From Glutamicibacter soli (GTDB lineage: Bacteria; Actinomycetota; Actinomycetes; Actinomycetales; Micrococcaceae): a stretch of 64,000 nt of DNA. The number at the start of each line of letters is the position of its first letter. Positions within the stretch are counted from its first letter, which is position 1. Location of the stretch: positions 248,001-312,000 of the forward strand of contig NZ_POAF01000003.1 in the NCBI RefSeq assembly GCF_003309065.1, given 5' to 3'. Below, piece after piece: positions 1-64,000 of this stretch. Both the position numbers and the translations under genes were made by a program. The notes under the pieces are model-generated. The model made no database searches and was not told where the DNA came from. It saw nothing but the letters and a program-made list of their open reading frames with translations.

Positions 1-629
1 GCGGCCGAGCCGATCAGCCCCACATAGCCAAGGCCCGGGCGGCGCAGCGCCGCGTCGCACAGGTGGAAGTCCTCCGCGTGGTCGTGGGTCATGATCAGCA
101 CCAGCGACCCGTCGGGCAGCTCGGCCATGACCTGTTCGCCGAGCACCGCGTGCTGCCGGCGGATCATCGCCGGCGGGGCAGAGGCCGCCAGCGCATCCAG
201 CTGCGCGAGCTGCTCGGCGCGCGCGTCGCAGAGCACCAGTTCCACGTCGTGGCGGGCCAGGATGTGCGCCAGTTCCAGGCCCACATGGCCGATGCCGAAA
301 ACGGCGATGACCGGCCGCGCCGGCACCGGTTCGAGCAGCACCACCGCTTCTCCCCCGCAGCACTGCCTGCCGAAGTCCGCCTCGGCCTTGTCGTTCAGCC
401 GCAGCACCAGCTGTTCCGGCGACCTTGCCGAGGAGGCGAGCATCTGCCTGGCGCGGGCGGCCACCAGCATCTCCATGTTCCCGCCGCCGATGGTGCCCAG
501 CAGCTCGCGGTCGGTGACCACGAATTTGGCCCCGGCTTCCCGCGGGGCGTGGCCGCGCACCGACACCACGGTGGCCAGCACCGCCGCGGTGCGCTGCGCG
601 CGCAGCCGGGCCAGCTCCTCAATCCACAT
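1..629 (-). CDS. xdhC: XdhC/CoxI-type molybdenum cofactor insertion factor, partial
   Basis: Members of this family bind molybdenum cofactor and help its sulfuration and insertion into xanthine dehydrogenase. The minus strand reads from an ATG at 629 (MWIEELARLRAQ) to the window edge, about 209 residues, so the C-terminus is missing. Visible landmarks are the CoxI-type TIGGGNMEM motif near residue 53, the QCCGGEAVVLLEP segment, and a Rossmann-like FGIGHVGLELAHILARHD stretch typical of the XdhC C-terminal domain. The start lies 11 bases inside the end of xdhB, so translation is probably coupled. As the third gene after xdhA and xdhB it fits the usual maturation role. Confidence 0.9.
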   Translation of the reverse strand, partial: MWIEELARLRAQRTAAVLATVVSVRGHAPREAGAKFVVTDRELLGTIGGGNMEMLVAARARQMLASSARSPEQLVLRLNDKAEADFGRQCCGGEAVVLLEPVPARPVIAVFGIGHVGLELAHILARHDVELVLCDARAEQLAQLDALAASAPPAMIRRQHAVLGEQVMAELPDGSLVLIMTHDHAEDFHLCDAALRRPGLGYVGLIGSA

Positions 630-2967
630 GGCCGGTGCCTTCCCGGGCCTCCCGGGCGTCCTGCACCGCCCAGAACACCGCTTCCGGGGTGGCCGGGGAC
701 GCCAGCTTCACGCTGTGCCCGGCCGGGCCGAAGGCGGCAACCGCTTGGCGCAGCGCCTCGCGCACGCTGAAGGCCAGCATCAACGGCGGCTCGCCGACCG
801 CCTTGGAGCCGTAGACCACGCCGTCCTCGTGCGCGTCGTCCAGGAACTCGACGTTGAACACCGGCGGCATCTCGGAGAAGCTGGGCAGCTTGTAGGTGCT
901 GGCGCTGGCGGTGGCCAGCCGGCCGCGATGCGGACCCTTGGTTTCCCAGCGCAGGTCCTCCAAGGTGAGCCAGCCGACGCCCTGGATGAAACCGCCCTCG
1001 ATCTGACCGCGGTCCACCAGCGGCGAAAGCGAATCACCCACGTCGTGCACGATGTCCACGCGGCGCAGCTGGTAGGACCCGTCGAAACGGCTGACCTGCA
1101 CCTCCGAGACGGCCGCCCCGTAGGCGAAGTACTTGAACGGCTCCCCGCGCATGGCTGACAGATCCCAGTGCAGTCCCGGCGTGCTGTAGTATCCCGCGGC
1201 CGAGAGCTGGATCCTGCTGAAGTAGGCCTTGGACACCAGTGTTTTCCAGTCCACGGACCGCCCGCGGGCATGGGCCGCCCCGTCGGCGAAGACCACCTCC
1301 GAAGCTTCGGCCTCCAGTTCCCCGGCGGCCAGCACGGACAGCCTGGCCAGGATCTGCTCGCAGGCGTCCTTCACGGCGGCGCCGTTCAGGTCGCTGCCGG
1401 TGCTCGCCGCAGTGGCTGAAGTGTTGGGCACCTTGTCCGTCCGGGTCGGAGCCAGGCGCAGGAAGGACAGCGGCAGGCCCAGAGCCGTGGCGGCCACCTG
1501 CAGCACCTTGGTGTGCACCCCTTGGCCCATTTCCGTGCCGCCGTGGGTGACCAGTACCGACCCGTCCTTGTAGACCAGCACCAGGGCGCCGGCCTGATTG
1601 AAGGCGGTGAAGTTGAAGGAGATACCGAACTTCACCGGGGTGATGGCCAGGGCGCGTTTTGCGTGCGGGTGCGCGGCATTGAAGGCCTCGATATCCCGCT
1701 GCCGAACCTCGAACTGCGCGGAGTCAAGCACCTGGTCCCAGACCCGGTGCAGCCGTTCGGCATGGCGCACCGGCTGGTAGTACGGGGTGTCCTGCCCCTG
1801 GACGTAGAGGTTGCGGCGGCGCAGCTCCTGCGCGCTGAGCCCCAGCTTCGGGGCCACCTCACCCAGGATGTTCTCGATCACCAGCATGCCCTGCGGCCCG
1901 CCGAAGCCGCGGAAGGCGGTCTGCGAGGTCTTGTGGCATTTGGCCACCCGGCCGCGCACCTGGATGTTGGGGATCCAGTAGGCGTTGTCGATGTGGCACA
2001 TGGCGCGGGTCAGCACCGGCTCGGAGAGATCCAGGCTCCACCCGCCGTCGCTGGTCAGCTGCGCGGCCAGGGCCACAATCTTCCCATGCTCGTCGAAACC
2101 GATCTTCCAGGAGGCGTGGAAGCCGTGGCGCTTGCCCGTCATGGTCAGATCCCGGGCTCGTTCAAGCCGCACCCGCACCGGCCTGCCGGTGAGCACCGCT
2201 CCGAGGGCGGCGACCGCTGCATAACCGTGCGGTTGCATTTCCTTGCCGCCGAACGCCCCGCCCATGCGCAGCGCCTGCACGGTCACCCGGTGGGCGTCGA
2301 CCCCCAGCACGTGGGCTACGATGTCCTGGGTTTCGCTGGGGTGCTGGGTGGATGCATGCACCATGATCTGCCCATCGGATTCGACCTGCGCCAGCGAGCT
2401 CTGGGTTTCCAGGTAGAAGTGCTCCTGGCCGGCGAATTCGAATTCCCCGGAGAACACGTGGGGCGCGGCGGCCAGGCCCGCGGCTGCCTCGCCCTTGTCG
2501 ATCACCGGCTGGATGCCGTGGAAGCTGTTGGCGGCGATGGCCTCGCCCAGGGTCACCAGCGCGTCCAGCGGCTCATAGTCCACCTCCACCGCGGCGGCCC
2601 CGGCCTTGGCAGCTTCCAGGTCCTCGCCCAGCACCCAGGCCACCGGCTGGCCGTGGAACATGACCTCGTCCACCGGGAGCATCGGCTCGTCGTGCTTCGC
2701 GCCCTGGTCATTGACCCCGGGGATGTCCTGGGCGGTCAGCACCAGCCGCACTCCCGGAACCTGCAGCGCGGCGGAGGTGTCGAGCCTCAGCAGCTTGGCA
2801 TGGGCGTGCGTCGACTGCACGGGATAGGCGTGCAGCACCCCGGTCAGGGCCCCTGCCAGGTCTTCGGTATAGTGCGCTTGGCCGGTGACATGGGCGTAGG
2901 CCGATTCATGCGGGATGGCCCGCCCCACCACTGAACCCTGCGGGCGCTGGTTGTGCTGGATGCTCAT
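619..2967 (-). CDS. xdhB: Xanthine dehydrogenase, molybdopterin-binding subunit
   Basis: Large catalytic subunit that hydroxylates hypoxanthine and xanthine towards uric acid in the cytoplasm, at a molybdenum centre. The protein has 782 residues, normal for a separate XdhB. Family motifs are visible: GGAFGGKEMQPHGYAA for cofactor binding, AFRGFGGPQG in the middle, and KAVGEPPLMLAF near the C-terminus, where the glutamate of GEPPL is the active-site base in xanthine oxidases. The ATG start overlaps the xdhA stop by four bases (ATGA), and its own stop overlaps xdhC, giving one translationally coupled operon. Annotation as xanthine rather than another purine or aldehyde oxidase rests on the motif set and the neighbouring purine permease. 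Confidence 0.93.
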   Translation of the reverse strand: MSIQHNQRPQGSVVGRAIPHESAYAHVTGQAHYTEDLAGALTGVLHAYPVQSTHAHAKLLRLDTSAALQVPGVRLVLTAQDIPGVNDQGAKHDEPMLPVDEVMFHGQPVAWVLGEDLEAAKAGAAAVEVDYEPLDALVTLGEAIAANSFHGIQPVIDKGEAAAGLAAAPHVFSGEFEFAGQEHFYLETQSSLAQVESDGQIMVHASTQHPSETQDIVAHVLGVDAHRVTVQALRMGGAFGGKEMQPHGYAAVAALGAVLTGRPVRVRLERARDLTMTGKRHGFHASWKIGFDEHGKIVALAAQLTSDGGWSLDLSEPVLTRAMCHIDNAYWIPNIQVRGRVAKCHKTSQTAFRGFGGPQGMLVIENILGEVAPKLGLSAQELRRRNLYVQGQDTPYYQPVRHAERLHRVWDQVLDSAQFEVRQRDIEAFNAAHPHAKRALAITPVKFGISFNFTAFNQAGALVLVYKDGSVLVTHGGTEMGQGVHTKVLQVAATALGLPLSFLRLAPTRTDKVPNTSATAASTGSDLNGAAVKDACEQILARLSVLAAGELEAEASEVVFADGAAHARGRSVDWKTLVSKAYFSRIQLSAAGYYSTPGLHWDLSAMRGEPFKYFAYGAAVSEVQVSRFDGSYQLRRVDIVHDVGDSLSPLVDRGQIEGGFIQGVGWLTLEDLRWETKGPHRGRLATASASTYKLPSFSEMPPVFNVEFLDDAHEDGVVYGSKAVGEPPLMLAFSVREALRQAVAAFGPAGHSVKLASPATPEAVFWAVQDAREAREGTGHVD

Positions 2968-4439
2968 GCTCCTGCCCCCGTTCCGCTGTCCTGCTGCGCG
3001 AAGAACCGCTCAAGCGCGGAGCCCAGCATCGCCTGCCGGTAGGCGGCGCTGGCGCGGTGGTCGTCCAGGGGCGTCCCCTCGGCGGCCAGGATCCCGCCGG
3101 CACCCCTCATGGTTTCCTCGCTCCAGGCCTGTCCGACCAGTGCCTGTTCGGCGGCGGTAGCCCGCAGCGGGATCGCCGCCACCCCGCCCAGCCCGATCCG
3201 CGCGCGGGAGATCAGCCCGGCGTCGACCTCGAAGGCCAGCGCGACGGCGGTGCTTGAAATATCGTCGAAGCGGCGCTTGGCGACCTTCTGGAAGGACACC
3301 AGCCCAGCCAGCGGCAGCGGGATGCGGACCGCGGTGATCAGTTCCTCGGGCCGGCGCACGGTCTGCCGGTAGCCGGTGAAGTATTCATCCAGCGGCACCA
3401 CGCGCTCCCCGGCACTGCAGGCCAGCACCAGCTGCGCGTCCAGGGCCAGCAAAACCGGTGGCGAATCCCCGATGGGCGAACCGGTGCCGAGATTCCCTCC
3501 GAGCGTCGCCGAGTTGCGGATCAGCCGGGAGGCGAAGTTCGCCCAGAGCAGCGACAACAGCGGAACCCTCCCGGCCAGCACGCGCTCAAGTTCGCTCAGC
3601 GTGCAGGCGGCCCCCAGTTCCAGGCAGTCATCGGTCTGCACCACCCGGCGCAGCTCCTGAAGCCGGTCGATGGCCAGCACCGACTGGGCCCGCGCGAACT
3701 TCATGTTCACCTCGACGCCCCAGTCGGTCGCCCCGGCCACCACCCGGGTTCCCGGTTCTTCGGCCAGGATCCGCAGCGCTTCGGCCAGCGTGGCGGGCCG
3801 GCGGTAGCGTCCGGGATCTCCTGCCGGGGTATCCGCCCTGCCGTAGTCGGTGGCCGCGGGGGCCGTCGCCGGCGCTTGGGCCAGCTGGTCCTCGGGTTCT
3901 GGCATCCCGAGCGCGAAGGCGGCATCCCTGATGGGCCGGTAGCCGGTGCAGCGGCACAGGTTTCCCGACAGCGCATGCAGGTCGAAGCCGTTGGGCCCTC
4001 CGGCATGGTGGCCCGGGGCCTCGGCGACCTGCTCCTCGGCGCGTTCCGGGCGGTAGTATTCAGCGGCCATGGCGCAGATGAACCCGGGGGTGCAGTAGCC
4101 GCATTGGGATCCGCCGCGCTCGGCCATTTCGCGTTGCACCGGGTGCGGCTCTCGAACGGTGCCCAGCCCCTCGGCGGTCAGCACGTGCTGGCCGTCCAAG
4201 GCGGCGGCCGGCAGCAGGCACGCATTCACCGCGATCCAGCGCGGGCGCTCTCCGTCGGGACGCGCCACCAGGATGGCGCAGGCGCCGCATTCGCCTTCGG
4301 CGCAGCCTTCCTTGCACGAGGTCAGCCCGAGCCCGCGCAAGAAGTCCAAGGCGTTGGTATGCGGCGGCCCGGTGAATTCGCGGGCTTGCTGGTTGACGGT
4401 GACGGTGCACCCGGGCGTTCCCGCAGCTTCCGAAGCCAC
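2964..4439 (-). CDS. xdhA: Xanthine dehydrogenase, iron-sulfur and FAD subunit
   Basis: Electron-transfer subunit passing electrons from the molybdenum site in XdhB through two [2Fe-2S] clusters to FAD and NAD+. In 491 residues the order is an N-terminal plant-type ferredoxin domain (CKEGCAEGECGACAI), a second [2Fe-2S] domain (CGYCTPGFICAMA, then LCRCTGYRPIRDAA), and a FAD domain with VVAGATDWG and LGGNLGTGSPIGDSPP. Fusion of the Fe-S and FAD parts matches the bacterial XdhA type. The start is GTG; an AGGAGGTGAG Shine-Dalgarno sequence sits just upstream and supports it. First gene of the xdhABC operon. Confidence 0.93.
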   Translation of the reverse strand: MASEAAGTPGCTVTVNQQAREFTGPPHTNALDFLRGLGLTSCKEGCAEGECGACAILVARPDGERPRWIAVNACLLPAAALDGQHVLTAEGLGTVREPHPVQREMAERGGSQCGYCTPGFICAMAAEYYRPERAEEQVAEAPGHHAGGPNGFDLHALSGNLCRCTGYRPIRDAAFALGMPEPEDQLAQAPATAPAATDYGRADTPAGDPGRYRRPATLAEALRILAEEPGTRVVAGATDWGVEVNMKFARAQSVLAIDRLQELRRVVQTDDCLELGAACTLSELERVLAGRVPLLSLLWANFASRLIRNSATLGGNLGTGSPIGDSPPVLLALDAQLVLACSAGERVVPLDEYFTGYRQTVRRPEELITAVRIPLPLAGLVSFQKVAKRRFDDISSTAVALAFEVDAGLISRARIGLGGVAAIPLRATAAEQALVGQAWSEETMRGAGGILAAEGTPLDDHRASAAYRQAMLGSALERFFAQQDSGTGAGA

Positions 4440-4675
4440 AGCGCCTCACCTCCTGCGCCCTGCGCGGGCGCATAGTGAAAGAAGTTGAACGATTTGTGCA
4501 TGCTCGGCCGGGAGCTGGCGGACTCAGCCTCGGGGCGGGAGAAATTCCCGCCCGGAGCGGAACTGAGCACCATGCAGCCGCGGCCCGCGGTTAACACCCG
4601 TGGGCGATCTGGCCCTTCCCCCAAGCCAAGGACCCGCCCATGACGCGCCTCCCGTGGTTGTTGCATCGAACTTCA

Positions 4676-4706
4676 TTCAATTATTGAAACTACCACACTT
4701 AGTGTG
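4676..4706. promoter_or_regulatory. Two inverted repeats upstream of xdhA (candidate operators)
   Basis: Within the 388-base gap between xdhA and the permease gene are two perfect inverted repeats. TTCAAT-T-ATTGAA lies at 4676-4688 and CACAC-TTA-GTGTG at 4694-4706, about 240-270 bases before the xdhA start. They lie in the only AT-rich part of the gap and could be binding sites for a purine-responsive regulator. I could not place a convincing -35/-10 pair. The rest of the gap, apart from the terminator at 4772-4810, shows no gene on either strand that I would support. Confidence 0.4.
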
Positions 4707-4771
4707 CTCCAGCTCACACCCGGGCGCATAGAGTGCTTCGCACTGCGCGGGATTCCGCCGTATAGCCACGG

Positions 4772-4810
4772 AAAAAAGAACGCGCGAACCGGATGCGGTT
4801 CACGCGTTCT
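4772..4810 (-). terminator. Rho-independent terminator of the purine permease gene
   Basis: AGAACGCGCGAACCG (4777-4791) pairs with CGGTTCACGCGTTCT (4796-4810), 14 of 15 positions, with a 4-base loop. Read on the minus strand the hairpin is followed by six T residues (complement of 4772-4777). It begins about 18 bases after the permease stop and separates permease transcription from xdhABC. Confidence 0.85.
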
Positions 4811-4827
4811 GCAGAATTCTCACCGAA

Positions 4828-6306
4828 TCAGAGCGGCATGGGCCTGTCGCCCGCTTCGCCCTGCTCCTCGGAGATCACCTTGATTTCCAGGCCCTTGCTG
4901 TCATAGAGCTTGCCGCCGATCAGCCGGTCGCCGTCCTGCAAGCCGGTCAGCTGGTACTTGTAGACGGTGCGGCCCGAATCCTCCTTCTTGCGCCAGGTCA
5001 GTTCGTTGAAGATGATGTTCAGCAGCACAGCCATGATGGTGGCCGAGGAAATGCTTGACTGGAAGATGGTGCCGACCCAGGTCGGGAAGTGCTCGTAGAA
5101 GTCGGGCTTGACCATCGGGATGCAGCCGAAGGCCAGCGAAGTCGCGATGATCAGCATGTTCATGTTGTCGTCCTTGGCCTTGGCCAGGGTGCGGATGCCG
5201 GCTGCCGCCACGGACCCGAACAGCACGATGCCGGCGCCGCCGAGCACCGGGGTCGGGATGGAAGCCACGACGCGCCCGAGCACCGGCAGCAGGCCCAGGA
5301 TCACCAGGATGCCGCCGCCGGCGGCCACCACGAAGCGGCTCTTGACGCCGGTGATCGCCACCAGGCCCACGTTCTGCGCGAAGGCGGACTGGGTGAAGGT
5401 GTTGAACACCGGGGCGACGGTGGAGGAAAGCATGTCGGCGCGCAGGCCGTTGGCGATGCGCTTGGCATCGACCTTGGAGCCGGTGACCTCGGCAACCGCG
5501 AGCATGTCGGCGGTGGTTTCGGTGTAGGTCACCAGGATCACGATCATCATGGAGATGATCGCGCCGAGTTCGAAAACCGGCAGGCCGAAGGCGAAAGGCG
5601 TCGGGAACGCGAAGATGTCCCCGTCCAGCACGGTGGAGAAATCGGCCAGCCCCATGAAGGCGGCCACGACGGTGCCCAGCACGATGGACAGCAGGATCGA
5701 CAGGCGCGAGAGCGCCGGGACTCCGGACTTCGACAGGGCCAGCAGGATCACCAGAGTGATGGCGGCCAGCGCGATGTTCTTCAGCGACCCGTAGTCCTCG
5801 CCCGCGGTGGCGCCGCCCATGGCCCAGTCGGCGGTGACCGGGAACAGCGACATGCCGATGATGGTGATGACCACGCCGGTGACCACCGGCGGGAAGAACC
5901 TGAGCAGCTTGGCGAAGAACGGGGCGATGACGATGCCGATGGCGCCGGCCGCCAGCACCGCACCGAATACCGCAGGCATGCCTCCGCCGCCGTTGAGGAT
6001 GGCGATCATGGTGGCCACGCCGGAGAAGGAGGTGCCCTGCACCAGCGGCAGCTGGGCGCCGAAGAACGGGATGCCCAGGGTCTGCAGGATCGTTGCCAGG
6101 CCTCCGATGAACAGGCAGCTGGCCACGAGCACGCCGATTTGCGCGGTGTCCATGCCAGCGGCTCCGCCCATCACCAGCGGCGGCGCGATAATTCCGCCGT
6201 ACATGGTCAAGACGTGCTGGAAACCGTAGGCGATGGTGCGCCCCGGGGGCAGGCGTTCGTCTTCGGGTCGGGTGCTGGTGGCTGCGTTGCTGTGGGCCGC
6301 GCTCAT
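4828..6306 (-). CDS. NCS2 family xanthine/uracil permease
   Basis: Membrane transporter of the nucleobase-cation symporter 2 family, importing a purine or pyrimidine base by proton symport. The protein has 492 residues with about 12-14 hydrophobic segments, beginning GRTIAYGFQHVLTMYGG, and carries the family signature FAQNVGLVAITGVKSR around residue 300. I chose the ATG at 6306 (MSAAHSNAATST) because GAGGA lies just upstream; a longer frame to 6420 adds a non-conserved extension. The neighbouring xdhABC operon argues for a purine such as xanthine or urate, but the sequence alone does not settle the substrate. Confidence 0.9.
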   Translation of the reverse strand: MSAAHSNAATSTRPEDERLPPGRTIAYGFQHVLTMYGGIIAPPLVMGGAAGMDTAQIGVLVASCLFIGGLATILQTLGIPFFGAQLPLVQGTSFSGVATMIAILNGGGGMPAVFGAVLAAGAIGIVIAPFFAKLLRFFPPVVTGVVITIIGMSLFPVTADWAMGGATAGEDYGSLKNIALAAITLVILLALSKSGVPALSRLSILLSIVLGTVVAAFMGLADFSTVLDGDIFAFPTPFAFGLPVFELGAIISMMIVILVTYTETTADMLAVAEVTGSKVDAKRIANGLRADMLSSTVAPVFNTFTQSAFAQNVGLVAITGVKSRFVVAAGGGILVILGLLPVLGRVVASIPTPVLGGAGIVLFGSVAAAGIRTLAKAKDDNMNMLIIATSLAFGCIPMVKPDFYEHFPTWVGTIFQSSISSATIMAVLLNIIFNELTWRKKEDSGRTVYKYQLTGLQDGDRLIGGKLYDSKGLEIKVISEEQGEAGDRPMPL

Positions 6307-6365
6307 AGGAAGATCCTCATCGATGGACTGTAGCGGCTCCTCTGACCCGGGAGCCGGACACCTTA

Positions 6366-6383
6366 TATTGTGTCGCAACAATA
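6366..6383. promoter_or_regulatory. Inverted repeat upstream of the purine permease (candidate operator)
   Basis: TATTGT-N6-ACAATA is a perfect six-base inverted repeat centred about 68 bases before the permease start. On the minus strand the inner sequence reads TTGCGACAC, a 9-mer that recurs before the flavin monooxygenase gene (60268-60277). An AT-rich TATAAG follows the repeat on the minus strand and could be part of the -10 region. Its assignment as a regulator site is inference. Confidence 0.4.
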
Positions 6384-6474
6384 CAGCCTCTTCCGGGGGC
6401 AAGCGCTTGACGTGATGCACTTTGCATCATCCAGCCCCTGCCCGCGCGGCCCGTTTTCCGCGGGAACGAGCACA

Positions 6475-6513
6475 GCCCACGGACGGAATTCAGTTCGAAT
6501 CCCGTCCGTGGGC
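6475..6513 (-). terminator. Hairpin terminator downstream of the formate-dehydrogenase-like gene
   Basis: GCCCACGGACGG (6475-6486) and CCGTCCGTGGGC (6502-6513) form a perfect 12-base stem with a 15-base loop, 14 bases past the stop of the gene at 6527. No long T-run follows on the minus strand, so it may act as a weak terminator or an mRNA 3' end stabiliser. Confidence 0.6.
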
Positions 6514-6526
6514 CCTTGTTTAGCGC

Positions 6527-8848
<2,322 letters not shown>

Positions 8849-8907
8849 GTCAATCCTCCGTCTGATGCCTGCCGAAATGCTGTGGCGCCAGCCACACACC
8901 TACCACG

Positions 8908-9738
8908 CTACGCGTTCAGGACGCGATGCGCATGCGTATAAAGATTTACGCTGTGCCCGCGCGAGAAGGCGGCCAGCGTCAGCCCCGCATCCTGGGCCAG
9001 GTCCACGGCCAGGGAGGAGGGCGCGCTCACCGCGCTGAGCACGGGGATGCCGGCCATGGCCGCCTTCTGCACCAGCTCGAAGGAGGCGCGGCCGGAGACC
9101 TGCAGCACGGTGTCGGACAGCGGCATGCGACCTTCGCGCAGGGCCGCCCCGATTACCTTGTCCACCGCGTTGTGGCGGCCCACATCCTCACGCAGAATCA
9201 GCAGATCCCCGCGGGTGGAGAACAGGCCTGCCGCGTGCACGCCGCCGGTGGAGGAGAACAGCTTCTGCGATTCGCGCAGCGTGTCCGGCATGGACAACAA
9301 CACGTCCAGGTCCACATGGCCGCAGTCCTCGCGCAGCTCGAAGGTGGACTTCTTGCGCACCTCGTCGATCGAGTTGGTGCCGCAGATGCCGCAGGCCGAA
9401 CTGGTCACCACGTTGCGCGCGGCGCTCAGCTGAGGGGGTACGGCGCCGAAACCCAGCTGCACCTCTATGACGTTATATGTCTGGTTTCCGTCCTCGTCGG
9501 TGCCCAGGCAGTAGCGCATCGCCACCAGGTGCTCGGACTTGGTGACGATTCCCTCTGCCAACAGGAACCCTGCCACGAGGTCGAAGTCGTCCCCGGGGGT
9601 GCGCATCGAGGTCGTGAAGGAGGTGTGCCCGAAGCGGATTTCCAGCGGCTCTTCGCCGGCCAGCTTCTCCTCGCGCACCCGGGTGGTCCCATCCGACATG
9701 GCTCGGATGACGCGGCGCCGGATGATCTTGCGTCCCAT
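8908..9738 (-). CDS. fdhD: Formate dehydrogenase accessory sulfurtransferase FdhD
   Basis: Transfers sulfur from a cysteine desulfurase to the molybdenum cofactor of formate-dehydrogenase-type enzymes. The reading frame gives 276 residues from an ATG at 9738 (MGRKIIRRRVIR), preceded by AGGGAG; an upstream in-frame start at 9783 is less likely. The CxxC sulfur-carrying loop SSACGICGTNSID lies near residue 120, and the C-terminal AGLTLAAFSRGHSVNLYTHA is typical. It is immediately upstream of the FdhF-like gene and probably co-transcribed with it. Confidence 0.93.
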   Translation of the reverse strand: MGRKIIRRRVIRAMSDGTTRVREEKLAGEEPLEIRFGHTSFTTSMRTPGDDFDLVAGFLLAEGIVTKSEHLVAMRYCLGTDEDGNQTYNVIEVQLGFGAVPPQLSAARNVVTSSACGICGTNSIDEVRKKSTFELREDCGHVDLDVLLSMPDTLRESQKLFSSTGGVHAAGLFSTRGDLLILREDVGRHNAVDKVIGAALREGRMPLSDTVLQVSGRASFELVQKAAMAGIPVLSAVSAPSSLAVDLAQDAGLTLAAFSRGHSVNLYTHAHRVLNA

Positions 9739-9842
9739 GGTGCTCCCTGTTTGTTCTTTGGCTGCCTCGTCCGAGTGTGCCACCGACCCGCGGCTCAGGG
9801 CAAAGCGCCGCGCGCCGGGCCGGTTGACCCTAGAATTTTCAC

Positions 9843-10640
9843 ATGACCAACCCCGCCGGCAGGCTCTTGGATATCTACGATTCGCAGCTGCGCACCGACG
9901 CGGAGATGCAGGGCGCCCTCCGGGTTGGCCGGCTGGGTCCGCTGTATCTGGCGGTCTTCCCCGGCGGCCAGGGCTTCATCACCTCGCCGCGGTTCACCGG
10001 CGGCGAACCGGCACCGCTGTCCGCGTTGGTTGGCCCGGCGCTGGAGTATTTCACGGCGCGCTCCGGAATCACCGAGGTGGAGTTCAAGACCCGCGGCCAC
10101 GACCACGCCCCGGGACTGCACGAGGCCCTGCTGTCCTGCGGATTCAGCGCCGGACAGCCGGAATCAGTGATGCTCGGCCGGCTTGAACACCTGATCAGCG
10201 GCCTTCCTGCTCCGCAGGGTGTGCAGGTCCGCCGAATCAGCACCCCCTTGGAGGTTGAGCAGATGTGCGCCATGTCCGCCGAGGCATTCGGCCAGCCGCC
10301 TTCCCCGGGCCTGGCCCGGGAGCTGGCCGCGCGCATGGACCTCGCCAACGGCCTCGAGCTGTGGGTGGCCTGGGCCGGGGCCCGCATGGTCGGTGCCGGC
10401 AGGCTGGAGCCCGTAGCCGGCACGGAGGTGGTCGGCCTGTGGGGCGGCGGCGTGCTCCCCGCCTACCGAGGCCGCGGAATCTACCGGGCGTTGACCGACG
10501 CCCGCGCCCGGTCGGCGAGGGCCGCCGGGCACATTTTTGCGCACAGCGATTCCACCGAGTACTCCCGCCCGATCCTGGAGCGCCAGGGCATGGTCAAGGT
10601 GACGACCACAACCCCGTACACCTGGAAGCGTTCCGGATAA
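9843..10640 (+). CDS. GNAT family N-acetyltransferase
   Basis: A 265-residue protein whose C-terminal half carries the GNAT fold: GGGVLPAYRGRGIYRALTDA is the acetyl-CoA pyrophosphate-binding motif A, followed by an SDSTEYSRPILERQGM segment typical of motif B. The N-terminal 100 residues resemble a degenerate second GNAT-like domain, as in other two-domain members. The substrate is unknown. It is transcribed away from fdhD. No Shine-Dalgarno sequence is visible; TAGAAT ends six bases before the ATG, the pattern expected for a leaderless message. Confidence 0.8.
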   Translation: MTNPAGRLLDIYDSQLRTDAEMQGALRVGRLGPLYLAVFPGGQGFITSPRFTGGEPAPLSALVGPALEYFTARSGITEVEFKTRGHDHAPGLHEALLSCGFSAGQPESVMLGRLEHLISGLPAPQGVQVRRISTPLEVEQMCAMSAEAFGQPPSPGLARELAARMDLANGLELWVAWAGARMVGAGRLEPVAGTEVVGLWGGGVLPAYRGRGIYRALTDARARSARAAGHIFAHSDSTEYSRPILERQGMVKVTTTTPYTWKRSG

Positions 10641-10641
10641 C

Positions 10642-11412
10642 TCAGGCCGGTACGGTTTGGATGATGGAGAACTCCGCCCCGGTGGGATCGGCGAGCACCG
10701 CCATCCTCCCGAAGGGCGAATCCTGCGCCTGCTTGAGGACTTTCGCCCCCAGATTCTTCGCTAGCGCGAGCGCCTTGTCCGTATCCGTCACCGCGAAGTA
10801 GGTCCGCCACCCGGGCTTCGGATCCGGTTGGCCGGAAATGTCGAAGATGCCCGCTTTGGCGTTCGGCCCCTGCCCGTAGCTCTGGTACCGGAACTCGTCG
10901 GTGTCAGACAAGCTGAGCAGATCCCATTCCAGCGCATCGCGGTAGAAGTGGGTGACCTTCTCGAATTTGGTGGTGTGCAATTCATTCCAGATCCGGGTCC
11001 CGTGTCGCCCGGAGGCCTTGGTCAGCCCCCTGACAGTGGAGGACTGCCAGAGCCCCACACCGATACCGGTGGGGTCGCCAATCATGGCCAAGGTGCCCTG
11101 CCCCTGGATTTCCAGCGGCTGCAGGAAAACGCAGCCGCCGTACATCCCGGCCGAGTAGCTGGCCGCGTGGGCGTCTGCCACATTCAGGTAGGTGACCCAT
11201 GCATCGCTGCATTCGGAGCCTGAATCGTTGTTCAGGAATCCGGCTACGAGTTCGTCCCCCAAGTACATGTCGATCGAGTCTTCCGTGCCGGAATTCCCGC
11301 CGCTCGTTTTCCATCCGAAAAGCCGCCCATAGAAGTCGACGCTTCGTTTCATATCACCGGTCAGTAAATCTACCCGGCACGGTTCCGCGCCGGGCTGCCC
11401 AAGTTCCTGCAT
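10642..11412 (-). CDS. Two-domain VOC (glyoxalase/bleomycin resistance) family protein
   Basis: The 256 residues hold two vicinal-oxygen-chelate domains: the first begins VDLLTGDMKRSVDFYGRLFGW, the second ELHTTKFEKVTHFYRDALEW, and each ends with the usual DPTG segment (MIGDPTGIGVGLW and LADPTGAEFSIIQ). It resembles the Streptomyces/Mycobacterium Cfp30B-like group. Metal ligands are not obvious in every position, so catalytic activity is uncertain. I prefer the second of two adjacent ATG codons because GGGGAA is then five bases upstream. The gene converges on the GNAT gene with one base between the stops. Confidence 0.78.
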   Translation of the reverse strand: MQELGQPGAEPCRVDLLTGDMKRSVDFYGRLFGWKTSGGNSGTEDSIDMYLGDELVAGFLNNDSGSECSDAWVTYLNVADAHAASYSAGMYGGCVFLQPLEIQGQGTLAMIGDPTGIGVGLWQSSTVRGLTKASGRHGTRIWNELHTTKFEKVTHFYRDALEWDLLSLSDTDEFRYQSYGQGPNAKAGIFDISGQPDPKPGWRTYFAVTDTDKALALAKNLGAKVLKQAQDSPFGRMAVLADPTGAEFSIIQTVPA

Positions 11413-11602
11413 CATTTCCCCATTTCAAACATGATCCAGTTGCTAGGGCGAGTCTAGGCTTCGGGCCGCCTCGCGGCAACGATATGACTTTCAGGCTCCA
11501 GAAGCTTGGCACCGGGTACCTGCTCCCGGTTTCCAGTTCCATTATGTTAGGTTGTGACACAGCACACACTCGCATTTCGCGCTGATCTCCGGGAGCCTTT
11601 CC

Positions 11603-13171
11603 ATGCTTTCTTCCTCGCCAAACGCCACCATGTCCGTTGCAGCAATCCCCGCCGAGGGCGCCGCCCGCCATGGCGAGTTGAACGCGATCACCGTCAACGG
11701 GCAGAGCACCAGCTACCGGCAGCTCTGGGACGAAACCCGCGCCTACGCAGGGGCTTTGCGGGAGCGCGGCATCGGCGAAGGCGACCGGGTCGCGGTGCTG
11801 ATTCCGAACGTCACGGACTTCGCCCGCGTCTACTACGCGGTGCTGGCACTCGGCGCGGTTGTCGTGCCGATCCACGCGCTGCTTAAACGCCACGAGATCG
11901 CCTATGTGCTGGAGGATTCCGGAGCACGCCTGCTGGTGTGCGCGGCTCCGCTGCTGGGCGAGGGCGCCGCTGGCGCAGAGCTCAGCGGCGTCGAGACGAT
12001 CAGCGTGCTGGCTCCTGAAGAGCTGGGAAGCATCCGTCTGGAGGACCTCGCCGCGGCGGCCACCCCCATCGACACCTACTTGCCGCGCCGTCCCGAGGAC
12101 ATCGCCACGATCCTCTACACCTCCGGCACCACCGGCAAGCCCAAGGGCGCGCTGGGCACCCACGTTGCGCTACTGGAGCAGGCGAACACCCTGCTGCTGG
12201 ACACCATCGACATGCGCCGCGGCGACAAGGTCTTCGGCGGCTTGCCGCTGTTCCACACCTTCGGGCAGACCACGGTGCTGAACACCGGGCTGCGCATCGG
12301 CGCGGAAATCATGCTGCTGCCCAAGTTCACCGCCGTCGGCGCGCTGGACCTGGTGCTGGATGAAGACATCGACCTGTTCTTCGGAGTACCCACGATGTAC
12401 GTCGCCATGCTGGAGGCGGGCAAGCAGCGCGAGGGCAAGCCATCCCGCCTGCGCTTCGGCGTCTCGGGCGGAGCCTCGCTGCCGGTGTCGGTGCTCACCG
12501 CCTTCGAAGAGCGTTTCAGCGCGCCCATCTACGAGGGCTACGGCCTGACCGAGACCTCGCCGGTGGCCTGCTTCAACCATGTGGGACGCAAACCGCGGCC
12601 GGGAACCATCGGCACCCCGGTGTGGGGCGTCGAGGTGGAGATTGCCGACCCGGCGCATCTGGACGAAATCAGGCTGCTGCCGCGCGGGGAGATCGGCGAG
12701 CTGGTGGTCCGCGGGCACAACCTGTTCGCCGGCTACCTGAACCGTCCCGAGGCCACGGCCGAGGCGATGGTCGACGGCTGGTTCCGCACCGGGGATTTGG
12801 GCACCAAGGACGAGGACGACTACCTGCGCATCCTGGACCGGACCAAGGACATGATCCTGCGCAACGGCTACAACGTCTACCCGCGCGAGGTCGAGGAGGT
12901 GCTCATCAGCCATCCGGAGATCTCCAACGCCGCGGTGTACGGCGTGCCGCACGAAACCCACGGCCAGGAGATCGCCGCGGCCATCACACTGGAAGCAGGC
13001 TCCACCTTGGACGCCGAGTCCATCGGAGCCTGGGCCAGCGAGCAGATGGCGGCCTACAAGTTCCCGCGCCACATCGAGATCGTGCAGGAATTCCCGCTGG
13101 GCCCCAGCGGGAAGATCCTCAAGCGCGAGCTGGTGGCGCAGTACGCCGAACAGTCAGGGCAGCCCTCCTAG
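11603..13171 (+). CDS. Acyl-CoA ligase (fatty acid/AMP-binding family)
   Basis: Adenylate-forming enzyme that activates a carboxylic acid with ATP and joins it to coenzyme A. It has 522 residues with the full motif set: TILYTSGTTGKPKGALGTH (ATP loop), YGLTETSPVACFN, GWFRTGDLG, DRTKDMILRNGYNVYP and the C-terminal lysine in GPSGKILKREL. GGGAG precedes the ATG. The convergent crotonase-family gene shares its stop tetranucleotide, so the two are adjacent but on opposite strands. The motif set matches medium/long-chain fatty acyl-CoA ligases; chain length cannot be read from sequence. Confidence 0.88.
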   Translation: MLSSSPNATMSVAAIPAEGAARHGELNAITVNGQSTSYRQLWDETRAYAGALRERGIGEGDRVAVLIPNVTDFARVYYAVLALGAVVVPIHALLKRHEIAYVLEDSGARLLVCAAPLLGEGAAGAELSGVETISVLAPEELGSIRLEDLAAAATPIDTYLPRRPEDIATILYTSGTTGKPKGALGTHVALLEQANTLLLDTIDMRRGDKVFGGLPLFHTFGQTTVLNTGLRIGAEIMLLPKFTAVGALDLVLDEDIDLFFGVPTMYVAMLEAGKQREGKPSRLRFGVSGGASLPVSVLTAFEERFSAPIYEGYGLTETSPVACFNHVGRKPRPGTIGTPVWGVEVEIADPAHLDEIRLLPRGEIGELVVRGHNLFAGYLNRPEATAEAMVDGWFRTGDLGTKDEDDYLRILDRTKDMILRNGYNVYPREVEEVLISHPEISNAAVYGVPHETHGQEIAAAITLEAGSTLDAESIGAWASEQMAAYKFPRHIEIVQEFPLGPSGKILKRELVAQYAEQSGQPS

Positions 13172-13965
13172 GCATCGCCGTAGCGCGGCGCGCGGCGCTC
13201 GAGGAACGCCCGCCGCCCCTCGGCGAGCTCGGGATTCTCCCCGTTCTCTTCCCAGAGCCGCGCCCACCAGGATTCGTAGTCAGCTGCCGCCGGCTCCTGC
13301 CCATGGGCGGCGATGGCCTCGCGGGTCCGCGCGATGGAGTACGGGGAGTTGCCCTGCAGCGCCTGCAGCAGCGATTCGACTTCCCCGTCCAGCTGCGCGG
13401 CCGGGTGCATCCGGGTGAACATGCCCCAGTCCAGCGCTTCGGCCGCCGGGATGCGGGCTCCGGAATACAGCAGGTACTTGGCCCGGCTTTCGCCCACCGT
13501 GCGCACCAGCCGCTCGATGCCCGGACGCGGGAACACCAGCCCGATCTTCGCCGGGGTGATCGCCAGCTTCACGTCATCGGCCGCCAGCTGGATCTCGCAG
13601 GCCGAAGCCAATTGCCAGGCCCCGCCGAAGCAGTTGCCCTCCACCACCGCGATCGTGGTCTTGGGGCAGCCGGTGATCGCCCGGTCCACCAGATCGAAGT
13701 GGTTCAGCAGCTGCCCGTCGGCGTCCTTGTCGAAGAGCACCTGGTCCATCTGGTCGATGGCGATCCCGGCGCAGAAGTTCCCGCCGGCGCCGCGGATCAC
13801 GATCGCGGACACCGCCGGATCCGCGGACAGCACGGCGAAGGCGCCCAGCAGCTGCAGGCACATGTCCTTGGTCAGGGCGTTGAACTGGCGCTCGTTTTCC
13901 AGCAGCACCACGGCGGTGGAACCCTGGATCTGCACGCCGACCCGTGCCTTGTTTTCCCCGGACAT
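13168..13965 (-). CDS. Enoyl-CoA hydratase/isomerase (crotonase) family protein lacking the usual glutamates
   Basis: Crotonase-fold protein of 265 residues. The start at 13965 (MSGENKARVG) follows a strong AGGAGGTCCTC; an upstream ATG would add 14 residues. GAGGNFCAGIAIDQMD is the first oxyanion-hole segment, and EGNCFGGAWQLASACEI is the second. In enoyl-CoA hydratases two glutamates act in catalysis, one in GGxxE and one in PEIG. Here those positions read GGAWQ and PAKIG. A plain hydratase reaction is therefore unlikely; isomerase, decarboxylase, thioesterase or another crotonase activity is possible. The stop overlaps that of the convergent acyl-CoA ligase gene. Confidence 0.82.
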   Translation of the reverse strand: MSGENKARVGVQIQGSTAVVLLENERQFNALTKDMCLQLLGAFAVLSADPAVSAIVIRGAGGNFCAGIAIDQMDQVLFDKDADGQLLNHFDLVDRAITGCPKTTIAVVEGNCFGGAWQLASACEIQLAADDVKLAITPAKIGLVFPRPGIERLVRTVGESRAKYLLYSGARIPAAEALDWGMFTRMHPAAQLDGEVESLLQALQGNSPYSIARTREAIAAHGQEPAAADYESWWARLWEENGENPELAEGRRAFLERRAPRYGDA

Positions 13966-14024
13966 GAGGACCTCCTGTTTTCCGGTCTGCGCTGCCGTCT
14001 TGCTCACCGTGCCACACTAGGCAT

Positions 14025-14525
14025 GTGGATCTACAAATTCTTTACACGATTCTTGCCGGCCTGCTGCTGGTGGTTTCAGCGCTGGGAACCATCTTCCCGA
14101 TTCTTCCGGGATCACTGCTGGCCATCGGAACGCTGCTGGCCTGGGGCTGGCTGCTGGGCAGCGGCGCTTCCTGGTGGGCCGCGGGGTTGGGCATCGCCAT
14201 CGCGTTCCTCGGCTGGTCCGCATCAGCGGTGCTCACCGGCCGCAAGCTCAAGCAACACGCAATCCCGAAGGGGTCCATCCTCACGGCCCTGATCGGCGCG
14301 ATCGCAGGGGCCTTCCTGATCCCGGTGGTCGGCTTGTTCGTGGGCTTCGCGGTGGGCTTGTTCATCGGCGAGGCGCTCCGCCGCGGCGAAACCTCCGGTG
14401 CCCTAACCTCATCCTGGGCGGCGCTGAAGGCCATGGGGCTGGGCATCGTGATCGAGCTGGGCTGCGTGCTGCTGGCGTCCTCGGTGTGGATGATCGGGGT
14501 CATCACCCACTTCGCCACCCGCTAG
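14025..14525 (+). CDS. DUF456 family membrane protein
   Basis: A 166-residue integral membrane protein with four or five hydrophobic helices, rich in Gly and Ala. The pattern TIFPILPGSLLAIGTLLAWGW followed by GRKLKQHAIPKGS and GAIAGAFLIPVVGLFVGF is characteristic of the DUF456 family. No function is known. The start is GTG at 14025. The stop TAG lies within a CTAG shared with the convergent response-regulator gene. It is divergent from the crotonase gene. Confidence 0.8.
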   Translation: MDLQILYTILAGLLLVVSALGTIFPILPGSLLAIGTLLAWGWLLGSGASWWAAGLGIAIAFLGWSASAVLTGRKLKQHAIPKGSILTALIGAIAGAFLIPVVGLFVGFAVGLFIGEALRRGETSGALTSSWAALKAMGLGIVIELGCVLLASSVWMIGVITHFATR

Positions 14526-15127
14526 ATCCAGCCCATTTCCCGCGCGGTGCGGGCCGCCTCGATCCGGTTCGAGGTATTGGTTTTGCCGATGGCGTTGGAC
14601 AGGTGGTTGCGCACCGTTCCGGCCGACAGGTGCAGGGAGGCGGCGATCTGCGACACAGGTCCCCCGCCGGCGGCCAGCGCGAGGATTTCCCGTTCCCTCT
14701 CGGTCAGCGGGTTGGAGCGGGTTTCCACGCTGAGCATGGCGCGCTGCGGGTCGACGACCTTCCCGCCCGAATGCACCCGGCGGATGGCGGCGACCAGTTC
14801 CGCCGGCGGGGAATCCTTGACCAGGAATCCGCTGGCCCCGGCTTCGAAGGCCTGGCGGAAGTATCCGGGGCGGTCGAAGGTGGTCACGATCAGGATCTTG
14901 ACCTCGGGATGGCTGTCGCGCAACAGCTGCGCGGTGCGCAGCCCGTCCAACCGGGGCATCTGCACGTCCAGCAGCACGACCTGCGCCCCGCTGTCATCCA
15001 GCGCCTGCGCGACTTCGTCGCCGTCGGCGCATTCGGCGACCACCTGGATGTCGTCCTCAAGATTGAGCAGGGCGGCCAGTGCGCCGCGCACCAGGTGCTG
15101 GTCGTCCGCGATCAGCACCTTGATCAT
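14522..15127 (-). CDS. LuxR/NarL-type response regulator (DesR/LnrK-like)
   Basis: Two-domain transcription factor of 201 residues. The receiver domain begins MIKVLIADDQHLVRGAL (acidic pocket Asp-Asp), has the phosphorylation Asp in VVLLDVQMPRLDG, and Lys in FLVKDSPPAEL. The C-terminal LuxR HTH reads NPLTEREREILALAAGG to LHLSAGTVRNHLSNA. Its ATG overlaps the sensor kinase stop by four bases (ATGA), so the pair is coupled. The likely target is the promoter of its own operon with the ABC exporter, where repeated GTCATG half-sites occur. Confidence 0.9.
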   Translation of the reverse strand: MIKVLIADDQHLVRGALAALLNLEDDIQVVAECADGDEVAQALDDSGAQVVLLDVQMPRLDGLRTAQLLRDSHPEVKILIVTTFDRPGYFRQAFEAGASGFLVKDSPPAELVAAIRRVHSGGKVVDPQRAMLSVETRSNPLTEREREILALAAGGGPVSQIAASLHLSAGTVRNHLSNAIGKTNTSNRIEAARTAREMGWI

Positions 15128-16278
15128 GTGTCCCCGTTTCCCGCGCCGAATGCCACCTGCAGGCTGGTTCCTCCCAGCCTGGATGCTCCCACTGTACAAC
15201 TGGCGCCGAACAGCCGGGCGCGTTCCTGCATGCCGCGGATGCCGTGGCCGCTCTCACCGCCCTGGATGCCGTCGCCGTCGTCGTCCACGCTGACCCCTGC
15301 GGCGCCCAGCCGCACCGCGACGGATCCGGCGTGGGCGTGGCGCAGCACGTTGGTGACCGCCTCGCGCAGGATCCACGCAATGTGCGACCGCCAGGCCACG
15401 GGGACGTCCTCCACCGTGCCCAGCACCGTGAATTCCAGGCCGTTATCCGTGCAGGCCTGGTGCAGTTCCTGCAATTCGGCCTCAAGGTTCTGCCGGTTGA
15501 GCCCGTGCACCGTGGTGCGGACCGAATCCAGCGCGGTGACTGCCAGGTCGCTGAGCTGCTCAAGCTCCCGGCGGGCTTCCTTGTAGCTGCCGGCGTCCAT
15601 GAGCCGCAACGCCAGCTGGGCCTTGAGGTTCAGCGCGGTCAGCGAATGGCCGATGCCGTCGTGCACGTCGCGGGCCATGCGTTCCTGTTCCGCCACCACC
15701 AGGTAGTCGGCGCGGATCTGTTCCGAGACCACCGAGCGGGTGATCGCGGCGACCGTGATGGCGTACACGACCATCAGCACCAGGTTCAGGCCGATCAGGA
15801 ACAGCAGGTCGATGAATTCCCCGTAGATGATCGGCAGGACGAAACACAGCACGGCGACGGCGACATAGGTGGCGATCGTGTAGCGCTTGGTGAGCAGGAA
15901 GGCGGAGTAGGAGGTCAGGAACGGGAAGATTCCCATGACTGTCAGCCCGATGACCGGCAGCCCCGCCAGCACGATGACCCACAGGATGGCGAAGTAGGCA
16001 TAGGCCCGCGGGTGCCTGGTTCCGCCCTCGCCGACCACCCTGCTGAATTCCGCGTAGGCCCTGAGGTAGACCACCGCGAAGACGACCACCAGGATCAGTC
16101 CGATGATCCTGGTGGGCAGCGAATAGTCTTCCAACAGCAGGTCCAGGATCGGGAAGATCAGGAAGATGATCCAGACCCCGGCAACCAGCCAGCCCCACTT
16201 GTCCCAGAAGGCAGTGCCTTCGTCGACTTCGCAGCCGGCCTGGCTCATTGCCGTGGGATTGCTCCCTGAATTATTCAC
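15124..16278 (-). CDS. DesK-type sensor histidine kinase
   Basis: Membrane sensor of about 384 residues. Four to six transmembrane helices fill the first 180 residues (WGWLVAGVWIIFLIFPILD onward), without a sizeable extracellular domain. The HisKA_3 phosphoacceptor motif is ERMARDVHDGIGHSLTALN, and the ATP-binding part contains LREAVTNVLRHAHA and DDDGDGI. I place the start at GTG 16278, which overlaps the permease stop as GTGA; an ATG at 16338 would lie well inside the permease gene. Few loops and DesK architecture suggest sensing within the membrane, as for lipid-targeting antimicrobials. Confidence 0.87.
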   Translation of the reverse strand: MNNSGSNPTAMSQAGCEVDEGTAFWDKWGWLVAGVWIIFLIFPILDLLLEDYSLPTRIIGLILVVVFAVVYLRAYAEFSRVVGEGGTRHPRAYAYFAILWVIVLAGLPVIGLTVMGIFPFLTSYSAFLLTKRYTIATYVAVAVLCFVLPIIYGEFIDLLFLIGLNLVLMVVYAITVAAITRSVVSEQIRADYLVVAEQERMARDVHDGIGHSLTALNLKAQLALRLMDAGSYKEARRELEQLSDLAVTALDSVRTTVHGLNRQNLEAELQELHQACTDNGLEFTVLGTVEDVPVAWRSHIAWILREAVTNVLRHAHAGSVAVRLGAAGVSVDDDGDGIQGGESGHGIRGMQERARLFGASCTVGASRLGGTSLQVAFGAGNGDT

Positions 16279-17030
16279 TGGCGCGCCTTGGCCTTCCGGG
16301 TTGCGAAGACCGCGAAGAGCGCGAAGATGATTGCCCATGCAACCACACTAGTCACTGGAATCCACAATGGATCCGGCGCCATGTCGCCTCCTGCGGGAAT
16401 TGAGTGCAGCATCGGGTAGCGGGCTAAGGCCACATAGCCGAACATCGGGGTGAAACGGGCTGCGTCGAGCATGCCGCCTTCCAGAGGCATGAACACGTTG
16501 CCGAAGAAGGCGAAGAACACCATCAGGCCCGAGGCCAGCCCCAGCGCGGATTCCGACTTGAACAGCATGCCCACGCCGATGCCGTAGCAGGCGAAGATCA
16601 TCGCTCCGGCCAGGATGATCAAGTAGCTGACCACCCACATCCAGCCGTCGGTGACCCGCGCTCCGGTACCTGCGCCCAGGGCGAAGACCAGCGCCGCCGA
16701 GGCTGCCGCCACCGTGGCCGCGACAATCATCTTGCTGGTGACGAAGGAAGCCGGTGTCATCCGGGTCAAGGCGATCTGCCGGCCCCAGCCCTGCATGGTT
16801 TCGGTGGCCACCGTGCCGGCAATGGCCACGGTGCTGACGGCCGCGCCGTAGGCTGCCATGGAAACCATCAGGTAGAACTTGACGTTGCCGCTGCCGACCT
16901 CGGCATCCGTGTAGCTGGGGATGTTGCCGAACAGGAAGTACATGGCTGCCGGCAGCAGCAGCGCGAAGACCAGGTTGTAGCCGTCGCGGAAGTGCCGGGC
17001 GAATTCAACGCGGATATAGGTGGCAATCAT
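16275..17030 (-). CDS. ABC-2 type exporter permease
   Basis: Membrane half of an ABC exporter, 251 residues with six predicted transmembrane helices, starting MIATYIRVEFARHFRDGYN, a usual ABC-2 entry. It is coupled by ATGA to the ATPase gene upstream and by GTGA to the kinase gene downstream. One ATPase and one permease with a DesK/DesR-like pair resembles the LnrLMN/LnrJK linearmycin-resistance type of system in Bacillus, though that system has two permeases. The substrate is not identifiable; drug or lipid export is the natural guess. Confidence 0.85.
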   Translation of the reverse strand: MIATYIRVEFARHFRDGYNLVFALLLPAAMYFLFGNIPSYTDAEVGSGNVKFYLMVSMAAYGAAVSTVAIAGTVATETMQGWGRQIALTRMTPASFVTSKMIVAATVAAASAALVFALGAGTGARVTDGWMWVVSYLIILAGAMIFACYGIGVGMLFKSESALGLASGLMVFFAFFGNVFMPLEGGMLDAARFTPMFGYVALARYPMLHSIPAGGDMAPDPLWIPVTSVVAWAIIFALFAVFATRKAKARQ

Positions 17031-17944
17031 TGGGCGTCCTCGGTCAGTTGGATGAATGCGTCTTCCAGGCTTGGCGCAGAGATTTCAAGGTCCCAGGCGC
17101 CCAGATCGGTCAACAGGGTTTGGGCGAAGCGGTCGGAATCGGCGCATTTGAAGGAGATGCGCTGTCCATTGCGTTCGGCAATGCTCACCGAGGCGTCGAA
17201 GGCTTCCGCCTGGGAGATCGCCTGCTCGGTGGGCAGCGTGGCGCTGACGGTGCGTCCGGAAATCAGCTTGCGCAGTTCCTCGGTCGCCCCGTCCGCCACG
17301 ATGCGCCCGTGGCTCATCAGCACGGTGCGCTCAGCGAAGTTCTGCGCTTCTTCCAGATAGTGGGTGGCAAAAATGATGGTGCGTCCGCTGGATGCCTCCG
17401 AGCGCATGTTTTCCCAGAAGTCGCGGCGGGCCATCACATCCATGCCGGCGGTGGGCTCGTCGAGGATCAGCACGTCGGGGTCCGGGAGCAGGGCCAACGC
17501 GAATTTGATGCGCTGCTGCTCGCCGCCGGAGCACTTTCCGACCCTCCGCTTGGCGATGGCGGTCAGCCCGGTACGGTCCATGACTTGCGTAACACGGCCG
17601 GCCTGCCCGTGCATGGTGGCAATCACCGTGATGGTTTCGCGAACGGTCATGTCGCGCAACAGCCCTCCGGTCTGGAGCACCGCCGAAACCCTGCCGGAGG
17701 TCACTGCCCGGTGCGGGCTTAGGCCCAGGACCTCGACCGAGCCGGAACTCGGCTGGGTCAGACCCAGGATCATGTCCACGGTGGTGGTCTTGCCTGCGCC
17801 GTTAGGGCCGAGCAGGGCAACGATTTGGCCGGCTTGGATGCTCAGGTCGACTCCGCGCACGGCTTCGACCTTGGTGCGTGGTGTCGTGAATGTCTTGCGC
17901 AGACCCGTCAGCGATACTGCTTCGGTTCGGTTCAGCGTTTCCAT
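17027..17944 (-). CDS. ABC exporter ATP-binding protein
   Basis: A 305-residue cytoplasmic ATPase with Walker A GPNGAGKTTTVDMI near residue 45, the signature KCSGGEQQRIKFA, Walker B DVLILDEPTAGMD and the switch histidine in IIFATHYLEEA. The C-terminal 80 residues form the extra domain typical of DrrA/CcmA-like exporters. It is the first gene of the operon ATPase-permease-kinase-regulator. The best candidate regulatory sites lie 45-73 bases upstream. Confidence 0.92.
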   Translation of the reverse strand: METLNRTEAVSLTGLRKTFTTPRTKVEAVRGVDLSIQAGQIVALLGPNGAGKTTTVDMILGLTQPSSGSVEVLGLSPHRAVTSGRVSAVLQTGGLLRDMTVRETITVIATMHGQAGRVTQVMDRTGLTAIAKRRVGKCSGGEQQRIKFALALLPDPDVLILDEPTAGMDVMARRDFWENMRSEASSGRTIIFATHYLEEAQNFAERTVLMSHGRIVADGATEELRKLISGRTVSATLPTEQAISQAEAFDASVSIAERNGQRISFKCADSDRFAQTLLTDLGAWDLEISAPSLEDAFIQLTEDAQ

Positions 17945-17988
17945 AGTTCAATTTTTCGCGGAAAAGGCCCGCCGGCGAAGAGCAGAAT

Positions 17989-18017
17989 GTCATGACTTGA
18001 ACATGACCGTTGTCATG
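17989..18017. promoter_or_regulatory. Clustered GTCATG/CATGAC half-sites (candidate response-regulator sites)
   Basis: GTCATGAC (17989-17996) is an 8-base palindrome; five bases later CATGAC-CGTT-GTCATG (18002-18017) is a perfect inverted repeat of the same half-site. The cluster lies 45-73 bases before the ABC ATPase start. The rest of the 313-base divergent gap to dedA shows no gene I can support. Confidence 0.5.
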
Positions 18018-18257
18018 GGTCGGCAGCGAGAATTTAGTTGCCGCATTTCAACTGTCGTTTCGGGGACGCGTCAGCGGATGTGAGCTTGGCTACTCCGGCG
18101 GGTTCATTCGTCACCGCGCCCGCACAGTACAGCAAGATCCCGGCATCGAAGTCTTTACCGGTCAGCCCGGCCAAAATGCCATTCCCCCATCGATTTACCG
18201 CAGTGATCTGCATCTATGCACGGGCAAACTCACAGCGAAATCCCGTAGGCTTTTCTC

Positions 18258-18983
18258 GTGCTAGATCATTCTTCATTTCTTTCGATAGTGACCGAACTTG
18301 GGTCGCCCACCATGGGTGCGGCTTTCCTGCCAGACTGGCTGAATCCCGCGGTCTTCCTTAACGACCCGGCTTTGGCGCCATGGGTCGTCCTGATCGTTTG
18401 CGGCATCGTTTTCGCGGAAACCGGCCTGCTGGTCGGTTTCTTCCTGCCCGGCGACTCAATGCTCTTCACCGTGGGCATGCTCATCGCCACCGGCACCATC
18501 CATGTCCCGCTGTGGCTGTTTGCCCTGTGCATTTTCGTCTGCGCCTTCGCAGGCGACCAAACCGGTTACATGATCGGGAAAAAGACCGGTCCCGCGATTT
18601 TCAAGAAGCCGGATTCACGCTTCTTCTCGCAGAAGAATGTCGAGCACGCCCACAGCTTCTTCGAGCGTTTCGGCGGCCGCGCGGTCATCCTGGCCCGCTT
18701 CGTTCCCGTGGTCCGCACCTTCGTTCCGGTGATCGCCGGTGTTGCCAAGATGAACCACAAGACCTTCGTCTTCTACAATCTGATTGGCGCTCTGTTGTGG
18801 GGTGTCGGCGTCACCTTGCTGGGCTTCTGGCTCGGACAGTTCAGCTGGATCGAAGAGAACATCGACCTCATCTTCATCCTGATTGTTTTCATCTCCGTGA
18901 TTCCGATCGGCGTGGAACTGCTGAAGGCTTTCATGTCCGGGAAGAAGAACAAATCCACTTCCAACGGGAGCTTGGAAGACTAG
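18258..18983 (+). CDS. DedA/SNARE-associated family membrane protein
   Basis: A 241-residue inner-membrane protein of the DedA family, implicated elsewhere in lipid (undecaprenyl phosphate) translocation and proton-dependent membrane homeostasis. Conserved parts are visible: GIVFAETGLLVGFFLPGDS, AGDQTGYMIGKKTGP, and the diagnostic FFERFGGRAVILARFVPVVR with the FxRFxPxxR-type arginines, then GVAKMNHKTF. The GTG start at 18258 lacks a Shine-Dalgarno sequence, but TAGGCT ends six bases before it, suggesting a leaderless message; an internal ATG at 18312 is the alternative. Convergent with the next gene, five bases apart. Confidence 0.9.
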   Translation: MLDHSSFLSIVTELGSPTMGAAFLPDWLNPAVFLNDPALAPWVVLIVCGIVFAETGLLVGFFLPGDSMLFTVGMLIATGTIHVPLWLFALCIFVCAFAGDQTGYMIGKKTGPAIFKKPDSRFFSQKNVEHAHSFFERFGGRAVILARFVPVVRTFVPVIAGVAKMNHKTFVFYNLIGALLWGVGVTLLGFWLGQFSWIEENIDLIFILIVFISVIPIGVELLKAFMSGKKNKSTSNGSLED

Positions 18984-18988
18984 ATAAT

Positions 18989-19345
18989 CTAAGCACTCCG
19001 GGAGCGGAACTGGCCTCCGCCCCACTGCACGCCGCGGCGCATCATCCACTGTTCGCAGGGTTGAATGCTGCCGCGGCGTGTTCCTTTGCAGACCATGTCC
19101 AGGCCCTCGTCCACCGCGCGCGCAGCCTCATCGGTAATGGGCCGGAAAACGTTCAGCAGCACCTCGCAGTCGCAGAAGCCGCCCAGCAGCTTGATCTTCC
19201 GCTCCAGGGCGGTAGCCCGCGGGGCCGAATAATCGCGGTAGTGCATCAGCGCGCGCAGGTTCGCGGCACAAGGTTCGGCGCCTGCGACTCGATATAGATA
19301 GCACGGCAGGCATTCACGGTCGACGGGATCCGGCAGTGACGGCAT
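18989..19345 (-). CDS. DUF2695 family protein
   Basis: Small cytoplasmic protein of 118 residues. The start at 19345 (MPSLPDPVDRECLPCYLYR) follows GGAG. Cysteines occur as ECLPC and FCDCEVLLN, with CEQWMMRRGVQWGGG at the end, matching the DUF2695 pattern common in Actinobacteria. The cysteine spacing suggests metal binding, which is inference. No function is known. Confidence 0.7.
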   Translation of the reverse strand: MPSLPDPVDRECLPCYLYRVAGAEPCAANLRALMHYRDYSAPRATALERKIKLLGGFCDCEVLLNVFRPITDEAARAVDEGLDMVCKGTRRGSIQPCEQWMMRRGVQWGGGQFRSRSA

Positions 19346-19580
19346 GGTTTTCTCCTCAACTCTGGGATGCAGTTCCGGCGGCCCGTTGCGGCTGCCTGCT
19401 CCCACTGTCAGTCACGATCCGCAAGGCTTCGCAACTGCCTGGCGAACTGTGGAGAACTGCTAACGCCCATCGGCATCCGGGATCCTGTCCAATGAAATGT
19501 GCCATGATTCAACTGTCCCCGTGCTGCCTTGTCCGGGGCACGGACTGCACCCCGTCACACATCACTAAGGTCGTACACGC

Positions 19581-20348
19581 ATGGATGCCGATACGCTCAC
19601 CTCGATTTCGCAGCAGCTGGCCGCACTGGCCGACGGCATGCGCCGCAGCGGGGTACCGACGGACGGAGCCCACGTGCATCGGGACGGCCTGTCCATGCGA
19701 CTGATCTACTCGCGCCAGGATCTGGTAGACACCTTCAACGACTTCCAGGACCGGGCGGTGCATTCGATCGATGCGCTGGACCGAGGCGGCAGACCCGCGC
19801 ATGCGGAGTCCCAATCGAAGTCCCAGCCAGCCGCGCTGGCCCGCGGGGTGCGCTTCCGGGTGGTCTACGACCCCTCGGTATTCGAGCGCGGAGACCTCAC
19901 CCGGGCCATGCTGAACTCGGTCCGCCAAGGCGAGGAAGCCCGGGTCTCCACGAATGTCTCGACGCGGCTGCTGATCCGCGACCGCGAGGAGTTCATCATC
20001 CACACTTCGGAAGCCTCCGCCGCATCGCATCTGGCCGTGCAGCTCACCTCCCCGGTGCTGGCAGATTTCATCAACGATTCATTCACCAAGGTCTGGGAAA
20101 CCGCCCTGCAGGTCAGCAACCGGAAGTTCGAGTCCGGAACGCTGCTGGAGGATGACGAGATCCAGATCCTGCGACTGCTGGCCGCCGGGCAGAAGGACGA
20201 GTCGGTGGCCCGTGCGCTGGGAGTCAGCGTGCGCACGGTGCAGCGCAAAATCCAGACCCTGCAGCGCGGATTCGGCGCAGCCAGCAGGTTCCAGCTCGGC
20301 GCCATCAGCGCCAGGCACCTGATCGTGGACCGCGAATCCGCAGACTGA
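19581..20348 (+). CDS. LuxR-type HTH transcriptional regulator of the proline-peptidase operon
   Basis: A 255-residue regulator. The C-terminal 65 residues form a LuxR-like HTH (LEDDEIQILRLLAAGQKDESVARALGVSVRTVQRKI), while the first 180 residues contain an unrecognised domain plus a phospholipase-D-like/TrmB-type region (YDPSVFERGDL, FINDSFTKVWETA). No receiver domain is present, so it probably senses a ligand directly. It lies 143 bases upstream of three peptidase genes on the same strand, with an inverted repeat in the gap, so it likely controls them. Peptides or proline are plausible effectors. Confidence 0.75.
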   Translation: MDADTLTSISQQLAALADGMRRSGVPTDGAHVHRDGLSMRLIYSRQDLVDTFNDFQDRAVHSIDALDRGGRPAHAESQSKSQPAALARGVRFRVVYDPSVFERGDLTRAMLNSVRQGEEARVSTNVSTRLLIRDREEFIIHTSEASAASHLAVQLTSPVLADFINDSFTKVWETALQVSNRKFESGTLLEDDEIQILRLLAAGQKDESVARALGVSVRTVQRKIQTLQRGFGAASRFQLGAISARHLIVDRESAD

Positions 20349-20371
20349 ATCAGCAGAGACTGATTAACGAC

Positions 20372-20396
20372 GTGTCGGTTTTACGACACCGTTTTA
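20372..20396. promoter_or_regulatory. Inverted and direct repeats before the peptidase operon (candidate operator)
   Basis: GTGTCG-N6-CGACAC (20372-20377 and 20384-20389) is a perfect inverted repeat, and GTTTTA is repeated at 20378 and 20391, 13 bases apart. The block sits between the regulator gene and the Xaa-Pro aminopeptidase gene, about 100 bases before that start. A related TGTCGTA follows at 20397. Confidence 0.5.
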
Positions 20397-20491
20397 TGTC
20401 GTAGGCGCGGCGGATCCGTGAAAAGCTTGAATGACCGGGGCGCTAAGCCCTGCCATCCCAACAGTTCTCGTTTCACAGGAGCACCACGTCG

Positions 20492-21946
20492 ATGAGTGAG
20501 AAACTCCCCAAGTCAATGCCGGTACCAAGCAGCGGGGAGAATGTCATTCCCCGGCTGGCGAACAGCCAGCCCTTCGTGGACTTCATGGCCAAGGGCTGGG
20601 AATCACCCCAATTGCCTGCCCCTGTCGATGCCGCGGCGTCGCAGGCCGCAGCCAACCACCGCGAGAACCTCTCGGCGGCCTTCGCCGGCCAGGGCATCAT
20701 GGTGTTCGCCGGCCACGCACCGGTGCGGGCCAACGACAACTTCCACGAGTTCCGCGCCCACTCCGATTTCATGTACCTGGTCAATGCCCAGATCGAGACC
20801 GCCGTGCTGCTGGGCCACCCGACCAGCGACGGACATGACTTCGAACTGTTCCTGCCAGTCCCCTACGCGCCGGGCACCGCTGACTTCTTTTCCAATGCCA
20901 TCCACGGCGAACTCTGGGTCGGCCCTAGCCACAAGCCGCTTGACTGGCAGCGCGCGTTGGGCATCCCGGTTCGCCCGATCCAGGAACTCGAGTCCGCCGT
21001 GCGTGCGGGCCGGTTCCAGGCCGCCGGCGCCGTGGACTCCAGCGAGCTGGACAAGCTGAACGCCCAGGATTCCCCCGCCTTGAAGCGGGTCCTCTCCCAG
21101 CTGCGCATGGTCAAGGACGCGTGGGAAATCGCCGAGCTGCGCGCTTCGGTGGACCACACCATTGACGGTTTCCGCCAGGTGCTGGCCGAGATCCCGCAGG
21201 CCATCACCTCCGGCGGCGAGCGCTGGCTGCAGGGCACCTTCGACCGCGCCGCCCGCACCTACGGCAACGGCCCGGGCTACGCCACCATCATCGGCGCCGG
21301 CATCCACGCGCCCACCCTGCACTGGACCCGCTGCGACGGCCCGGTGCGCGAAGACCAGCTGCTGCTGCTGGACATGGGTGTGGAGGAACGCTCCTGCTAC
21401 ACCGCAGATGTCACCCGCACCTTCCCGGTGGCCGGAGCCTTCACCGACGCCCAGCGCCAGGTCCACGACCTGGTGGAGAAGTCCCACCGCGCCGGACTGG
21501 CCGCGCTGGCTCCGGGCAAGCCGTACAGCGACTTCCACTTCGCCTGCATGGAGGAAATCGCCAAGGGCCTGCACGACTGGGACCTGCTGCCGGTCTCGGT
21601 GGACGAGGCGCTGTCCCCCATCGGCCAGCAGCACCGCCGTTGGCTGGTGTGCGGTGTGGGCCACCACCTGGGCCTGGACGTGCATGACTGCTCGCACTCG
21701 CACTACGAGGACTACCAGGGCGCGCTGTTGGAGGAAAACATGGTGCTGACCGTGGAACCTGGCCTCTACTTCCACGCCCACGACGCCATGGTCCCGCCGG
21801 AGCTGCGCGGCCTGGGCGTACGCATCGAGGACGACCTGCTGATCACCGCCACCGGCTACGAGAACCTCTCCGGCGAACTGCCGCTGGACGCCACCGGCCT
21901 GGAGCAGTGGATGGCCCAGGCGATGAACCTGGCGGTGCGCGCATGA
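20492..21946 (+). CDS. pepP: Xaa-Pro aminopeptidase (M24B)
   Basis: Cytoplasmic metallopeptidase that removes the N-terminal residue before proline. It has 484 residues: an N-terminal creatinase-like domain (HRENLSAAFAGQGIMVFAGHA style) and the pita-bread catalytic domain. Metal ligands are visible as the Asp pair in LLLLDMGVEERSCYTADVTRTF region, His in GHHLGLDVHD, Glu in LTVEPGLYF and Glu in VRIEDDLLIT. Length is normal for PepP. GGAG lies about 12 bases before the ATG. It is the first of three coupled genes for proline-containing peptides. Confidence 0.92.
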   Translation: MSEKLPKSMPVPSSGENVIPRLANSQPFVDFMAKGWESPQLPAPVDAAASQAAANHRENLSAAFAGQGIMVFAGHAPVRANDNFHEFRAHSDFMYLVNAQIETAVLLGHPTSDGHDFELFLPVPYAPGTADFFSNAIHGELWVGPSHKPLDWQRALGIPVRPIQELESAVRAGRFQAAGAVDSSELDKLNAQDSPALKRVLSQLRMVKDAWEIAELRASVDHTIDGFRQVLAEIPQAITSGGERWLQGTFDRAARTYGNGPGYATIIGAGIHAPTLHWTRCDGPVREDQLLLLDMGVEERSCYTADVTRTFPVAGAFTDAQRQVHDLVEKSHRAGLAALAPGKPYSDFHFACMEEIAKGLHDWDLLPVSVDEALSPIGQQHRRWLVCGVGHHLGLDVHDCSHSHYEDYQGALLEENMVLTVEPGLYFHAHDAMVPPELRGLGVRIEDDLLITATGYENLSGELPLDATGLEQWMAQAMNLAVRA

Positions 21947-23160
21947 GCACCCTGACCCTGTGCAACGCCACGGTTTTCGACGGCGAACGCTTCCTGGACG
22001 AGCCGGCGAACATCACCCTGGTCGACGGGACCATCACCGCTGTGGGCGCCCAGCACGAGGGAATCCTGGTCGACGCCGCCGGGCGCACCGTGCTGCCCGG
22101 GCTGATCGACGCGCACTTCCACGCCTACGCCGTGGCCCTGCAGGGCCTGGGCAACGAGCTGGGCCCGCTCTCCTACTCCGCGCTGGCCGGCTCCCACCGC
22201 CTGGCAGCCGCGCTGCGCCGCGGCTTCACCACCGTGCGCGACGTAGCCGGCGGCGACTTGGGCCTGGCCCGCGCCATCGAGGAGAAGCTGTTCGACTCGC
22301 CGCGCTACTACTTCACCGGCCCCGCCTTCAGCCAGACCGGCGGGCACGGCGACCCGCGCGAGGCGCACCTGGACACCTGCTTCAGCCACGGGCACATGTG
22401 CCAAATTGTCGACGGGCCCGACAACCTGCGCGTGGCAGTGCGCAATGCCTTCCGCACCGGGGCACACGCCATCAAGATCATGACCAGCGGCGGGGTCATC
22501 TCGCTGACCGACCCGCTGGAAATCCCGCAATACTCCCCCGAGGAAATCCGCATCATCACCTCCGAGGCGGCCCGCCGCGGCTCCTATGTCTGCGCGCACG
22601 CCTACTCGGTGCCGGCGATCCGCCACTCGGTGGAAAACGGGGTGCGCAGCATCGAGCACGGCAACCTGCTGGATGCCGACACCGCCAAGCTCATGGCGCA
22701 GCACGACGCCTTCCTGGTCCCCACCCTGGCCGCCTATGCCGCCATGGATGCGCGCGGCGAGGAACTGGGCCTGGCCGCGGTGTCCCAGGAGAAGAACCGG
22801 ATCGCGCTACAGCGCGGGCAGCAGGCGGTGCGCCATGCGCTGGATGCAGGGGTCAAGGTCGGCTTCGGCAGCGATTTGATGGGCGAGCTGGGCGACGAGC
22901 AGCTCAACGGGCTGGCCCTGCAGGCCGCGGCTTGTTCAGTGGAAGACCTGCTGCGCTCGGCCACCAGCGTGAATGCGCAGCTGATCGGCAACGAGTCCAT
23001 CGGCTCGCTGGCCGCCGGCAAGACCGCGGACCTGCTGGTGCTTGACGGCGATCCGCGCCAGGATGTGGACTTCCTGGTGTCCGAGGCCAAGGGCCGCACC
23101 GTCATCCAGGCCGGAGCCCCGGTCTTCGATTCGCTGGGACTGCTGGAGGGCGCCAAATGA
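21943..23160 (+). CDS. Metal-dependent amidohydrolase, imidazolonepropionase/prolidase-like
   Basis: Amidohydrolase superfamily enzyme of 405 residues; the ATG at 21943 overlaps the pepP stop as ATGA. Metal-site residues are visible: GLIDAHFHAY (HxH-type at the first strand), VCAHAYS and SIEHGNLLD (two histidines) and the final aspartate in VGFGSDLMG. Lysine in AIKIMTSGGV fits the carboxylated-lysine position. Relatives include Xaa-Arg/Xaa-Pro dipeptidases of the M38 type, and the two flanking proline peptidases favour a dipeptidase role. That substrate is inference. Confidence 0.82.
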   Translation: MSTLTLCNATVFDGERFLDEPANITLVDGTITAVGAQHEGILVDAAGRTVLPGLIDAHFHAYAVALQGLGNELGPLSYSALAGSHRLAAALRRGFTTVRDVAGGDLGLARAIEEKLFDSPRYYFTGPAFSQTGGHGDPREAHLDTCFSHGHMCQIVDGPDNLRVAVRNAFRTGAHAIKIMTSGGVISLTDPLEIPQYSPEEIRIITSEAARRGSYVCAHAYSVPAIRHSVENGVRSIEHGNLLDADTAKLMAQHDAFLVPTLAAYAAMDARGEELGLAAVSQEKNRIALQRGQQAVRHALDAGVKVGFGSDLMGELGDEQLNGLALQAAACSVEDLLRSATSVNAQLIGNESIGSLAAGKTADLLVLDGDPRQDVDFLVSEAKGRTVIQAGAPVFDSLGLLEGAK

Positions 23161-24491
23161 CCGCGCTGGCACAGGCCGTGCAGAACCTGGATGCGGCCCC
23201 GCGGCTGCTGGAGACCTACGTGGCCGGCGGCCGCCGCTTCCGCGACTACGTGCTTCAGGTGCCGCTGGACTGGAACAATCCGGGCGGCCCCGCCATCGAG
23301 TTGTTCTACCGCGAAATGGTGCGTGCGCACCTGGACGGGCAGCAGCTGCCGCTGATGGTCTACCTGCAGGGCGGGCCCGGCGGGCAGGGACCGCGCCCGG
23401 TGGGCGGTTCCGACCGGTTGGATACGGCGCTTGAACGCTACCGCGTGATCCTCATGGACCAGCGCGGCACCGGCCGGTCCACCCCGGTCACCGCCCAGGT
23501 GATCTCCGGATTCCCGGACGGCGACAGCGGCGCGGCGTACCTGGAGAACTTCCGCGCGGACTCCATCGTGGCCGATGCTGAGGCGATCCGCCGCCGCGGC
23601 TACCAAGGCCGCAAATGGGCCACGCTGGGCCAGAGCTACGGCGGGTTCCTGACCCTGAGCTACCTGAGCTACTTCGACGACGCGCTGACCGCCTGCTTCA
23701 TCACCGGCGGGCTGCCGAGCCTTGAGCCGAGCGCCGCCGGGGTCTACGCCCGCACCATCCACCGGGTGCGTGCCAAGAACGAGCAGTTCTACCGCATGTA
23801 CCCGCAGGACCGCGCCCGTGCCGCCAATCTGGCCCGCACGCTGGCCGAACGCGAGTTGCTGCTGCCCGACGGCGACCGCTTCACGGTCCGCCGGCTGCAG
23901 TCGCTGGGCATCGACTTCGGCATGGGTCCGGGCTTCGAACGCCTGCACTGGCTGCTGGAGCAATCCGGCGACGGCACCCAGCTCAGCGACTGCCTGCTGC
24001 AGGAGGTCCAGGCGCGCACCAGCTTTGCCGGGAACCCGTTGTTCGCGGTGCTGCAGGAGGACATCTACGGCAACGGGGCCAACGGCCCCAGCGCGTTCGC
24101 CGCCCAGGCGGAGCTGGAGCAGCACGCGGATTTCGCCACGGATGCGCCCACCTTGCTGTTCACCGGCGAAATGATGTTCCGCTGGACTTTCGAGGAGACC
24201 CGGCTGCTGCGCCCGTATATCCCGGCCGTCGAGGTGCTGGCAGCGCGCGGCACCCACCGGAAGATCTACGACCTTCAGAAGATCGCGGCGAACCAGGTTC
24301 CGATGGCCGCCGCCGTCTACTACGACGACATGTATGTGGATGCCGGCCTGTCGCTGGACACCGCGAAAAAGGTCGGCGGCCTGCAGGCCTGGGTCACCAA
24401 TGAGCACGAGCACGACGGGATCAACGACCCAGCGGTGCTGCGCAGGCTCTTCGCCATGGTGGACGAGGTCGGCGGTCCGCTGGCCAGTTGA
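23157..24491 (+). CDS. Proline iminopeptidase-like alpha/beta hydrolase (S33)
   Basis: Serine peptidase of family S33 that releases N-terminal proline from peptides. In 444 residues it shows the oxyanion motif QGGPGGQ (71-77), DQRGTGRS (101-108) and the nucleophile elbow GQSYGG with Ser160. The catalytic histidine probably lies in EHEHDGI near the C-terminus. The start overlaps the amidohydrolase stop as ATGA. Together with PepP and the M38-type enzyme it would break down proline-rich peptides; a terminator follows. Confidence 0.88.
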   Translation: MTALAQAVQNLDAAPRLLETYVAGGRRFRDYVLQVPLDWNNPGGPAIELFYREMVRAHLDGQQLPLMVYLQGGPGGQGPRPVGGSDRLDTALERYRVILMDQRGTGRSTPVTAQVISGFPDGDSGAAYLENFRADSIVADAEAIRRRGYQGRKWATLGQSYGGFLTLSYLSYFDDALTACFITGGLPSLEPSAAGVYARTIHRVRAKNEQFYRMYPQDRARAANLARTLAERELLLPDGDRFTVRRLQSLGIDFGMGPGFERLHWLLEQSGDGTQLSDCLLQEVQARTSFAGNPLFAVLQEDIYGNGANGPSAFAAQAELEQHADFATDAPTLLFTGEMMFRWTFEETRLLRPYIPAVEVLAARGTHRKIYDLQKIAANQVPMAAAVYYDDMYVDAGLSLDTAKKVGGLQAWVTNEHEHDGINDPAVLRRLFAMVDEVGGPLAS

Positions 24492-24528
24492 ATCATTACG
24501 AAACCGTATTGACCATGCGTGAAGAGAG

Positions 24529-24554
24529 GCGGGCACGGATCATTCCGTGCCCGC
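24529..24554 (+). terminator. Rho-independent terminator of the peptidase operon
   Basis: GCGGGCACGGA (24529-24539) and TCCGTGCCCGC (24544-24554) form a perfect 11-base stem with a TCAT loop followed by TTCTT, 38 bases after the last peptidase stop. Confidence 0.85.
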
Positions 24555-24629
24555 TTCTTCGCATACCGCGAGTTCCAGTCCTAAGGAGTTCGAACCTGCA
24601 GGAACGAATCTGGGATCATGCGCAATGAC

Positions 24630-25496
24630 TCAGAAGCTTGAATCAGGGATTCGGCTTATTGGCCTTTCCGATTCACCGAAGCCGCCACGGCACACCGTTC
24701 CTTTTGCTGGACGCGTGGTGCCGTGCGCACGTTCTGGGCAATCAGCCTTCATGCCATTGCAGACCAAAGCGGGCAAATGCCTCTTGCAGCTCGGGAAGGT
24801 CGGGCGGCATGGGAGAGGCTCCATCACAGGTTGGATCCGAGGACTGACAGCCAAGTCATCGGCACGTTCGAACACTGTCCAGACACGGATCTCATCACCG
24901 TGGCGGGAATTAAACCTCACACCATCGACGACAGGCTCGCCCGCTGTCTCTTCGTGCAGGTCGTAAAGCCATCTGGCGATGGATCTAGTGAGCACGCGGT
25001 CTCGGGCGTCCTTCAACAGGGCAGTATCGACGTCGGCGAGGGAAATATCATGTCGGTCGAAGGGGTAGTGGATGCTCAACGCGGCAATACTGCGTGAGTG
25101 GGTGACGTAGCAGTATTTGCCGCTTTGGCGTGCAGAACCGTACCGCCGGTCTTCCAACCATGAGTAGCCAATGGCGCATTGGGGAGCTTCGGGGTAGCTG
25201 CCAATGCTGCCGTCGTCGTCGATAATCTGGTCAAGCCCGGCGACCAGCTCGGGACTGGGACGGAAGTGGGCAAGCAGCTCGAGGAAGCATCCAAGAAGGC
25301 TTTCGGCAGTGTAGATGGTACGAAACTCGCCAAGCTGGTCATCCCAACGTCCACTGAAAAGTCCGTCGTCACCGGCGAACGGCCAAGGCGTCCAAGCCCA
25401 AAGTTCCGGTGAGAATCCGACGCGCCAAACATGGAGGGGTTCATCTGGGCACTCTATTTCAAGGTCCACGCTGTTTCCATGTTCGGGATTCATCAT
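24630..25496 (-). CDS. RES domain toxin with C-terminal extension
   Basis: RES-type toxins deplete NAD+ in the cytoplasm. This 288-residue protein has the RES-like pattern: VWRVGFSPE near residue 24, FSGRWDDQ, the YTAESLLGCFLELL block, and DGVRFNSRHGDE followed by WTVFERADD. Those four blocks carry the conserved Arg, Glu and Ser residues. The domain ends near residue 225; the last 60 residues are Pro/Cys/Arg-rich, unlike anything I recognise, and could be a readthrough of an original stop. The start overlaps the antitoxin stop as ATGA, antitoxin first, as usual for RES/Xre pairs. Confidence 0.8.
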   Translation of the reverse strand: MMNPEHGNSVDLEIECPDEPLHVWRVGFSPELWAWTPWPFAGDDGLFSGRWDDQLGEFRTIYTAESLLGCFLELLAHFRPSPELVAGLDQIIDDDGSIGSYPEAPQCAIGYSWLEDRRYGSARQSGKYCYVTHSRSIAALSIHYPFDRHDISLADVDTALLKDARDRVLTRSIARWLYDLHEETAGEPVVDGVRFNSRHGDEIRVWTVFERADDLAVSPRIQPVMEPLPCRPTFPSCKRHLPALVCNGMKADCPERAHGTTRPAKGTVCRGGFGESERPISRIPDSSF

Positions 25497-25891
25497 CGGC
25501 CGTAAGCGAATGATTTAGCGGCGACGATCACGTCCCGAGAACCAACTATCGGGTCAGACTCGCGCAGGACCTGGGCGGGTGCGTCATCATTCAAGCCGGG
25601 ATTCATCCCCTTGAACCAGGACTGCACAGTTATAGCGTCGTAGCGATCCCGCAGAAGTGCCGCGGCATGAAAAGCATGACGAAGTCGTTCTTGGTCGACT
25701 TCGCCGGGAACGGATGAGCCATCTGCCCAAGTCGATACCGATCTGGAGGACTTCACCCCACCGATATAGGCAACCAGGCGCACACCCAATATCTCCCGCA
25801 ACTGCGAAATGAGCTCATGAAACGGAAGACCGACGGAATCCTCGTACGCGCGAAGTCCCGGACGCTGATCAGGTGACACTGCTGCTTTCAT
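25493..25891 (-). CDS. Xre/MbcA/ParS-type antitoxin of the RES toxin
   Basis: A 132-residue protein with an N-terminal HTH-like region (ISQLREILGVRLVAYIGG, SVSTWADG) and the C-terminal MbcA/ParS-type toxin-binding motif, here VQSWFKGMNPGLNDDAPAQVL followed by VIVAAKSFA. That motif is typical of antitoxins that pair with RES toxins. It is encoded directly before the RES gene with a four-base overlap. No Shine-Dalgarno sequence is seen; TACAAT ends six bases before the ATG, suggesting a leaderless message. Confidence 0.85.
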   Translation of the reverse strand: MKAAVSPDQRPGLRAYEDSVGLPFHELISQLREILGVRLVAYIGGVKSSRSVSTWADGSSVPGEVDQERLRHAFHAAALLRDRYDAITVQSWFKGMNPGLNDDAPAQVLRESDPIVGSRDVIVAAKSFAYGR

Positions 25892-25897
25892 GATTCG

Positions 25898-25903
25898 ATT
25901 GTA
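25898..25903 (-). promoter_or_regulatory. -10 box of a probable leaderless promoter for the RES/Xre operon
   Basis: TACAAT on the minus strand ends exactly six bases before the antitoxin ATG, so transcription would start at or next to the A of ATG. No good -35 was found at the normal spacing. Confidence 0.55.
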
Positions 25904-26331
25904 CTCTGGAATGCATGCTCAACCCATAGTAAAAATGCACCCAAAAACGCACCACCAAGCCTCATCAAGCAGCTCGAAAGGCGCAGATTTCAGCTATCGG
26001 AGTGTGCACGTTTCCGGGGTTTTGCCACACCGGACACAACAAGATCTACCCATCCTGATAAGGGAGAATACGGCCCGCATTATGTGGAACAGCAGGCGTT
26101 CCCCGGCCCGAACTCCGACGTCGTGCACACGCATCGCCATAGTGGATGCCCAAAGGCAGGCGGATCAGGACGCGGCGGTCCTGAAAGCGCCTAATATGTC
26201 ATCGGCCGCTTGGCGTCACGACTGTCGCAGGATGGTTGGTTTCAAGAAGCTCAACATCGAAATTGACCACAAGGTTCGTGCGGAACCGGCGGTGCAGATC
26301 ACCCAAGTTTCTCACCACCGATCCACGAGTC
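25904..26331. other. Non-coding stretch beside the RES/Xre locus
   Basis: About 430 bases between the antitoxin promoter and the aminotransferase stop. A plus-strand frame (25890-26423) runs through it but overlaps the aminotransferase, has no ribosome site and resembles no family. Other frames are broken by stops. It is less GC-rich at its left end. It could be decayed sequence from an insertion next to a mobile toxin-antitoxin module; I see no terminal repeats. Confidence 0.4.
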
Positions 26332-27528
26332 CTATACCCCGGACAGCGTCTGGCGCAAAAACGCTTCCACCCGCTCCAGCGCCTCGGCCACCCGTTCGTA
26401 ACCGGCGGCGAACGACAGCCTGATGAACAGGTGCCCCTCGAACGGGTCGAAGTCGCCGCCCGGGGTCAGCGCCACCTGTGCATGTTCCAGCACCTGCCGG
26501 CAGTACTCTCCGGCGGTGCCGAAGCGGTCGAGCACACGCTCGCTGAGCCGCCCGTAGAGATAGAACGCGCCGTCGGCCGGCGCTGCCTGCTCGATGCCCA
26601 GCTTTCTGTAGTTGGCCAGCACCAGGTCGCGGGTCTTCGCGAACTCGGCGACCCGCTGCTCCGCCTCGGCAAGGCTCGACGGCTCGAAGGCGGCGATGAC
26701 CGCACGCTGGGCCGGAGCCGGCGCGCACAAGGCGAGGTTCGAGGCCAGGGCGTCCACCGCGGCCAACATGTCGTCGGGGACGATCATCCAGCCCAGGCGC
26801 CACCCTGTCATGCCCCAGTACTTGGAGAAGGATGAAACCACGATCGAGGAGCGGGAGAACTCCCAGGAGGTGCGCCCCTTGCGCTCCGGGACGAATTCGA
26901 TGCCATGGTAGATCTCGTCGCTGACCAGCCGCACGCCATGGGCGTCGCACCAGCTGCACAGCTCTTCGAGTTCCTCGGCGCTGAACATGGTGCCGGTCGG
27001 GTTGTTCGGCGAGGCGATGACCAGGCCGTCGAGCCTTCCGTGCTCGGCCAGGGCCTGCTCCAGCAGCTGCACGGTCGGCTGGAAACGTTCGGCTTCCCCG
27101 GTGGGGAGGTCCACCACCTGCAGGCCCAAGGCTCCGAGGATGTTGGCGTAGGCAGGATAGCCTGGACGGGCCAGAGCCACCACGTCCCCGGCGTCGAAGG
27201 CCGCGAGGAAGGCCAGCTGGAACGCCCCGGAGGATCCGGTGGTCATGACGAAGTTCCGCGCCGGGATCTGGACGCCGTAGCGGGCCAGGTAGTGCGCGGC
27301 CAAGGCCTCGCGGGTCTCGGCCAGCCCGGCGGTCGGGGTGTAGCCGAAATCCGCGTTCTGCGCATGCAGCTGCGCGGCGAGCTCATTGACCGCGGCGGGC
27401 GCTCCCCCACCGGGTTCCCCGACGCACAATGAGATCACGTCGCGGCCGGCGGCACGCAGGTGCGCGACTTCCTCGACGATCTGCATGACTTCGAACGGCG
27501 GGACTTCTCCGCGCTTCGACACCTTCAC
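26332..27528 (-). CDS. PLP-dependent aminotransferase, class I/II
   Basis: A 398-residue fold-type I aminotransferase. Landmarks are FGYTPTAGLAETREALAAHY, SPNNPTGTMFSAEEL (Asn contacting the pyridine ring), VSDEIYHGIEF (Asp-Tyr) and SSFSKYWGMTGWRLGW, where the lysine forms the Schiff base and the arginine binds the substrate carboxylate. The substrate is uncertain; aspartate/aromatic or alanine types are possible. Its GTG start overlaps the stop of the AhpD-like gene as TAGTG, so the two are co-transcribed. Confidence 0.87.
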   Translation of the reverse strand: MKVSKRGEVPPFEVMQIVEEVAHLRAAGRDVISLCVGEPGGGAPAAVNELAAQLHAQNADFGYTPTAGLAETREALAAHYLARYGVQIPARNFVMTTGSSGAFQLAFLAAFDAGDVVALARPGYPAYANILGALGLQVVDLPTGEAERFQPTVQLLEQALAEHGRLDGLVIASPNNPTGTMFSAEELEELCSWCDAHGVRLVSDEIYHGIEFVPERKGRTSWEFSRSSIVVSSFSKYWGMTGWRLGWMIVPDDMLAAVDALASNLALCAPAPAQRAVIAAFEPSSLAEAEQRVAEFAKTRDLVLANYRKLGIEQAAPADGAFYLYGRLSERVLDRFGTAGEYCRQVLEHAQVALTPGGDFDPFEGHLFIRLSFAAGYERVAEALERVEAFLRQTLSGV

Positions 27529-28013
27529 TACTTTGCGCCTTCAGCCAGGGTGCGTTCCTTGACCGGATGCCGGGAGAGCACCGAGATGCGATTGAACGCG
27601 TTCATCGCCACGGCGATCCACTGGATGGCCGCCACCTGCTCATCGGAGAACACCAGACGGGCCGAGGCCACAGCTGCAATGCGTTCCTCGGGGGTGGGCA
27701 GGTTGGTTGTTGCTTCGGCGATGGCCAGCGCCGCGCACTCTTCCTCGTCGAACAGTCCGCCGCATTCGTTCCACGTGGACAGCAAGTTGATACGCTGCAT
27801 CGTCTCCCCTGCGTCGATGGCCTTGCGGGCATGGAGGTCAAGGCAGTAGGCGCAGCCGTTGATCTGCGAGACCCGCAGGTTCACCAGTTCGGCCAGCCGG
27901 TCGCTGATGCCTGCGTCCTGGTAGGACTTGGTCAGCTGATTGGCGAACTTCCCAATAGAGTTCCACAACTCCGGATTGGATTTATCAAGGAAAAGAGGAT
28001 CTGAGACAGCCAT
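27528..28013 (-). CDS. Carboxymuconolactone decarboxylase/AhpD-like protein
   Basis: A 161-residue AhpD-fold protein with the redox motif GCAYCLDLHARKA (CxxC with downstream His) near residue 53. This motif is typical of alkylhydroperoxidase AhpD-like proteins that act as thiol-dependent peroxidases. It is coupled to the aminotransferase gene. No Shine-Dalgarno sequence is seen, while TATGGT ends six bases before the ATG, suggesting a leaderless message. Confidence 0.87.
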   Translation of the reverse strand: MAVSDPLFLDKSNPELWNSIGKFANQLTKSYQDAGISDRLAELVNLRVSQINGCAYCLDLHARKAIDAGETMQRINLLSTWNECGGLFDEEECAALAIAEATTNLPTPEERIAAVASARLVFSDEQVAAIQWIAVAMNAFNRISVLSRHPVKERTLAEGAK

Positions 28014-28125
28014 ATCTGAACCATACCGCCCGGCGCTTGCAACCTCCTAGTTCGCTTCGGGCGCTCAGCCACCGACTATGGGACAAGACCCTCAAGTCCC
28101 TGTTCGTGCCCTTCAGGACAATATA

Positions 28126-28139
28126 TTGCGATGTAGCAA
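28126..28139. promoter_or_regulatory. Inverted repeat between the AhpD-like gene and the next plus-strand gene
   Basis: TTGC-GATGTA-GCAA is a small perfect inverted repeat inside an AT-rich stretch of the 273-base divergent gap. It lies about 113 bases before the AhpD-like start and 150 before the plus-strand start. No regulator is known to bind it. Confidence 0.25.
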
Positions 28140-28286
28140 CAAAAGCTGCAGGTTACGTGACGGCGGCGGCGAGACTGCCGCATTCGATAGCAACCCATCA
28201 GGATGCTTGCCCGTTGCCCTACTGGCCTGCTGGATTCGCGCATAGAATACCGGCATGATCTGGATAGGCGGCGGCGAGGTGGCGTG

Positions 28287-28805
28287 ATGCAGATTCAAAC
28301 GTGCGGGCAACTGGATTCCAAGGACCTGGTCCAGCTATGCGATTTCATGCGCGAGAACATTTCCTCGCTGAGCCTGACCCCGTGGACCACCGCGATTCTC
28401 GGCCTGCTCACGGGTCTGGCCATCACCTGGGTGACGGTGCTGGGCAACCGCAGGGCGCAGCGCACCGAACGCCGGAACACCGCGCAGCTGCGTGCGCTGA
28501 TCGCGGTCCAGGATGTGGCCTTGGAGCTTCGCAGCAAATGGACGGCGCATCTGGACCACCTGCAGTCGGGCTCCGGAGGTCCCGATCCCTTTCCGGCGCT
28601 GGCCCAGGCCGCGTTGCAGGGAGAATTCCGCACCGCGGCCAGCCGCATCGACAACAACGAACTGCGGGAAGAGTACGCCCGCTGGGAGACGTACGCGGAG
28701 TTGTTCTTCAACAACTCGGGCAGGCAGCAGGGTTATGAGGAGCAGAAGCTCTGGGACACCGTGCTGGAGCGCTCGGGGAAGAACATCCGCTGGATCGACG
28801 CCTAG
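28287..28805 (+). CDS. Hypothetical single-pass membrane protein
   Basis: A 172-residue protein that I do not recognise. The start at 28287 (MQIQTCGQLD) follows GAGGTGG. One transmembrane helix (LTPWTTAILGLLTGLAITWVTV) near residue 32 is followed by a basic GNRRAQRTERRN stop-transfer and a soluble, charged helical C-terminus ending KNIRWIDA. The arrangement suggests a cytoplasmic C-terminus anchored to the membrane. The stop TAG lies in a CTAG shared with the convergent gene. Confidence 0.6.
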   Translation: MQIQTCGQLDSKDLVQLCDFMRENISSLSLTPWTTAILGLLTGLAITWVTVLGNRRAQRTERRNTAQLRALIAVQDVALELRSKWTAHLDHLQSGSGGPDPFPALAQAALQGEFRTAASRIDNNELREEYARWETYAELFFNNSGRQQGYEEQKLWDTVLERSGKNIRWIDA

Positions 28806-29077
28806 TCCAGCGACTGCACGTTGATCTGCACGTCATGGGTGGCCCCGGCGGCCCGAATGGCGTCCTGCCATTCGGGGCTGCCACCGAGCACCTCGAAGTG
28901 CACGATGTTCCGGTTGCGCAGCTCGGTGGCGAGCTGGCTGGCGAAGTCCTCGTTGTTCACGACCATCCAGCGCCCGTCGAGCACCACCGGCTCGTCGGCT
29001 TTCACCTCGTCGGCCCAGACCAGGTCCTTGGCCAGGTCCCGGGAGACGGCAATCCTCGGAAGCCGAATCGTGCTCAT
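28802..29077 (-). CDS. Hypothetical protein, 91 residues
   Basis: Small soluble protein starting MSTIRLPRIAVSRDLAKDLV after a GGGAGG ribosome site. It has the mixed alpha/beta pattern VVLDGRWMVVNNEDFASQL and NIVHFEVLGGSPEW. It matches no family I know. The strong ribosome site and the precise stop overlap with the convergent neighbour support a real gene. Confidence 0.6.
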   Translation of the reverse strand: MSTIRLPRIAVSRDLAKDLVWADEVKADEPVVLDGRWMVVNNEDFASQLATELRNRNIVHFEVLGGSPEWQDAIRAAGATHDVQINVQSLD

Positions 29078-29142
29078 GAGCAGTCCTCCCTCTACTTAGG
29101 TCTTAGCCAAAGTATAGGCTTCTCTGCCCGGGGTAGCGGTGG

Positions 29143-30441
29143 CTACTTGTCGCCGTCGGCGGCCAGCTGGCCGCAGGCGCCGTCGATTTCCTTGCCGCGG
29201 GTATCGCGCAGGGTGGTCGGCACACCCAGCTCGTCCAGGCGGCGCACGAACTTCGAGGTGATGTCCGGCTCGCTGCGGGTCCAGATGGAGCCCGGCACCG
29301 GGTTCAGCGGGATCGGGTTCACGTGCACCCAGCCGCGGCCGCGGGCGTTGAGCTTCTTCGCCAGCATTTCGGCGCGCCACTCGTGGTCGTTCATGTCCTT
29401 GATCAGCGCGTACTCGATGGAGACGCGGCGTCCGGTCTTCACGTAGTAGTCGTAGGCGGCATCCAGCGCCTCGTCGACCTTCCAGCGCGAGTTCACCGGG
29501 ATCAGCTCGTCGCGCAGCTCGTCATCCGGTGCGTGCAGCGATAGCGCGAAGGTGACCGGCACGTCCTCGTTGGCCAGCTTGCGGATGGCAGGAACCAGGC
29601 CGACGGTGGAGACGGTGATGCCGCGAGCGCTCATGCCCAGGCCCTCCGGGGCTTCGGCGACCATGCGGTGCACGGCGTTCATGACGCGCTTGTAGTTGGC
29701 CAGCGGTTCGCCCATGCCCATGAACACGATGTTGCCCACGCGCTCGTCGGGGTGCTTCTGGCCGCCCAGTCCGCCTTCGGCGATGACGCGGTTGGCCTGG
29801 ACGATCTGGTCCAGGATCTCTGCGGTGGACATGTTGCGGGTCAGGCCTGCCTGGCCGGTGGCGCAGAACGGGCAGTTCATGCCGCAGCCGCACTGCGAGG
29901 AGATGCACAGGGTGATGCGGTTCGGGTAGCGCATCAGCACGGACTCGACCAGCGAGCCGTCGAACAGGCGCCACAGGAACTTGATGGTCTTGCCGTCGTC
30001 GGTGGTCAGCCGCTTGACCTCGGTCAGCAGCTTCGGGAACATCGCGTCGACCAGTTCCTCGCGGCGGTCCTTGGGCAGGTCGCTCATCTTGGCAGGGTCG
30101 GTGGTGTAGTGCTGGAAGTAGTGCACCGAGAGCTGCTTGGCGCGGAATGCCGGCAGCCCCAGTTCCTTCAGCTTCTCCTGGCGCTCGGCCAGGGTGAGGT
30201 CAGCCAGGTGGGTCGGCGGCTGGGAGACGCGGCGCTTGGTGGCGAACTGCAGTTCGGGGCGGCCGTCGGCGCCCATCTCCTGCTTCCATCCCTCGGCGGT
30301 CGGAATGACCTGCGCACGGCCTTCGGCCTGGGCGCGGGAGGTGGAGATACGCAGCTGCTGGGCACGCTGGGCGGCGGCCTGCTCCTGGCGCAGGGCCTTG
30401 CGCTCGTCAGCGGAAAGTGTGGTGGGGTTGCTCGAAGTCAT
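29143..30441 (-). CDS. rlmN: 23S rRNA/tRNA adenosine C2 methyltransferase RlmN
   Basis: Radical SAM enzyme that methylates C2 of A2503 in 23S rRNA and A37 in some tRNAs. The cluster motif is [12 protein letters not shown] (CxxxCxxC), and the typical [15 protein letters not shown]-like [26 protein letters not shown] and [13 protein letters not shown] segments are present. About 432 residues; roughly 60 N-terminal residues before the core are alanine/arginine-rich and not conserved. Several starts are possible (30441, 30447, GTG 30459), none with a strong ribosome site. Confidence 0.93.
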
Positions 30442-30502
30442 CACCATCCATTGTTTCACGTATCAGCTGGGTGCAGGCGGTGAGTTTGGGCACGCGCGGC
30501 AT

Positions 30503-31657
30503 TCAGGTCATGGTGAAGCTGCGGGCCACCGTATCGCGCACCGTGCGGTTCCCCGCCGCGGCGCTGAACAGCAGGTTGCGCGCCGGCAGCAGCCACGGCG
30601 CCACCGGCCGGCCCAGCGCCATGTTCAGGTGCGCTTTCAGGCCAGCCTGCCGGGCGGCTTTCAGCTGCCGCGCCTGGAACTGCTGCAGCTGCCCGTCCTC
30701 CGGGCCGGCGCCGGAGGCCAACAGCTCCGCGAGCTGCGCCGCACCGATCAGGCCCAGGCACATGCCCTGCCCGCCGATGGGGCTGATCTGGTGCGCGGCA
30801 TCGCCCAGCAGCACCGCCCGGCCTTGCACCATGCTGGTTGCCCTGCGGTTGGCGGTGGCGAAGCTGCTGCGCATGGTGCAGGCTTGGGCGTCCACCCGGT
30901 GGCCGGTGCGTGCGCGGATCAGCGTCGGCAGGTCCGTGTCCACCGACTGCCCGCGTCCGAGTCTGGCCACCCAGCGGCGCAGGCCTTGCGGCAGCGGGAA
31001 GGACTCGACGATGCCCTGCGACTCGATGAACAGCGCGGCGGTCTGCGACCAGCCGGTGGATTCGGGGAAGTCGCCCATGAGGTAGCGGTCCGGCAGCTGC
31101 CTGCCGCGAAACCCCGCTCCGAGCTCGGCGCGCACCGACGACTGCACCCCGTCGGCGCCGATCAGCCAGGAGGCTTCCCGGGTCTGCACTCCCCCGGGCC
31201 CGGCCACGGTGAAGCGGATGGATTCGCGCGACTGTCCCTCGATGCCATGGAATTCATGGCCTTCGGCCAGGGCCTGCGGGTCCAGTTCGCGCAGCCGGTC
31301 CCGCAGCAGCGTCATGGTCTGGTGTTCCGGCAGCGCCAGCACGTACGGGTAGGGGCCGGGCAGCGAGGAGAAGTCCAGCTCGGCGATCTGCCGGCCGTTG
31401 CTGATGCCCACTCCCCGGCGGATTGCGGTGCCCTGCTCTGCGAGCTGCGCCGCCAGCCCGGCGCGGGCCAGCACCTGCTGGGCCGGAGGGTGCAGGCCGA
31501 TGGCCCGGGAGTGCGCGGAGATTCCGCGGCGGCGCTCGAAGACCCGCACGGTCCACCCCTGCTGGGCCAGGAGCACCGCCAGGCCCAGCCCCACCGGCCC
31601 GCCGCCGATGATCGCCGCGCCATCCATGATTTTCGCCCCCTTTGCCCTTGCGGTCAT
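30503..31657 (-). CDS. FAD-dependent monooxygenase of a type III PKS operon (SrsC-like)
   Basis: Group A flavoprotein hydroxylase of 384 residues. The N-terminus has the FAD-binding AAIIGGGPVGLGLAVLLAQ, with SWLIGADGVQSSVR as the DG motif and VLLGDAAHQISPIGGQGM as the ribityl-binding GD motif. The start at 31657 overlaps the methyltransferase stop as ATGA. Operon order PKS-methyltransferase-hydroxylase matches srsABC of Streptomyces griseus, where the hydroxylase oxidises alkylresorcinol products to quinones. A similar step is expected here by inference. Confidence 0.84.
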   Translation of the reverse strand: MTARAKGAKIMDGAAIIGGGPVGLGLAVLLAQQGWTVRVFERRRGISAHSRAIGLHPPAQQVLARAGLAAQLAEQGTAIRRGVGISNGRQIAELDFSSLPGPYPYVLALPEHQTMTLLRDRLRELDPQALAEGHEFHGIEGQSRESIRFTVAGPGGVQTREASWLIGADGVQSSVRAELGAGFRGRQLPDRYLMGDFPESTGWSQTAALFIESQGIVESFPLPQGLRRWVARLGRGQSVDTDLPTLIRARTGHRVDAQACTMRSSFATANRRATSMVQGRAVLLGDAAHQISPIGGQGMCLGLIGAAQLAELLASGAGPEDGQLQQFQARQLKAARQAGLKAHLNMALGRPVAPWLLPARNLLFSAAAGNRTVRDTVARSFTMT

Positions 31658-32355
31658 GACCAGGCCGGCCGGTAGGCCAGCAGGTTTCTGAACGGCTTGG
31701 CGGTATGCACCTGCCATCCGGCAGGCACGCGGCGGACAAGTTCCACCGGGGTGTAGCTGCGGCGGATGGAGGCCAGCCCGTCGCGGCGGATCAGCGAGGT
31801 CCTTGCCAGTGGCAGCGTCGCCGCGCCGAACAGCAGCGAAGCGATTCGGGAGCGCCGGATGTCCGCGTGCAGCCCCAGCCCGGTGGCCAGGGCTTCGGTG
31901 TCGGCCAGGATCCCGCGCAGCTGGGCATCGTCCAGGTGGTGCAACAGATGATTGGAGATGACCACGTCGAAGACCTCTCCGCCGCGCACCAGGTCCGCGC
32001 TGGTGCAGCGCAAGAATTCGATCTTCCCGGCCGGCAGGACGCTTTTCGCCGCGGCCTGCCGGGCGAAGGCGATGGCCCGCTCATCCGGGTCGATGCCCAG
32101 CACGCCCAGCTCGTAGCCGTCGCGCAGTGCCCAGCGGGCCAGCTGCAGGGCGATGTCTCCCCCGCCGCAGCCGATGTCCAGCAGGCGGGCCGGTTCGCCG
32201 GAGGCCAGCAGCGGGGCGATCTGCTGCGCGTAGATCCCCTTCCATCCGCCGACCGCCCTGTTTACCAGCGGGAACTGGGCGTAGGTCCGGTTCAGCAGCA
32301 CGGGGTCGCAGTCCGGATGGTCCATGGCCTCCAGCTCGTCGGGACGCCGCCGCAT
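31654..32355 (-). CDS. SAM-dependent methyltransferase of a type III PKS operon
   Basis: Soluble class I methyltransferase of 233 residues. Motif I is ARLLDIGCGGGDIALQLARW; GVLGIDPDERAIAFAR, the acidic post-I segment, and DVVISNHLLHHLDD follow. The start at 32355 overlaps the polyketide synthase stop by one base (TGATG). It probably methylates the ring hydroxyl of a phenolic or pyrone lipid made by the adjacent synthase; that substrate is inferred from context. Confidence 0.84.
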   Translation of the reverse strand: MRRRPDELEAMDHPDCDPVLLNRTYAQFPLVNRAVGGWKGIYAQQIAPLLASGEPARLLDIGCGGGDIALQLARWALRDGYELGVLGIDPDERAIAFARQAAAKSVLPAGKIEFLRCTSADLVRGGEVFDVVISNHLLHHLDDAQLRGILADTEALATGLGLHADIRRSRIASLLFGAATLPLARTSLIRRDGLASIRRSYTPVELVRRVPAGWQVHTAKPFRNLLAYRPAWS

Positions 32356-33482
32356 CAGCTGGTTCCGGAAACCGTCGCCACCGTGAACAGGCCGGTTTCC
32401 ACCGTGAGCCCGGGGCCGAAGGCCATGGCGCAGATGCGTTCTCCGGCGCCGGTGCTGCCGGCTTCGAGGATTTCCTTGAGCACGAACAGCACGGTGGAGC
32501 TGGACATGTTGCCGTAGTCCTTGAGGATCCGGCGGGCCGGGTGCAGCTGCGTTTCGGAGAGCTGCAGCCGGTTCTGGATCCGGTCCAGGATGGCGCGGCC
32601 TCCCGGGTGGATGCCCCAGTGGGTGATCTGCCCGATCTCCAGCGGTCCCTCCGCGTCGGCGTCCAGCAGCGGCGTGAGCGCGTCGGTGATGTGGTCGTCG
32701 ATGATGTGCGGGACGTAGGTTCCCAGCACCATTTCGAACCCGTGGTCCCCGATGTTCCAGGCCATCGATTCCTCGCCCACCGGGGTCAGCGTGGTCTTCA
32801 GGTCGTCGATCTGCAGCCCCTCGCCGCCCCGGGCCACCACCGCGGCGGCGGCGCCATCGGCGAAGATGGCCGAGCCCATGATGGTGTCCGGGTCGTTGGA
32901 GCTGTGCACGTGCAACGTGCACAGCTCCACGCAGACCACCAGCACGGTGGCGTTCTCGTCGGCCAGGCAGAAATCCCGGGCCGCGCGCAGCGCCGGGAAT
33001 GCTGCATAGCAGCCCATGAATCCCAGATGGTGGCGGACGGTCGAGGGATTCAGCCCGAGACTGCGCACGATCTGGTAGTCCGGGCCGGGGTTGTAGAAGC
33101 CGGTGCAGGACACCGTGATCACGTGGGTGACATCCGCAGGTTCGAGCCCCGGGCAGGCATCCAGCGCCTTCCGCGCGGCCTCGATGAACAGTTCGCCTGC
33201 GTGCTCCACGTAGACCCGGTTCCGCTCGGCGGTGCTCGGCGACTTGAGCAGGCCGGAAGAACGGTCATAGAACATCGGTTCAGCCGGTTCGGGCAGCTCG
33301 GTGTTGAATTCCGAAACGCAGCTGTAGCGGGTGTCGATGTCCGCGGAGTTGAAGGAGGTCGCCACCAGCCGCTGTCCCAATCGGCTGAGGTCGGGCTGTG
33401 CGGCGAAGACGTCCCTGACGTCGTCCTGCTTCAAGACTGTCGAAGGTACGGCGGTCTGGATCGTTCTGATGATCACTGGCAT
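32355..33482 (-). CDS. Type III polyketide synthase (alkylresorcinol/alkylpyrone type)
   Basis: Chalcone-synthase-fold enzyme of 375 residues that extends an acyl-CoA starter with malonyl-CoA and cyclises it. The catalytic triad is visible: Cys158 in HLGFMGCYAAFPALR, His in THWGIHPGGRAIL and Asn in DYGNMSSSTVLFVL. Association with a methyltransferase and a flavin hydroxylase suggests phenolic lipids for the membrane, as in srsA clusters. No ribosome site is seen; TAGGCT ends six bases before the ATG, suggesting a leaderless operon mRNA. Confidence 0.9.
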   Translation of the reverse strand: MPVIIRTIQTAVPSTVLKQDDVRDVFAAQPDLSRLGQRLVATSFNSADIDTRYSCVSEFNTELPEPAEPMFYDRSSGLLKSPSTAERNRVYVEHAGELFIEAARKALDACPGLEPADVTHVITVSCTGFYNPGPDYQIVRSLGLNPSTVRHHLGFMGCYAAFPALRAARDFCLADENATVLVVCVELCTLHVHSSNDPDTIMGSAIFADGAAAAVVARGGEGLQIDDLKTTLTPVGEESMAWNIGDHGFEMVLGTYVPHIIDDHITDALTPLLDADAEGPLEIGQITHWGIHPGGRAILDRIQNRLQLSETQLHPARRILKDYGNMSSSTVLFVLKEILEAGSTGAGERICAMAFGPGLTVETGLFTVATVSGTS

Positions 33483-33731
33483 GACCCGAGCCTAGGACCT
33501 GCGCGCGACCGGTGTAAACCATCGCACGCAACTGCCAGGAAACCAGGATCGGCCGCCAGCGCCGCGGGTGCACGTGCCAGCTCTCCACTCGTCGTCGCGT
33601 GCCACGACGGCTGGCAGCCGTCTGGAACCCCTCGCAACGGCAGCGTGAAATGTCCTACCCTGAAACCCCGTCATGCATGCGCCGCAGGCGGCATGGGAAC
33701 AAGTTATGAGTGAGGCGGAATAAAGGCAACC

Positions 33732-34244
33732 ATGAGCAATGAAGACGCAGTGGAGCGAACGGAAGACGGCAGATATCTGGTCATTTCCGGCCGGAAGTGG
33801 CGTGCGAGCGATCCCGGGATCCCGCCGAAGCTCCGACAGGAGCTCGTCGACGAACTGATGAATGCCCGCCGTGAGATAGGACGCGGGGACGAAGAAGCCC
33901 GCGCCAGGGTCCACGAGGCGAAGCTGGCTCTGGGCGAGCGCGGACAGCCGTGGTGGGAAGAAGCCCGCGAGGACAAGCTGGATGAACGCATCCGGGCGGC
34001 GATCTTCACCCTGCTGCGCAAGAGGCAGGGGTCCTCGATCTGTCCCAGCGATGTCGCACGCATCGTCGGCGGGGGTGGCGAACGCTGGCGGTCCCGGATG
34101 GAACGCGTCCGGCAGGTGGCCGCTTCCCTGGCCGCAGACGGCGCGATTCGGGTGACCCAGAAAGGGCATGACGTCGATGCGCACAATGTCTGTGGTCCCG
34201 TGCGACTGCAACTGGCCCGAATGGACCCGCGGGAGCAAGATTAG
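33732..34244 (+). CDS. DUF3253 family protein
   Basis: A 170-residue protein. The C-terminal 85 residues (ERIRAAIFTLLRKRQGSSICPSDVARIVGG to RVRQVAASLAADGAIRVTQKG) match the winged-helix-like DUF3253 pattern. The N-terminal part (DGRYLVISGRKWRASDPGIP, LRQELVDELMNARREI) resembles the short domain often found in front of it. The C-terminal pattern suggests nucleic-acid binding, which is inference. A weak AAAGG precedes the ATG. Confidence 0.75.
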   Translation: MSNEDAVERTEDGRYLVISGRKWRASDPGIPPKLRQELVDELMNARREIGRGDEEARARVHEAKLALGERGQPWWEEAREDKLDERIRAAIFTLLRKRQGSSICPSDVARIVGGGGERWRSRMERVRQVAASLAADGAIRVTQKGHDVDAHNVCGPVRLQLARMDPREQD

Positions 34245-34292
34245 GCCGTACGGACAATGGCTTGCACGAAACTGGAGGAGCGGCCCTTGGAC

Positions 34293-34331
34293 ACGCCAGT
34301 GGCCCCGTCGCAACGACGGGGCCACTGGCGT
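34293..34331. terminator. Bidirectional terminator between DUF3253 and CsbD genes
   Basis: ACGCCAGTGGCCCCGTCG (34293-34310) pairs perfectly over 18 bases with 34314-34331, with a CAA loop. It lies between two convergent genes, 48 bases after one stop and 9 after the other. No T-run is present on either side. Confidence 0.75.
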
Positions 34332-34340
34332 GATCGACTT

Positions 34341-34529
34341 CTACTTGTTGTCGGTTGCGTCCTTGAACGCGTCCTTGGCCTTTTCGCCAGCCTGCTTGGC
34401 ATTCGCGGCAGCCTGATCCTTGACGCCTTCGGCCTGCAACGACCTGTCGTTCGTCGCCTTGCCCGTGGCTTCCTTGGCCTTGCCAACAACTTCTTCTGAC
34501 TTGTTCTGAATCTTGTCTCCGAGACCCAT
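34341..34529 (-). CDS. CsbD family stress protein
   Basis: A 62-residue hydrophilic protein starting MGLGDKIQNKSEEVVGKAKE after a strong GAGGAGGG ribosome site. The Lys/Ala/Glu-rich repeat GKAKEATGKATND with QAEGVKDQAAANAKQAGEKA is the CsbD pattern, a family induced by general stress in other bacteria. Its precise function is unknown. The composition is far more lysine-rich than its neighbours, as is normal for the family. Confidence 0.88.
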   Translation of the reverse strand: MGLGDKIQNKSEEVVGKAKEATGKATNDRSLQAEGVKDQAAANAKQAGEKAKDAFKDATDNK

Positions 34530-34721
34530 CTTGCCCTCCTCAGTTATTCGGTTGAAACGACACCCATTACGCTACAGAAAATGTTGTCCGCCGGTCTCGC
34601 CGCTGGATAATTCCAAGGAAACGTCAAGGATGCATGTCAGGCAAGTGCAGGAACACTGCCCGGAACGGGGCACTACGAACCGGGCCCATGCGCGGCTACC
34701 GGCCGAGCAGCGCGGCACATT

Positions 34722-35915
34722 TCAGACGGCAGGCTTTTCAGTCCTTGGCGCCGGATCGCGGTGGACGCTGCGTGTGCCCGGGCCATGCGTGCTGCGCGGC
34801 TGCTGCCGATCGCGGATCATCGCCGCGGTGGTGCGGATGAACACGGAGATCCACGTGAAAAGGATCGCCACGGCCGACAGCTCGAAACCGGTCAGGTTGT
34901 AGTAGGACCAGGAATCCCAGAGCAGGAACGCCACCCACAGCGCACCCACGGCAGAGAGGGACATCATGTGGAAGACCGCCGGATACCCCGGCAGCAGGAC
35001 CATCGTTCCCAGCAGCAGGATGATCATGGCGGCGGAGGCCAGCTGGACGAACGCCGAATGCACCCCAAGGGACAGGTTCATCGGGACGCTGCCCACGCCG
35101 ATGATTCCCACGGACACCGCGACCAGGCACCAGCCCACCACCCGGGGGCGCGGGCGCAGCTTGCGAATCAGCGGGTAGCGTTCAAGGTTCGGACGGCAGC
35201 GGTAGGTCCGCGACAGCACGTCCAGGTCCCTGGTCAGGAACTCGGTGAACGAGATCAGCACCAGTCCGGAGATGATCATGGTCGTGTTGAACGTCCAGAA
35301 GGAGCCCATACCGGATTGCGAGGTCCCCAGCCGGGAGAACATCCCCTGCCACCAGCCTTGGTCCTCGGCCAGCAGCATGCTGATCAGCACTCCGGCGGCC
35401 ATGTAGATGCCCAGGACCACCGACAGGTTCTCGGCGCTGGTGCGCGCCGTAGCCACCAGCGCCAAATAGGCGCTCAGCCCGGTGATGCCGCTGACGGCCA
35501 GCGACCCGGCCAGCACATCGAGGCGCAGGCCGATGAACGCTTGCTGGAACAGGTGCGTGGCCACCAGGATCATCATCACGGTGCTGGCCACGTGGACCAG
35601 TACCAGGCCGAGGGCGGCAACATACTGGCGCCAGGCCGGGATGCGGCGCAGCCACGGTTCACGCTGGCGCAGCAGGCTCCGGAACGCATAGGCGCTGGAC
35701 AGCCCCGCCGAGACGCCGCCGGTCACCGAAGCCACGGAACCCACCGACAGTCCGCCGAACAGCGCGGGGCGCTCGCCGGCGAAGATGATCAAGGCCGTGG
35801 CCATCCCGAACAGCGCGCAGAACAGTCCCGACCACAGCGCGTTCCGCTCGATTTCGAGTTCGGTCACGCGCTTGGGATTCGTCGGTTCGGGGAAGTGGAG
35901 AGGCACGACATCCAT
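34722..35915 (-). CDS. Multi-pass membrane protein, DUF998-like
   Basis: A 397-residue membrane protein with about ten hydrophobic helices and short loops. The pattern LGTSQSGMGSFWTFNTTMIISGLVLI resembles the SxxG..FN..(L/I)I.G motif of DUF998 proteins. A basic, Arg/Pro-rich C-terminal tail of about 35 residues follows the last helix. The function is unknown. It could be an ABC-type or other transport component, but no substrate-binding or ATPase partner is adjacent. Confidence 0.6.
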   Translation of the reverse strand: MDVVPLHFPEPTNPKRVTELEIERNALWSGLFCALFGMATALIIFAGERPALFGGLSVGSVASVTGGVSAGLSSAYAFRSLLRQREPWLRRIPAWRQYVAALGLVLVHVASTVMMILVATHLFQQAFIGLRLDVLAGSLAVSGITGLSAYLALVATARTSAENLSVVLGIYMAAGVLISMLLAEDQGWWQGMFSRLGTSQSGMGSFWTFNTTMIISGLVLISFTEFLTRDLDVLSRTYRCRPNLERYPLIRKLRPRPRVVGWCLVAVSVGIIGVGSVPMNLSLGVHSAFVQLASAAMIILLLGTMVLLPGYPAVFHMMSLSAVGALWVAFLLWDSWSYYNLTGFELSAVAILFTWISVFIRTTAAMIRDRQQPRSTHGPGTRSVHRDPAPRTEKPAV

Positions 35916-35952
35916 TGTTCCATGAACAATTCAGGCAGTGCCGGGCAGGCCG

Positions 35953-36696
35953 TTAGACCAGTTCCGTGATGCCGTTGACCAGCAGGCCGACCGCTCCGGC
36001 AAGCGCGACTAGCACCACGAAGGCACGGCTGACTTTCGCCGGGATCTTCGGCGCCAGGAAATTGCCCAGCACGATACCCAGCACCATGGCCACCAGGCAG
36101 GCGGTCCACTGGATCCAGTCAAGCTGCGGCATGCCGCCCTTGGCGACCAGCGAGGACACCGCAAGGACCAGGAAGTAGAGCTGCACGGAAATCGCGAATT
36201 TCGCCTGCGGCCAGCGGCTGGCCACCGCGTAGCCGGCGATGGCCGGGCCGGAGACGCCGGCGGTGACCGACATGAATCCGGAGATGGCGCCGGCGCCGAT
36301 GGCCAGCCCCTTGCTTTGCGCGGCCGGCAGATTGCGGACCAGGAAGCTGGCGCCCAGCGCGAGGATCACCATGATCGAGATGCCGATGGTCAGCCAAGGA
36401 CCGCCGAGCAGCGTGGCCACCCACGCACCGGGGAAGGTCATGATCACCGCGGGCACCAGCAGCAGCGCGATCTTCTTGTATTCGACCTGCCGGAAGACCT
36501 GGGCGAAGATCAGCAAGCTGCTGCACGCTCCAAGGAAGTTCACCAGCATGATGCCTTCGAACGGCCCGAGCACCAAGACCAGGAATGGAGAGGCTACCAG
36601 CGCAAAACCCATACCGGAGATGCGTTGCGTGGATGCCCCTGCGAACACCGCTGCCGCCAAGCCGATCAACGCACCGAGTTGCACTGTTTGCTCCAC
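35953..36696 (-). CDS. TSUP (TauE/SafE) family permease
   Basis: A 247-residue membrane protein with eight or nine helices of the TauE/SafE family, which move sulfur-containing or organic anions out of cells. Two homologous halves are seen: GFALVASPFLVLVLGPFEG and the glycine-rich AIGAGAISGFMSVTAGVSGPA. GTG start after GGAG. The substrate is unknown; no neighbouring sulfur-metabolism genes help. Confidence 0.82.
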   Translation of the reverse strand: MEQTVQLGALIGLAAAVFAGASTQRISGMGFALVASPFLVLVLGPFEGIMLVNFLGACSSLLIFAQVFRQVEYKKIALLLVPAVIMTFPGAWVATLLGGPWLTIGISIMVILALGASFLVRNLPAAQSKGLAIGAGAISGFMSVTAGVSGPAIAGYAVASRWPQAKFAISVQLYFLVLAVSSLVAKGGMPQLDWIQWTACLVAMVLGIVLGNFLAPKIPAKVSRAFVVLVALAGAVGLLVNGITELV

Positions 36697-36933
36697 GCGG
36701 ACTCCGCTCCTGGTTGCTTGTCATGGTTTGCCGAGGCGCGGCGTTCTTGGGAAGGTGCGGGAAGACCAGTCCCCGAAAATGCACACTCGACCTCTGTATT
36801 CGACGATACACGTCAACAAGGCCTGACTTGAACCATTCCCGGCCTCCGCACCAATCCGGTAACGGCGCCGTCCGACCCGCAATATTACGACCCCGGCGTC
36901 GGCCCGGCGAGTCACCGGGCCTAGGCTGAAGAG

Positions 36934-38109
36934 ATGAGCACCGACGTCGATTTCCTGGTCATCGGGGGCGGAGCCATGGGCTCGGCCGCCGCTTTCTCCC
37001 TTGCCGGCCAGGGACACCAGGTCCTGTTGCTGGAGCGTTTCGCCCGCGGACACCATGAGGGCGCGTCCCACGGCAGCACACGCAACTTCAACCCCGCCTA
37101 CGCGGATCCTGCCTATGTCGGGCTCCTGCGCCGCGCGAACCAACTGTGGGAAGACCTTTCGCAGGCCGGCAAGGTCAAGCTGCTGAACCGGACCGGGCTG
37201 GTCAATCACGGCGACGAACCCGGCCAGCAGGCGATCCACAGGACGCTTACGGCCGCCGGCATCCAAAGCGAACTGCTGGACGCAGCCGAGGCCGGCGAGC
37301 GCTTTGCCGGCATGAGGTTCCAGACGCAGGCTTTGCATATTCCCAGCGACGGGCAGCTGAATGCCGACCTGGCCGTGGCCACCCTGCAGCGGCTGGCAGC
37401 CGCCGCCGGAGCCGAGATCCGCCACCGGCACCGGGCGCTCCAGCTGGAGGTCGTCTCGGATGAGCTGGTCAAGATCCACGTGGATGACGGCCGGCGCACC
37501 GGCACGCTGTCCGCACGCCATGTCATCCTCACCGCTGGTGCGTGGACCCGCACGCTGCTGGGACCGGGCTTCGAGCTGCCGCGCCTGCACGTCACCGAGG
37601 AGCACCCGGTGCACTTCGCCCGGCGCGGGGAATCCGCCCACTGGCCCGGCTTCAACCACACCCTCGCCCCGGGAGACCACGACGGCCTGAGGATTTTCGC
37701 TCCGGTGTACGGCATGCACACCCCGGGCGAGGGCATCAAGGTCGGCTGGCACGGATCGGGCGAAGTCATCGATCCGGACCGCCGCCCGCACCGGCCGGTC
37801 GCCGAGCAGCTCGACGCCCTGCAGGCCTATGCCCGCCGCTGGCTTCCGGGCACCGATCCTGACAGCTTCGAGCCGGTGTCCTGCACCTACGCCAACACGG
37901 AGGACGAGCATTTCATCCTCGACCGGCTGGGGCCGGTCACCGTGGGCGCAGGGTTCAGCGGCCACGGCTTCAAGTTCGTGCCCGCCATCGGCGAGCACCT
38001 GGCCCAGCTGGCCACCGGGGCGGCCGGAACGATCCCGCGGTTCGCGGCCAGCCGTCTAATCGACATCCCGGTGTTCCTCGAACGCCGGAGCCGGGCCGGA
38101 GTGTCCTAG
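36934..38109 (+). CDS. solA: Sarcosine oxidase/N-methyltryptophan oxidase-like flavoenzyme
   Basis: A 391-residue monomeric DAO-family oxidase. The N-terminus has the dinucleotide motif VDFLVIGGGAMGSAAAFSLA. HEGASHGSTRNFNPAY is the typical N-terminal signature. SCTYANTEDEHFILDR aligns with the CMYTxTPDxxFxID region whose cysteine holds FAD covalently in monomeric sarcosine oxidase, and GFSGHGFKFVPAIGEHLAQLATG follows. The enzyme probably demethylates an N-methyl amino acid, producing formaldehyde and peroxide. SolA or MSOX assignment is not resolved. TAGGCT ends six bases before the ATG. Confidence 0.82.
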   Translation: MSTDVDFLVIGGGAMGSAAAFSLAGQGHQVLLLERFARGHHEGASHGSTRNFNPAYADPAYVGLLRRANQLWEDLSQAGKVKLLNRTGLVNHGDEPGQQAIHRTLTAAGIQSELLDAAEAGERFAGMRFQTQALHIPSDGQLNADLAVATLQRLAAAAGAEIRHRHRALQLEVVSDELVKIHVDDGRRTGTLSARHVILTAGAWTRTLLGPGFELPRLHVTEEHPVHFARRGESAHWPGFNHTLAPGDHDGLRIFAPVYGMHTPGEGIKVGWHGSGEVIDPDRRPHRPVAEQLDALQAYARRWLPGTDPDSFEPVSCTYANTEDEHFILDRLGPVTVGAGFSGHGFKFVPAIGEHLAQLATGAAGTIPRFAASRLIDIPVFLERRSRAGVS

Positions 38110-38120
38110 CCCCAGCGCAC

Positions 38121-38155
38121 GCGCAGCCCGGCCCTGCGGAAGGGCCGGGCTGCGC
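38121..38155. terminator. Bidirectional terminator hairpin
   Basis: GCGCAGCCCGGCCCT (38121-38135) and AGGGCCGGGCTGCGC (38141-38155) form a perfect 15-base stem with a GCGGA loop, between the convergent oxidase and amino-acid permease genes. No T-run is present on either side. Confidence 0.8.
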
Positions 38156-38165
38156 GCTGCGGGAG

Positions 38166-39686
38166 CTAGGAAGTTTCCTGCTTCACGTACCTGGTTTCCG
38201 GACGGGATTCGTAGAACGCCGCACGGCGCTTGCGGGCCCCGATCAGGAACACCGCGCCGAGCACCAGGATTCCCACCCCGACCACGAACACCAGGCCCAT
38301 GCCCGCCACGTGCGTCCCGGAACCGTACTCCGGGTCCAGCGAGTCCACGGTGGTCTGCAGGAACACCGCCACCAGCGCCAGCCCGCCCAGCAGCGGAGCC
38401 AGCCCGCGGATGAGGAAGTTGCGCGCCGAGGCGAGAAGCGTGTGGCGGAAGAACCAGACGCAGGCGAATGCAGTGACCCCGTAGTAGAAGCAGATCATCA
38501 TGCCCAGCGCCAGGATGGTGTCGTTCAAGACGTTGGTGGAGACAAAACGCATCATCGCGTAGAAGCCGGTGGAGACCACCGCCGCCACGATGGTGGAGAA
38601 GGCAGGAGTGCCGAACTTCGGGTGGATCCGGGTGAACGCCTGCGGCAGCGCCCCGTGGTGCCCCATGGCCAGCATCGAGCGGGCCGGGGAAATCATGGTG
38701 GACTGCAGCGAAGCCGCGCAGGACGCCAGGGTCGCCAGCGACAGCAGGATGGCTGCCGGCCCCATGACCGGGCCGGCCAGGGCCGCGAACACGTTGCCGA
38801 TGTTCTCCGGATTCGCCAGGCCCAGACCTGAATCCCCCACCCCGGCGAACACCGTGGCCGCCACGGAGGTCAGCAGGTACACGGCCAGCACGATCACCGC
38901 GGTGAACCCGGCGGCCAGACCGGAGGTGCGCTCGCCGTTCTTGGTTTCCTCGTTCATGGACAGGCAGACGTCCCAGCCCCAGAAGGCGAAAATGGACAGG
39001 CTCAGTCCCACCGCCATGGCGGAGAAGGAATCGATGCCCAGCGGGTTGAACCACTCGGCGGAGAACTGCACCGCCGGGGCCGCCTTGTCCAGGGCCGCGA
39101 TGGTGAACCAAAGCAGCACCACCACCTGGAAGCCGACCAGCAGGTACTGCACCAGCGAGGCGGCGTGCAGCCCGCGCACCGAGATCCAGGTGGCGCCCAG
39201 CATGAACACCAAGCAGGTGGCCACGTTGATCCACGGGTTGGACGCCAGCTCGGCCAGCTGTTCCTGCCCGGTGGCCTGGGCGAGGAAGAGGTAGAAGAAG
39301 TCCACCGCCACCCCGGCCAGGTTGGAGAGCACGATGATGTTCGCCGCGAGCATTCCCCAGCCGCCCATCCACCCGGCACGCGGCCCGAAGGCCTTCCACA
39401 CCCAGGTGAAGGTGGTGCCGTTGTCCGGCATGGCCCGGTTCAGCTCGCGGTAGCCCAGGGCCACCAGGAACATCGGGATGAACCCGACGATGAAGATGGC
39501 CGGCAGGTGCGTGCCCACCGCTTCGGCGGTGGGGCCGAGCGTGCTGGCCACCACGTAGCTGGGCGCAATGGTGGATACGCCGATCACGATGGCCGTGAAC
39601 AGGCCGATCTGGCCTGCAGTCAGGCCCTTGCCTGTTTCGGTGACCGGGCTGGTGCTCAGCCGGCTGGGTTTCGTCTTGTCTTTCAT
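38166..39686 (-). CDS. APC family amino acid/polyamine permease
   Basis: A 506-residue transporter with 12 predicted helices of the amino acid-polyamine-organocation superfamily. The N-terminus reads TGKGLTAGQIGLFTAIVIGVSTIAPSY and the core has RELNRAMPDNGTTFTWVWKAFGP, the usual first-helix and loop pattern. It lies 30 bases after aguA on the same strand, in what appears to be the agmatine operon, so putrescine, agmatine or a related amine is the likely substrate. Confidence 0.87.
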   Translation of the reverse strand: MKDKTKPSRLSTSPVTETGKGLTAGQIGLFTAIVIGVSTIAPSYVVASTLGPTAEAVGTHLPAIFIVGFIPMFLVALGYRELNRAMPDNGTTFTWVWKAFGPRAGWMGGWGMLAANIIVLSNLAGVAVDFFYLFLAQATGQEQLAELASNPWINVATCLVFMLGATWISVRGLHAASLVQYLLVGFQVVVLLWFTIAALDKAAPAVQFSAEWFNPLGIDSFSAMAVGLSLSIFAFWGWDVCLSMNEETKNGERTSGLAAGFTAVIVLAVYLLTSVAATVFAGVGDSGLGLANPENIGNVFAALAGPVMGPAAILLSLATLASCAASLQSTMISPARSMLAMGHHGALPQAFTRIHPKFGTPAFSTIVAAVVSTGFYAMMRFVSTNVLNDTILALGMMICFYYGVTAFACVWFFRHTLLASARNFLIRGLAPLLGGLALVAVFLQTTVDSLDPEYGSGTHVAGMGLVFVVGVGILVLGAVFLIGARKRRAAFYESRPETRYVKQETS

Positions 39687-39716
39687 CGCACTGGATCCTT
39701 TACCGGGCGGGGTGTT

Positions 39717-40739
39717 CTATCGCTTCGGAACCTGCTGGGTGATGCAGTGGATTCCTCCGCCGCGGGCATACAGCTCGGTGGCGTCCACCGCGACGACCTC
39801 GCGGCCCGGGTAGGCCTGGGCGAGGATCCGCGCGGCCTGCGCATCGTTTTCATCGTTGAAGCAGCAGGCGATGACTCCCCCGTTGGTGACCAGGTGGTTG
39901 ATGTAGGAGTAGTCCACCCAGCCTTCCTCGTCCTTCAGCGTCTTGGGCGCCGGGACGGGGACCAGGCGCAGCTTGCGACCCTTGGCGTCGGTGGCCGCCT
40001 CCAGGAGGCTGCGCACCTCGGCGGAAATCGCATGGTCCGGATGGGCCGGGTCTTGCTGGTCGTGGTAGAGCACCACACCGGGTTCTGCGAAGCAGGCGAC
40101 GATGTCCACGTGGCCGCGGGTGCCGAACTCCTCGTTGTCCCGGGTCAGCCCGCGCTCCAGCCAGATGACCTTCTGCGCGCCGAGCTGCTTGGCGAACTCG
40201 GCCTCGATGTCCGCGGCGCTGGCTTCCGGGTTGCGTCCCGGGTCCAGCTGGACGCTGCGGGTGGCGAGCATGGTGCCCTCGCCGTCCACGTGGATTCCGC
40301 CACCCTCGTTGGTGATCGAGGACTGCACCCGGGCAGTCTGCTCCAGCTGCGCGACCTGGGCGGCGATCTTCGAGTCCTTGCCCCAGGAGGCCCAGGACTG
40401 GGCACCCCAGCCGTTGAAGTTCCAGTCGATGGCGGCCAGTTCGCCGGAGGCGTCGCGCACGAAGGTCGGCCCGATGTCCCGCATCCAGGCGTCGTCCAGC
40501 TCGCGCAGCGCGTAGCTGACCTCCTCGCCCAGGTGGCGGCGGGCGTCCGATTCGGCCTGCGGGTCCACGACCATGGTCACCGGGGTGAAGCGGGCGACGG
40601 CCTTGGCCACCGCGGCCCAGGTGCTGCGCGCGGCTTCGGCCTCCTCGGCGGTGTCGCCCAGGGTGTAGCCGCCGGAGGGGAAGGCCATGTAGATGCGTTC
40701 GTGCGGATCGGTTTCCGCGGGCATGAGGAACTCAGACAT
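39717..40739 (-). CDS. aguA: Agmatine deiminase
   Basis: Hydrolyses agmatine to N-carbamoylputrescine and ammonia. The 340-residue protein has the guanidino-modifying fold with MPAETDPHERIYMAFPSG at the start, ELDDAWMRDIGPTFV, GGIHVDGEGTML, TRGHVDIVACF and the catalytic cysteine in RGGGIHCITQQVPKR at the C-terminus. The start at 40739 follows GGGGAG and lies eight bases inside the end of aguB. The two enzymes make a two-step route to putrescine. Confidence 0.93.
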   Translation of the reverse strand: MSEFLMPAETDPHERIYMAFPSGGYTLGDTAEEAEAARSTWAAVAKAVARFTPVTMVVDPQAESDARRHLGEEVSYALRELDDAWMRDIGPTFVRDASGELAAIDWNFNGWGAQSWASWGKDSKIAAQVAQLEQTARVQSSITNEGGGIHVDGEGTMLATRSVQLDPGRNPEASAADIEAEFAKQLGAQKVIWLERGLTRDNEEFGTRGHVDIVACFAEPGVVLYHDQQDPAHPDHAISAEVRSLLEAATDAKGRKLRLVPVPAPKTLKDEEGWVDYSYINHLVTNGGVIACCFNDENDAQAARILAQAYPGREVVAVDATELYARGGGIHCITQQVPKR

Positions 40740-41709
40740 GGGAGCTCCCCATCTCTCCCAGACCGGACTCGGCACGGGCTTCGGTCAGCGCGCCGTAGGT
40801 TTCCGGGCGGCGGGTGCGCAGGAACGGGAAGAGCGTCAGCCAGTCGCGGCGGGCGTCCAAATCCAGGGTTGCCACCAGGACGGCGGATTCGTCGCGCGGA
40901 GCGCGCGCCAGGATGCGGCCATACGGATCCGAGATGAAGGAGGAACCGTAGAAGGTCAGTGCGCCTTCGTCGCCCCAGCGGTTGGGGACCACCATGAACA
41001 GCCCGTTGGCGATGCCGTTGCCGATGATGGTCTGGCGCCACAGCGGTTCGGTGTCGAAGTCCGGGTGGTCCGGTTCGGAGCCGATAGCCGTCGGGTAGGC
41101 CACCAGGTCCGCGCCGGCCAGCGAGTAGATGCGCGGCGGCTCGCTGAACCATTCGTCCCAGCAGGTGGGCAAGCCCATGGCCAGGCCATTCAGCTCCTCG
41201 AGGCGGTGCACCGGGTAGGGATCCTCGCTCGGGCCTTCGCGGAAGTACTTGTCCTCGTAGTATCCGGCGGTGCGCGGAATGTGCAGTTTGTTGGTCAGCG
41301 CGACGATTTCGCCTTGCGGCGACACGACCACGGCGGTGTTCAGTCCCAGGCCGTCCTCGGCCGGGGCCTTGCGGAACAGCGAAATGTGCACATGAATGGA
41401 GTAGCGCGCGGCCATGTCGCGGGCGAAGGCGACGGTCGGCCCGCTCTCCAGGTCCTCGGCGGACTCGTCGGCAGCGTCCGGGTTCGGCACCACGAAGGCC
41501 GGGTACTTGCTCAGCGTCAGCTCCGGCAGGTACACGATCTTGGCCCCTCGGGAGGCCGCGCGGCGGATGCCGTCTTCCAGTTCGTCGCGCAGTGCCTGCG
41601 GGTCTTCGTGCCAGTGGTGCTGGACCAGCGCGACCGTCAGTTCCCCGCGCTCGGCGGCGTCCACGCGGGCCGGAGAGGCCGGCGGGGTGAGAGCGAGTAT
41701 TTCTTTCAT
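40732..41709 (-). CDS. aguB: N-carbamoylputrescine amidase (nitrilase superfamily)
   Basis: Carbon-nitrogen hydrolase of 325 residues with the Glu-Lys-Cys triad visible in VYLPELTLSKYP, LTNKLHIPRTAGYYEDKYF and LPTCWDEWFSEPPR. It is likely to convert N-carbamoylputrescine to putrescine, CO2 and ammonia. The partner aguA overlaps its stop. GGAG lies seven bases before the ATG. It is the first gene of the aguB-aguA-permease operon, and its start region overlaps a TetR-type operator. Confidence 0.9.
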   Translation of the reverse strand: MKEILALTPPASPARVDAAERGELTVALVQHHWHEDPQALRDELEDGIRRAASRGAKIVYLPELTLSKYPAFVVPNPDAADESAEDLESGPTVAFARDMAARYSIHVHISLFRKAPAEDGLGLNTAVVVSPQGEIVALTNKLHIPRTAGYYEDKYFREGPSEDPYPVHRLEELNGLAMGLPTCWDEWFSEPPRIYSLAGADLVAYPTAIGSEPDHPDFDTEPLWRQTIIGNGIANGLFMVVPNRWGDEGALTFYGSSFISDPYGRILARAPRDESAVLVATLDLDARRDWLTLFPFLRTRRPETYGALTEARAESGLGEMGSSHV

Positions 41710-41727
41710 GGCTATGCTCCATCGCTA

Positions 41728-41746
41728 AAACGAATGTGATTCGTTT
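41728..41746. promoter_or_regulatory. Operator 1: AAACGAA-N5-TTCGTTT over the aguB start region
   Basis: Perfect seven-base inverted repeat with spacer TGTGA, 19-37 bases before aguB. On the minus strand a possible -10 (TATCCT, 41754-41749) with an upstream TTGCGT about 18 bases further lies just before it, so the site would cover the transcription start. Confidence 0.75.
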
Positions 41747-41782
41747 ACAGGATAAGCAGTGCCCCGCGTCACACGCAAGAGG

Positions 41783-41803
41783 TAAACGAATGATTTTCGT
41801 TTA
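41783..41803. promoter_or_regulatory. Operator 2: TAAACGAA-N5-TTCGTTTA upstream of the TetR gene
   Basis: Same half-site and spacing as operator 1 with centres 56 bases apart. It lies just before TATGCT (41811-41816), a plausible -10 of the regulator gene on the plus strand. Both genes would be repressed, including the regulator itself. Confidence 0.75.
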
Positions 41804-41852
41804 ATTCGGATATGCTCGGGTGGAAGGCCCCGACAGGAAGGCAGTGGATGCC

Positions 41853-42461
41853 ATGGCACGTCCCTCCAAGCCCAAGCTCAGCCCGGACGCGATTGCCGCC
41901 GCGGCGTTGAAACTGATCGACAAGCACGGCGAGTTCACGCTCCCGCAACTGGCCAAGGCGCTGTCCGTGACGGCATCCTCGCTCTACAACCATGTGGCGG
42001 GCAAGGACGAGATCATCGAGCTGATGCGCGGCCGCGCCATGTCGGCGATCAGCCTGCCGGACGGCGATTCCGGGGACTGGCAGGAAACCGTAAGGCAAAT
42101 CGCCACGTCCTACTGGGAATCGTATTCAAAACACCCGCGGCTGATCCCGTTGCTGACCAGCCATACCGTGCGGGACCGCACCACCTTGCGGGTCTACGAT
42201 GCGTTGGCGCAAACTCTCGCGCAGGCGGGGTTCCCGCCGGCGGACCGATTGCACGCGATCACCATCATCGATTCATTCGTGCTCGGCTCGGCGCTTGATG
42301 CGGCTGCGCCGGAAATTGTCTGGGAAGCTAATGATTCTTCGGGGCATGAATTCAAGGAGGCGCTGGACGCCGGTCTCCAGCTGGAACAGCGAGCGCGACT
42401 GACCTTTCACAAGGGACTTGAGCTGATTCTCCTCGGCTTAGGCAATATTCGTTCCAGTTAG
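41853..42461 (+). CDS. TetR family regulator of the agmatine operon
   Basis: A transcriptional repressor of about 202 residues. The N-terminal TetR HTH reads LSPDAIAAAALKLIDKHGEFT then LPQLAKALSVTASSLYNHVAG, ending KDEIIELMRG. The ligand-binding C-terminal domain is of the TetR_C type, with LHAITIIDSFVLGSALD. ATG 41853 is preceded by AGGAAGG about 11 bases away; GTG starts at 41820 and 41844 are possible. It diverges from aguB, and the gap holds two matching operators; the inducer is probably agmatine or putrescine. Confidence 0.87.
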   Translation: MARPSKPKLSPDAIAAAALKLIDKHGEFTLPQLAKALSVTASSLYNHVAGKDEIIELMRGRAMSAISLPDGDSGDWQETVRQIATSYWESYSKHPRLIPLLTSHTVRDRTTLRVYDALAQTLAQAGFPPADRLHAITIIDSFVLGSALDAAAPEIVWEANDSSGHEFKEALDAGLQLEQRARLTFHKGLELILLGLGNIRSS

Positions 42462-42499
42462 CCTGCCGGCACGGATCGTTGCATCGTGCTCGATAGTAC

Positions 42500-43627
42500 T
42501 CACGAGCAGTGCAGCGATCTGACCACTCCAAGTAATCCGATAGAGCCCTTCGCTTTCGAATGGACGATGGGAGCGGCGGTCCATCCGTTGTCATACATCG
42601 CATACACGCGGAAGTTCACGTCAAATTTCGACCCAAAGAGGTTGCCCAGAAGGTCTATCAGGAGCGACAGCAACCCGCCCGAAGGGGAAATATCGACAGA
42701 GTATGTGGTGGTAGACACAGGCAGGGGGTCGGAGAATTTCTCTTCACTGTCGTTGATTTGGACAGATACCTTGTATCCCGTTAATTTCGAACCCTGGGCT
42801 GCTGGAGCTTGCCATGCGAAGTTGATGACATTGTTACCGGATAGCGAAGATTTATCTTTGCATGAAAGATTCTTGGCCGGTTGCATAACGGCGCCGTGCA
42901 ACGTACCCCCTGCTTTCGCCGTGGAAGTGAAAGCAGCCTGCGTCGATTCGACCGCAGGGCGAAGTTGCAACGAAGCGACCGCCGTCGAAAGAACAAGCAC
43001 CATGCACAAAAGGCGGGATATGCCAGCACGAGGCAAGTCCCCCCGCCCAGGGGATCCTGCACAAGCATCGGCATCAGTCTCCGAATTGCGTTTCTGGGTA
43101 GAACTTCTCGGGACGGATTCACCAACTGCTGGCTGCGGGCTACGCGAGAATGCGAGATAGAGCAGGTAGGCGCACAACAACCCGCCTAGGAAATACGCCC
43201 ATGGCTGGGACAGCCACGTCACCAGGTACCCCAAGCCCGGAAAGCTGACCAGAAGCTTGTCGGCGCTGTCCACCGCATACGGTTGCAGGTCCGCGACGGG
43301 ATTGGCATCCCCCTTGAGGATCAGGCCTGCTTCGGTCTTGTCGGCTACCCGGTGCGTCACCCGAACTTCGTTGCTGGTGACCACCGAAACCACGTCGCCT
43401 ATGGCAACTTCCACAATCGGGGTGGGAACAGCCAGTCCCAACGATCCGGTGGGGATGCCGGGTCCCATCGAGCCACTGGCAAAAACCAGCGGTTTCACCC
43501 CAAACAGCACAGCCGCAAGCGTCATGAGCAGGCACAAGGATCCGAGGATCGCCCCGGCATTCAGCGCAAGGCGCTGGAGCGGGTTGCCGTTGCGTGCATC
43601 GGATTTGATCCGTTCCTGGTTTCCCAC
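42500..43627 (-). CDS. Signal peptidase I (SipW/ER type) fused to an exported Fn3-like domain
   Basis: A 375-residue membrane protein. Residues 1-165 are an ER-type signal peptidase: one helix (GAILGSLCLLMTLAAVLFGV), Ser in FASGSMGPGIPTG, His in RVTHRVADK, Asp in LKGDANPVADLQ, then a second helix. A charged linker (about residues 165-200) leads to a third hydrophobic segment (RLLCMVLVLSTAVASLQL) ending STQAAFTSTAKAGG, which resembles the alternate signal of the SipW substrates. The last 130 residues look like a fibronectin type III domain (NFAWQAPAAQGSKLTGYKV, YSVDISP, FRVYAMYDNGW). Start is GTG, one base after the previous stop. It is probably both protease and substrate. Confidence 0.78.
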   Translation of the reverse strand: MGNQERIKSDARNGNPLQRLALNAGAILGSLCLLMTLAAVLFGVKPLVFASGSMGPGIPTGSLGLAVPTPIVEVAIGDVVSVVTSNEVRVTHRVADKTEAGLILKGDANPVADLQPYAVDSADKLLVSFPGLGYLVTWLSQPWAYFLGGLLCAYLLYLAFSRSPQPAVGESVPRSSTQKRNSETDADACAGSPGRGDLPRAGISRLLCMVLVLSTAVASLQLRPAVESTQAAFTSTAKAGGTLHGAVMQPAKNLSCKDKSSLSGNNVINFAWQAPAAQGSKLTGYKVSVQINDSEEKFSDPLPVSTTTYSVDISPSGGLLSLLIDLLGNLFGSKFDVNFRVYAMYDNGWTAAPIVHSKAKGSIGLLGVVRSLHCS

Positions 43628-43628
43628 C

Positions 43629-44204
43629 TTATGACCCCACCGTTCCGGTGAAGACCAGGTCCAGCTTCGTGGTGGCGCCTTGCAGGTTGTTGGCCGCGGT
43701 CACGGGCAGCGAGTACTGCACGCAGAGTGTTTCCGAAGCGCCTGCGGCCAGTGTCGATACTTCAACTGACCCGCCGAAAGCTGATCCAGCTTTCTTATCT
43801 ACGATGGCCGCTGTGCCGGAACAAGTCGCGCTCGGTGCGGTGCCGCTGACCGTGGAGCCGGTCTTCACCTGTACCTGCATGGCCTTGCCCAATTCGACGC
43901 CGCCGCTGTCGGTGATGCTGCCCCTGATGGAATACGGCAGCTCGACCGTGCTGGTGTTCTTCACGACAACTACCGCTGCGGCGCTGGCTCCCGGGTACCA
44001 GTTCACCGAGGAGACCGGCACGGTGTAGCTTTCGGAGGTCGCGCTGGAGGCCGTTGCTCCGACCCCGAGCGATACCTTTGCGGCGGTGATGCTGGTGGTC
44101 GCCGTGGCGGTTCCGGTCCAGGCCGCCAAGGTGGACACCGAGCCGAGGCCTACCAGGATTCCCACCGACAGGATCGCCTTGACCTGTACCGATCGTCTGC
44201 TCAT
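43629..44204 (-). CDS. SipW-dependent alternate-signal exported protein (A3)
   Basis: A 191-residue exported protein with a short, odd signal peptide (MSRRSVQVKAILSVGILVGLG) ending STLAAWTGTATATTS, the AAW-type cleavage region of SipW substrates. The mature part is Ser/Thr/Val-rich and beta-like, with one cysteine in SATCSGT and one in SETLCVQYSLP. The latter segment is shared with protein A2 (SEALCVRLSLP), so these two are paralogues. A structural fibre or matrix role like TasA is suggested by the family, not shown. Its start overlaps the anchor-protein stop (ATGA). Confidence 0.78.
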   Translation of the reverse strand: MSRRSVQVKAILSVGILVGLGSVSTLAAWTGTATATTSITAAKVSLGVGATASSATSESYTVPVSSVNWYPGASAAAVVVVKNTSTVELPYSIRGSITDSGGVELGKAMQVQVKTGSTVSGTAPSATCSGTAAIVDKKAGSAFGGSVEVSTLAAGASETLCVQYSLPVTAANNLQGATTKLDLVFTGTVGS

Positions 44205-44866
44205 TGAGATGCTCCTTGGGGTGCCTGCGCCTGGGCGCCATGTTGCTTCGAACGTAGATATAGCGTTGCGCCGGCCCCGGCCATGCCTAGCGCCAGCGGG
44301 ATCGCCCAGCCGCTGAAGCCGGTGGATCCCAGCTCGTCCGGCGGACGATCCCCTTCCACGTCAGGAGAATGGGGACTGCCCGGCGGCTGCGGGGCCTCCG
44401 GCGATTCGGGTTCCTGCGGGATCCCGCCGGCGACCTCGATCGCGCTGATGTCCAGGCTCAGCGACCGCTCCCGGTCCTGCGAGGAATTTCCGGCAGAAAC
44501 CGGCAGGCTTGCCTCCAAGGCGAAGTTTGCGCGCTGCTGCGGATCCAGCCGCATCGTGGGGTTTCCCGCCACCGCAAACTTCAGCCCGGCGGCGGGGGCC
44601 GAAACCACTGGTTTTACCGTGACTTCGATGGGATGGGGCCGGTCATTGCGGATGGAGAGCTCTCCGGTCAGCCGGTCTCCGGGAACGAGCCGGATTTCTC
44701 CGCCGAACAGTTCGCCCGGGCTTTCCCGGAATTCGCCGCCGTCCACGCTGTAGCTCAGGCCCCGCGGGTCATCTCCGTCCCCGTGCGCTCCGGGGGTCCC
44801 CGCGCCCAGCAGGCTGCCCGCGAGCACCACTGACAGCATGGCCCTGGTTGGCGCCGCGAACTTCAT
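44201..44866 (-). CDS. Exported surface protein with C-terminal LGSTG-type anchor
   Basis: A 221-residue protein. A signal peptide (MKFAAPTRAMLSVVLAGSLLG) is followed by a beta-rich domain (GELFGGEIRLVPGDRLTGEL, PHPIEVTVKPVVSAP) and a Pro/Glu/Ser stalk (EPESPEAPQPPGSPHSPD). The C-terminus has ELGSTGFSGWAIPLALG, a transmembrane helix and basic RSKQH. LGSTG then helix then positive charges is a sortase-like sorting pattern, though not canonical LPXTG. It may anchor the SipW-dependent fibre proteins to the surface. The ATG at 44866 overlaps the signal peptidase stop (ATGA). Confidence 0.75.
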   Translation of the reverse strand: MKFAAPTRAMLSVVLAGSLLGAGTPGAHGDGDDPRGLSYSVDGGEFRESPGELFGGEIRLVPGDRLTGELSIRNDRPHPIEVTVKPVVSAPAAGLKFAVAGNPTMRLDPQQRANFALEASLPVSAGNSSQDRERSLSLDISAIEVAGGIPQEPESPEAPQPPGSPHSPDVEGDRPPDELGSTGFSGWAIPLALGMAGAGATLYLRSKQHGAQAQAPQGASQ

Positions 44867-45432
44867 GACGCCTTCTTCCCGCGGTGCTCCCGCCATGCCC
44901 CGGTGAACATCACCAGCGAATAGGACAGCAGTCCCCCGATGGCCAGCCAAGTCAGCCAGGTCCGCTGCGAAGCGCTGAGCGCTGAATTCAGGTAGCCGAG
45001 CCATGGCAGCGAATACCAGAGCTTGCCGCGCACCTGTTCCGCGACGATCGGCGCATCGTCGGTGTTGTTGGCGTCCCCGCGCAGCACGAACTGCCGCTCG
45101 CCGGAAAGCGACGAGGCCACCGAGACAACGCGATGGGTCACCACGCCGGGTTCCCCGGATTCAAGCTGGTAGGTGAGCACGTCTCCCACCTCGATGGCTT
45201 CAACCGGAACCGGTTTGACCACGACCAGCCGGCCCGGAGGGAAGTCCGGCCGCATGGATCCGGTCAGCACGGTGTAGGCGGTGGCCCCGCCGAGCCGGGG
45301 AATGACCACCATGACGGCAAGCAGGCAGAGCACGATGAAGAGCGCCAGCCAGGACAAGACCTGGCCGGCCCACCAGAACGGCCCGGTTTTCTGTTCTTCC
45401 CGACGCCGTTGCGCCCGCGTCAGCACCGTCAT
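44863..45432 (-). CDS. sipW: Signal peptidase I, SipW/ER type
   Basis: A 189-residue membrane protease of the archaeal/ER type, with Ser in VLTGSMRPDFPPG, His in VVTHRVVSV and Asp in LRGDANNTDDAPI. Transmembrane helices flank the catalytic domain at both ends (LSWLALFIVLCLLAVMVVI; TWLTWLAIGGLLSYSLVMFTG). The short N-terminus is basic (TRAQRRREEQK). The start at 45432 overlaps the A2 stop as ATGA. Its expected substrates are the AAW-type exported proteins encoded on either side. Confidence 0.85.
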   Translation of the reverse strand: MTVLTRAQRRREEQKTGPFWWAGQVLSWLALFIVLCLLAVMVVIPRLGGATAYTVLTGSMRPDFPPGRLVVVKPVPVEAIEVGDVLTYQLESGEPGVVTHRVVSVASSLSGERQFVLRGDANNTDDAPIVAEQVRGKLWYSLPWLGYLNSALSASQRTWLTWLAIGGLLSYSLVMFTGAWREHRGKKAS

Positions 45433-46019
45433 TTCTGCTGTCCCGTGAAGCTGAGGGTGGGCGCCATCCTGCCTCCGGCCGCGGCCTGCGAGGTGCCGGC
45501 CGGAAGGCTGAGCCTGACGCACAGCGCTTCGGAGGCCGACGGGGTTCCTGCGGCCGAAAGCTCGCGCGGGCTGGCGAAGGCCGCGCTCGCGTTAAGCGGG
45601 CCCGAATAGAGCAGCTGTCCGCTGATCTGCTGCGTTCCCGTGCAGCTTGCAGGCGGCACTGCCGCATAGATGCTGATGGTTCCTGCATCCGCCAGCGCCT
45701 GGTCCTTGGCGCTGCCCGATGCGGTTCCCGTGGTGATTCCCGCCAGCCCGTAAACCAGCGGCGTCGTTCCGGCGTTGGAGATGGTCAACGGAGCCTGCAC
45801 GAATGACCCCGGCAGCAGATTCTGGGAATTAAGCTCGGCGAAGACGTAGTCCTTCGCCGCCGAGCTGCCGTTGCCCGCCAGCAGGCTCAGCGAACCGGTC
45901 CGGACTTGCCCGGCATCGATCTGCCCTTCGGCACGCCAAGCAGCGACCGTGGTCTGGGTGCTGAGTCCCAGCACCAGCACCACGGCCGCCGCCGCTGCGA
46001 ACTTCAGGGATTTCGGCAT
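45429..46019 (-). CDS. SipW-dependent alternate-signal exported protein (A2)
   Basis: About 196 residues with the alternate signal KSLKFAAAAAVVLVLGLS ending TTVAAWRAEGQIDAG. The mature part is Ser/Ala-rich with PASCTGTQQI and SEALCVRLSLP cysteines that match protein A3. ATG 46019 is taken as the start; GTG 46037 and TTG 46040 lie just upstream, near AGAGG, so the N-terminus could be six or seven residues longer. It is followed at once by sipW (ATGA overlap). Confidence 0.75.
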   Translation of the reverse strand: MPKSLKFAAAAAVVLVLGLSTQTTVAAWRAEGQIDAGQVRTGSLSLLAGNGSSAAKDYVFAELNSQNLLPGSFVQAPLTISNAGTTPLVYGLAGITTGTASGSAKDQALADAGTISIYAAVPPASCTGTQQISGQLLYSGPLNASAAFASPRELSAAGTPSASEALCVRLSLPAGTSQAAAGGRMAPTLSFTGQQK

Positions 46020-46043
46020 GCCGGTTCGTGAGTCCACCAACCT

Positions 46044-46595
46044 CTAGCTGCGAACCTGGTCCAGCGTCAGCGTCAGTGCGTCCAGATCGATTGGCTTGTC
46101 CATGGTGTCGGTTGGCGTGGATGCAGCAGTTCCGGCTGGGAAGGTCACGGTGATTTTAACCGGCACCTGGTATACACCCTGCTCCGCAAAGGAAATCACG
46201 TTGCCGGCCTGGGTCAGGCCTTCGGCCGTGGCATCGATTTCAAGGCCGAGATCGATTTCGTCCTGTAGCTCCGGCGGCAGCGCCTGAAGCGTGCCCACCG
46301 ACAGCGCGCCTTCGATGTTCTTGCCCTTAGCGTCAATCCGCACGGTCTGCGTGTAGGCCACTACGTCGCCGGGAACGATTTGCTCGGTGGTCGGATCGAA
46401 CGGCACGCCTGCTCCGCCGTCGCTGATGTCGGTCCAGACGCCGTTGTCGTCCACGGTGAGCGTCAGGTGGCCGGTTTCCACGGTTCCCGCGTCGACGGTT
46501 TCGGTCTGTTGCCACAGCGCGGCGGTTCCCGCTCCGGTCACCAGCAGGACGCCGGCGGCGGCTGCGGCAATGGTCGCCTTGGTTGTCTTCTTCAT
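46044..46595 (-). CDS. SipW-dependent alternate-signal exported protein (A1)
   Basis: A 183-residue exported protein, first of the operon. The alternate signal MKKTTKATIAAAAAGVLLVTG ends TAALWQQTETVDAG, the RER_14450-type alternate-signal family. The mature part is acidic, beta-rich (GDVVAYTQTVRIDAKGKN, VYQVPVKITVTFPAG), and lacks cysteine, unlike A2 and A3. It ends with IDLDALTLTLDQVRS. GAGG eight bases before the ATG is a good ribosome site. It resembles TasA-type fibre subunits, which is inference. Confidence 0.8.
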   Translation of the reverse strand: MKKTTKATIAAAAAGVLLVTGAGTAALWQQTETVDAGTVETGHLTLTVDDNGVWTDISDGGAGVPFDPTTEQIVPGDVVAYTQTVRIDAKGKNIEGALSVGTLQALPPELQDEIDLGLEIDATAEGLTQAGNVISFAEQGVYQVPVKITVTFPAGTAASTPTDTMDKPIDLDALTLTLDQVRS

Positions 46596-46646
46596 GATTC
46601 AAATCCTCAAAATTTCCGAGCGCTCCCCGCGCACTTACTTTCGAGT

Positions 46647-46658
46647 GAATCCGGATTC
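46647..46658. promoter_or_regulatory. Perfect 12-base palindrome in the leader of the SipW operon
   Basis: GAATCCGGATTC lies 52-63 bases before the A1 start codon. The surrounding 326-base gap to glsA holds no supported gene; it contains the terminator at 46862-46885, an AT-rich TTTATATG on the minus strand near 46760 that could be part of a promoter, and this palindrome. Confidence 0.4.
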
Positions 46659-46861
46659 CCACACGGGCACAACATGCACTCGGTCACCACCCAAAGCACC
46701 ATGGCATCGACAGCCCACCCGTTCGCCAACCGGCTATTTCGAGAACTCCCAAACAGGCATATAAAGCCACCTTGACTAGCCCGTATGGGAATGCCGATGG
46801 ATGCCGCAAAAGATTACGCCAGTCGTTTTTCCAGTTGGCCAAGCACGGGCTGCGGGTCGAC

Positions 46862-46885
46862 AAAAAAGACTGGCCGACCGGCCAG
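46862..46885 (-). terminator. Rho-independent terminator of glsA
   Basis: CTGGCC-N4-GGCCAG (46870-46885) is followed on the minus strand by TC and six T residues. It is 37 bases after the glsA stop. A second smaller stem, ATGGC-N6-GCCAT, precedes it. Confidence 0.85.
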
Positions 46886-46921
46886 GGTACATGGCCGATC
46901 AGCCATGCGGAATCGTGGCGG

Positions 46922-47947
46922 CTACCTGGCGGAGTCAGGCGCCGAGGCGAAGAGGTTCAGACCCAGCGCACGGGAAAGGTGGCCGATGGCCAGCTGGCCG
47001 CGGACGGAGTTGCCCGCCATGTCGAGGCGCGGCGAAAACGCGCCGATGGCGCCCTTGCCCGGAGCCACCGCGACAATGCCTCCCGAAACCCCGGACTTGG
47101 CGGGGATACCGATCTCGAACAGCCAGTCCCCGGAACGCTCATACAGCCCGTTGGTGGCGACGGTGGCCAAGGTGTCACGGCAGACATCCGCGCTGACCAC
47201 CTGCTGGCCGGTCACGGGGTTGATGCCGCCGTCGGCCAGGGTCGCACCCATGACCGCCAAATCGTGCGCCGTGACGTTCAGCGAACACTGCTTGGTGTAG
47301 ATGTCCACCGCGTTGTTCGGGTCTCCGTCCAGCTGACCGTAGCTCTTGAGCAGCCGCCCCAGCGCCTTGTTGCGTTCGTTTGCCTCGGATTCGGATTCGT
47401 ACACTTCGTCGTCCAGCGTCAGCGGGCGGCCTGCAAAAGCCGAAAGCCCTTCGCGCACGTTCTCCCATTTCTTGGCGGCGCTCTTGCCTGCGATCATTTC
47501 GGTCGTCGCGATGGCCCCGGCGTTCACCATCGGATTCATCGGGTGCCCGTTGTTCAGCTCGACCGCCATCACCGAATTGAATGGCATGCCGGTATTGTTG
47601 ACGCCGATCTTCTCATGGACAACTTCGTGCCCGTGCTCTTGCAGCACCAGGGCGTAAACGAACATCTTGGAGATGGACTGGATGGAGAATTGGTGGTGGC
47701 AATCGCCCACCCCGTGCACGGTGCCGCCGACGTGCGACATGGAAATGGCGAAGGTTTCCGGCTCGACCTGCCCCAGGACTGGTATGTAGTGGGCGAGCAG
47801 GCCCTCGTCAACGTCCGAATAACGTTCATGTGCTTCGAGCAGCAGCTCGTCGATGCGTTGATGGGCGAGAGTACCGGTGGATACCTGCTGGACAACGTCA
47901 TCAAAATCGGTAGGAATGCTCTCATTCCCGTCCGAGGTATAGGTCAT
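46922..47947 (-). CDS. glsA: Glutaminase
   Basis: Hydrolyses glutamine to glutamate and ammonia, serine-type glutaminase with a beta-lactamase-like fold. The 341-residue protein shows FSIQSISKMFVYALVL with the nucleophile Ser-x-x-Lys, NNTGMPFNSVMAVELN, NPMVNAGAIATTEM and SGVSGGIVAVAPGKGAIGAFSP. The start at 47947 (MTYTSDGNES) follows AAGGTGATC; an upstream in-frame region to 48172 is not conserved. No obvious operon partner. Confidence 0.93.
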   Translation of the reverse strand: MTYTSDGNESIPTDFDDVVQQVSTGTLAHQRIDELLLEAHERYSDVDEGLLAHYIPVLGQVEPETFAISMSHVGGTVHGVGDCHHQFSIQSISKMFVYALVLQEHGHEVVHEKIGVNNTGMPFNSVMAVELNNGHPMNPMVNAGAIATTEMIAGKSAAKKWENVREGLSAFAGRPLTLDDEVYESESEANERNKALGRLLKSYGQLDGDPNNAVDIYTKQCSLNVTAHDLAVMGATLADGGINPVTGQQVVSADVCRDTLATVATNGLYERSGDWLFEIGIPAKSGVSGGIVAVAPGKGAIGAFSPRLDMAGNSVRGQLAIGHLSRALGLNLFASAPDSAR

Positions 47948-48213
47948 GATCACCTTGCTCTTCGTCGAAGAAATCGAATTCTGGCTTCGTTCAGAGACTA
48001 TCAACAGCTCAGGTTGTTGGCACGCGGCACCCTGAAGACCTCCAGCCGGCGCGTTCGACGTACTTTGGCATTCCCGGCATGACGCCCGCGGCGTTTCCCC
48101 CAGGTGGTCCGCGTCTCCATCGTCTTGCCGCACGCCGCAAATGCGTGTGTTTTCACCTACATTGTGCAGCAACTTACAGCGAACAGCCCCCGACCTGACC
48201 TAGCATTTTGAGT

Positions 48214-48636
48214 ATGGCTAAGGGTATTACTTTTCATACGCGCAAGTGGGTTCGCCCAGAAGACTTGAACGCAAACGGCACGCTCTTCGGCGGCAGCCTG
48301 CTGCGCTGGATCGACGAGGAAGCGGCGATCTACTCGATCATCCAGCTCGGCAACAAGCACGTGGTCACCAAGTTCATGTCTGAAATCAACTTCATCGCTT
48401 CCGCCAAGGAAGGCGACCTGATCGAGATGGGCCTGACCGCCATCGATTTCGGACGCACCTCGATCACCCTGCGTGCAGAGGTCCGCAACATCTTCACCCA
48501 GGAATCGATCCTGACCATCGAAAAGCTGGTGTTCGTGAACATGGGCTCGGACGGCAAGCCCGAACCCCACGGCTACGACCAGATCACCTACACCCGCGAT
48601 CGTATCCCGCTGGAAATCACCAAGGCTCTCATCTAG
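48214..48636 (+). CDS. Acyl-CoA thioesterase, hot-dog fold (YciA-like)
   Basis: A 140-residue hot-dog thioesterase that cleaves acyl-CoA. The conserved start WVRPEDLNANGTLFGGSLLRWIDE has the usual Asn-Gly and Asp-Glu pair, then SEINFIASAKEGDLIEMGL. The family signature continues with IDFGRTSITLRAEV. The start is ATG 48214 (TTG 48208 is possible). No ribosome site is seen; TAGCAT ends seven bases before the ATG, which may mean a leaderless message. Confidence 0.86.
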   Translation: MAKGITFHTRKWVRPEDLNANGTLFGGSLLRWIDEEAAIYSIIQLGNKHVVTKFMSEINFIASAKEGDLIEMGLTAIDFGRTSITLRAEVRNIFTQESILTIEKLVFVNMGSDGKPEPHGYDQITYTRDRIPLEITKALI

Positions 48637-48760
48637 GTTTCCGCACGATACCCGCAGCCATTTCCAGGTTGTTGGTCCACGAATCCGCCGTGGCTTCCGC
48701 GCTCCACCAGCGCCGGGGCCGCGGCGTTTTCCATTGCCCGAATTGTCGCCCGGGAACCGG

Positions 48761-48934
48761 CTAACGATCCGTTTTCCGGGCTTGGCGCATGGCTACCGCC
48801 ATCCAGACCGCCGCCAACGCAAACATTACTCCGCCCTGCCAAGGCTGTGCATCGAGCGCACGCCAGATTCCGATGCTGGCGAAGAGCGCGGCAACAACCA
48901 ACGCCGCCCCTGGTGAGATGCTGGTTTTCCACAT
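48761..48934 (-). CDS. Small two-helix membrane protein
   Basis: Likely 57 residues from an ATG at 48934: MWKTSISPGAALVVAALF begins a first transmembrane helix, ALDAQPWQGG a loop, and FALAAVWMAVAM a second helix with basic RQARKTDR at the end. A longer frame to 49159 overlaps the next plus-strand gene and is unlikely. No family recognised. Confidence 0.45.
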   Translation of the reverse strand: MWKTSISPGAALVVAALFASIGIWRALDAQPWQGGVMFALAAVWMAVAMRQARKTDR

Positions 48935-49103
48935 GATCCCAGTCTCGTGCCTGGCCACTTTGAGGACCGGGATCGACATGCCAAATTCATGGTTTCCCGC
49001 TCGCCCGGGAAATTCGCCAAAACCATTGCACATGGGCCTGTCATGCGGAAGAGTACTGTGACGGAATTGCCTTGATCCCATCCAATATCGAAGAGAGACT
49101 CCC

Positions 49104-49526
49104 ATGAGCCGGATGATATTCGTCAACCTTCCAACCTCGGACCTGACGCGGGCCGACAAGTTCTACGCAGCCTTGGGCTTCACCAAGAACGACACCTTCT
49201 CGGACGAGAATGCCACCTCATGGATCATCGCAGAGAACATTCTGGTGATGGTGCTGCAAGAAGAGTTCTTTTCGAGCTTCCTGGTGGGCGAGGACAAGCC
49301 TGCCTTAGGCCCGGGCCATCGCGAATGCCTCAACGCGTTGTCGGCGGATACCCGCGAAGAAGTCGATGAGTTCGTCGCCAATGCTCAGGCCGGCGGCGGG
49401 GCCATCTACCGGCCCGCAGATGAGCCGTTCCCCGGGATGTACCAGGCCGCGGTGCAGGATCCCGATGGCCATGTCTGGGAAATCGCGTGGATGAGCCCCG
49501 AAGCCATGGAGAATCCGGGAACCTAG
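49104..49526 (+). CDS. VOC family protein (glyoxalase-like)
   Basis: A 140-residue single-chain VOC protein beginning MSRMIFVNLPTSDLTRADKF with YAALGFTKN, then DGHVWEIAWMSPEAM at the end, the usual metal-ligand-bearing strand. Substrate and metal are unknown; a dioxygenase or resistance role is common for this size. A GAGAG ribosome site precedes the ATG. It is convergent with the GDSL hydrolase, with adjacent stops. Confidence 0.78.
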   Translation: MSRMIFVNLPTSDLTRADKFYAALGFTKNDTFSDENATSWIIAENILVMVLQEEFFSSFLVGEDKPALGPGHRECLNALSADTREEVDEFVANAQAGGGAIYRPADEPFPGMYQAAVQDPDGHVWEIAWMSPEAMENPGT

Positions 49527-50372
49527 TCAGCGCACAGACCCTTCGGCATCGCCGTGCAGCAGTTCCGCAGCCGCCCGTTGGCGTCTGCGGAACTGTTTTT
49601 TCATGCCCTTCGCCGGATAGATCGGTGTTTCCCAGCGCGGTTCGAGGCTGTCGCCCAAGGTGATTCCACGCAGCCGTCTGCCGAACATCGGCAGCACCCA
49701 CTGGCGTATCCATTCGATGTCCCGCTGGAGAAGCTGGACCGGGCTCAAACGCCTTATGTCTTCCAGCGGTTGGAATTCGAGCTGGTGCTGGGATCCGAGG
49801 ATCTCCAGGATCCTGATGGCCATGTAGCGGTGCCCCGCACGGTTCATGTGCAGCTTGTCGATGTCCCACATGCGCTGGTCGTGGTAGATGTCCCAGGCCC
49901 AGTAGTCGACCAAGGTCACGGTATCCGGATGCTTGCGGGCCAGCTGCCGGACCCTGTCGTTGAACTTCCAGTTCCGGTGCTTGAACGGGACCAACGCAGG
50001 ATGCACCGGGATATCGAATCCGGTGAACAGCAGGATCTGCGCCCCGGATGAGGCCAGGCGGTCCACCGCCGCTTCGTAGCGGTCGAGAAAGCGGTCCATG
50101 TCCTGCCGCAGTTCCAGGATGTCGTTGCCGCCGGCGTAGAAGCTGATGACGTCCGGCTTCAACGCGATGGCGGCGTCGATCTGCTCGTTAATGATCCGGT
50201 CCAGCCGCCGGCTTCGAATGGCCAGGTTGGCGTATCGCCAGCTGGGGTCCGCCTTGGACAGCTGTTTGGCCACGCGGTCCGCCCAGCCGCGAACCCCGTT
50301 GGGCAGCCGGGGTTCCCAGTCCCCTACCCCTTCGGTGAATGAGTCGCCCACCGCAACAAATAACCTGCCCAT
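49527..50372 (-). CDS. SGNH/GDSL family hydrolase
   Basis: A 281-residue hydrolase. Block I is VAVGDSFTEGVGDWEPR with the catalytic Ser, block III YAGGNDILEL, and block V IDKLHMNRAGHRYMA with the Asp and His. It is probably an esterase or lipase acting on acyl groups; no signal peptide is present, so it is cytoplasmic. ATG 50372 is preferred over TTG 50381. TAGATT ends seven bases before the ATG. The basic tail (MKKQFRRRQRAAAEL) is unusual for the family. Confidence 0.84.
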   Translation of the reverse strand: MGRLFVAVGDSFTEGVGDWEPRLPNGVRGWADRVAKQLSKADPSWRYANLAIRSRRLDRIINEQIDAAIALKPDVISFYAGGNDILELRQDMDRFLDRYEAAVDRLASSGAQILLFTGFDIPVHPALVPFKHRNWKFNDRVRQLARKHPDTVTLVDYWAWDIYHDQRMWDIDKLHMNRAGHRYMAIRILEILGSQHQLEFQPLEDIRRLSPVQLLQRDIEWIRQWVLPMFGRRLRGITLGDSLEPRWETPIYPAKGMKKQFRRRQRAAAELLHGDAEGSVR

Positions 50373-50486
50373 GGGAGCCAATCTAGGTTCGGCGGTTGGC
50401 CGGTTGGTGGAGCCGGCGCTAACACCAGATTAATTCCCCGCCGCGAAGTACGCAGGAACGGTGCGGGGGCGCCTACCGTGCCCTGC

Positions 50487-50972
50487 TCAGCTGTTCTGCT
50501 GCACCAGATGCAGCACCTGGCGCCACGCGTGGTCTGCGCCCGGGGCCATGTCCACCAGAGCGATCCGTTCCAGCGCAACGGCATCCCCTTGCGCGCGGCT
50601 GCGCCCGTGGTGATGGGTGATGTGCGGACGATAGCCCGGGCCGGTGAAGCGGACCGAGGCAATGCGCCCCCGGTTTTCCAGCACGATTTCGCACAGCCGC
50701 TCGTGCAGCAGCTGCAGGGCCGGATCGGGCTCCACCAGCGACACCAGCAGGTTCTCCTGGCGGCCGAACCAGGCCTGTCCGGCGACTTCCAGCCCGACGC
50801 CCAGCGCGGGACGGGCGGCCTCCGACAGCTGTTCGGCAAAGCGGTCCAGGACTCCTGGAGCCTCGGGCAGGTCGAAACGCAGCAGGGTGATGTGCAGCGG
50901 CCAGTCCTCGCGCCGGAAGTACTGGTCGGGGGCCACCGGTTCAACGAATACTGCTGCCACCAGATTGTGCAT
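50487..50972 (-). CDS. 2'-5' RNA ligase/phosphodiesterase-like protein (2H superfamily)
   Basis: A 161-residue protein with the two HxT motifs of the 2H phosphoesterase superfamily, LHITLLRFDLPEAP and RPHITHHHGRS. Such proteins process cyclic phosphates or 2'-5' linkages in RNA. The exact substrate is unknown. It is divergent from the sensor kinase. Confidence 0.82.
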   Translation of the reverse strand: MHNLVAAVFVEPVAPDQYFRREDWPLHITLLRFDLPEAPGVLDRFAEQLSEAARPALGVGLEVAGQAWFGRQENLLVSLVEPDPALQLLHERLCEIVLENRGRIASVRFTGPGYRPHITHHHGRSRAQGDAVALERIALVDMAPGADHAWRQVLHLVQQNS

Positions 50973-51077
50973 GGCATCAGTCTGTCATCTTCGGCGGGCA
51001 CGCATTCGGGTTTTCCCTACCAATGTTCTCCGGTTCCCTCGGTGTTGCAGCAAAACCCTGCTCAATAGGATTGAGTC

Positions 51078-52355
51078 ATGACTTCAACACTGCAGACCCA
51101 ATCGGGCGTGCTTCCTGCTCGTCCCCCGTTGCGACTTGGCTTGACGCTGTTGCATCTGGCAGCCCTCGGAACCCTCGGCGTGGTTGTCCTCCCGCTGGTC
51201 ATTGCCTGGTTTGCCGCGGGCGTTGGGCTGACGTTCCTGCTCGGCTTCGGGCTCCTTGTGCTGACAGGTTTGCTCTACGCGCTCTTCGGCCTGGCACGGT
51301 TCGAGATTCGTCGGGTTTCCGACCTCTACGACCTCCGGGTCGAGCCGCTGGTTTGGCGCCCCCGCCAGCACCCCGGATTCGGAGCCTATGTCCGCTCGCT
51401 GGGACACAATCTGGCCAGTGGCCGGATGTGGGCGGCCTTCGGTAGCTTCGTGATTTCATGCTTCGCCGGCGCCACCATGCTCAGTGGATTGGAATGGATG
51501 ATCCGACTGTGCGTCACCGCTTTCGCCCCGCTGACCCAGGCTGAAATCGTCCCCGGTCCCTTCGGCATGGATATCCCCGCCGGCCAGGCTCCCTGGATGC
51601 TGGTCGTCGCGTTGCTCGGCGCGGCGCTGGCCGTGGCCATGATCTTCATGCACCGCGCGGTCACCGTGGGAATCATCGGATCCACCGCTCGGGAAACCGA
51701 ACTGACCGAACGCGTGCGCACCACCGCGGTGCAGCGCGAAGGCGCGATGCGCGCCGCGGAGCTTGAGCGCACCCGCATCGAACGCGACCTGCACGACGGG
51801 GTCCAGCCCCGCTTGGTCTCCGTGGCCATGACCCTCGGCCTGGCGCACCAGCAGATCGACAGCAACCCCGAGCAGGCCAAGGCCCTGGTGGCCGAGGCGC
51901 ATGCCTCCACCAAGTCGGCCATCACCGAGCTGCGGCAACTGACCCGGGGCATCTACGCCTCGGTGCTCGATGACCGCGGGCTGGACGCGGCGCTGTCCGC
52001 CATCGCCGGACGCTCGCACATCTCTGTACAGCTCGATGTCCAGCTCACCGGGCGTTACGCCCGGCATGCGGAGGCGGCGGTGTATTTCGCCATCGCCGAA
52101 GCGTTGACCAACGCGGCCAAGCACTCGCGGGCCTCGAACTGCCGGGTCACGGTGCGCGAACGCGCCATCGGACAGGAGCAGCCGATGCTGTGGGCCCGCA
52201 TCGAGGACAACGGCACCGGCGGCGCCCGCATCATCCCGGGCGGCGGACTGGACGGCATCTCGAACCGCGTGGTCGCGGCAGGGGGAACCATTACGCTGGA
52301 CAGCCCGCAGGGCGGTCCCACCGCGCTGGAGGTGAACGTGCCATGCGCGTCTTGA
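51078..52355 (+). CDS. Sensor histidine kinase (NarL/DesK type)
   Basis: A 425-residue membrane kinase. Four hydrophobic segments (LGLTLLHLAALGTLGVVVL to LGAALAVAMIFMHRAV) precede a coiled region. The HisKA_3 phosphoacceptor motif is RTRIERDLHDGVQPRLVSVA with His of LHDGV, and the ATP-binding segments are AEALTNAAKHSRAS and EDNGTGG. No ribosome site is seen; TAGGAT ends six bases before the ATG. It is translated with its regulator and a DUF4097 protein. Confidence 0.89.
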   Translation: MTSTLQTQSGVLPARPPLRLGLTLLHLAALGTLGVVVLPLVIAWFAAGVGLTFLLGFGLLVLTGLLYALFGLARFEIRRVSDLYDLRVEPLVWRPRQHPGFGAYVRSLGHNLASGRMWAAFGSFVISCFAGATMLSGLEWMIRLCVTAFAPLTQAEIVPGPFGMDIPAGQAPWMLVVALLGAALAVAMIFMHRAVTVGIIGSTARETELTERVRTTAVQREGAMRAAELERTRIERDLHDGVQPRLVSVAMTLGLAHQQIDSNPEQAKALVAEAHASTKSAITELRQLTRGIYASVLDDRGLDAALSAIAGRSHISVQLDVQLTGRYARHAEAAVYFAIAEALTNAAKHSRASNCRVTVRERAIGQEQPMLWARIEDNGTGGARIIPGGGLDGISNRVVAAGGTITLDSPQGGPTALEVNVPCAS

Positions 52356-53032
52356 TCTGCGAAGACTCGGTCCTGTTGCGCGAGGGCCTGGTCCGCCTGC
52401 TGGCCCACTCGGGCCACGAGGTCGTGGCCGACCTGCCGGACACCACCGGACTCATGGGCTTCCTTCAGACTGCGGAACCGGAGAACTTCCCGCAGATCTG
52501 CATCCTGGACGTCAGGCTTCCGCCCACCTACACGGACGAGGGCATCCGGGCGGCGCTGGCAGTCCGCGGCCGCTACCCCAACCTCCCGCTGCTGGTGCTT
52601 TCCCAATACGTGGAGGAGCGTTACGCCTCGGATCTGATCGCCACGCAGTCCGGCGCCCTGGGCTACCTGCTCAAGGACCGGGTGGCGGATGTCGCGGACT
52701 TCATCGCCTCCCTGGAGCAGATCGCCTCCGGCGGCACCGTACTGGACCAGGAAGTGGTGGCACAGCTGTTGACCCGGCGAAACCATGATTCAAAAATGCA
52801 GCAGCTGACCGACCGTGAACGCACCGTGCTCGCAGCCTTGGCCGAGGGCAAGTCCAACCAGGCCATCGCCGCGCTGCTGTTCCTCTCCGAGGCCAGCGTC
52901 GAAAAATACATCACCTCCATCTTCCAGAAGCTCGGACTGGAAGCCGACGGAATGGGCAACCGGCGTGTGCTGGCCGCCCTGGCCCACATCGAAACCCTGG
53001 GCACCAACCGCACAGACAGGACGAACCCATGA
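52343..53032 (+). CDS. LuxR-type response regulator
   Basis: A 229-residue two-domain regulator. The receiver domain has MRVLICEDSVLLREGLVRLL, the phosphorylation Asp in CILDVRLPPTY, and Lys in YLLKDRVADVADF. The LuxR HTH reads LTDRERTVLAALAEGKSN followed by LFLSEASVEKYITSI. The start overlaps the kinase stop by 13 bases with GGAGG upstream. Its stop overlaps the next gene as ATGA, so all three form one operon. Confidence 0.9.
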   Translation: MRVLICEDSVLLREGLVRLLAHSGHEVVADLPDTTGLMGFLQTAEPENFPQICILDVRLPPTYTDEGIRAALAVRGRYPNLPLLVLSQYVEERYASDLIATQSGALGYLLKDRVADVADFIASLEQIASGGTVLDQEVVAQLLTRRNHDSKMQQLTDRERTVLAALAEGKSNQAIAALLFLSEASVEKYITSIFQKLGLEADGMGNRRVLAALAHIETLGTNRTDRTNP

Positions 53033-53883
53033 GCACCCAGACCCTGAACCCCCTGCCCCCGCAGGAACCCGCGCCGCGGGGGTCCGCCACGGCGCTGAAC
53101 ATCATCCTGGCCGTGATCGGCGTGCTGGCGCTGCTGACCGTCGGAATCGGTGCGGCACGCAGCGCGATGGCCACGCTGAACAGCAGCCACGTCGTGCAGA
53201 CCGCTGATGCCAAAGGCATTACGGCGCTGGATATCCAGGCGAACTCCGGCAGCTTCGAGCTGCAGTTCACCGACACGACCGAAGCGGTGCTGGAGGTCCG
53301 CAGCACCTCGGGAAGCGCTTGGGCGCTGAACCGGTCGGGATCGACGTTGCAAGTCCGCCCACCGGCGGGCTGGAACGACTTCTGCTTCTTCGGCTGCACC
53401 AAGGCCGACAATGAGATCAAGCTGACGCTGCCGGAAGAACTGAACAACGGGACCCTGGATGCGAAGTTCGAGCTCGGAGCCGGCGAATTCCGGGCCAACG
53501 GCAACTTCAACGATCTCGGGCTGGACGTCAGCGCAGGCGAACTGAATATGCTGGGATCGGCGCATACAGTGGATGCAAAGCTCGGTGCAGGATTCGCCGG
53601 CCTGGTGCTCAGCGACGTGGACACCGCGACCCTGGAAGTTTCGGCCGGGCGCATGTCGGCCGAGCTCGACGGGACCGCGCCAAGCTCCGTCAATGCCCGG
53701 GTCAGCGCCGGCTGGATGGACTTGGTTGTCCCGGACACCAGCTACCACGTGGTGTCGGATGCGTCAGCGGGATCCTTGGAGAACAACCTGGATAATTCCA
53801 GCAGCTCCAAGCATCAGATCAGCGTGGAAGTATCGGCTGGCTCCGCGGTGCTGACCCCGGGAACTGAAGCCAGCGGCGAATAG
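53029..53883 (+). CDS. DUF4097 domain membrane-anchored protein
   Basis: A 284-residue protein with a short cytoplasmic N-terminus, one transmembrane helix (TALNIILAVIGVLALLTVGIG) and an extracytoplasmic DUF4097-type beta-helix-like domain rich in repeats such as VSAGELNMLGS, LEVSAGRMSAELDG and ARVSAGWMDLVV. Its overlap with the response regulator suggests it senses or reports envelope state to the kinase, or is its output. This is inference from operon structure. Confidence 0.78.
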   Translation: MSTQTLNPLPPQEPAPRGSATALNIILAVIGVLALLTVGIGAARSAMATLNSSHVVQTADAKGITALDIQANSGSFELQFTDTTEAVLEVRSTSGSAWALNRSGSTLQVRPPAGWNDFCFFGCTKADNEIKLTLPEELNNGTLDAKFELGAGEFRANGNFNDLGLDVSAGELNMLGSAHTVDAKLGAGFAGLVLSDVDTATLEVSAGRMSAELDGTAPSSVNARVSAGWMDLVVPDTSYHVVSDASAGSLENNLDNSSSSKHQISVEVSAGSAVLTPGTEASGE

Positions 53884-53898
53884 AAAAAAGAAGCAGCC

Positions 53899-53932
53899 AG
53901 GGAGTGCGCCGGCAGAAGCCGGTGCACTCCCT
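53899..53932 (+). terminator. Terminator after the kinase-regulator-DUF4097 operon
   Basis: AGGGAGTGCGCCGGC and GCCGGTGCACTCCCT pair at 14 of 15 positions with an AGAA loop, 15 bases past the stop and followed by TTG. Confidence 0.75.
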
Positions 53933-53951
53933 TTGCGGGTCCCTTGCAGCG

Positions 53952-54386
53952 TTAAACGTGGTCGAGATGCACGCGGACGAGCCGTACGAACCCTTCCGGG
54001 TCGGTGGCATGCACCAGATGTCCGGTGTCCAGGGATCCCACAGGGCAGTCAGGCATGATGCGGCCGAGTTGTTCAACGTGTTCGGAGGGGACGAAGCTTT
54101 GCGGCCCGCCTCCGATAGCAAGCGTGGGGATGGCAATACCCGCGAAGACGCTCGGCCACGCTGGATCCGGCTGGTCGATCTGCGGACGGATCTGTTCAAC
54201 CATGGCCCAATCGAATTCCAGCGACTCATCCTTAATGCCGGGCACTCTGAATGCGGCAAACCCACGTTTGCGAGCAGCACGCGGGATATTCGGCGAAATC
54301 AGCGCTCGGGCACGGCGACCGTCACCTCCAACGGCGCGCACCGTGGAGCCCTGCTTCTCGATTTCCCTTCGAAACGATTGAACCAC
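53952..54386 (-). pseudogene. Alpha/beta hydrolase, C-terminal remnant
   Basis: A 144-residue frame whose C-terminal 65 residues are a typical alpha/beta hydrolase ending: IPTLAIGGGPQSFVPSEHVE then GSLDTGHLVHATDPEGFVRLV, where the His of the catalytic triad is expected. The nucleophile elbow and the first half are absent: upstream is a stop codon and then, within 85 bases, the pspA gene. I read it as the decayed 3' half of a hydrolase gene. It has no credible ribosome site. Confidence 0.6.
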
Positions 54387-54469
54387 CGAGCATCATTGCC
54401 TGCGTCCGCCGGGACACCCCGCACGATATGCAGACCCGTTGCCCGGGTTTTCGTGCGTTCGGTGAGGTT

Positions 54470-55300
54470 TTAGGCCTGGTTCTTCTTCATGGCAGCCAGC
54501 CGCGCCTCGATTTCCGACATTTCAGGGGCGGAGGCCTCCAGCTGCGCCGTGCCGTCCGCTTCTTCCAGGATCTCGGCGGCCGGGGCATTGGCAGTCTTCA
54601 TCGCGGCCAAGCGCGCGTCGAATTCAGTGGCGGCACCCAGATCCTCGAGCTGCGCGAACTGGGAATCCAGGGAGGACGCCGCGAGCTCGGCCGCACCGCG
54701 GACTTTCGCTTCGTCCTGGCGGATCTTCTGCTCGAAGCGGCTGATCTCGCTGCTCGGGTCGTTGATATCCAGAGCCTTGATGGTGTCCATCATCTGGTTC
54801 TGGGTCTTGGCGTTGCGGGCGCGGGCCACCAGCTCGTCGCGCTTGGAAACCAGCTCCTGGCGCTTGGTCTGCATGGTGTTCAGGCCAGCCTTGAGCTTGT
54901 CAACGACCTCGCTCTGGGTTCCCACGGTGGAAGCCAGCGCACCGGCCTTCTTCTCCGCGGCCATCTGGCGTTGGATCGCTACAGTAGCCAGCTGGTTGAA
55001 CTTCTGCTGGTTGGTGGCATCGCCTGCGGCGGCGAATTCCTCGGCCTTGTTCGAGGCGGCCAGGGCCTTGGAACCCCACTCTTTCACTTCGTTCTGCGCC
55101 TTGGCCAGGTCTTCCTCGGCCATGCGCAGGTTGCCGATGGTCTGGGCCACCGCCTGCTCAGCTTCGGCAATGTTGTTCGTGTAGTCGCGGACGGTCTGGT
55201 CCAGCATCTTCTTGGGGTCTTCCAGCGCGTCGATTGCCGCGTTAGCGTTCGCCTTGCCGATACCGAAAATTCGAGCCCAAATTGATTGTTTCTTGGCCAC
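54470..55300 (-). CDS. pspA: PspA/IM30 family phage-shock protein
   Basis: A 276-residue coiled-coil protein of the PspA/IM30 (ESCRT-III-like) family, which coats and repairs stressed membrane. The N-terminal helix is SIWARIFGIGKANANAAIDA, followed by DPKKMLDQTVRDYTNNIAEAE, then long helices. The family shows few exact motifs; the length and heptad pattern fit. GTG start with AGGGA upstream. Adjacent to an envelope two-component operon, but on the other strand. Confidence 0.88.
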   Translation of the reverse strand: MAKKQSIWARIFGIGKANANAAIDALEDPKKMLDQTVRDYTNNIAEAEQAVAQTIGNLRMAEEDLAKAQNEVKEWGSKALAASNKAEEFAAAGDATNQQKFNQLATVAIQRQMAAEKKAGALASTVGTQSEVVDKLKAGLNTMQTKRQELVSKRDELVARARNAKTQNQMMDTIKALDINDPSSEISRFEQKIRQDEAKVRGAAELAASSLDSQFAQLEDLGAATEFDARLAAMKTANAPAAEILEEADGTAQLEASAPEMSEIEARLAAMKKNQA

Positions 55301-55517
55301 GTGCCATCCCTTCGTCTACCTCTTTAACCTTAGGGGAAGCATGGATGGTTCCCGAATCTGCGAATTGTTTCAGCGATGCCGCCCACCCTGTCAAGGGATT
55401 GGCCGCACCCCGCGACGCCACAGGATAAGTAATATATTATATAGCACTGGTCTTCCTGTACTGGAATCAGAGATCACGCACGATTCCATTTCATCCAGAC
55501 CCCGACGGAGCGCCTGA

Positions 55518-56534
55518 ATGCCAACCGAAAAGTACACAAGCATTGACTACCACACCGCGGGCGAGCCGTTCCGCATCGTGACCGATCTGCCCGTGGCCCT
55601 TGAAGGTCCAGATGTTCCCTCCAAACGGGTCTTCGCCATGAATTCACCCCAGGTGGAGCGGATCCGCCAGATCCTGTGCTTCGAGCCGCGCGGGCATGCA
55701 GACATGTACGGCGGCTTCGTCACCGCCCCGAACGACGACGGGGCGCACTTCGGCGTGCTCTTCTGGCACAAGGACGGGTTCTCCACCGCCTGCGGCCACG
55801 GCACCATCGCACTGGGGGTCTGGGCTTTGGAACACGGCATCGTGCAGCCGGATCCTTCCGGCGTGACCGATGTGGTCATCGACGTGCCGTCCGGTCGGGT
55901 CATCTCCCGCGTCCACACCGATGCAGACGGCGCGGTCACTCACGCGGACTTCATCAACGTGGCCAGCTACGTCATTTCCAAGGACGTCGCCGTGCAGACC
56001 GCACGCGGAGAAGTCGCCGTGGACGTCAGCTTCAGCGGGGCCATCTACGCGCAGCTTGATGCGGCTTCGGTCGGCCTGAGCGTCACGCCCGAAAACTATG
56101 GCGAGATCATCGCGATCGGCCGCGAAATCAAGTGGGCCCTGAACGATTCAGCGCACGCACAGCACCCGAGCGATGCACGGCTCAGCGGCATCTACGGGAC
56201 CATCGTGTTCGAGGACCTCTCGACCGGGGGCGAGGTGATCCAGCGCAACGCCACGGTCTTCGCCGACGGGGAGGTGGACCGCTCCCCCTGCGGGTCGGGA
56301 ACCCGCGCCCGCGTCGCCACGCTCACCAACCGCGGCTTCCTGACCAAAGGCCAGCTGCTGCAGCATGGCTCGATTGTCGGATCGCAGTTCCAGGCCGTGG
56401 TCCTGGAGCACCAGCAGGTCGACGGGGATTCCGCCGTCATCCCGCAGGTCACCGGCACCGCCTACCAGACCGGCGAGCATACCTTCATCGTGGACCCGCG
56501 CGATGAACTGACTCCGGGATTCATGCTGCGATGA
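55518..56534 (+). CDS. Proline racemase/hydroxyproline epimerase family protein
   Basis: A 338-residue PLP-independent enzyme. Both catalytic cysteines are visible: Cys92 in STACGHGTIALG and Cys258 in DRSPCGSGTRARVA. A Cys/Cys pair fits proline racemase or 4-hydroxyproline epimerase, whereas trans-3-hydroxyproline dehydratases usually have Thr at the second position. The next gene is an ornithine cyclodeaminase family enzyme, coupled by ATGA; that pairing is known for imino acid catabolism. Substrate not settled. Confidence 0.86.
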   Translation: MPTEKYTSIDYHTAGEPFRIVTDLPVALEGPDVPSKRVFAMNSPQVERIRQILCFEPRGHADMYGGFVTAPNDDGAHFGVLFWHKDGFSTACGHGTIALGVWALEHGIVQPDPSGVTDVVIDVPSGRVISRVHTDADGAVTHADFINVASYVISKDVAVQTARGEVAVDVSFSGAIYAQLDAASVGLSVTPENYGEIIAIGREIKWALNDSAHAQHPSDARLSGIYGTIVFEDLSTGGEVIQRNATVFADGEVDRSPCGSGTRARVATLTNRGFLTKGQLLQHGSIVGSQFQAVVLEHQQVDGDSAVIPQVTGTAYQTGEHTFIVDPRDELTPGFMLR

Positions 56535-57477
56535 GCCAGTCGATCCCGTTTCTCACCGCCCAGGAATTCTACGACCGCGTCAGCCCGGTCCGCGCCGTGC
56601 GCGCGCTGCGCGACACCCTGCGCGCGGGCTTCGACCCCGCCGCAGACCACCAGCGGATCAGCAGCAAGTTGAGCTCCGGCGAGTTCCTGCTCATGCCCTC
56701 GGAAGCCGGAGACATCGCCGGCATCAAGGTGCTGTCCGTCGCCCCGGGCAATCCGGCGCGCAACCTGCCGCGCATCCAGGGAACCTACATCCTCTTCGAC
56801 TCCGAAACGCTGACCCCGCGCCAGCTGATCGACGGGGTGGCGCTGACCGATGTGCGCACCGCCGCAGTTCGCTGGCCGCCATCCAGGATGCCCTGCTTGA
56901 GCGCGAAGGCCCGCTGCGCGTGGTGCTCTACGGCGCAGGGCAGCAGGGCATGTCCCACCTGTTGACCCTGCGCGCGGTACTGGAAGGCCGCCGGGAGATC
57001 GAGTCGGTGACCGCCGTGGTGCGGTCGACGCAGAACTACGCGCACTTGGAGGACATTGAGGTGGCAGCAGCCGGCAGCGCCAGGGCTGAAGAAGCCACCG
57101 CAGCAGCCGGGCTGGTCATCTGCACCACCACCGCCCGCCAGCCGCTGTTCGATGCGCAGCTGATCAACCCCTGCGCCGTGGTGGTGGCCGTGGGATCCCA
57201 CGAGCCGGACGCCCGAGAGCTGCCCGAGGCCCTGCTGGGACGCTCCACCGTGGTGGTCGAGGATATCGCCACCGCGCTGCGCGAATGCGGGGACGTCGTC
57301 ATGGCCATCGCCGAGGGCGAGCTGTCTGCGCAGCAGCTGCTGACGATGGCCCGCGCGGTCCGGGAGCCCGAGCTGCTGCGCGGCAACGGACCGGTGGTCT
57401 TCAAGAGCTCGGGCATGGCCTGGGAAGACCTGGTCCTGGCCGGGGCAGCCGCGTCGGTTGAGGCGGCTTCCGACTGA
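56531..57477 (+). pseudogene. Ornithine cyclodeaminase/mu-crystallin family enzyme, frameshifted
   Basis: Two frames together make one protein of about 315 residues: the first (56531 to about 56866) has TAQEFYDRVSPVRAVRALRD and GTYILFDSETLTPRQLIDGV, the second (about 56870-57477) has LRVVLYGAGQQGMSHLLTL (GAGxxG dinucleotide motif). The break falls near 56866-56870 where one base is missing after GCAGTT. Either a true pseudogene or a sequencing error. Relatives include ornithine cyclodeaminase and pyrroline-2-carboxylate reductase; the racemase partner favours an imino acid reductase. Confidence 0.82.
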
Positions 57478-57478
57478 C

Positions 57479-58198
57479 TCAGTTCTCGAAGTGCCGCAGG
57501 TAGCGGCCCGGAGCATCGAGGAACGACCGCCAGTTCCGCACCATCTCCAGGTCGTCATAGGTGCTTTCGCGCAGCCCCCACTCGCCGATCTCGTAGAGCC
57601 TTGCCTGGGGCAGGGAGGCGAGGATCGGCGAGTGGGTGGACATGATGACCTGGGATCCTGCTCGGAGCAGGTCGCTGATGTGCGAGAGCAGCATCAGGCA
57701 GCCGTTGAAGGACAGGGCCGACTCCGCTTCGTCGAAGATCCACAAGCCGTTGACCCGGGAGCGGTCGGTGAAGAATTCAATGAAGGATTCGCCGTGGCTC
57801 TGGAAGTTGTGCAGTCCTCCGGAGCCGATGGAATCCAGGTAGGCGAAGTGCCCGTGCATGGTTTCGGCGCGCAGGAACACCCCCGCCCGCGAGGCCCCGG
57901 CGCTGCGCACCAGCTGCAGGTGCTCGGAGAGCTGCGATTCGGTGGGCTGGGTCTGGTGGCGTGCGTTGGTGGTGCCGCCCTCCGCATTCAGCCCGTAGGC
58001 GGCGGCGATGGCTTCCACGATGGTGGACTTCCCCGAGCCGTTCTCCCCCACCAGCACCGTCAGCGGCGCCAGCTCAAGGCCGTCGTCGAGCAGCTGCTCC
58101 ACGGCAGGGATGGTGGCAGGCCAGGCCCCGCGCGGCATCGGAGCCAGCGAATGCTCGGCCACGCGCCGCACCGGTTGGTAGTCGAGAAATCCGCTCAT
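57479..58198 (-). CDS. AAA family ATPase (ABC-type, SMC/OLD-like)
   Basis: A 239-residue cytoplasmic ATPase: Walker A GENGSGKSTIVEAIAAAYG near residue 50, signature-like SHGESFIEFF, Walker B GLWIFDEAESAL and switch His in MSTHSPILAS. These features match stand-alone AAA_21/predicted ATPase proteins, some linked to phage defence or DNA repair. No partner protein is visible. TAGCGT ends six bases before the ATG (leaderless-like). Convergent with the frameshifted gene, one base between the stops. Confidence 0.78.
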   Translation of the reverse strand: MSGFLDYQPVRRVAEHSLAPMPRGAWPATIPAVEQLLDDGLELAPLTVLVGENGSGKSTIVEAIAAAYGLNAEGGTTNARHQTQPTESQLSEHLQLVRSAGASRAGVFLRAETMHGHFAYLDSIGSGGLHNFQSHGESFIEFFTDRSRVNGLWIFDEAESALSFNGCLMLLSHISDLLRAGSQVIMSTHSPILASLPQARLYEIGEWGLRESTYDDLEMVRNWRSFLDAPGRYLRHFEN

Positions 58199-58249
58199 GC
58201 CCCGACGCTACCAAACCCACCCCCCGGAACAGGCTCCCGCACGCAACAC

Positions 58250-58289
58250 GGCGGCAACCGGCGGCCCCGAGGGACCGCCGGCTGCCGCC
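58250..58289. terminator. Hairpin downstream of the flavin monooxygenase gene
   Basis: GGCGGCAACCGGCGG (58250-58264) and CCGCCGGCTGCCGCC (58275-58289) pair at 14 of 15 positions with a 10-base loop, 22 bases after the monooxygenase stop on the minus strand. No T-run. Confidence 0.6.
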
Positions 58290-58311
58290 GATCTGTGTTC
58301 AAACGGCCAGG

Positions 58312-60222
58312 CTAGGCCTTGATGCTGTTCTTGACCGGAACCATGTTCCCGGCGAAGAAGTCAGCGATCTCCGCGCGGGCGGTCAGCGGGAAGATGCCTG
58401 CCACGTACTGGTCCGGGCGGACCACCACGATGGCGCCGTCGGTGCTAATCTCGCGGTCGCGGAAGATGTCGCGGCCGTGGCCGGCGCAGAACACCTGGTT
58501 GATGTCGTGCAGGCCGAAGGGAACCTTGACCGGCTGGAACGCCTTGGGCACGTCGTGCAGCTCCACCTCGGTGTAGTCCTGCTGGTAGACCGCCTTGAGG
58601 TCGAAGACAGCATCCTCATCGCCCCCGGCCGGGGTGTACAGGTTGCGCGGCGAGGCTTCATCCTGGCTCCACCAGGCGGCGAAGTCAGCCATGGCGGTGC
58701 CTTCCAGCGCCGGGGCGGCCTGGTCGGCAAAGGCGTAGACGCGCCAGCGGCCGTCCGCCTCGTGCAGGTGGCCCAGGTGGCGCCAGCGGTTATCCGAGCG
58801 GCGGATGACCTCGGCGGATTTGAAGCGCTTGCCCACCGGGAAGCCCGCGGCCAGCGCCTGGTGCTCGGTGCCGGTGGTGATGGAGGATTTGGTGTACTGG
58901 GTCATGAAGCCGGCGGGGAACTCCATGGTCTTGGTGTAGTACTTCTCCAGCTCGTCCGGATCTTCCCAGTCGTCCACGGACTTGGCCATCAGGGTGGACC
59001 ATTCCTTGTCGAAGTCGATCAGGTTCTGGGCGATGACCTTGCGCTCTTCGGCGTAGGAATCCAGCAGGGATTCCGGGGCGCGGCCTTCGAGCACCGCGGC
59101 CAACTTCCAACCGAGGTTGAAGCCGTCCTGGATGGAAACGTTCATGCCCTGGCCGGCCTTGGCCGAGTGGGTGTGGCAGGCGTCGCCCATGATGAAGGCG
59201 TGCGGGGTGCGGGAGCCGCGCTCGTCCTCGGAGACGTCGTCGAAGCCGTCGGTGATGCGGTGGGCCACCTCGTACACGGAGAACCAGGCGACGTTCTTCA
59301 CGTCCATGGTGTACGGGTGGATGATGCGGTTTGCGGTCGCAACGATCTCTTCCACCGGGGTTTTGCGGATGGCGCCGGCGTCCTCGGCAGTCAGTTCGCC
59401 CAGGTCCACGTAGAAGCGCACCAGGTAGCCGCCCTCGCGAGGGATGAGCAGGATGTTGCCCGCGTCGTGGGACTGGATGGAGCACTTGACCTGGATGTCC
59501 GGGAAGTCGGTGTTGACCATGACGTCCATGACGCCCCAGGCGTGCATCGAGGCGTCGCCGTGCAGCTTGTGGCCCAGGGAGCGGCGCACGGAGCTGCGGG
59601 CACCGTCGCCGCCGACCAGGTACTTGGCCTTGACGGTGCGCTCCTCGCCGGAACGCTCGCCGGCGCAGTACTTGATGCGCGCGGTGACCGGGTACTCGGC
59701 TTCCGGGTCGATGTCGCAGTCGAGGAACTCGACTCCGTAGTCCGGGACGATCTTGCCCGGGGCGCGCTCGGCGTCACGCAGGAAGTAGTCCAGGATGCGC
59801 GACTGGTTCACGTAGATGTGCGGGAATTCGCTCATGCCGGTGGAGTCATCGGCCGCGCGGGAGTGGCGCTTGATGTTGGCTGGATTCTCCGGATCGGGGG
59901 TCCAGAAGCACATTTCAACGTTGCGGTAGGCCTCCTCGACAACCTCGTTGGCGAAACCGAAGGCTTGGAAGGTCTCCACCGAACGAGCCTGGATGCCGTC
60001 AGCCTGGCCGACGTCCAGACGGCCCGGACGCAGCTCGATGGCGCGGGCGTTGATGCTTGGGAAGCGGGACAGCTGCGCGGTGACCACTGCGGCGGCCGGG
60101 CCGGTGCCGACAATCAGCACATCCATCTCATCAGGGATTTCCATGGAACGGTCAATGCCATAGCCCTCGGCAGGCTTGACGCGTGGATCTCCGGAGACGT
60201 AGCCCCTGTGGTGAATCTGCAT
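58312..60222 (-). CDS. 3-hydroxybenzoate 4-monooxygenase-like flavin monooxygenase
   Basis: A 636-residue group A flavoprotein of the phenol 2-monooxygenase/MobA type, with the extra C-terminal thioredoxin-like domain. Motifs: MDVLIVGTGPAAAVVTAQLS (GxGxxx FAD fold), AKYLVGGDGARSSVRRSLG (DG), FIMGDACHTHSAKAGQGMN (GD). It hydroxylates an aromatic substrate using NADPH and O2; 3-hydroxybenzoate is the nearest family assignment. The start at 60222 follows GGAG. Divergent from the IclR regulator, likely its repressor or activator. Confidence 0.84.
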   Translation of the reverse strand: MQIHHRGYVSGDPRVKPAEGYGIDRSMEIPDEMDVLIVGTGPAAAVVTAQLSRFPSINARAIELRPGRLDVGQADGIQARSVETFQAFGFANEVVEEAYRNVEMCFWTPDPENPANIKRHSRAADDSTGMSEFPHIYVNQSRILDYFLRDAERAPGKIVPDYGVEFLDCDIDPEAEYPVTARIKYCAGERSGEERTVKAKYLVGGDGARSSVRRSLGHKLHGDASMHAWGVMDVMVNTDFPDIQVKCSIQSHDAGNILLIPREGGYLVRFYVDLGELTAEDAGAIRKTPVEEIVATANRIIHPYTMDVKNVAWFSVYEVAHRITDGFDDVSEDERGSRTPHAFIMGDACHTHSAKAGQGMNVSIQDGFNLGWKLAAVLEGRAPESLLDSYAEERKVIAQNLIDFDKEWSTLMAKSVDDWEDPDELEKYYTKTMEFPAGFMTQYTKSSITTGTEHQALAAGFPVGKRFKSAEVIRRSDNRWRHLGHLHEADGRWRVYAFADQAAPALEGTAMADFAAWWSQDEASPRNLYTPAGGDEDAVFDLKAVYQQDYTEVELHDVPKAFQPVKVPFGLHDINQVFCAGHGRDIFRDREISTDGAIVVVRPDQYVAGIFPLTARAEIADFFAGNMVPVKNSIKA

Positions 60223-60278
60223 TATTTGGCTCCTCGAGGTGTCACACAAACATCTTTGTCTCTATATTTGCGACACGG

Positions 60279-60296
60279 TTGTAACTATAGATACAA
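60279..60296. promoter_or_regulatory. Near-palindrome between monooxygenase and IclR gene (candidate operator)
   Basis: TTGTA-A-CTATAG-A-TACAA is an 18-base palindrome except for one position pair. It lies 57-74 bases before the monooxygenase start and about 120 bases before the IclR start. The centre CTATAG could also be part of the monooxygenase -10/-35 region. The adjacent TTTGCGACACGG repeats a 9-mer found before the purine permease. Confidence 0.5.
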
Positions 60297-60410
60297 GAGT
60301 AGCTTTCAAGTACGCTGTCTTCAAGACGTAGGTCACAAGCGTTGTCGACCTGCGTCACTTCCGATACGTGAAAATGCGGTGCTCCACGCCCGCAATGAAA
60401 AGATTGTTCA

Positions 60411-61088
60411 ATGACCAAAACCTCCAAGGGCAGCATTGAAGGCGGATCCCAGACCCTGGGACGCGGGCTGGAAGCACTGACCCTGATCGGTGAATCCACG
60501 CGGCCGCTCAGCGTTCCCGAACTCGCCGAGGCACTGGGCATCCACCGATCGATGGCCTACCGCTTAGTGAAGACCTTCGAGCAGTACGGGTTCGTCGAGC
60601 GTATGCCCTCCGGAGACCTGGAACTCGGCGCCCGGCTGGGCGCCCTGGCCCGCAACGTCGCCAAGTCCCTGCAAGCCGCCGCCGCCCCGCATCTAGCCAC
60701 GGTGTCGGACCAGCTGCAGATGACCGCCCTGCTGGTGGTTTTCGACGGCGAAGCCGCCGTCACACTGAGCACCGCCGAACCCCGGCTGGCCGATGCCACC
60801 GTGGCCCAGCGCCCGGGCACCCGGCACCCCATCGACAACGGGGCTCCGGGACGCGTCATCCGTTCCCAGCTCCATCCCGAGCAATACCCCGCCAAGGACT
60901 TCGAATTCAGCCACGACGAAGTGATCCCGGGACTGACATCGATCGCCGTGCCGCTGTTGCTGCCACAGGGCAAGCCGGCCGCCATCGCGGTCATCTATCC
61001 CCCGCGCGATCTGGACGAACAGCATATCGCCTCGGTGCTCGCCGAAGCCTCCGTGCGCATCTCCTCCACGCTGGGCCTGCGGATCTAG
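60411..61088 (+). CDS. IclR family transcriptional regulator
   Basis: A 225-residue regulator. The N-terminal winged HTH reads TLGRGLEALTLIGESTRPLS with PELAEALGIHRSMAYRLVKT, and the C-terminal effector-binding domain contains GAPGRVIRSQLHPEQYP and GLTSIAVPLLLPQ. Such proteins usually respond to aromatic acids or their products. It faces the aromatic monooxygenase across a gap with a palindrome, so it probably controls that gene. A perfect terminator follows. Confidence 0.87.
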   Translation: MTKTSKGSIEGGSQTLGRGLEALTLIGESTRPLSVPELAEALGIHRSMAYRLVKTFEQYGFVERMPSGDLELGARLGALARNVAKSLQAAAAPHLATVSDQLQMTALLVVFDGEAAVTLSTAEPRLADATVAQRPGTRHPIDNGAPGRVIRSQLHPEQYPAKDFEFSHDEVIPGLTSIAVPLLLPQGKPAAIAVIYPPRDLDEQHIASVLAEASVRISSTLGLRI

Positions 61089-61103
61089 GACGATTCCGCT
61101 CAG

Positions 61104-61153
61104 ACGGCAAGAGCCGGGAAAACTGCGTGAACAGTTTTCCCGGCTCTTGCCGT
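61104..61153. terminator. Bidirectional terminator with 22-base stem
   Basis: The arms 61104-61125 and 61132-61153 pair perfectly over 22 bases with a CGTGAA loop (sequence starting ACGGCAAGAGCCGGG). The stem includes a run of four A/T pairs near the loop. It separates the IclR gene from the convergent small gene. Confidence 0.85.
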
Positions 61154-61170
61154 TGCCGCAGCTCCTCGAG

Positions 61171-61335
61171 CTAGGCGGTGCAGGCTTCGTTGGAGCAACC
61201 GGCATCGCGCGGCTTGTAGCCGTTGGTGCCTTCGACCTTTTCCCAGACCACATGGCGGTGCTGCCCGCAGCGTTCGCAGGGCGGAGCAAGGTAGGTGGCG
61301 CGTTCTTCCATGGTGTATGTCCGAAAATCTCCCAT
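61171..61335 (-). CDS. Small zinc-ribbon-like protein
   Basis: A 54-residue protein from ATG 61335 (MGDFRTYTMEERATYLAPP), preceded by AGAGG. Cysteines are arranged as CERCGQHRHVV and GCSNEACTA, a two-knuckle pattern that may bind zinc. No known function; it is probably a conserved short protein in related genera. Too short for confident family assignment. Confidence 0.65.
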   Translation of the reverse strand: MGDFRTYTMEERATYLAPPCERCGQHRHVVWEKVEGTNGYKPRDAGCSNEACTA

Positions 61336-61573
61336 GACAACCTCTCGGAGTTCACTTGGGGTCCCTGAACCAAAAACCACAGGACCAGTTGGGTGCCTTC
61401 ACTCTACGCGCGGTTCCGCAAACCGGCTAGAGCCGATTTATGTCCGTTTCAACTGGTACAAAGTAGTTATCCACATCCCTGTCAGCCGACTTTCCTCCGT
61501 CGTGCCACACTGGGCCTAAGAACGCCCCGCCGGCTTCATCCGAAGCCTGCTCGCCACCGCCAAGGAAAGCATC

Positions 61574-62344
61574 ATGAAGAATTCAGAACACAAGCTCCAG
61601 CGCCTGAAGGAGCGCATCACGCTCCTGCTGAACAAGGCCGAAAACACCAGCTACCCGCACGAGGCCCAGGCCTTCCAGGAACATGCCGAGCGGCTGATGG
61701 TGCGCTACGGCATCGGCAGGGCGGAACTCGATGCGCAATCCGCGCACCAGGGCAAGAAGCAGGAAGCCATCATCGAGGAACACTTCGAGATGCACGGCGT
61801 CTATCGGCTGGGACAGCGCGACGGCCTGTCGCAAGTTGGGCGAGCGTTCCGCACCGTCACGCTCCTCCAGACCAACTACTCGAATTCATGCAGGCTCTAC
61901 ATCATCGGCCACGAATCCGATGTGGCAACCGTAAAGACGCTCTTTTCGTCGCTGGTCATCCAGGCAACCCTTGCCATGACCCATTGGTGGGATACCGAGG
62001 GGAAATTCCAGTCAGCGCTGTGGACCGATTCGGCAAAGCAGATCGAGCGGCGGGAATTCCAGCGCAGCTTCTACGTGCAGGTCGCCATGAGGATCCAGGG
62101 GCTCTACCAGGAGGAAAGCGCCCAAGCCGGAACGGGAACCGACTTGGTCTTGGTGGACCGCAAACACCAGGTCGACGAGTTTGTCAGCGACAACTACCCG
62201 TACCTGCGCGCTTCCAGAAACCGGGCGAGCAGGGGCAGCATGGGAGCCGTGCTCGCCGGGCAAGCGGCCGGGCGACGGGCGGACTTGGGAATCGGCAAAC
62301 ACGTGGACGGGTCCAATGAGGCTCCGGATGCCATTGCCGGCTAA
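61574..62344 (+). CDS. DUF2786 family protein
   Basis: A 256-residue cytoplasmic protein. The N-terminal 40 residues (LKERITLLLNKAENTSYPHE then AQAFQEHAERLMVRYGI) form the DUF2786 motif, followed by a larger domain with TSKxF-like CRLYIIGHESDVATVKTLF and WTDSAKQIERREFQRSFYV, the common C-terminal partner of DUF2786. Function unknown, sometimes linked to phage-related genes. AAGGAAAG before the ATG supports the start. Confidence 0.78.
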   Translation: MKNSEHKLQRLKERITLLLNKAENTSYPHEAQAFQEHAERLMVRYGIGRAELDAQSAHQGKKQEAIIEEHFEMHGVYRLGQRDGLSQVGRAFRTVTLLQTNYSNSCRLYIIGHESDVATVKTLFSSLVIQATLAMTHWWDTEGKFQSALWTDSAKQIERREFQRSFYVQVAMRIQGLYQEESAQAGTGTDLVLVDRKHQVDEFVSDNYPYLRASRNRASRGSMGAVLAGQAAGRRADLGIGKHVDGSNEAPDAIAG

Positions 62345-62473
62345 ATCGTGGATCCGCTCATTCCGCTTGCGAGGCCGTCAAATTGCTTGCCCGCCGATCT
62401 CAGACGGGTCCGGGCTCCCGGTCCGTTAGCCAACAGCAACTGGAATTCTTGAGCACCATGTTCGACACGCTGG

Positions 62474-63040
62474 CTAGTTGCCTCGATTCTGGGACCAGTA
62501 CTCCATCAGCTTTTGCTGCGCTTGATGTTCGGTAAGTAGCGAGATGGCTTGCTTCGAAAGATGCAACTGTTCCTTCAATGCGGTTTCCATCCATTCCGGG
62601 AGACCAGTTCCTTGCTGGGGTTCGGGCGTAGCTTCGATCGATTCATAGAGTCTGCCCATTTGAACAATGACGTCTTTGAGTGGCTGAACCCGAGGATCAT
62701 CGCCCATGCGTGCGACCCGCCGGGTCAGCTCGTCATGCACTTCTCCGTCCGAGCGGACACCGACTGCCCACACTTCAGAAATATCGAGCACTGGTACGCC
62801 GGACGCATCTTCGGTGACGCGCCAAACAATTCTCCAGTCCCTGTCTCCCACGACGAGTTTACGAAAACCAATCAGGGCACCAAGCAAGGGCTCCCCCGCA
62901 TCGGGTGACTTTTCCAATAGGAGCATCTTCTTGAAAACGGCGCGTACGATCCTGGGATCTTTCCTATGCAGTCGATAGAGGTCAGCTACCGCGTCTTCGG
63001 TCAACCGGACGATGCACAACCGTTCCCCGGGCTGATTCAC
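62474..63040 (-). CDS. RelE/ParE-type toxin with long C-terminal extension
   Basis: A 188-residue protein. The first 95 residues have the RelE/ParE fold pattern: ERLCIVRLTEDAVADLYRLH, RAVFKKMLLLEKSP, GFRKLVVGDRDWRIVWRVTE and VPVLDISEVWAVGVRSDGEV. Related toxins cleave mRNA at the ribosome or target gyrase. The last 90 residues (VQPLKDVIVQMGRLYESIEA, then helical) are longer than usual RelE toxins. Its ATG overlaps the antitoxin stop (ATGA). Confidence 0.8.
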   Translation of the reverse strand: MNQPGERLCIVRLTEDAVADLYRLHRKDPRIVRAVFKKMLLLEKSPDAGEPLLGALIGFRKLVVGDRDWRIVWRVTEDASGVPVLDISEVWAVGVRSDGEVHDELTRRVARMGDDPRVQPLKDVIVQMGRLYESIEATPEPQQGTGLPEWMETALKEQLHLSKQAISLLTEHQAQQKLMEYWSQNRGN

Positions 63041-63345
63041 GAATTCTCAGGATCGGCTTCGCGAGCGTTCTCCGCTTCGAGCTCCGCACGATTCAAGTTG
63101 AAGAACTCCATGGCTTGATCCAGATCGGTACGCACCCCACTATCTGTTGCGAAGCGCGCCATTACCAGAGCAGCATCCCGAAGGTTTTCGCGATCACGGC
63201 GTAATTGCGCGATCTCCCTAGCTGACACGATTTCAGCCACAACCTTTCCGTGGCGTGACAAAGACGTATCTTTGCCTTCTTCAGCAGCGGTTACCAATGC
63301 CGAAATTCCCGCACGGGATGCGTCTGTAATACTCATGGTGGCCAT
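63037..63345 (-). CDS. Phd/YefM-type antitoxin
   Basis: A 102-residue protein with the Phd N-terminus SITDASRAGISALVTAAEEG and DTSLSRHGKVVAEIVSAREI, the DNA-binding part, and an acidic helical tail (RTDLDQAMEFFNLNRAELEA) that would bind the toxin. It precedes the toxin and overlaps it by four bases. It may autoregulate through the palindrome just upstream; ATG at 63345 or 63336 is possible. Confidence 0.85.
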   Translation of the reverse strand: MATMSITDASRAGISALVTAAEEGKDTSLSRHGKVVAEIVSAREIAQLRRDRENLRDAALVMARFATDSGVRTDLDQAMEFFNLNRAELEAENAREADPENS

Positions 63346-63383
63346 AAAAAAACTATATAGATTTCTGCCTAGATTTTCTAGGC
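63346..63383 (-). promoter_or_regulatory. Promoter and operator of the Phd/RelE locus
   Basis: On the minus strand, TATAGT (63357-63352) ends six bases before the ATG, and TAGAAA, 17 bases upstream, matches four of six bases of the -35 consensus. That -35 lies inside a perfect palindrome, GCCTAGA-TTT-TCTAGGC (63367-63383). Binding there would block polymerase, and transcripts would be leaderless. Confidence 0.7.
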
Positions 63384-63519
63384 ATGGTCGACGCTACCCG
63401 TTCGGGCTAGGCTGACAGCGAGCTGGAGGTACGCCAAGCAGCTCGCACTCGTTTGCTTGGGTGCAACCGTTTCATGGGCCGCTAAACGCGTTGCACGAGA
63501 TGCCAACGGCAAATTGGTA

Positions 63520-64000
63520 TCAACGCACCTGCGTGCGCTGCTGGTCTTCGATATAGCGCGGGCGCCCGGCCATGATTCCGGTGTAGGTCTGGAACACGAT
63601 CAACGCCGCGATAAGCCAGATGGGGGAGGTCCATGACCCGGTGACCTCATACAGCGCCCCGACGGCGAACGGACCGGGGAACGCGATCAAGTAGCCGGCC
63701 GACTGTCCGAAGGCCGAAAGCTTCGCTACCCCGGCGGCGCTGTGGGCTTTCAGCCCGATCATGGTCAGGGCGAGCGGGAAATTCGATCCGCAGATGCCCA
63801 ACAGGATCACCCAGAGATAGGCGCCTTCCAGCGGGAAAGTGAGCATGCCGGCCACCGCGATCAGCCCGGCCACGCCGTTGATGATCACCAACGGCCCTTG
63901 GTGGGTGAACCGCGCGGCCAGCGCTGGCATCACAAATGACAACGGGACACCCACGCCTAGCAGGATCGCCAGCAGCGCACCGGCTTCGATGGGATCCATG
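63520..64000 (-). CDS. MFS transporter (CynX/NimT-like), partial
   Basis: The C-terminal part of a major facilitator transporter; the frame runs off the right edge. Six hydrophobic segments are visible, for example GALLAILLGVGVPLSFVMPAL, YLWVILLGICGSNFPLALTM and PIWLIAALIVFQTYTGIMAG. The arrangement fits the CynX/NimT branch (cyanate or nitroimidazole-type transport). The first six helices lie beyond the window. Start and substrate cannot be judged. Confidence 0.75.
   Translation of the reverse strand, partial: MDPIEAGALLAILLGVGVPLSFVMPALAARFTHQGPLVIINGVAGLIAVAGMLTFPLEGAYLWVILLGICGSNFPLALTMIGLKAHSAAGVAKLSAFGQSAGYLIAFPGPFAVGALYEVTGSWTSPIWLIAALIVFQTYTGIMAGRPRYIEDQQRTQVR

Follow-up and report, generated by a model that had tools for sequence, protein, structure and literature searches.

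A six-gene operon kept in order across Glutamicibacter

Does the gene cluster at positions 42500–46595 of the window (the whole 64,000-nucleotide stretch of Glutamicibacter soli DNA analysed here) build a surface fibre with export peptidases of its own? Six coupled genes lie there on the minus strand in the order A1, A2, S1, ANC, A3 and S2, at the place and in the order given by the original prediction. The tight coupling that it described was also found: neighbouring genes overlap by 4 bases at A2/S1, S1/ANC and ANC/A3 and are 1 base apart at A3/S2, the exception being a 24-base gap at A1/A2 (3 bases with the upstream TTG start of A2). Conserved synteny had been set as a test beforehand. The full six-gene order is kept in 13 of 18 Glutamicibacter genomes, the window's own and 12 of the 17 others, so the synteny exceeds chance; in one of these 12 (G002) an in-frame stop interrupts S2. 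With start codons picked by script, the spacing across the 12 other genomes was −4 at A2/S1 in 12/12, −4 at S1/ANC in 10/12, −4 at ANC/A3 in 8/12 and +1 at A3/S2 in 11/12.

The operon is adjoined by glsA in all 12 other genomes, and by a TetR gene in all 10 whose examined stretch contained one. The TetR gene was dropped as a candidate regulator of the operon, being convergent with S2 and back to back with amidase-like and deiminase-like genes. No Rfam match at the gathering threshold was found within 41000–48500, and no sigma-70-like promoter site within 42300–47000. A plasmid-borne origin was rejected: 4 of 72,556 plasmid records matched S2, none across >80% of its length.

Two signal peptidases and their candidate substrates

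S1 (44863–45432, minus strand, 189 aa) is a SipW-like ER-type signal peptidase scoring 84.7 bits against TIGR02228, above the cut-off of 51.85 bits, and S2 (42500–43627, minus strand, 375 aa), in which an ER-type peptidase is joined to a SipW-type substrate, lies only just above it at 52.8 bits. The two Ser/His peptidases of the original prediction are therefore present, the second narrowly by score, and they are the only ER-type peptidases over the cut-off in the genome. The catalytic pair is placed at Ser59 (45256–45258) and His100 (45133–45135) of S1 and at Ser53 (43469–43471) and His92 (43352–43354) of S2. A Ser/His pair replaces Ser/Lys in every aligned orthologue of both (13/13 S1, 12/12 S2); the Ser, His and GDAN boxes of S1 and the Ser, His and Asp boxes of S2 are invariant across these sets. 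In a wider set the Ser box was found in 57/62 S1 and 73/74 S2 proteins, and the His box in 60/62 and 73/74, respectively. The S1 profile matches SEC11A/SEC11C, and both peptidases fall below the Bacillus SipW equivalog NF046067 (cut-off 190 bits; S1 70.7, S2 31.6). Locus L042 was omitted from the S2 alignment for its interrupted reading frame, and L054–L061 were left out of the alignment extension as repeats of the L038–L049 loci.

Three proteins with alternate export signals had been predicted, and all three were recovered, A2 by its cleavage signature. A1 (46044–46595, minus strand, 183 aa), which is kept in the genus, belongs to TIGR04089 (E 2.8e-37, over the cut-off) and is also over the cut-off of TIGR04088. 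A3 (43629–44204, minus strand, 191 aa) passes the TIGR04088 cut-off of 19 bits for a SipW-type signal with 20.9 bits. A2 (45429–46019, minus strand, 196 aa from its ATG, with a possible alternative TTG start at 46040) is below both cut-offs (TIGR04089, 28.2 versus 60 bits; TIGR04088, 15.3 versus 19 bits). A signature T-x-A-x-W is present in all three: T-A-A-L-W in A1 (P3 T, P1 A, P2′ W; 46512–46526), read from the sequence, and T-V-A-A-W in A2 (45936–45950) and T-L-A-A-W in A3 (44118–44132), read from sequence and alignment. Near-identical rows were removed ahead of the signature counts, which gave 38/38 for A1-type and 82/87 for A2/A3-type proteins. The A2 and A3 profiles match each other's proteins, and A1 and A2/A3 profiles align with a probability of 94%. 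Of 36 aligned A2/A3-type proteins, 8 hit the Pfam camelysin family (PF12389) at E ≤ 0.01, the lowest E being 1.9e-8; among the window proteins A1 scores 14.5 bits (cut-off 22.5), and A2 and A3 have no match. A1 falls below the TasA equivalog NF046066 (12.5 bits, cut-off 450).

Peptidase and substrates occur together. An ER-type peptidase over the cut-off was found in 15 of the 18 genus genomes and A2/A3-type substrates in the same 15; the three remaining genomes (G003, G013 and G014) lack both. Of 73 S2 genes, 70 have an A2/A3-type gene immediately upstream (L062, the same record as L141, was dropped from S2-gene counts and both were kept in the tree).

The junction between S2 and its Fn3-like domain

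In S2 the second membrane span is followed by a third hydrophobic span (residues 206–222, 42962–43012, placed by the hydropathy of the near-identical L038 orthologue), the sequence T-Q-A-A-F (42929–42943, identified by conservation) and a Cys-bracketed Fn3-like domain, here called ECT (42500–42931, recognised by alignment). The original prediction had called this gene SipW-Fn3; the Fn3-like part is present, but it is not a plain extra domain, since it sits behind what appears to be a SipW-type signal of its own, the third span looking like the h-region of an internal signal. When 14 fused and 8 separate ECT sequences are aligned, one Cys is invariant and two Trp and the second Cys are nearly so. 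Pfam fn3 matches ECT at E 0.001, under the gathering cut-off, and numerous Ig light chains and Fn3 domains in the PDB match it at E 1e-5 to 1e-2, from which ECT is read only as an Ig/Fn3-type sandwich and nothing narrower.

Taken by itself, the internal site of the window scores poorly. In a position matrix its TQAAF has a shuffle p of 0.18, and its score is reached by about 16% of 886 control ORFs; p ≤ 0.05 was reached in 11/22 S2 proteins, and in L044 (one of the 11) and L039 the top window is not TxAxF. A scan with the A1–A3 signal profile placed its best match at the site in 11/22 S2 proteins, all scores being weak. Single-sequence statistics, not significant for the window's TQAAF, were accordingly dropped as proof of an internal signal in S2, and because these scores are weak we relied on conservation, controls and split homologues.

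T229, A231, A232 and F233 are invariant in 12 S2 orthologues. In other actinomycetes ECT is encoded separately, by a gene that lies downstream of S2 and carries a T-x-A-x-[W/F] signal of its own, and separate copies often share a similar stretch ahead of the signature. After redundancy removal the signature was found at 28/34 fused S2–ECT junctions, a count partly circular in that fused tails had served to build the ECT profile, and in 19/26 separate copies, one of the 19 (L042) being the tail of an interrupted fusion and not a true separate gene. In a recount made without that profile, 33/40 long S2 tails that were not ANC-like (near-identical rows removed) carry the signature, against a shuffled expectation of 0.13 per sequence. 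At control sites it was found in 0/42 ANC, 0/37 S1 TM1, 0/50 S1 TM2 and 1/60 S2 TM1. Within the separate-copy count, L145 and L179 were scored at a later span though TEAFW and TEAAW are present, L104 was scored at a position within the domain, L142 is an ORF in an overlapping frame whose significance is doubtful, and L071 (AEAAW), L072 (AEAAW) and L085 (ASAAW) have near forms. TWAFW, close to the second span in S2 fusions of the ANC type, also fits the regular expression and was not counted as a signal. S2 and ECT do not always go together: L085, L090 and L104 have S1, A3-like and ECT-like genes and no S2 in the stretch examined, and 13/73 S2 genes lack a fused or nearby ECT by the rule used, which missed an overlapping ECT ORF in one of them (L176).

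Because the signature is conserved and split homologues exist, S2 appears to be a natural fusion of a peptidase with its substrate. Two features of the site count against cleavage of the fusion: P2′ is mostly F in fused forms (28 F, 5 W) and mostly W in separate copies (16/19), and TQAAF lies several residues past the third span, so that cleavage may be slow or absent. If S2 stayed uncut, the third span would be an anchor and the Fn3-like domain a tethered platform docking A3 beside the active site. Both features of the site favour this. So does the finding that at other loci the fusion partner of S2 is an ANC-like tail ending in an LPXTG-like motif, so that S2 can carry a tethered partner. 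Yet the P3/P1/P2′ signature is kept at the 28 fused junctions counted above while most of the linker preceding it is not conserved, and separate ECT copies with the same signature should be exported independently; we find the uncut form rather doubtful. That S2 is a self-processing polyprotein releasing a fibre cap or adhesin, one subunit per peptidase, with either downstream partner (ECT or the anchor-like protein) captured by fusion across actinomycetes, is a proposal that we judge to be evenly balanced.

Predicted folds of A3 and ANC

The A3 model is of moderate quality (pLDDT 75.5, pTM 0.67, residues 1–39 below 50). A Foldseek search with it ranked the TasA fibre 8aur first (E 2.4e-4) and the archaeal bundling pilus 7ueg second (E 5.8e-4). 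VIA also ranked TasA first (Z 9.0, 2.8 Å over 129 residues), by a small margin, as unrelated chains reached Z 8.1, within 1 of TasA. A3 is thus predicted to be a TasA-like beta-sandwich, with a fold match to TasA and other donor-strand pilins. The SipW-type export of TasA-like subunits that had been proposed is supported as well. By sequence, a PDB search with A1 returned chance-level matches only, and the only PDB matches of the A3 profile were to AbpX (E about 0.5, not significant). The A3-type modelling alignment left out L047, L051, L067 (L068-like repeats excepted), L072, L073 and L075, and the ANC-type alignment L047, L065, L104 and L112.

ANC (44201–44866, minus strand) has a signal peptide of ordinary appearance and a beta-sandwich domain, and ends in LGSTG (44318–44332), a membrane span and a tail; its relatives have LPXTG, LANTG, LADTG or LxDTG. 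Profile searches assigned ANC to no family, and against PDB sequences its profile found no relative, the matches being at chance level; it does match the A2/A3 family (probability 86%). The ANC model resembles PapD/MSP-like domains (VAP-A MSP, Z 8.8; WxLIP 9i1y, Z 8.2; YadV chaperone, Z 8.0), and a PapD-like fold is predicted.

These models bear on a further reading, in which A1–A3 are secreted by way of SipW-type signals as individual proteins (adhesins, enzymes or wall proteins) and form no fibre. In its favour, beta-sandwich folds are common and Pfam calls the camelysin family a metallo-endopeptidase. Against this, the closest structural neighbours of A3 include fibre subunits (TasA, the archaeal bundling pilus, an archaeal thread and FimG), and an operon with three to four subunit-like genes and a surface-held PapD-like protein fits assembly, so that we regard the single-protein reading as unlikely.

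The sortase-like anchor of the original prediction is weakly supported: LPXTG occurs in 5 of 7 aligned ANC relatives from other genera and LPETG in L045 and L050, but the window protein has LGSTG and the genome's lone sortase match is on another contig. A sortase-built pilus in place of a TasA-like fibre, with ANC anchored covalently to the wall, is highly improbable despite those LPXTG ends and that one match, as the operon has no sortase and no C-terminal sorting signal was seen in the A1–A3 alignments.

Proposed mechanism

Gene order, families, Ser/His boxes, signatures, the fusion/split pattern and co-occurrence are read directly from the DNA. We consider it likely that the operon builds and exports a TasA/camelysin-type fibre, with A1–A3 as donor-strand subunits, ANC as a surface-held assembly protein and S2 cutting out ECT; cleavage, pairing, polymerisation and fibre function are what we infer. 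A1, A2, A3 and ECT carry putative signals ending in T-x-A-x-[W/F]. An aromatic P2′ residue hinders the Ser/Lys peptidase LepB, according to the part of PMC10269814 consulted, and with it these proteins should be processed poorly by the housekeeping Ser/Lys enzyme, which would explain why the operon has Ser/His peptidases of its own. S1 most likely serves A1 and A2, and S2 would serve A3 and ECT. Cleavage would free an N-terminal strand, and A1–A3 would polymerise by donor-strand exchange. ANC would take the ordinary export route, be held in membrane or wall, and receive the subunits as chaperone, base or nucleator, the role of TapA or CapP in Bacillus. The third span of S2 would be the signal peptide of ECT, and S2 would cut itself, or a neighbour, at TQA↓AF and release ECT, possibly as a tip or cap.

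Comparison with known systems

Two close parallels are in Bacillus. In tapA-sipW-tasA of Bacillus subtilis, as described in the consulted parts of PMC9674648, PMC10151520 and PMC10269814, a dedicated Ser/His peptidase likewise shares an operon with TasA-fold subunits (here predicted), the cleavage signature is T-x-A↓x-[F/W] (the TasA site, from PMC10269814, being GGGTWA↓AF) and an accessory protein is proposed as anchor or chaperone. The present operon differs in having two peptidases, three subunit genes and a fourth substrate fused to a peptidase; its A1 and its peptidases lie far under the TasA and SipW equivalog cut-offs, and its accessory protein lacks a SipW-type signal and has an LPXTG-like end. 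TapA has a SipW-processed signal, the signature of which is absent from all 42 ANC-type proteins. It also has a strand-donating Ig-like domain; the ANC model is PapD/MSP-like. The sipW-tasA/calY/capP system of Bacillus cereus, in the portion of PMC13082335 consulted, shares two co-assembling TasA-type subunits and a wall-located chaperone-like protein; that portion names one peptidase where two are found here, and in its model CapP is SipW-processed, where the ANC-type proteins have no SipW-type signature.

Other families resemble single parts. The BsaA family (TIGR04090, SipW-dependent biofilm matrix protein) matches 3 of 36 A2/A3-type relatives at E ≤ 0.01, and A3 of the window has no match to it. 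That family is not known to have a second peptidase or a fusion. The archaeal bundling pili AbpA/AbpX are built of TasA-related pilins, 7ueg among them, but they are archaeal and without significant sequence similarity to A3. WxLIP, PapD-like and MSP-like domains match the ANC model, but the fold is widespread. In sortase-assembled pili the pilins have sorting signals and the cluster a sortase, neither of which was seen in this operon.

Occurrence and implications

The S2 profile (E ≤ 1e-8) matched in 68 of 149 sampled genomes of the family and 41 of 246 of the class, counts in which some matches are truly S1 or ER-type peptidases of other kinds. NCBIfam already has names for A1 and the signal type, so these parts are known by name. 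Among the matches listed in the open-licence literature, none dealt with this actinobacterial operon or with a peptidase–substrate fusion, and the literature consulted contains no report of a fibre in Glutamicibacter. TasA-type fibres are known from studies of Bacillus, and related ones from archaea. If our reading is true, they would extend to Actinomycetota as a multi-subunit system, and export and assembly would be coupled in an unusual manner, through a signal peptidase joined to its own substrate, offering a testable case of a peptidase that cleaves its own chain.

Organization of the operon and its flanks

Three SipW-type exported proteins (A1, A2 and A3), two ER-type (Ser/His) signal peptidases (S1 and S2) and a surface-held protein with an LPXTG-like end (ANC) are encoded on the minus strand (46595-42500) in the order A1, A2, S1, ANC, A3, S2, between glsA (46922 and upward, on the A1 side) and a convergent TetR gene (41820-42461). 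A terminator-like stem (46905-46871) separates glsA from A1, which makes it probable that the six genes are a transcription unit of their own; a promoter search of this interval returned no sigma-70-like site. At 38166-42461, the TetR gene and a set of three others lie back to back. We take the three to be agmatine deiminase-like, carbon-nitrogen hydrolase-like and amino acid permease-like, presumably a polyamine unit by appearance and separate from the operon.

Two distinct ER-type peptidases

The ER-type peptidase family TIGR02228 had three matches in the whole genome (3.84 Mb): S1 and S2, both exceeding the cut-off, and a third below it. The third match, on a different contig and at 21.8 bits, adjoins an apparent ribosomal protein gene; we read it, in our own naming, as the housekeeping Ser/Lys enzyme. 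Alignments showed the Ser, His and GDAN boxes retained in S1 and S2. In a FastTree phylogeny of 174 peptidase domains (62 S1-type, 74 S2-type, 38 other; L062 and L141, one record, were both included), 72 of the 74 S2 sequences formed one group without other types (support 0.935) and 54 of the 62 S1 sequences formed another (support 0.783). Judged by these separate groups, the paralogy of S1 and S2 seems to be old, rather than the result of a recent duplication. Other architectures were seen among the fetched loci: four consecutive ER-type signal peptidase-like ORFs in a Chloroflexi metagenome bin (L077:5649-9220), and, in clostridial metagenome bins, ORFs of ~1,030 aa that carry a domain resembling ER-type peptidases towards the C-terminal end (L103:3493-6582, L108:5538-8618).

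A shared cleavage signature and a probable peptidase-substrate fusion

PMC10269814 places TasA cleavage at GGGTWA↓AF, with phenylalanine at P2', and states that P2' aromatics impede the Ser/Lys enzyme LepB. The window's A1 (TAALW), A2 (TVAAW), A3 (TLAAW) and S2 (TQAAF) agree in having threonine at P3, alanine at P1 and an aromatic residue at P2', and we infer that all four are cleaved at these signatures. Counted in non-redundant sequences as [TS]xAx[WF] near a span, the signature occurred in 38/38 A1 and 82/87 A2/A3 proteins, in 28/34 S2 proteins with the Fn3-like C-terminal domain (ECT; shuffled expectation 0.065 per sequence), and in 19/26 separate ECT proteins, a count with known flaws. 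Control counts were 0/42 for ANC, 0/37 and 0/50 for S1 TM1 and TM2, and 1/60 for S2 TM1.

In S2 the catalytic part and second span are followed by a linker, which leads to the third span (206-222) and then to TQAAF (229-233). All of 12 S2 orthologues keep T229, A231, A232 and F233, and the preceding linker is mostly unconserved. Elsewhere ECT is a separate gene, 3' of S2 or of S2 with an ANC-like tail, bearing its own signal of the T-x-A-x-[W/F] type; 14 fused and 8 separate ECT align, sharing one invariant Cys and three nearly invariant residues (two Trp and another Cys). Among long S2 tails that were not ANC-like, 33 of 40 carried the signature (shuffled expectation 0.13; ECT profile not used). 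Two observations count against an internal signal: the window's TQAAF, scored singly, does not stand out, and P2' is F in 28 and W in 5 fused copies, against W in 16/19 separate ECT. On the sequence evidence, S2 is a probable peptidase-substrate fusion.

Gene modules across loci

Loci fetched mainly for S2 matches (73 S2 genes, 71 loci; L062 omitted as a repeat) carried an A2/A3-type gene directly upstream of S2 in 70/73 cases; in 43/73, S1 lay no more than 4 kb upstream. Where S1 was present (n = 43), ECT was fused in 35, separate in 2 and not seen in 6; where S1 was absent (n = 30), it was separate in 20, fused in 3 and not seen in 7 (L176, counted as not seen, nevertheless has an overlapping ECT ORF). 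This arrangement suggests modules A1-(A2)-S1-(ANC) and A3-S2-ECT. Their pairing is not strict: in L085, L090 and L104, where no S2 was seen, S1 is accompanied by A3-like and ECT-like genes. Ten non-redundant S2 genes have an ANC-like tail or an LPXTG-like end (the second S2 of L145, L163, L164, L165, L166, L168, L169, L170, L176 and L179); only 4 S2 genes passed the ANC profile itself under the 73-gene survey's rule. An ordinary-looking A-x-A signal precedes the ANC-like tail in the cases inspected, and a separate ECT gene follows in 9/10, the exception being L170. In two Rhodococcus loci, the fused S2 is immediately followed by an additional A1-type gene (L064:9575-10174, L068:9572-10168).

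Substrates and the surface-held protein

A1 scored over the cut-off of its family, TIGR04089, and the A3 SipW-type signal over that of TIGR04088, with A2 under the cut-off; the A1 and A2/A3 profiles aligned at 94% probability. Of 36 aligned A2/A3-type proteins, 8 matched camelysin (PF12389, E <= 0.01), 2 the TasA model NF046066 and 3 BsaA (TIGR04090). An A3 model built from 36 sequences (27 A3-type, 9 A2-type; pLDDT 75.5, pTM 0.67) retrieved the TasA fibre first and an archaeal bundling pilus second in Foldseek. VIA scored TasA at Z 9.0 (129 residues, 2.8 A), the bundling pilus at 7.7, and a Sulfolobus filament and FimG at 7.4 each; the TasA margin is small, because two plant hexosaminidase chains reached Z 8.1. 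The modelled A3 appears to resemble TasA, the weight resting on several fibre-subunit kinds recurring among the top rows. The TasA donor is its N-terminal strand, according to PMC9674648; low model confidence over A3 residues 1-39 (signal and mature N-terminus) is itself no evidence of a donor strand.

ANC matched no family. It begins with an ordinary-looking signal peptide, continues with a domain and a proline-rich linker, and closes with LGSTG, one span and a short tail. The domain model (pLDDT 76.7, pTM 0.53) was similar to MSP/PapD-like domains (VAP-A Z 8.8, WxLIP 8.2, YadV 8.0). The ANC profile aligned to that of the A2/A3 family (probability 86%), so ANC may be a repurposed relative within the TasA family. 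The motif varies within the genus (LGSTG, LGDTG, LANTG, LADTG, LPETG and others); among 7 relatives aligned from outside the genus, 5 have LPXTG (L067, L070, L079, L090, L107) and the others LGETG and LSLTG. The sole sortase match in the genome, presumably a class E housekeeping sortase, adjoins PASTA-like sequence (by eye) and a glutamine amidotransferase-like gene.

Conservation and relation to Bacillus systems

The complete set was found in order in 13 of 18 genus genomes, the window's own included, with start/stop overlaps mostly retained; two genomes (G001, G005) have diverged versions. In three others (G003, G013, G014), at the thresholds used, neither an ER-type peptidase over the cut-off nor an A2/A3-type substrate, A1 or ANC was found. 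Given this joint absence, peptidases and substrates are gained and lost jointly. In G002, one of the 13, an in-frame stop breaks the S2 frame (L042:6256-7449, the same record as L057, titled Glutamicibacter ardleyensis), whereas its five companion genes have open frames. An entire actinobacterial-type operon, closely resembling a locus from the window's family (L142), also stands in a record filed under Sporosarcina beigongshangi (L063; Bacillota, NCBI taxonomy); a mislabelled or mixed assembly seems likelier than transfer.

The operon would work in the manner of tapA-sipW-tasA, or of B. cereus TasA/CalY/CapP as described in PMC13082335. In contrast to their Bacillus counterparts, A1 fails the TasA equivalog cut-off, and S1 and S2 fail that of SipW; TapA has a SipW-type signal, whereas ANC is without one. 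We place the operon in the SipW/TasA kind, as a form that has two peptidases, one of them probably fused to a substrate.
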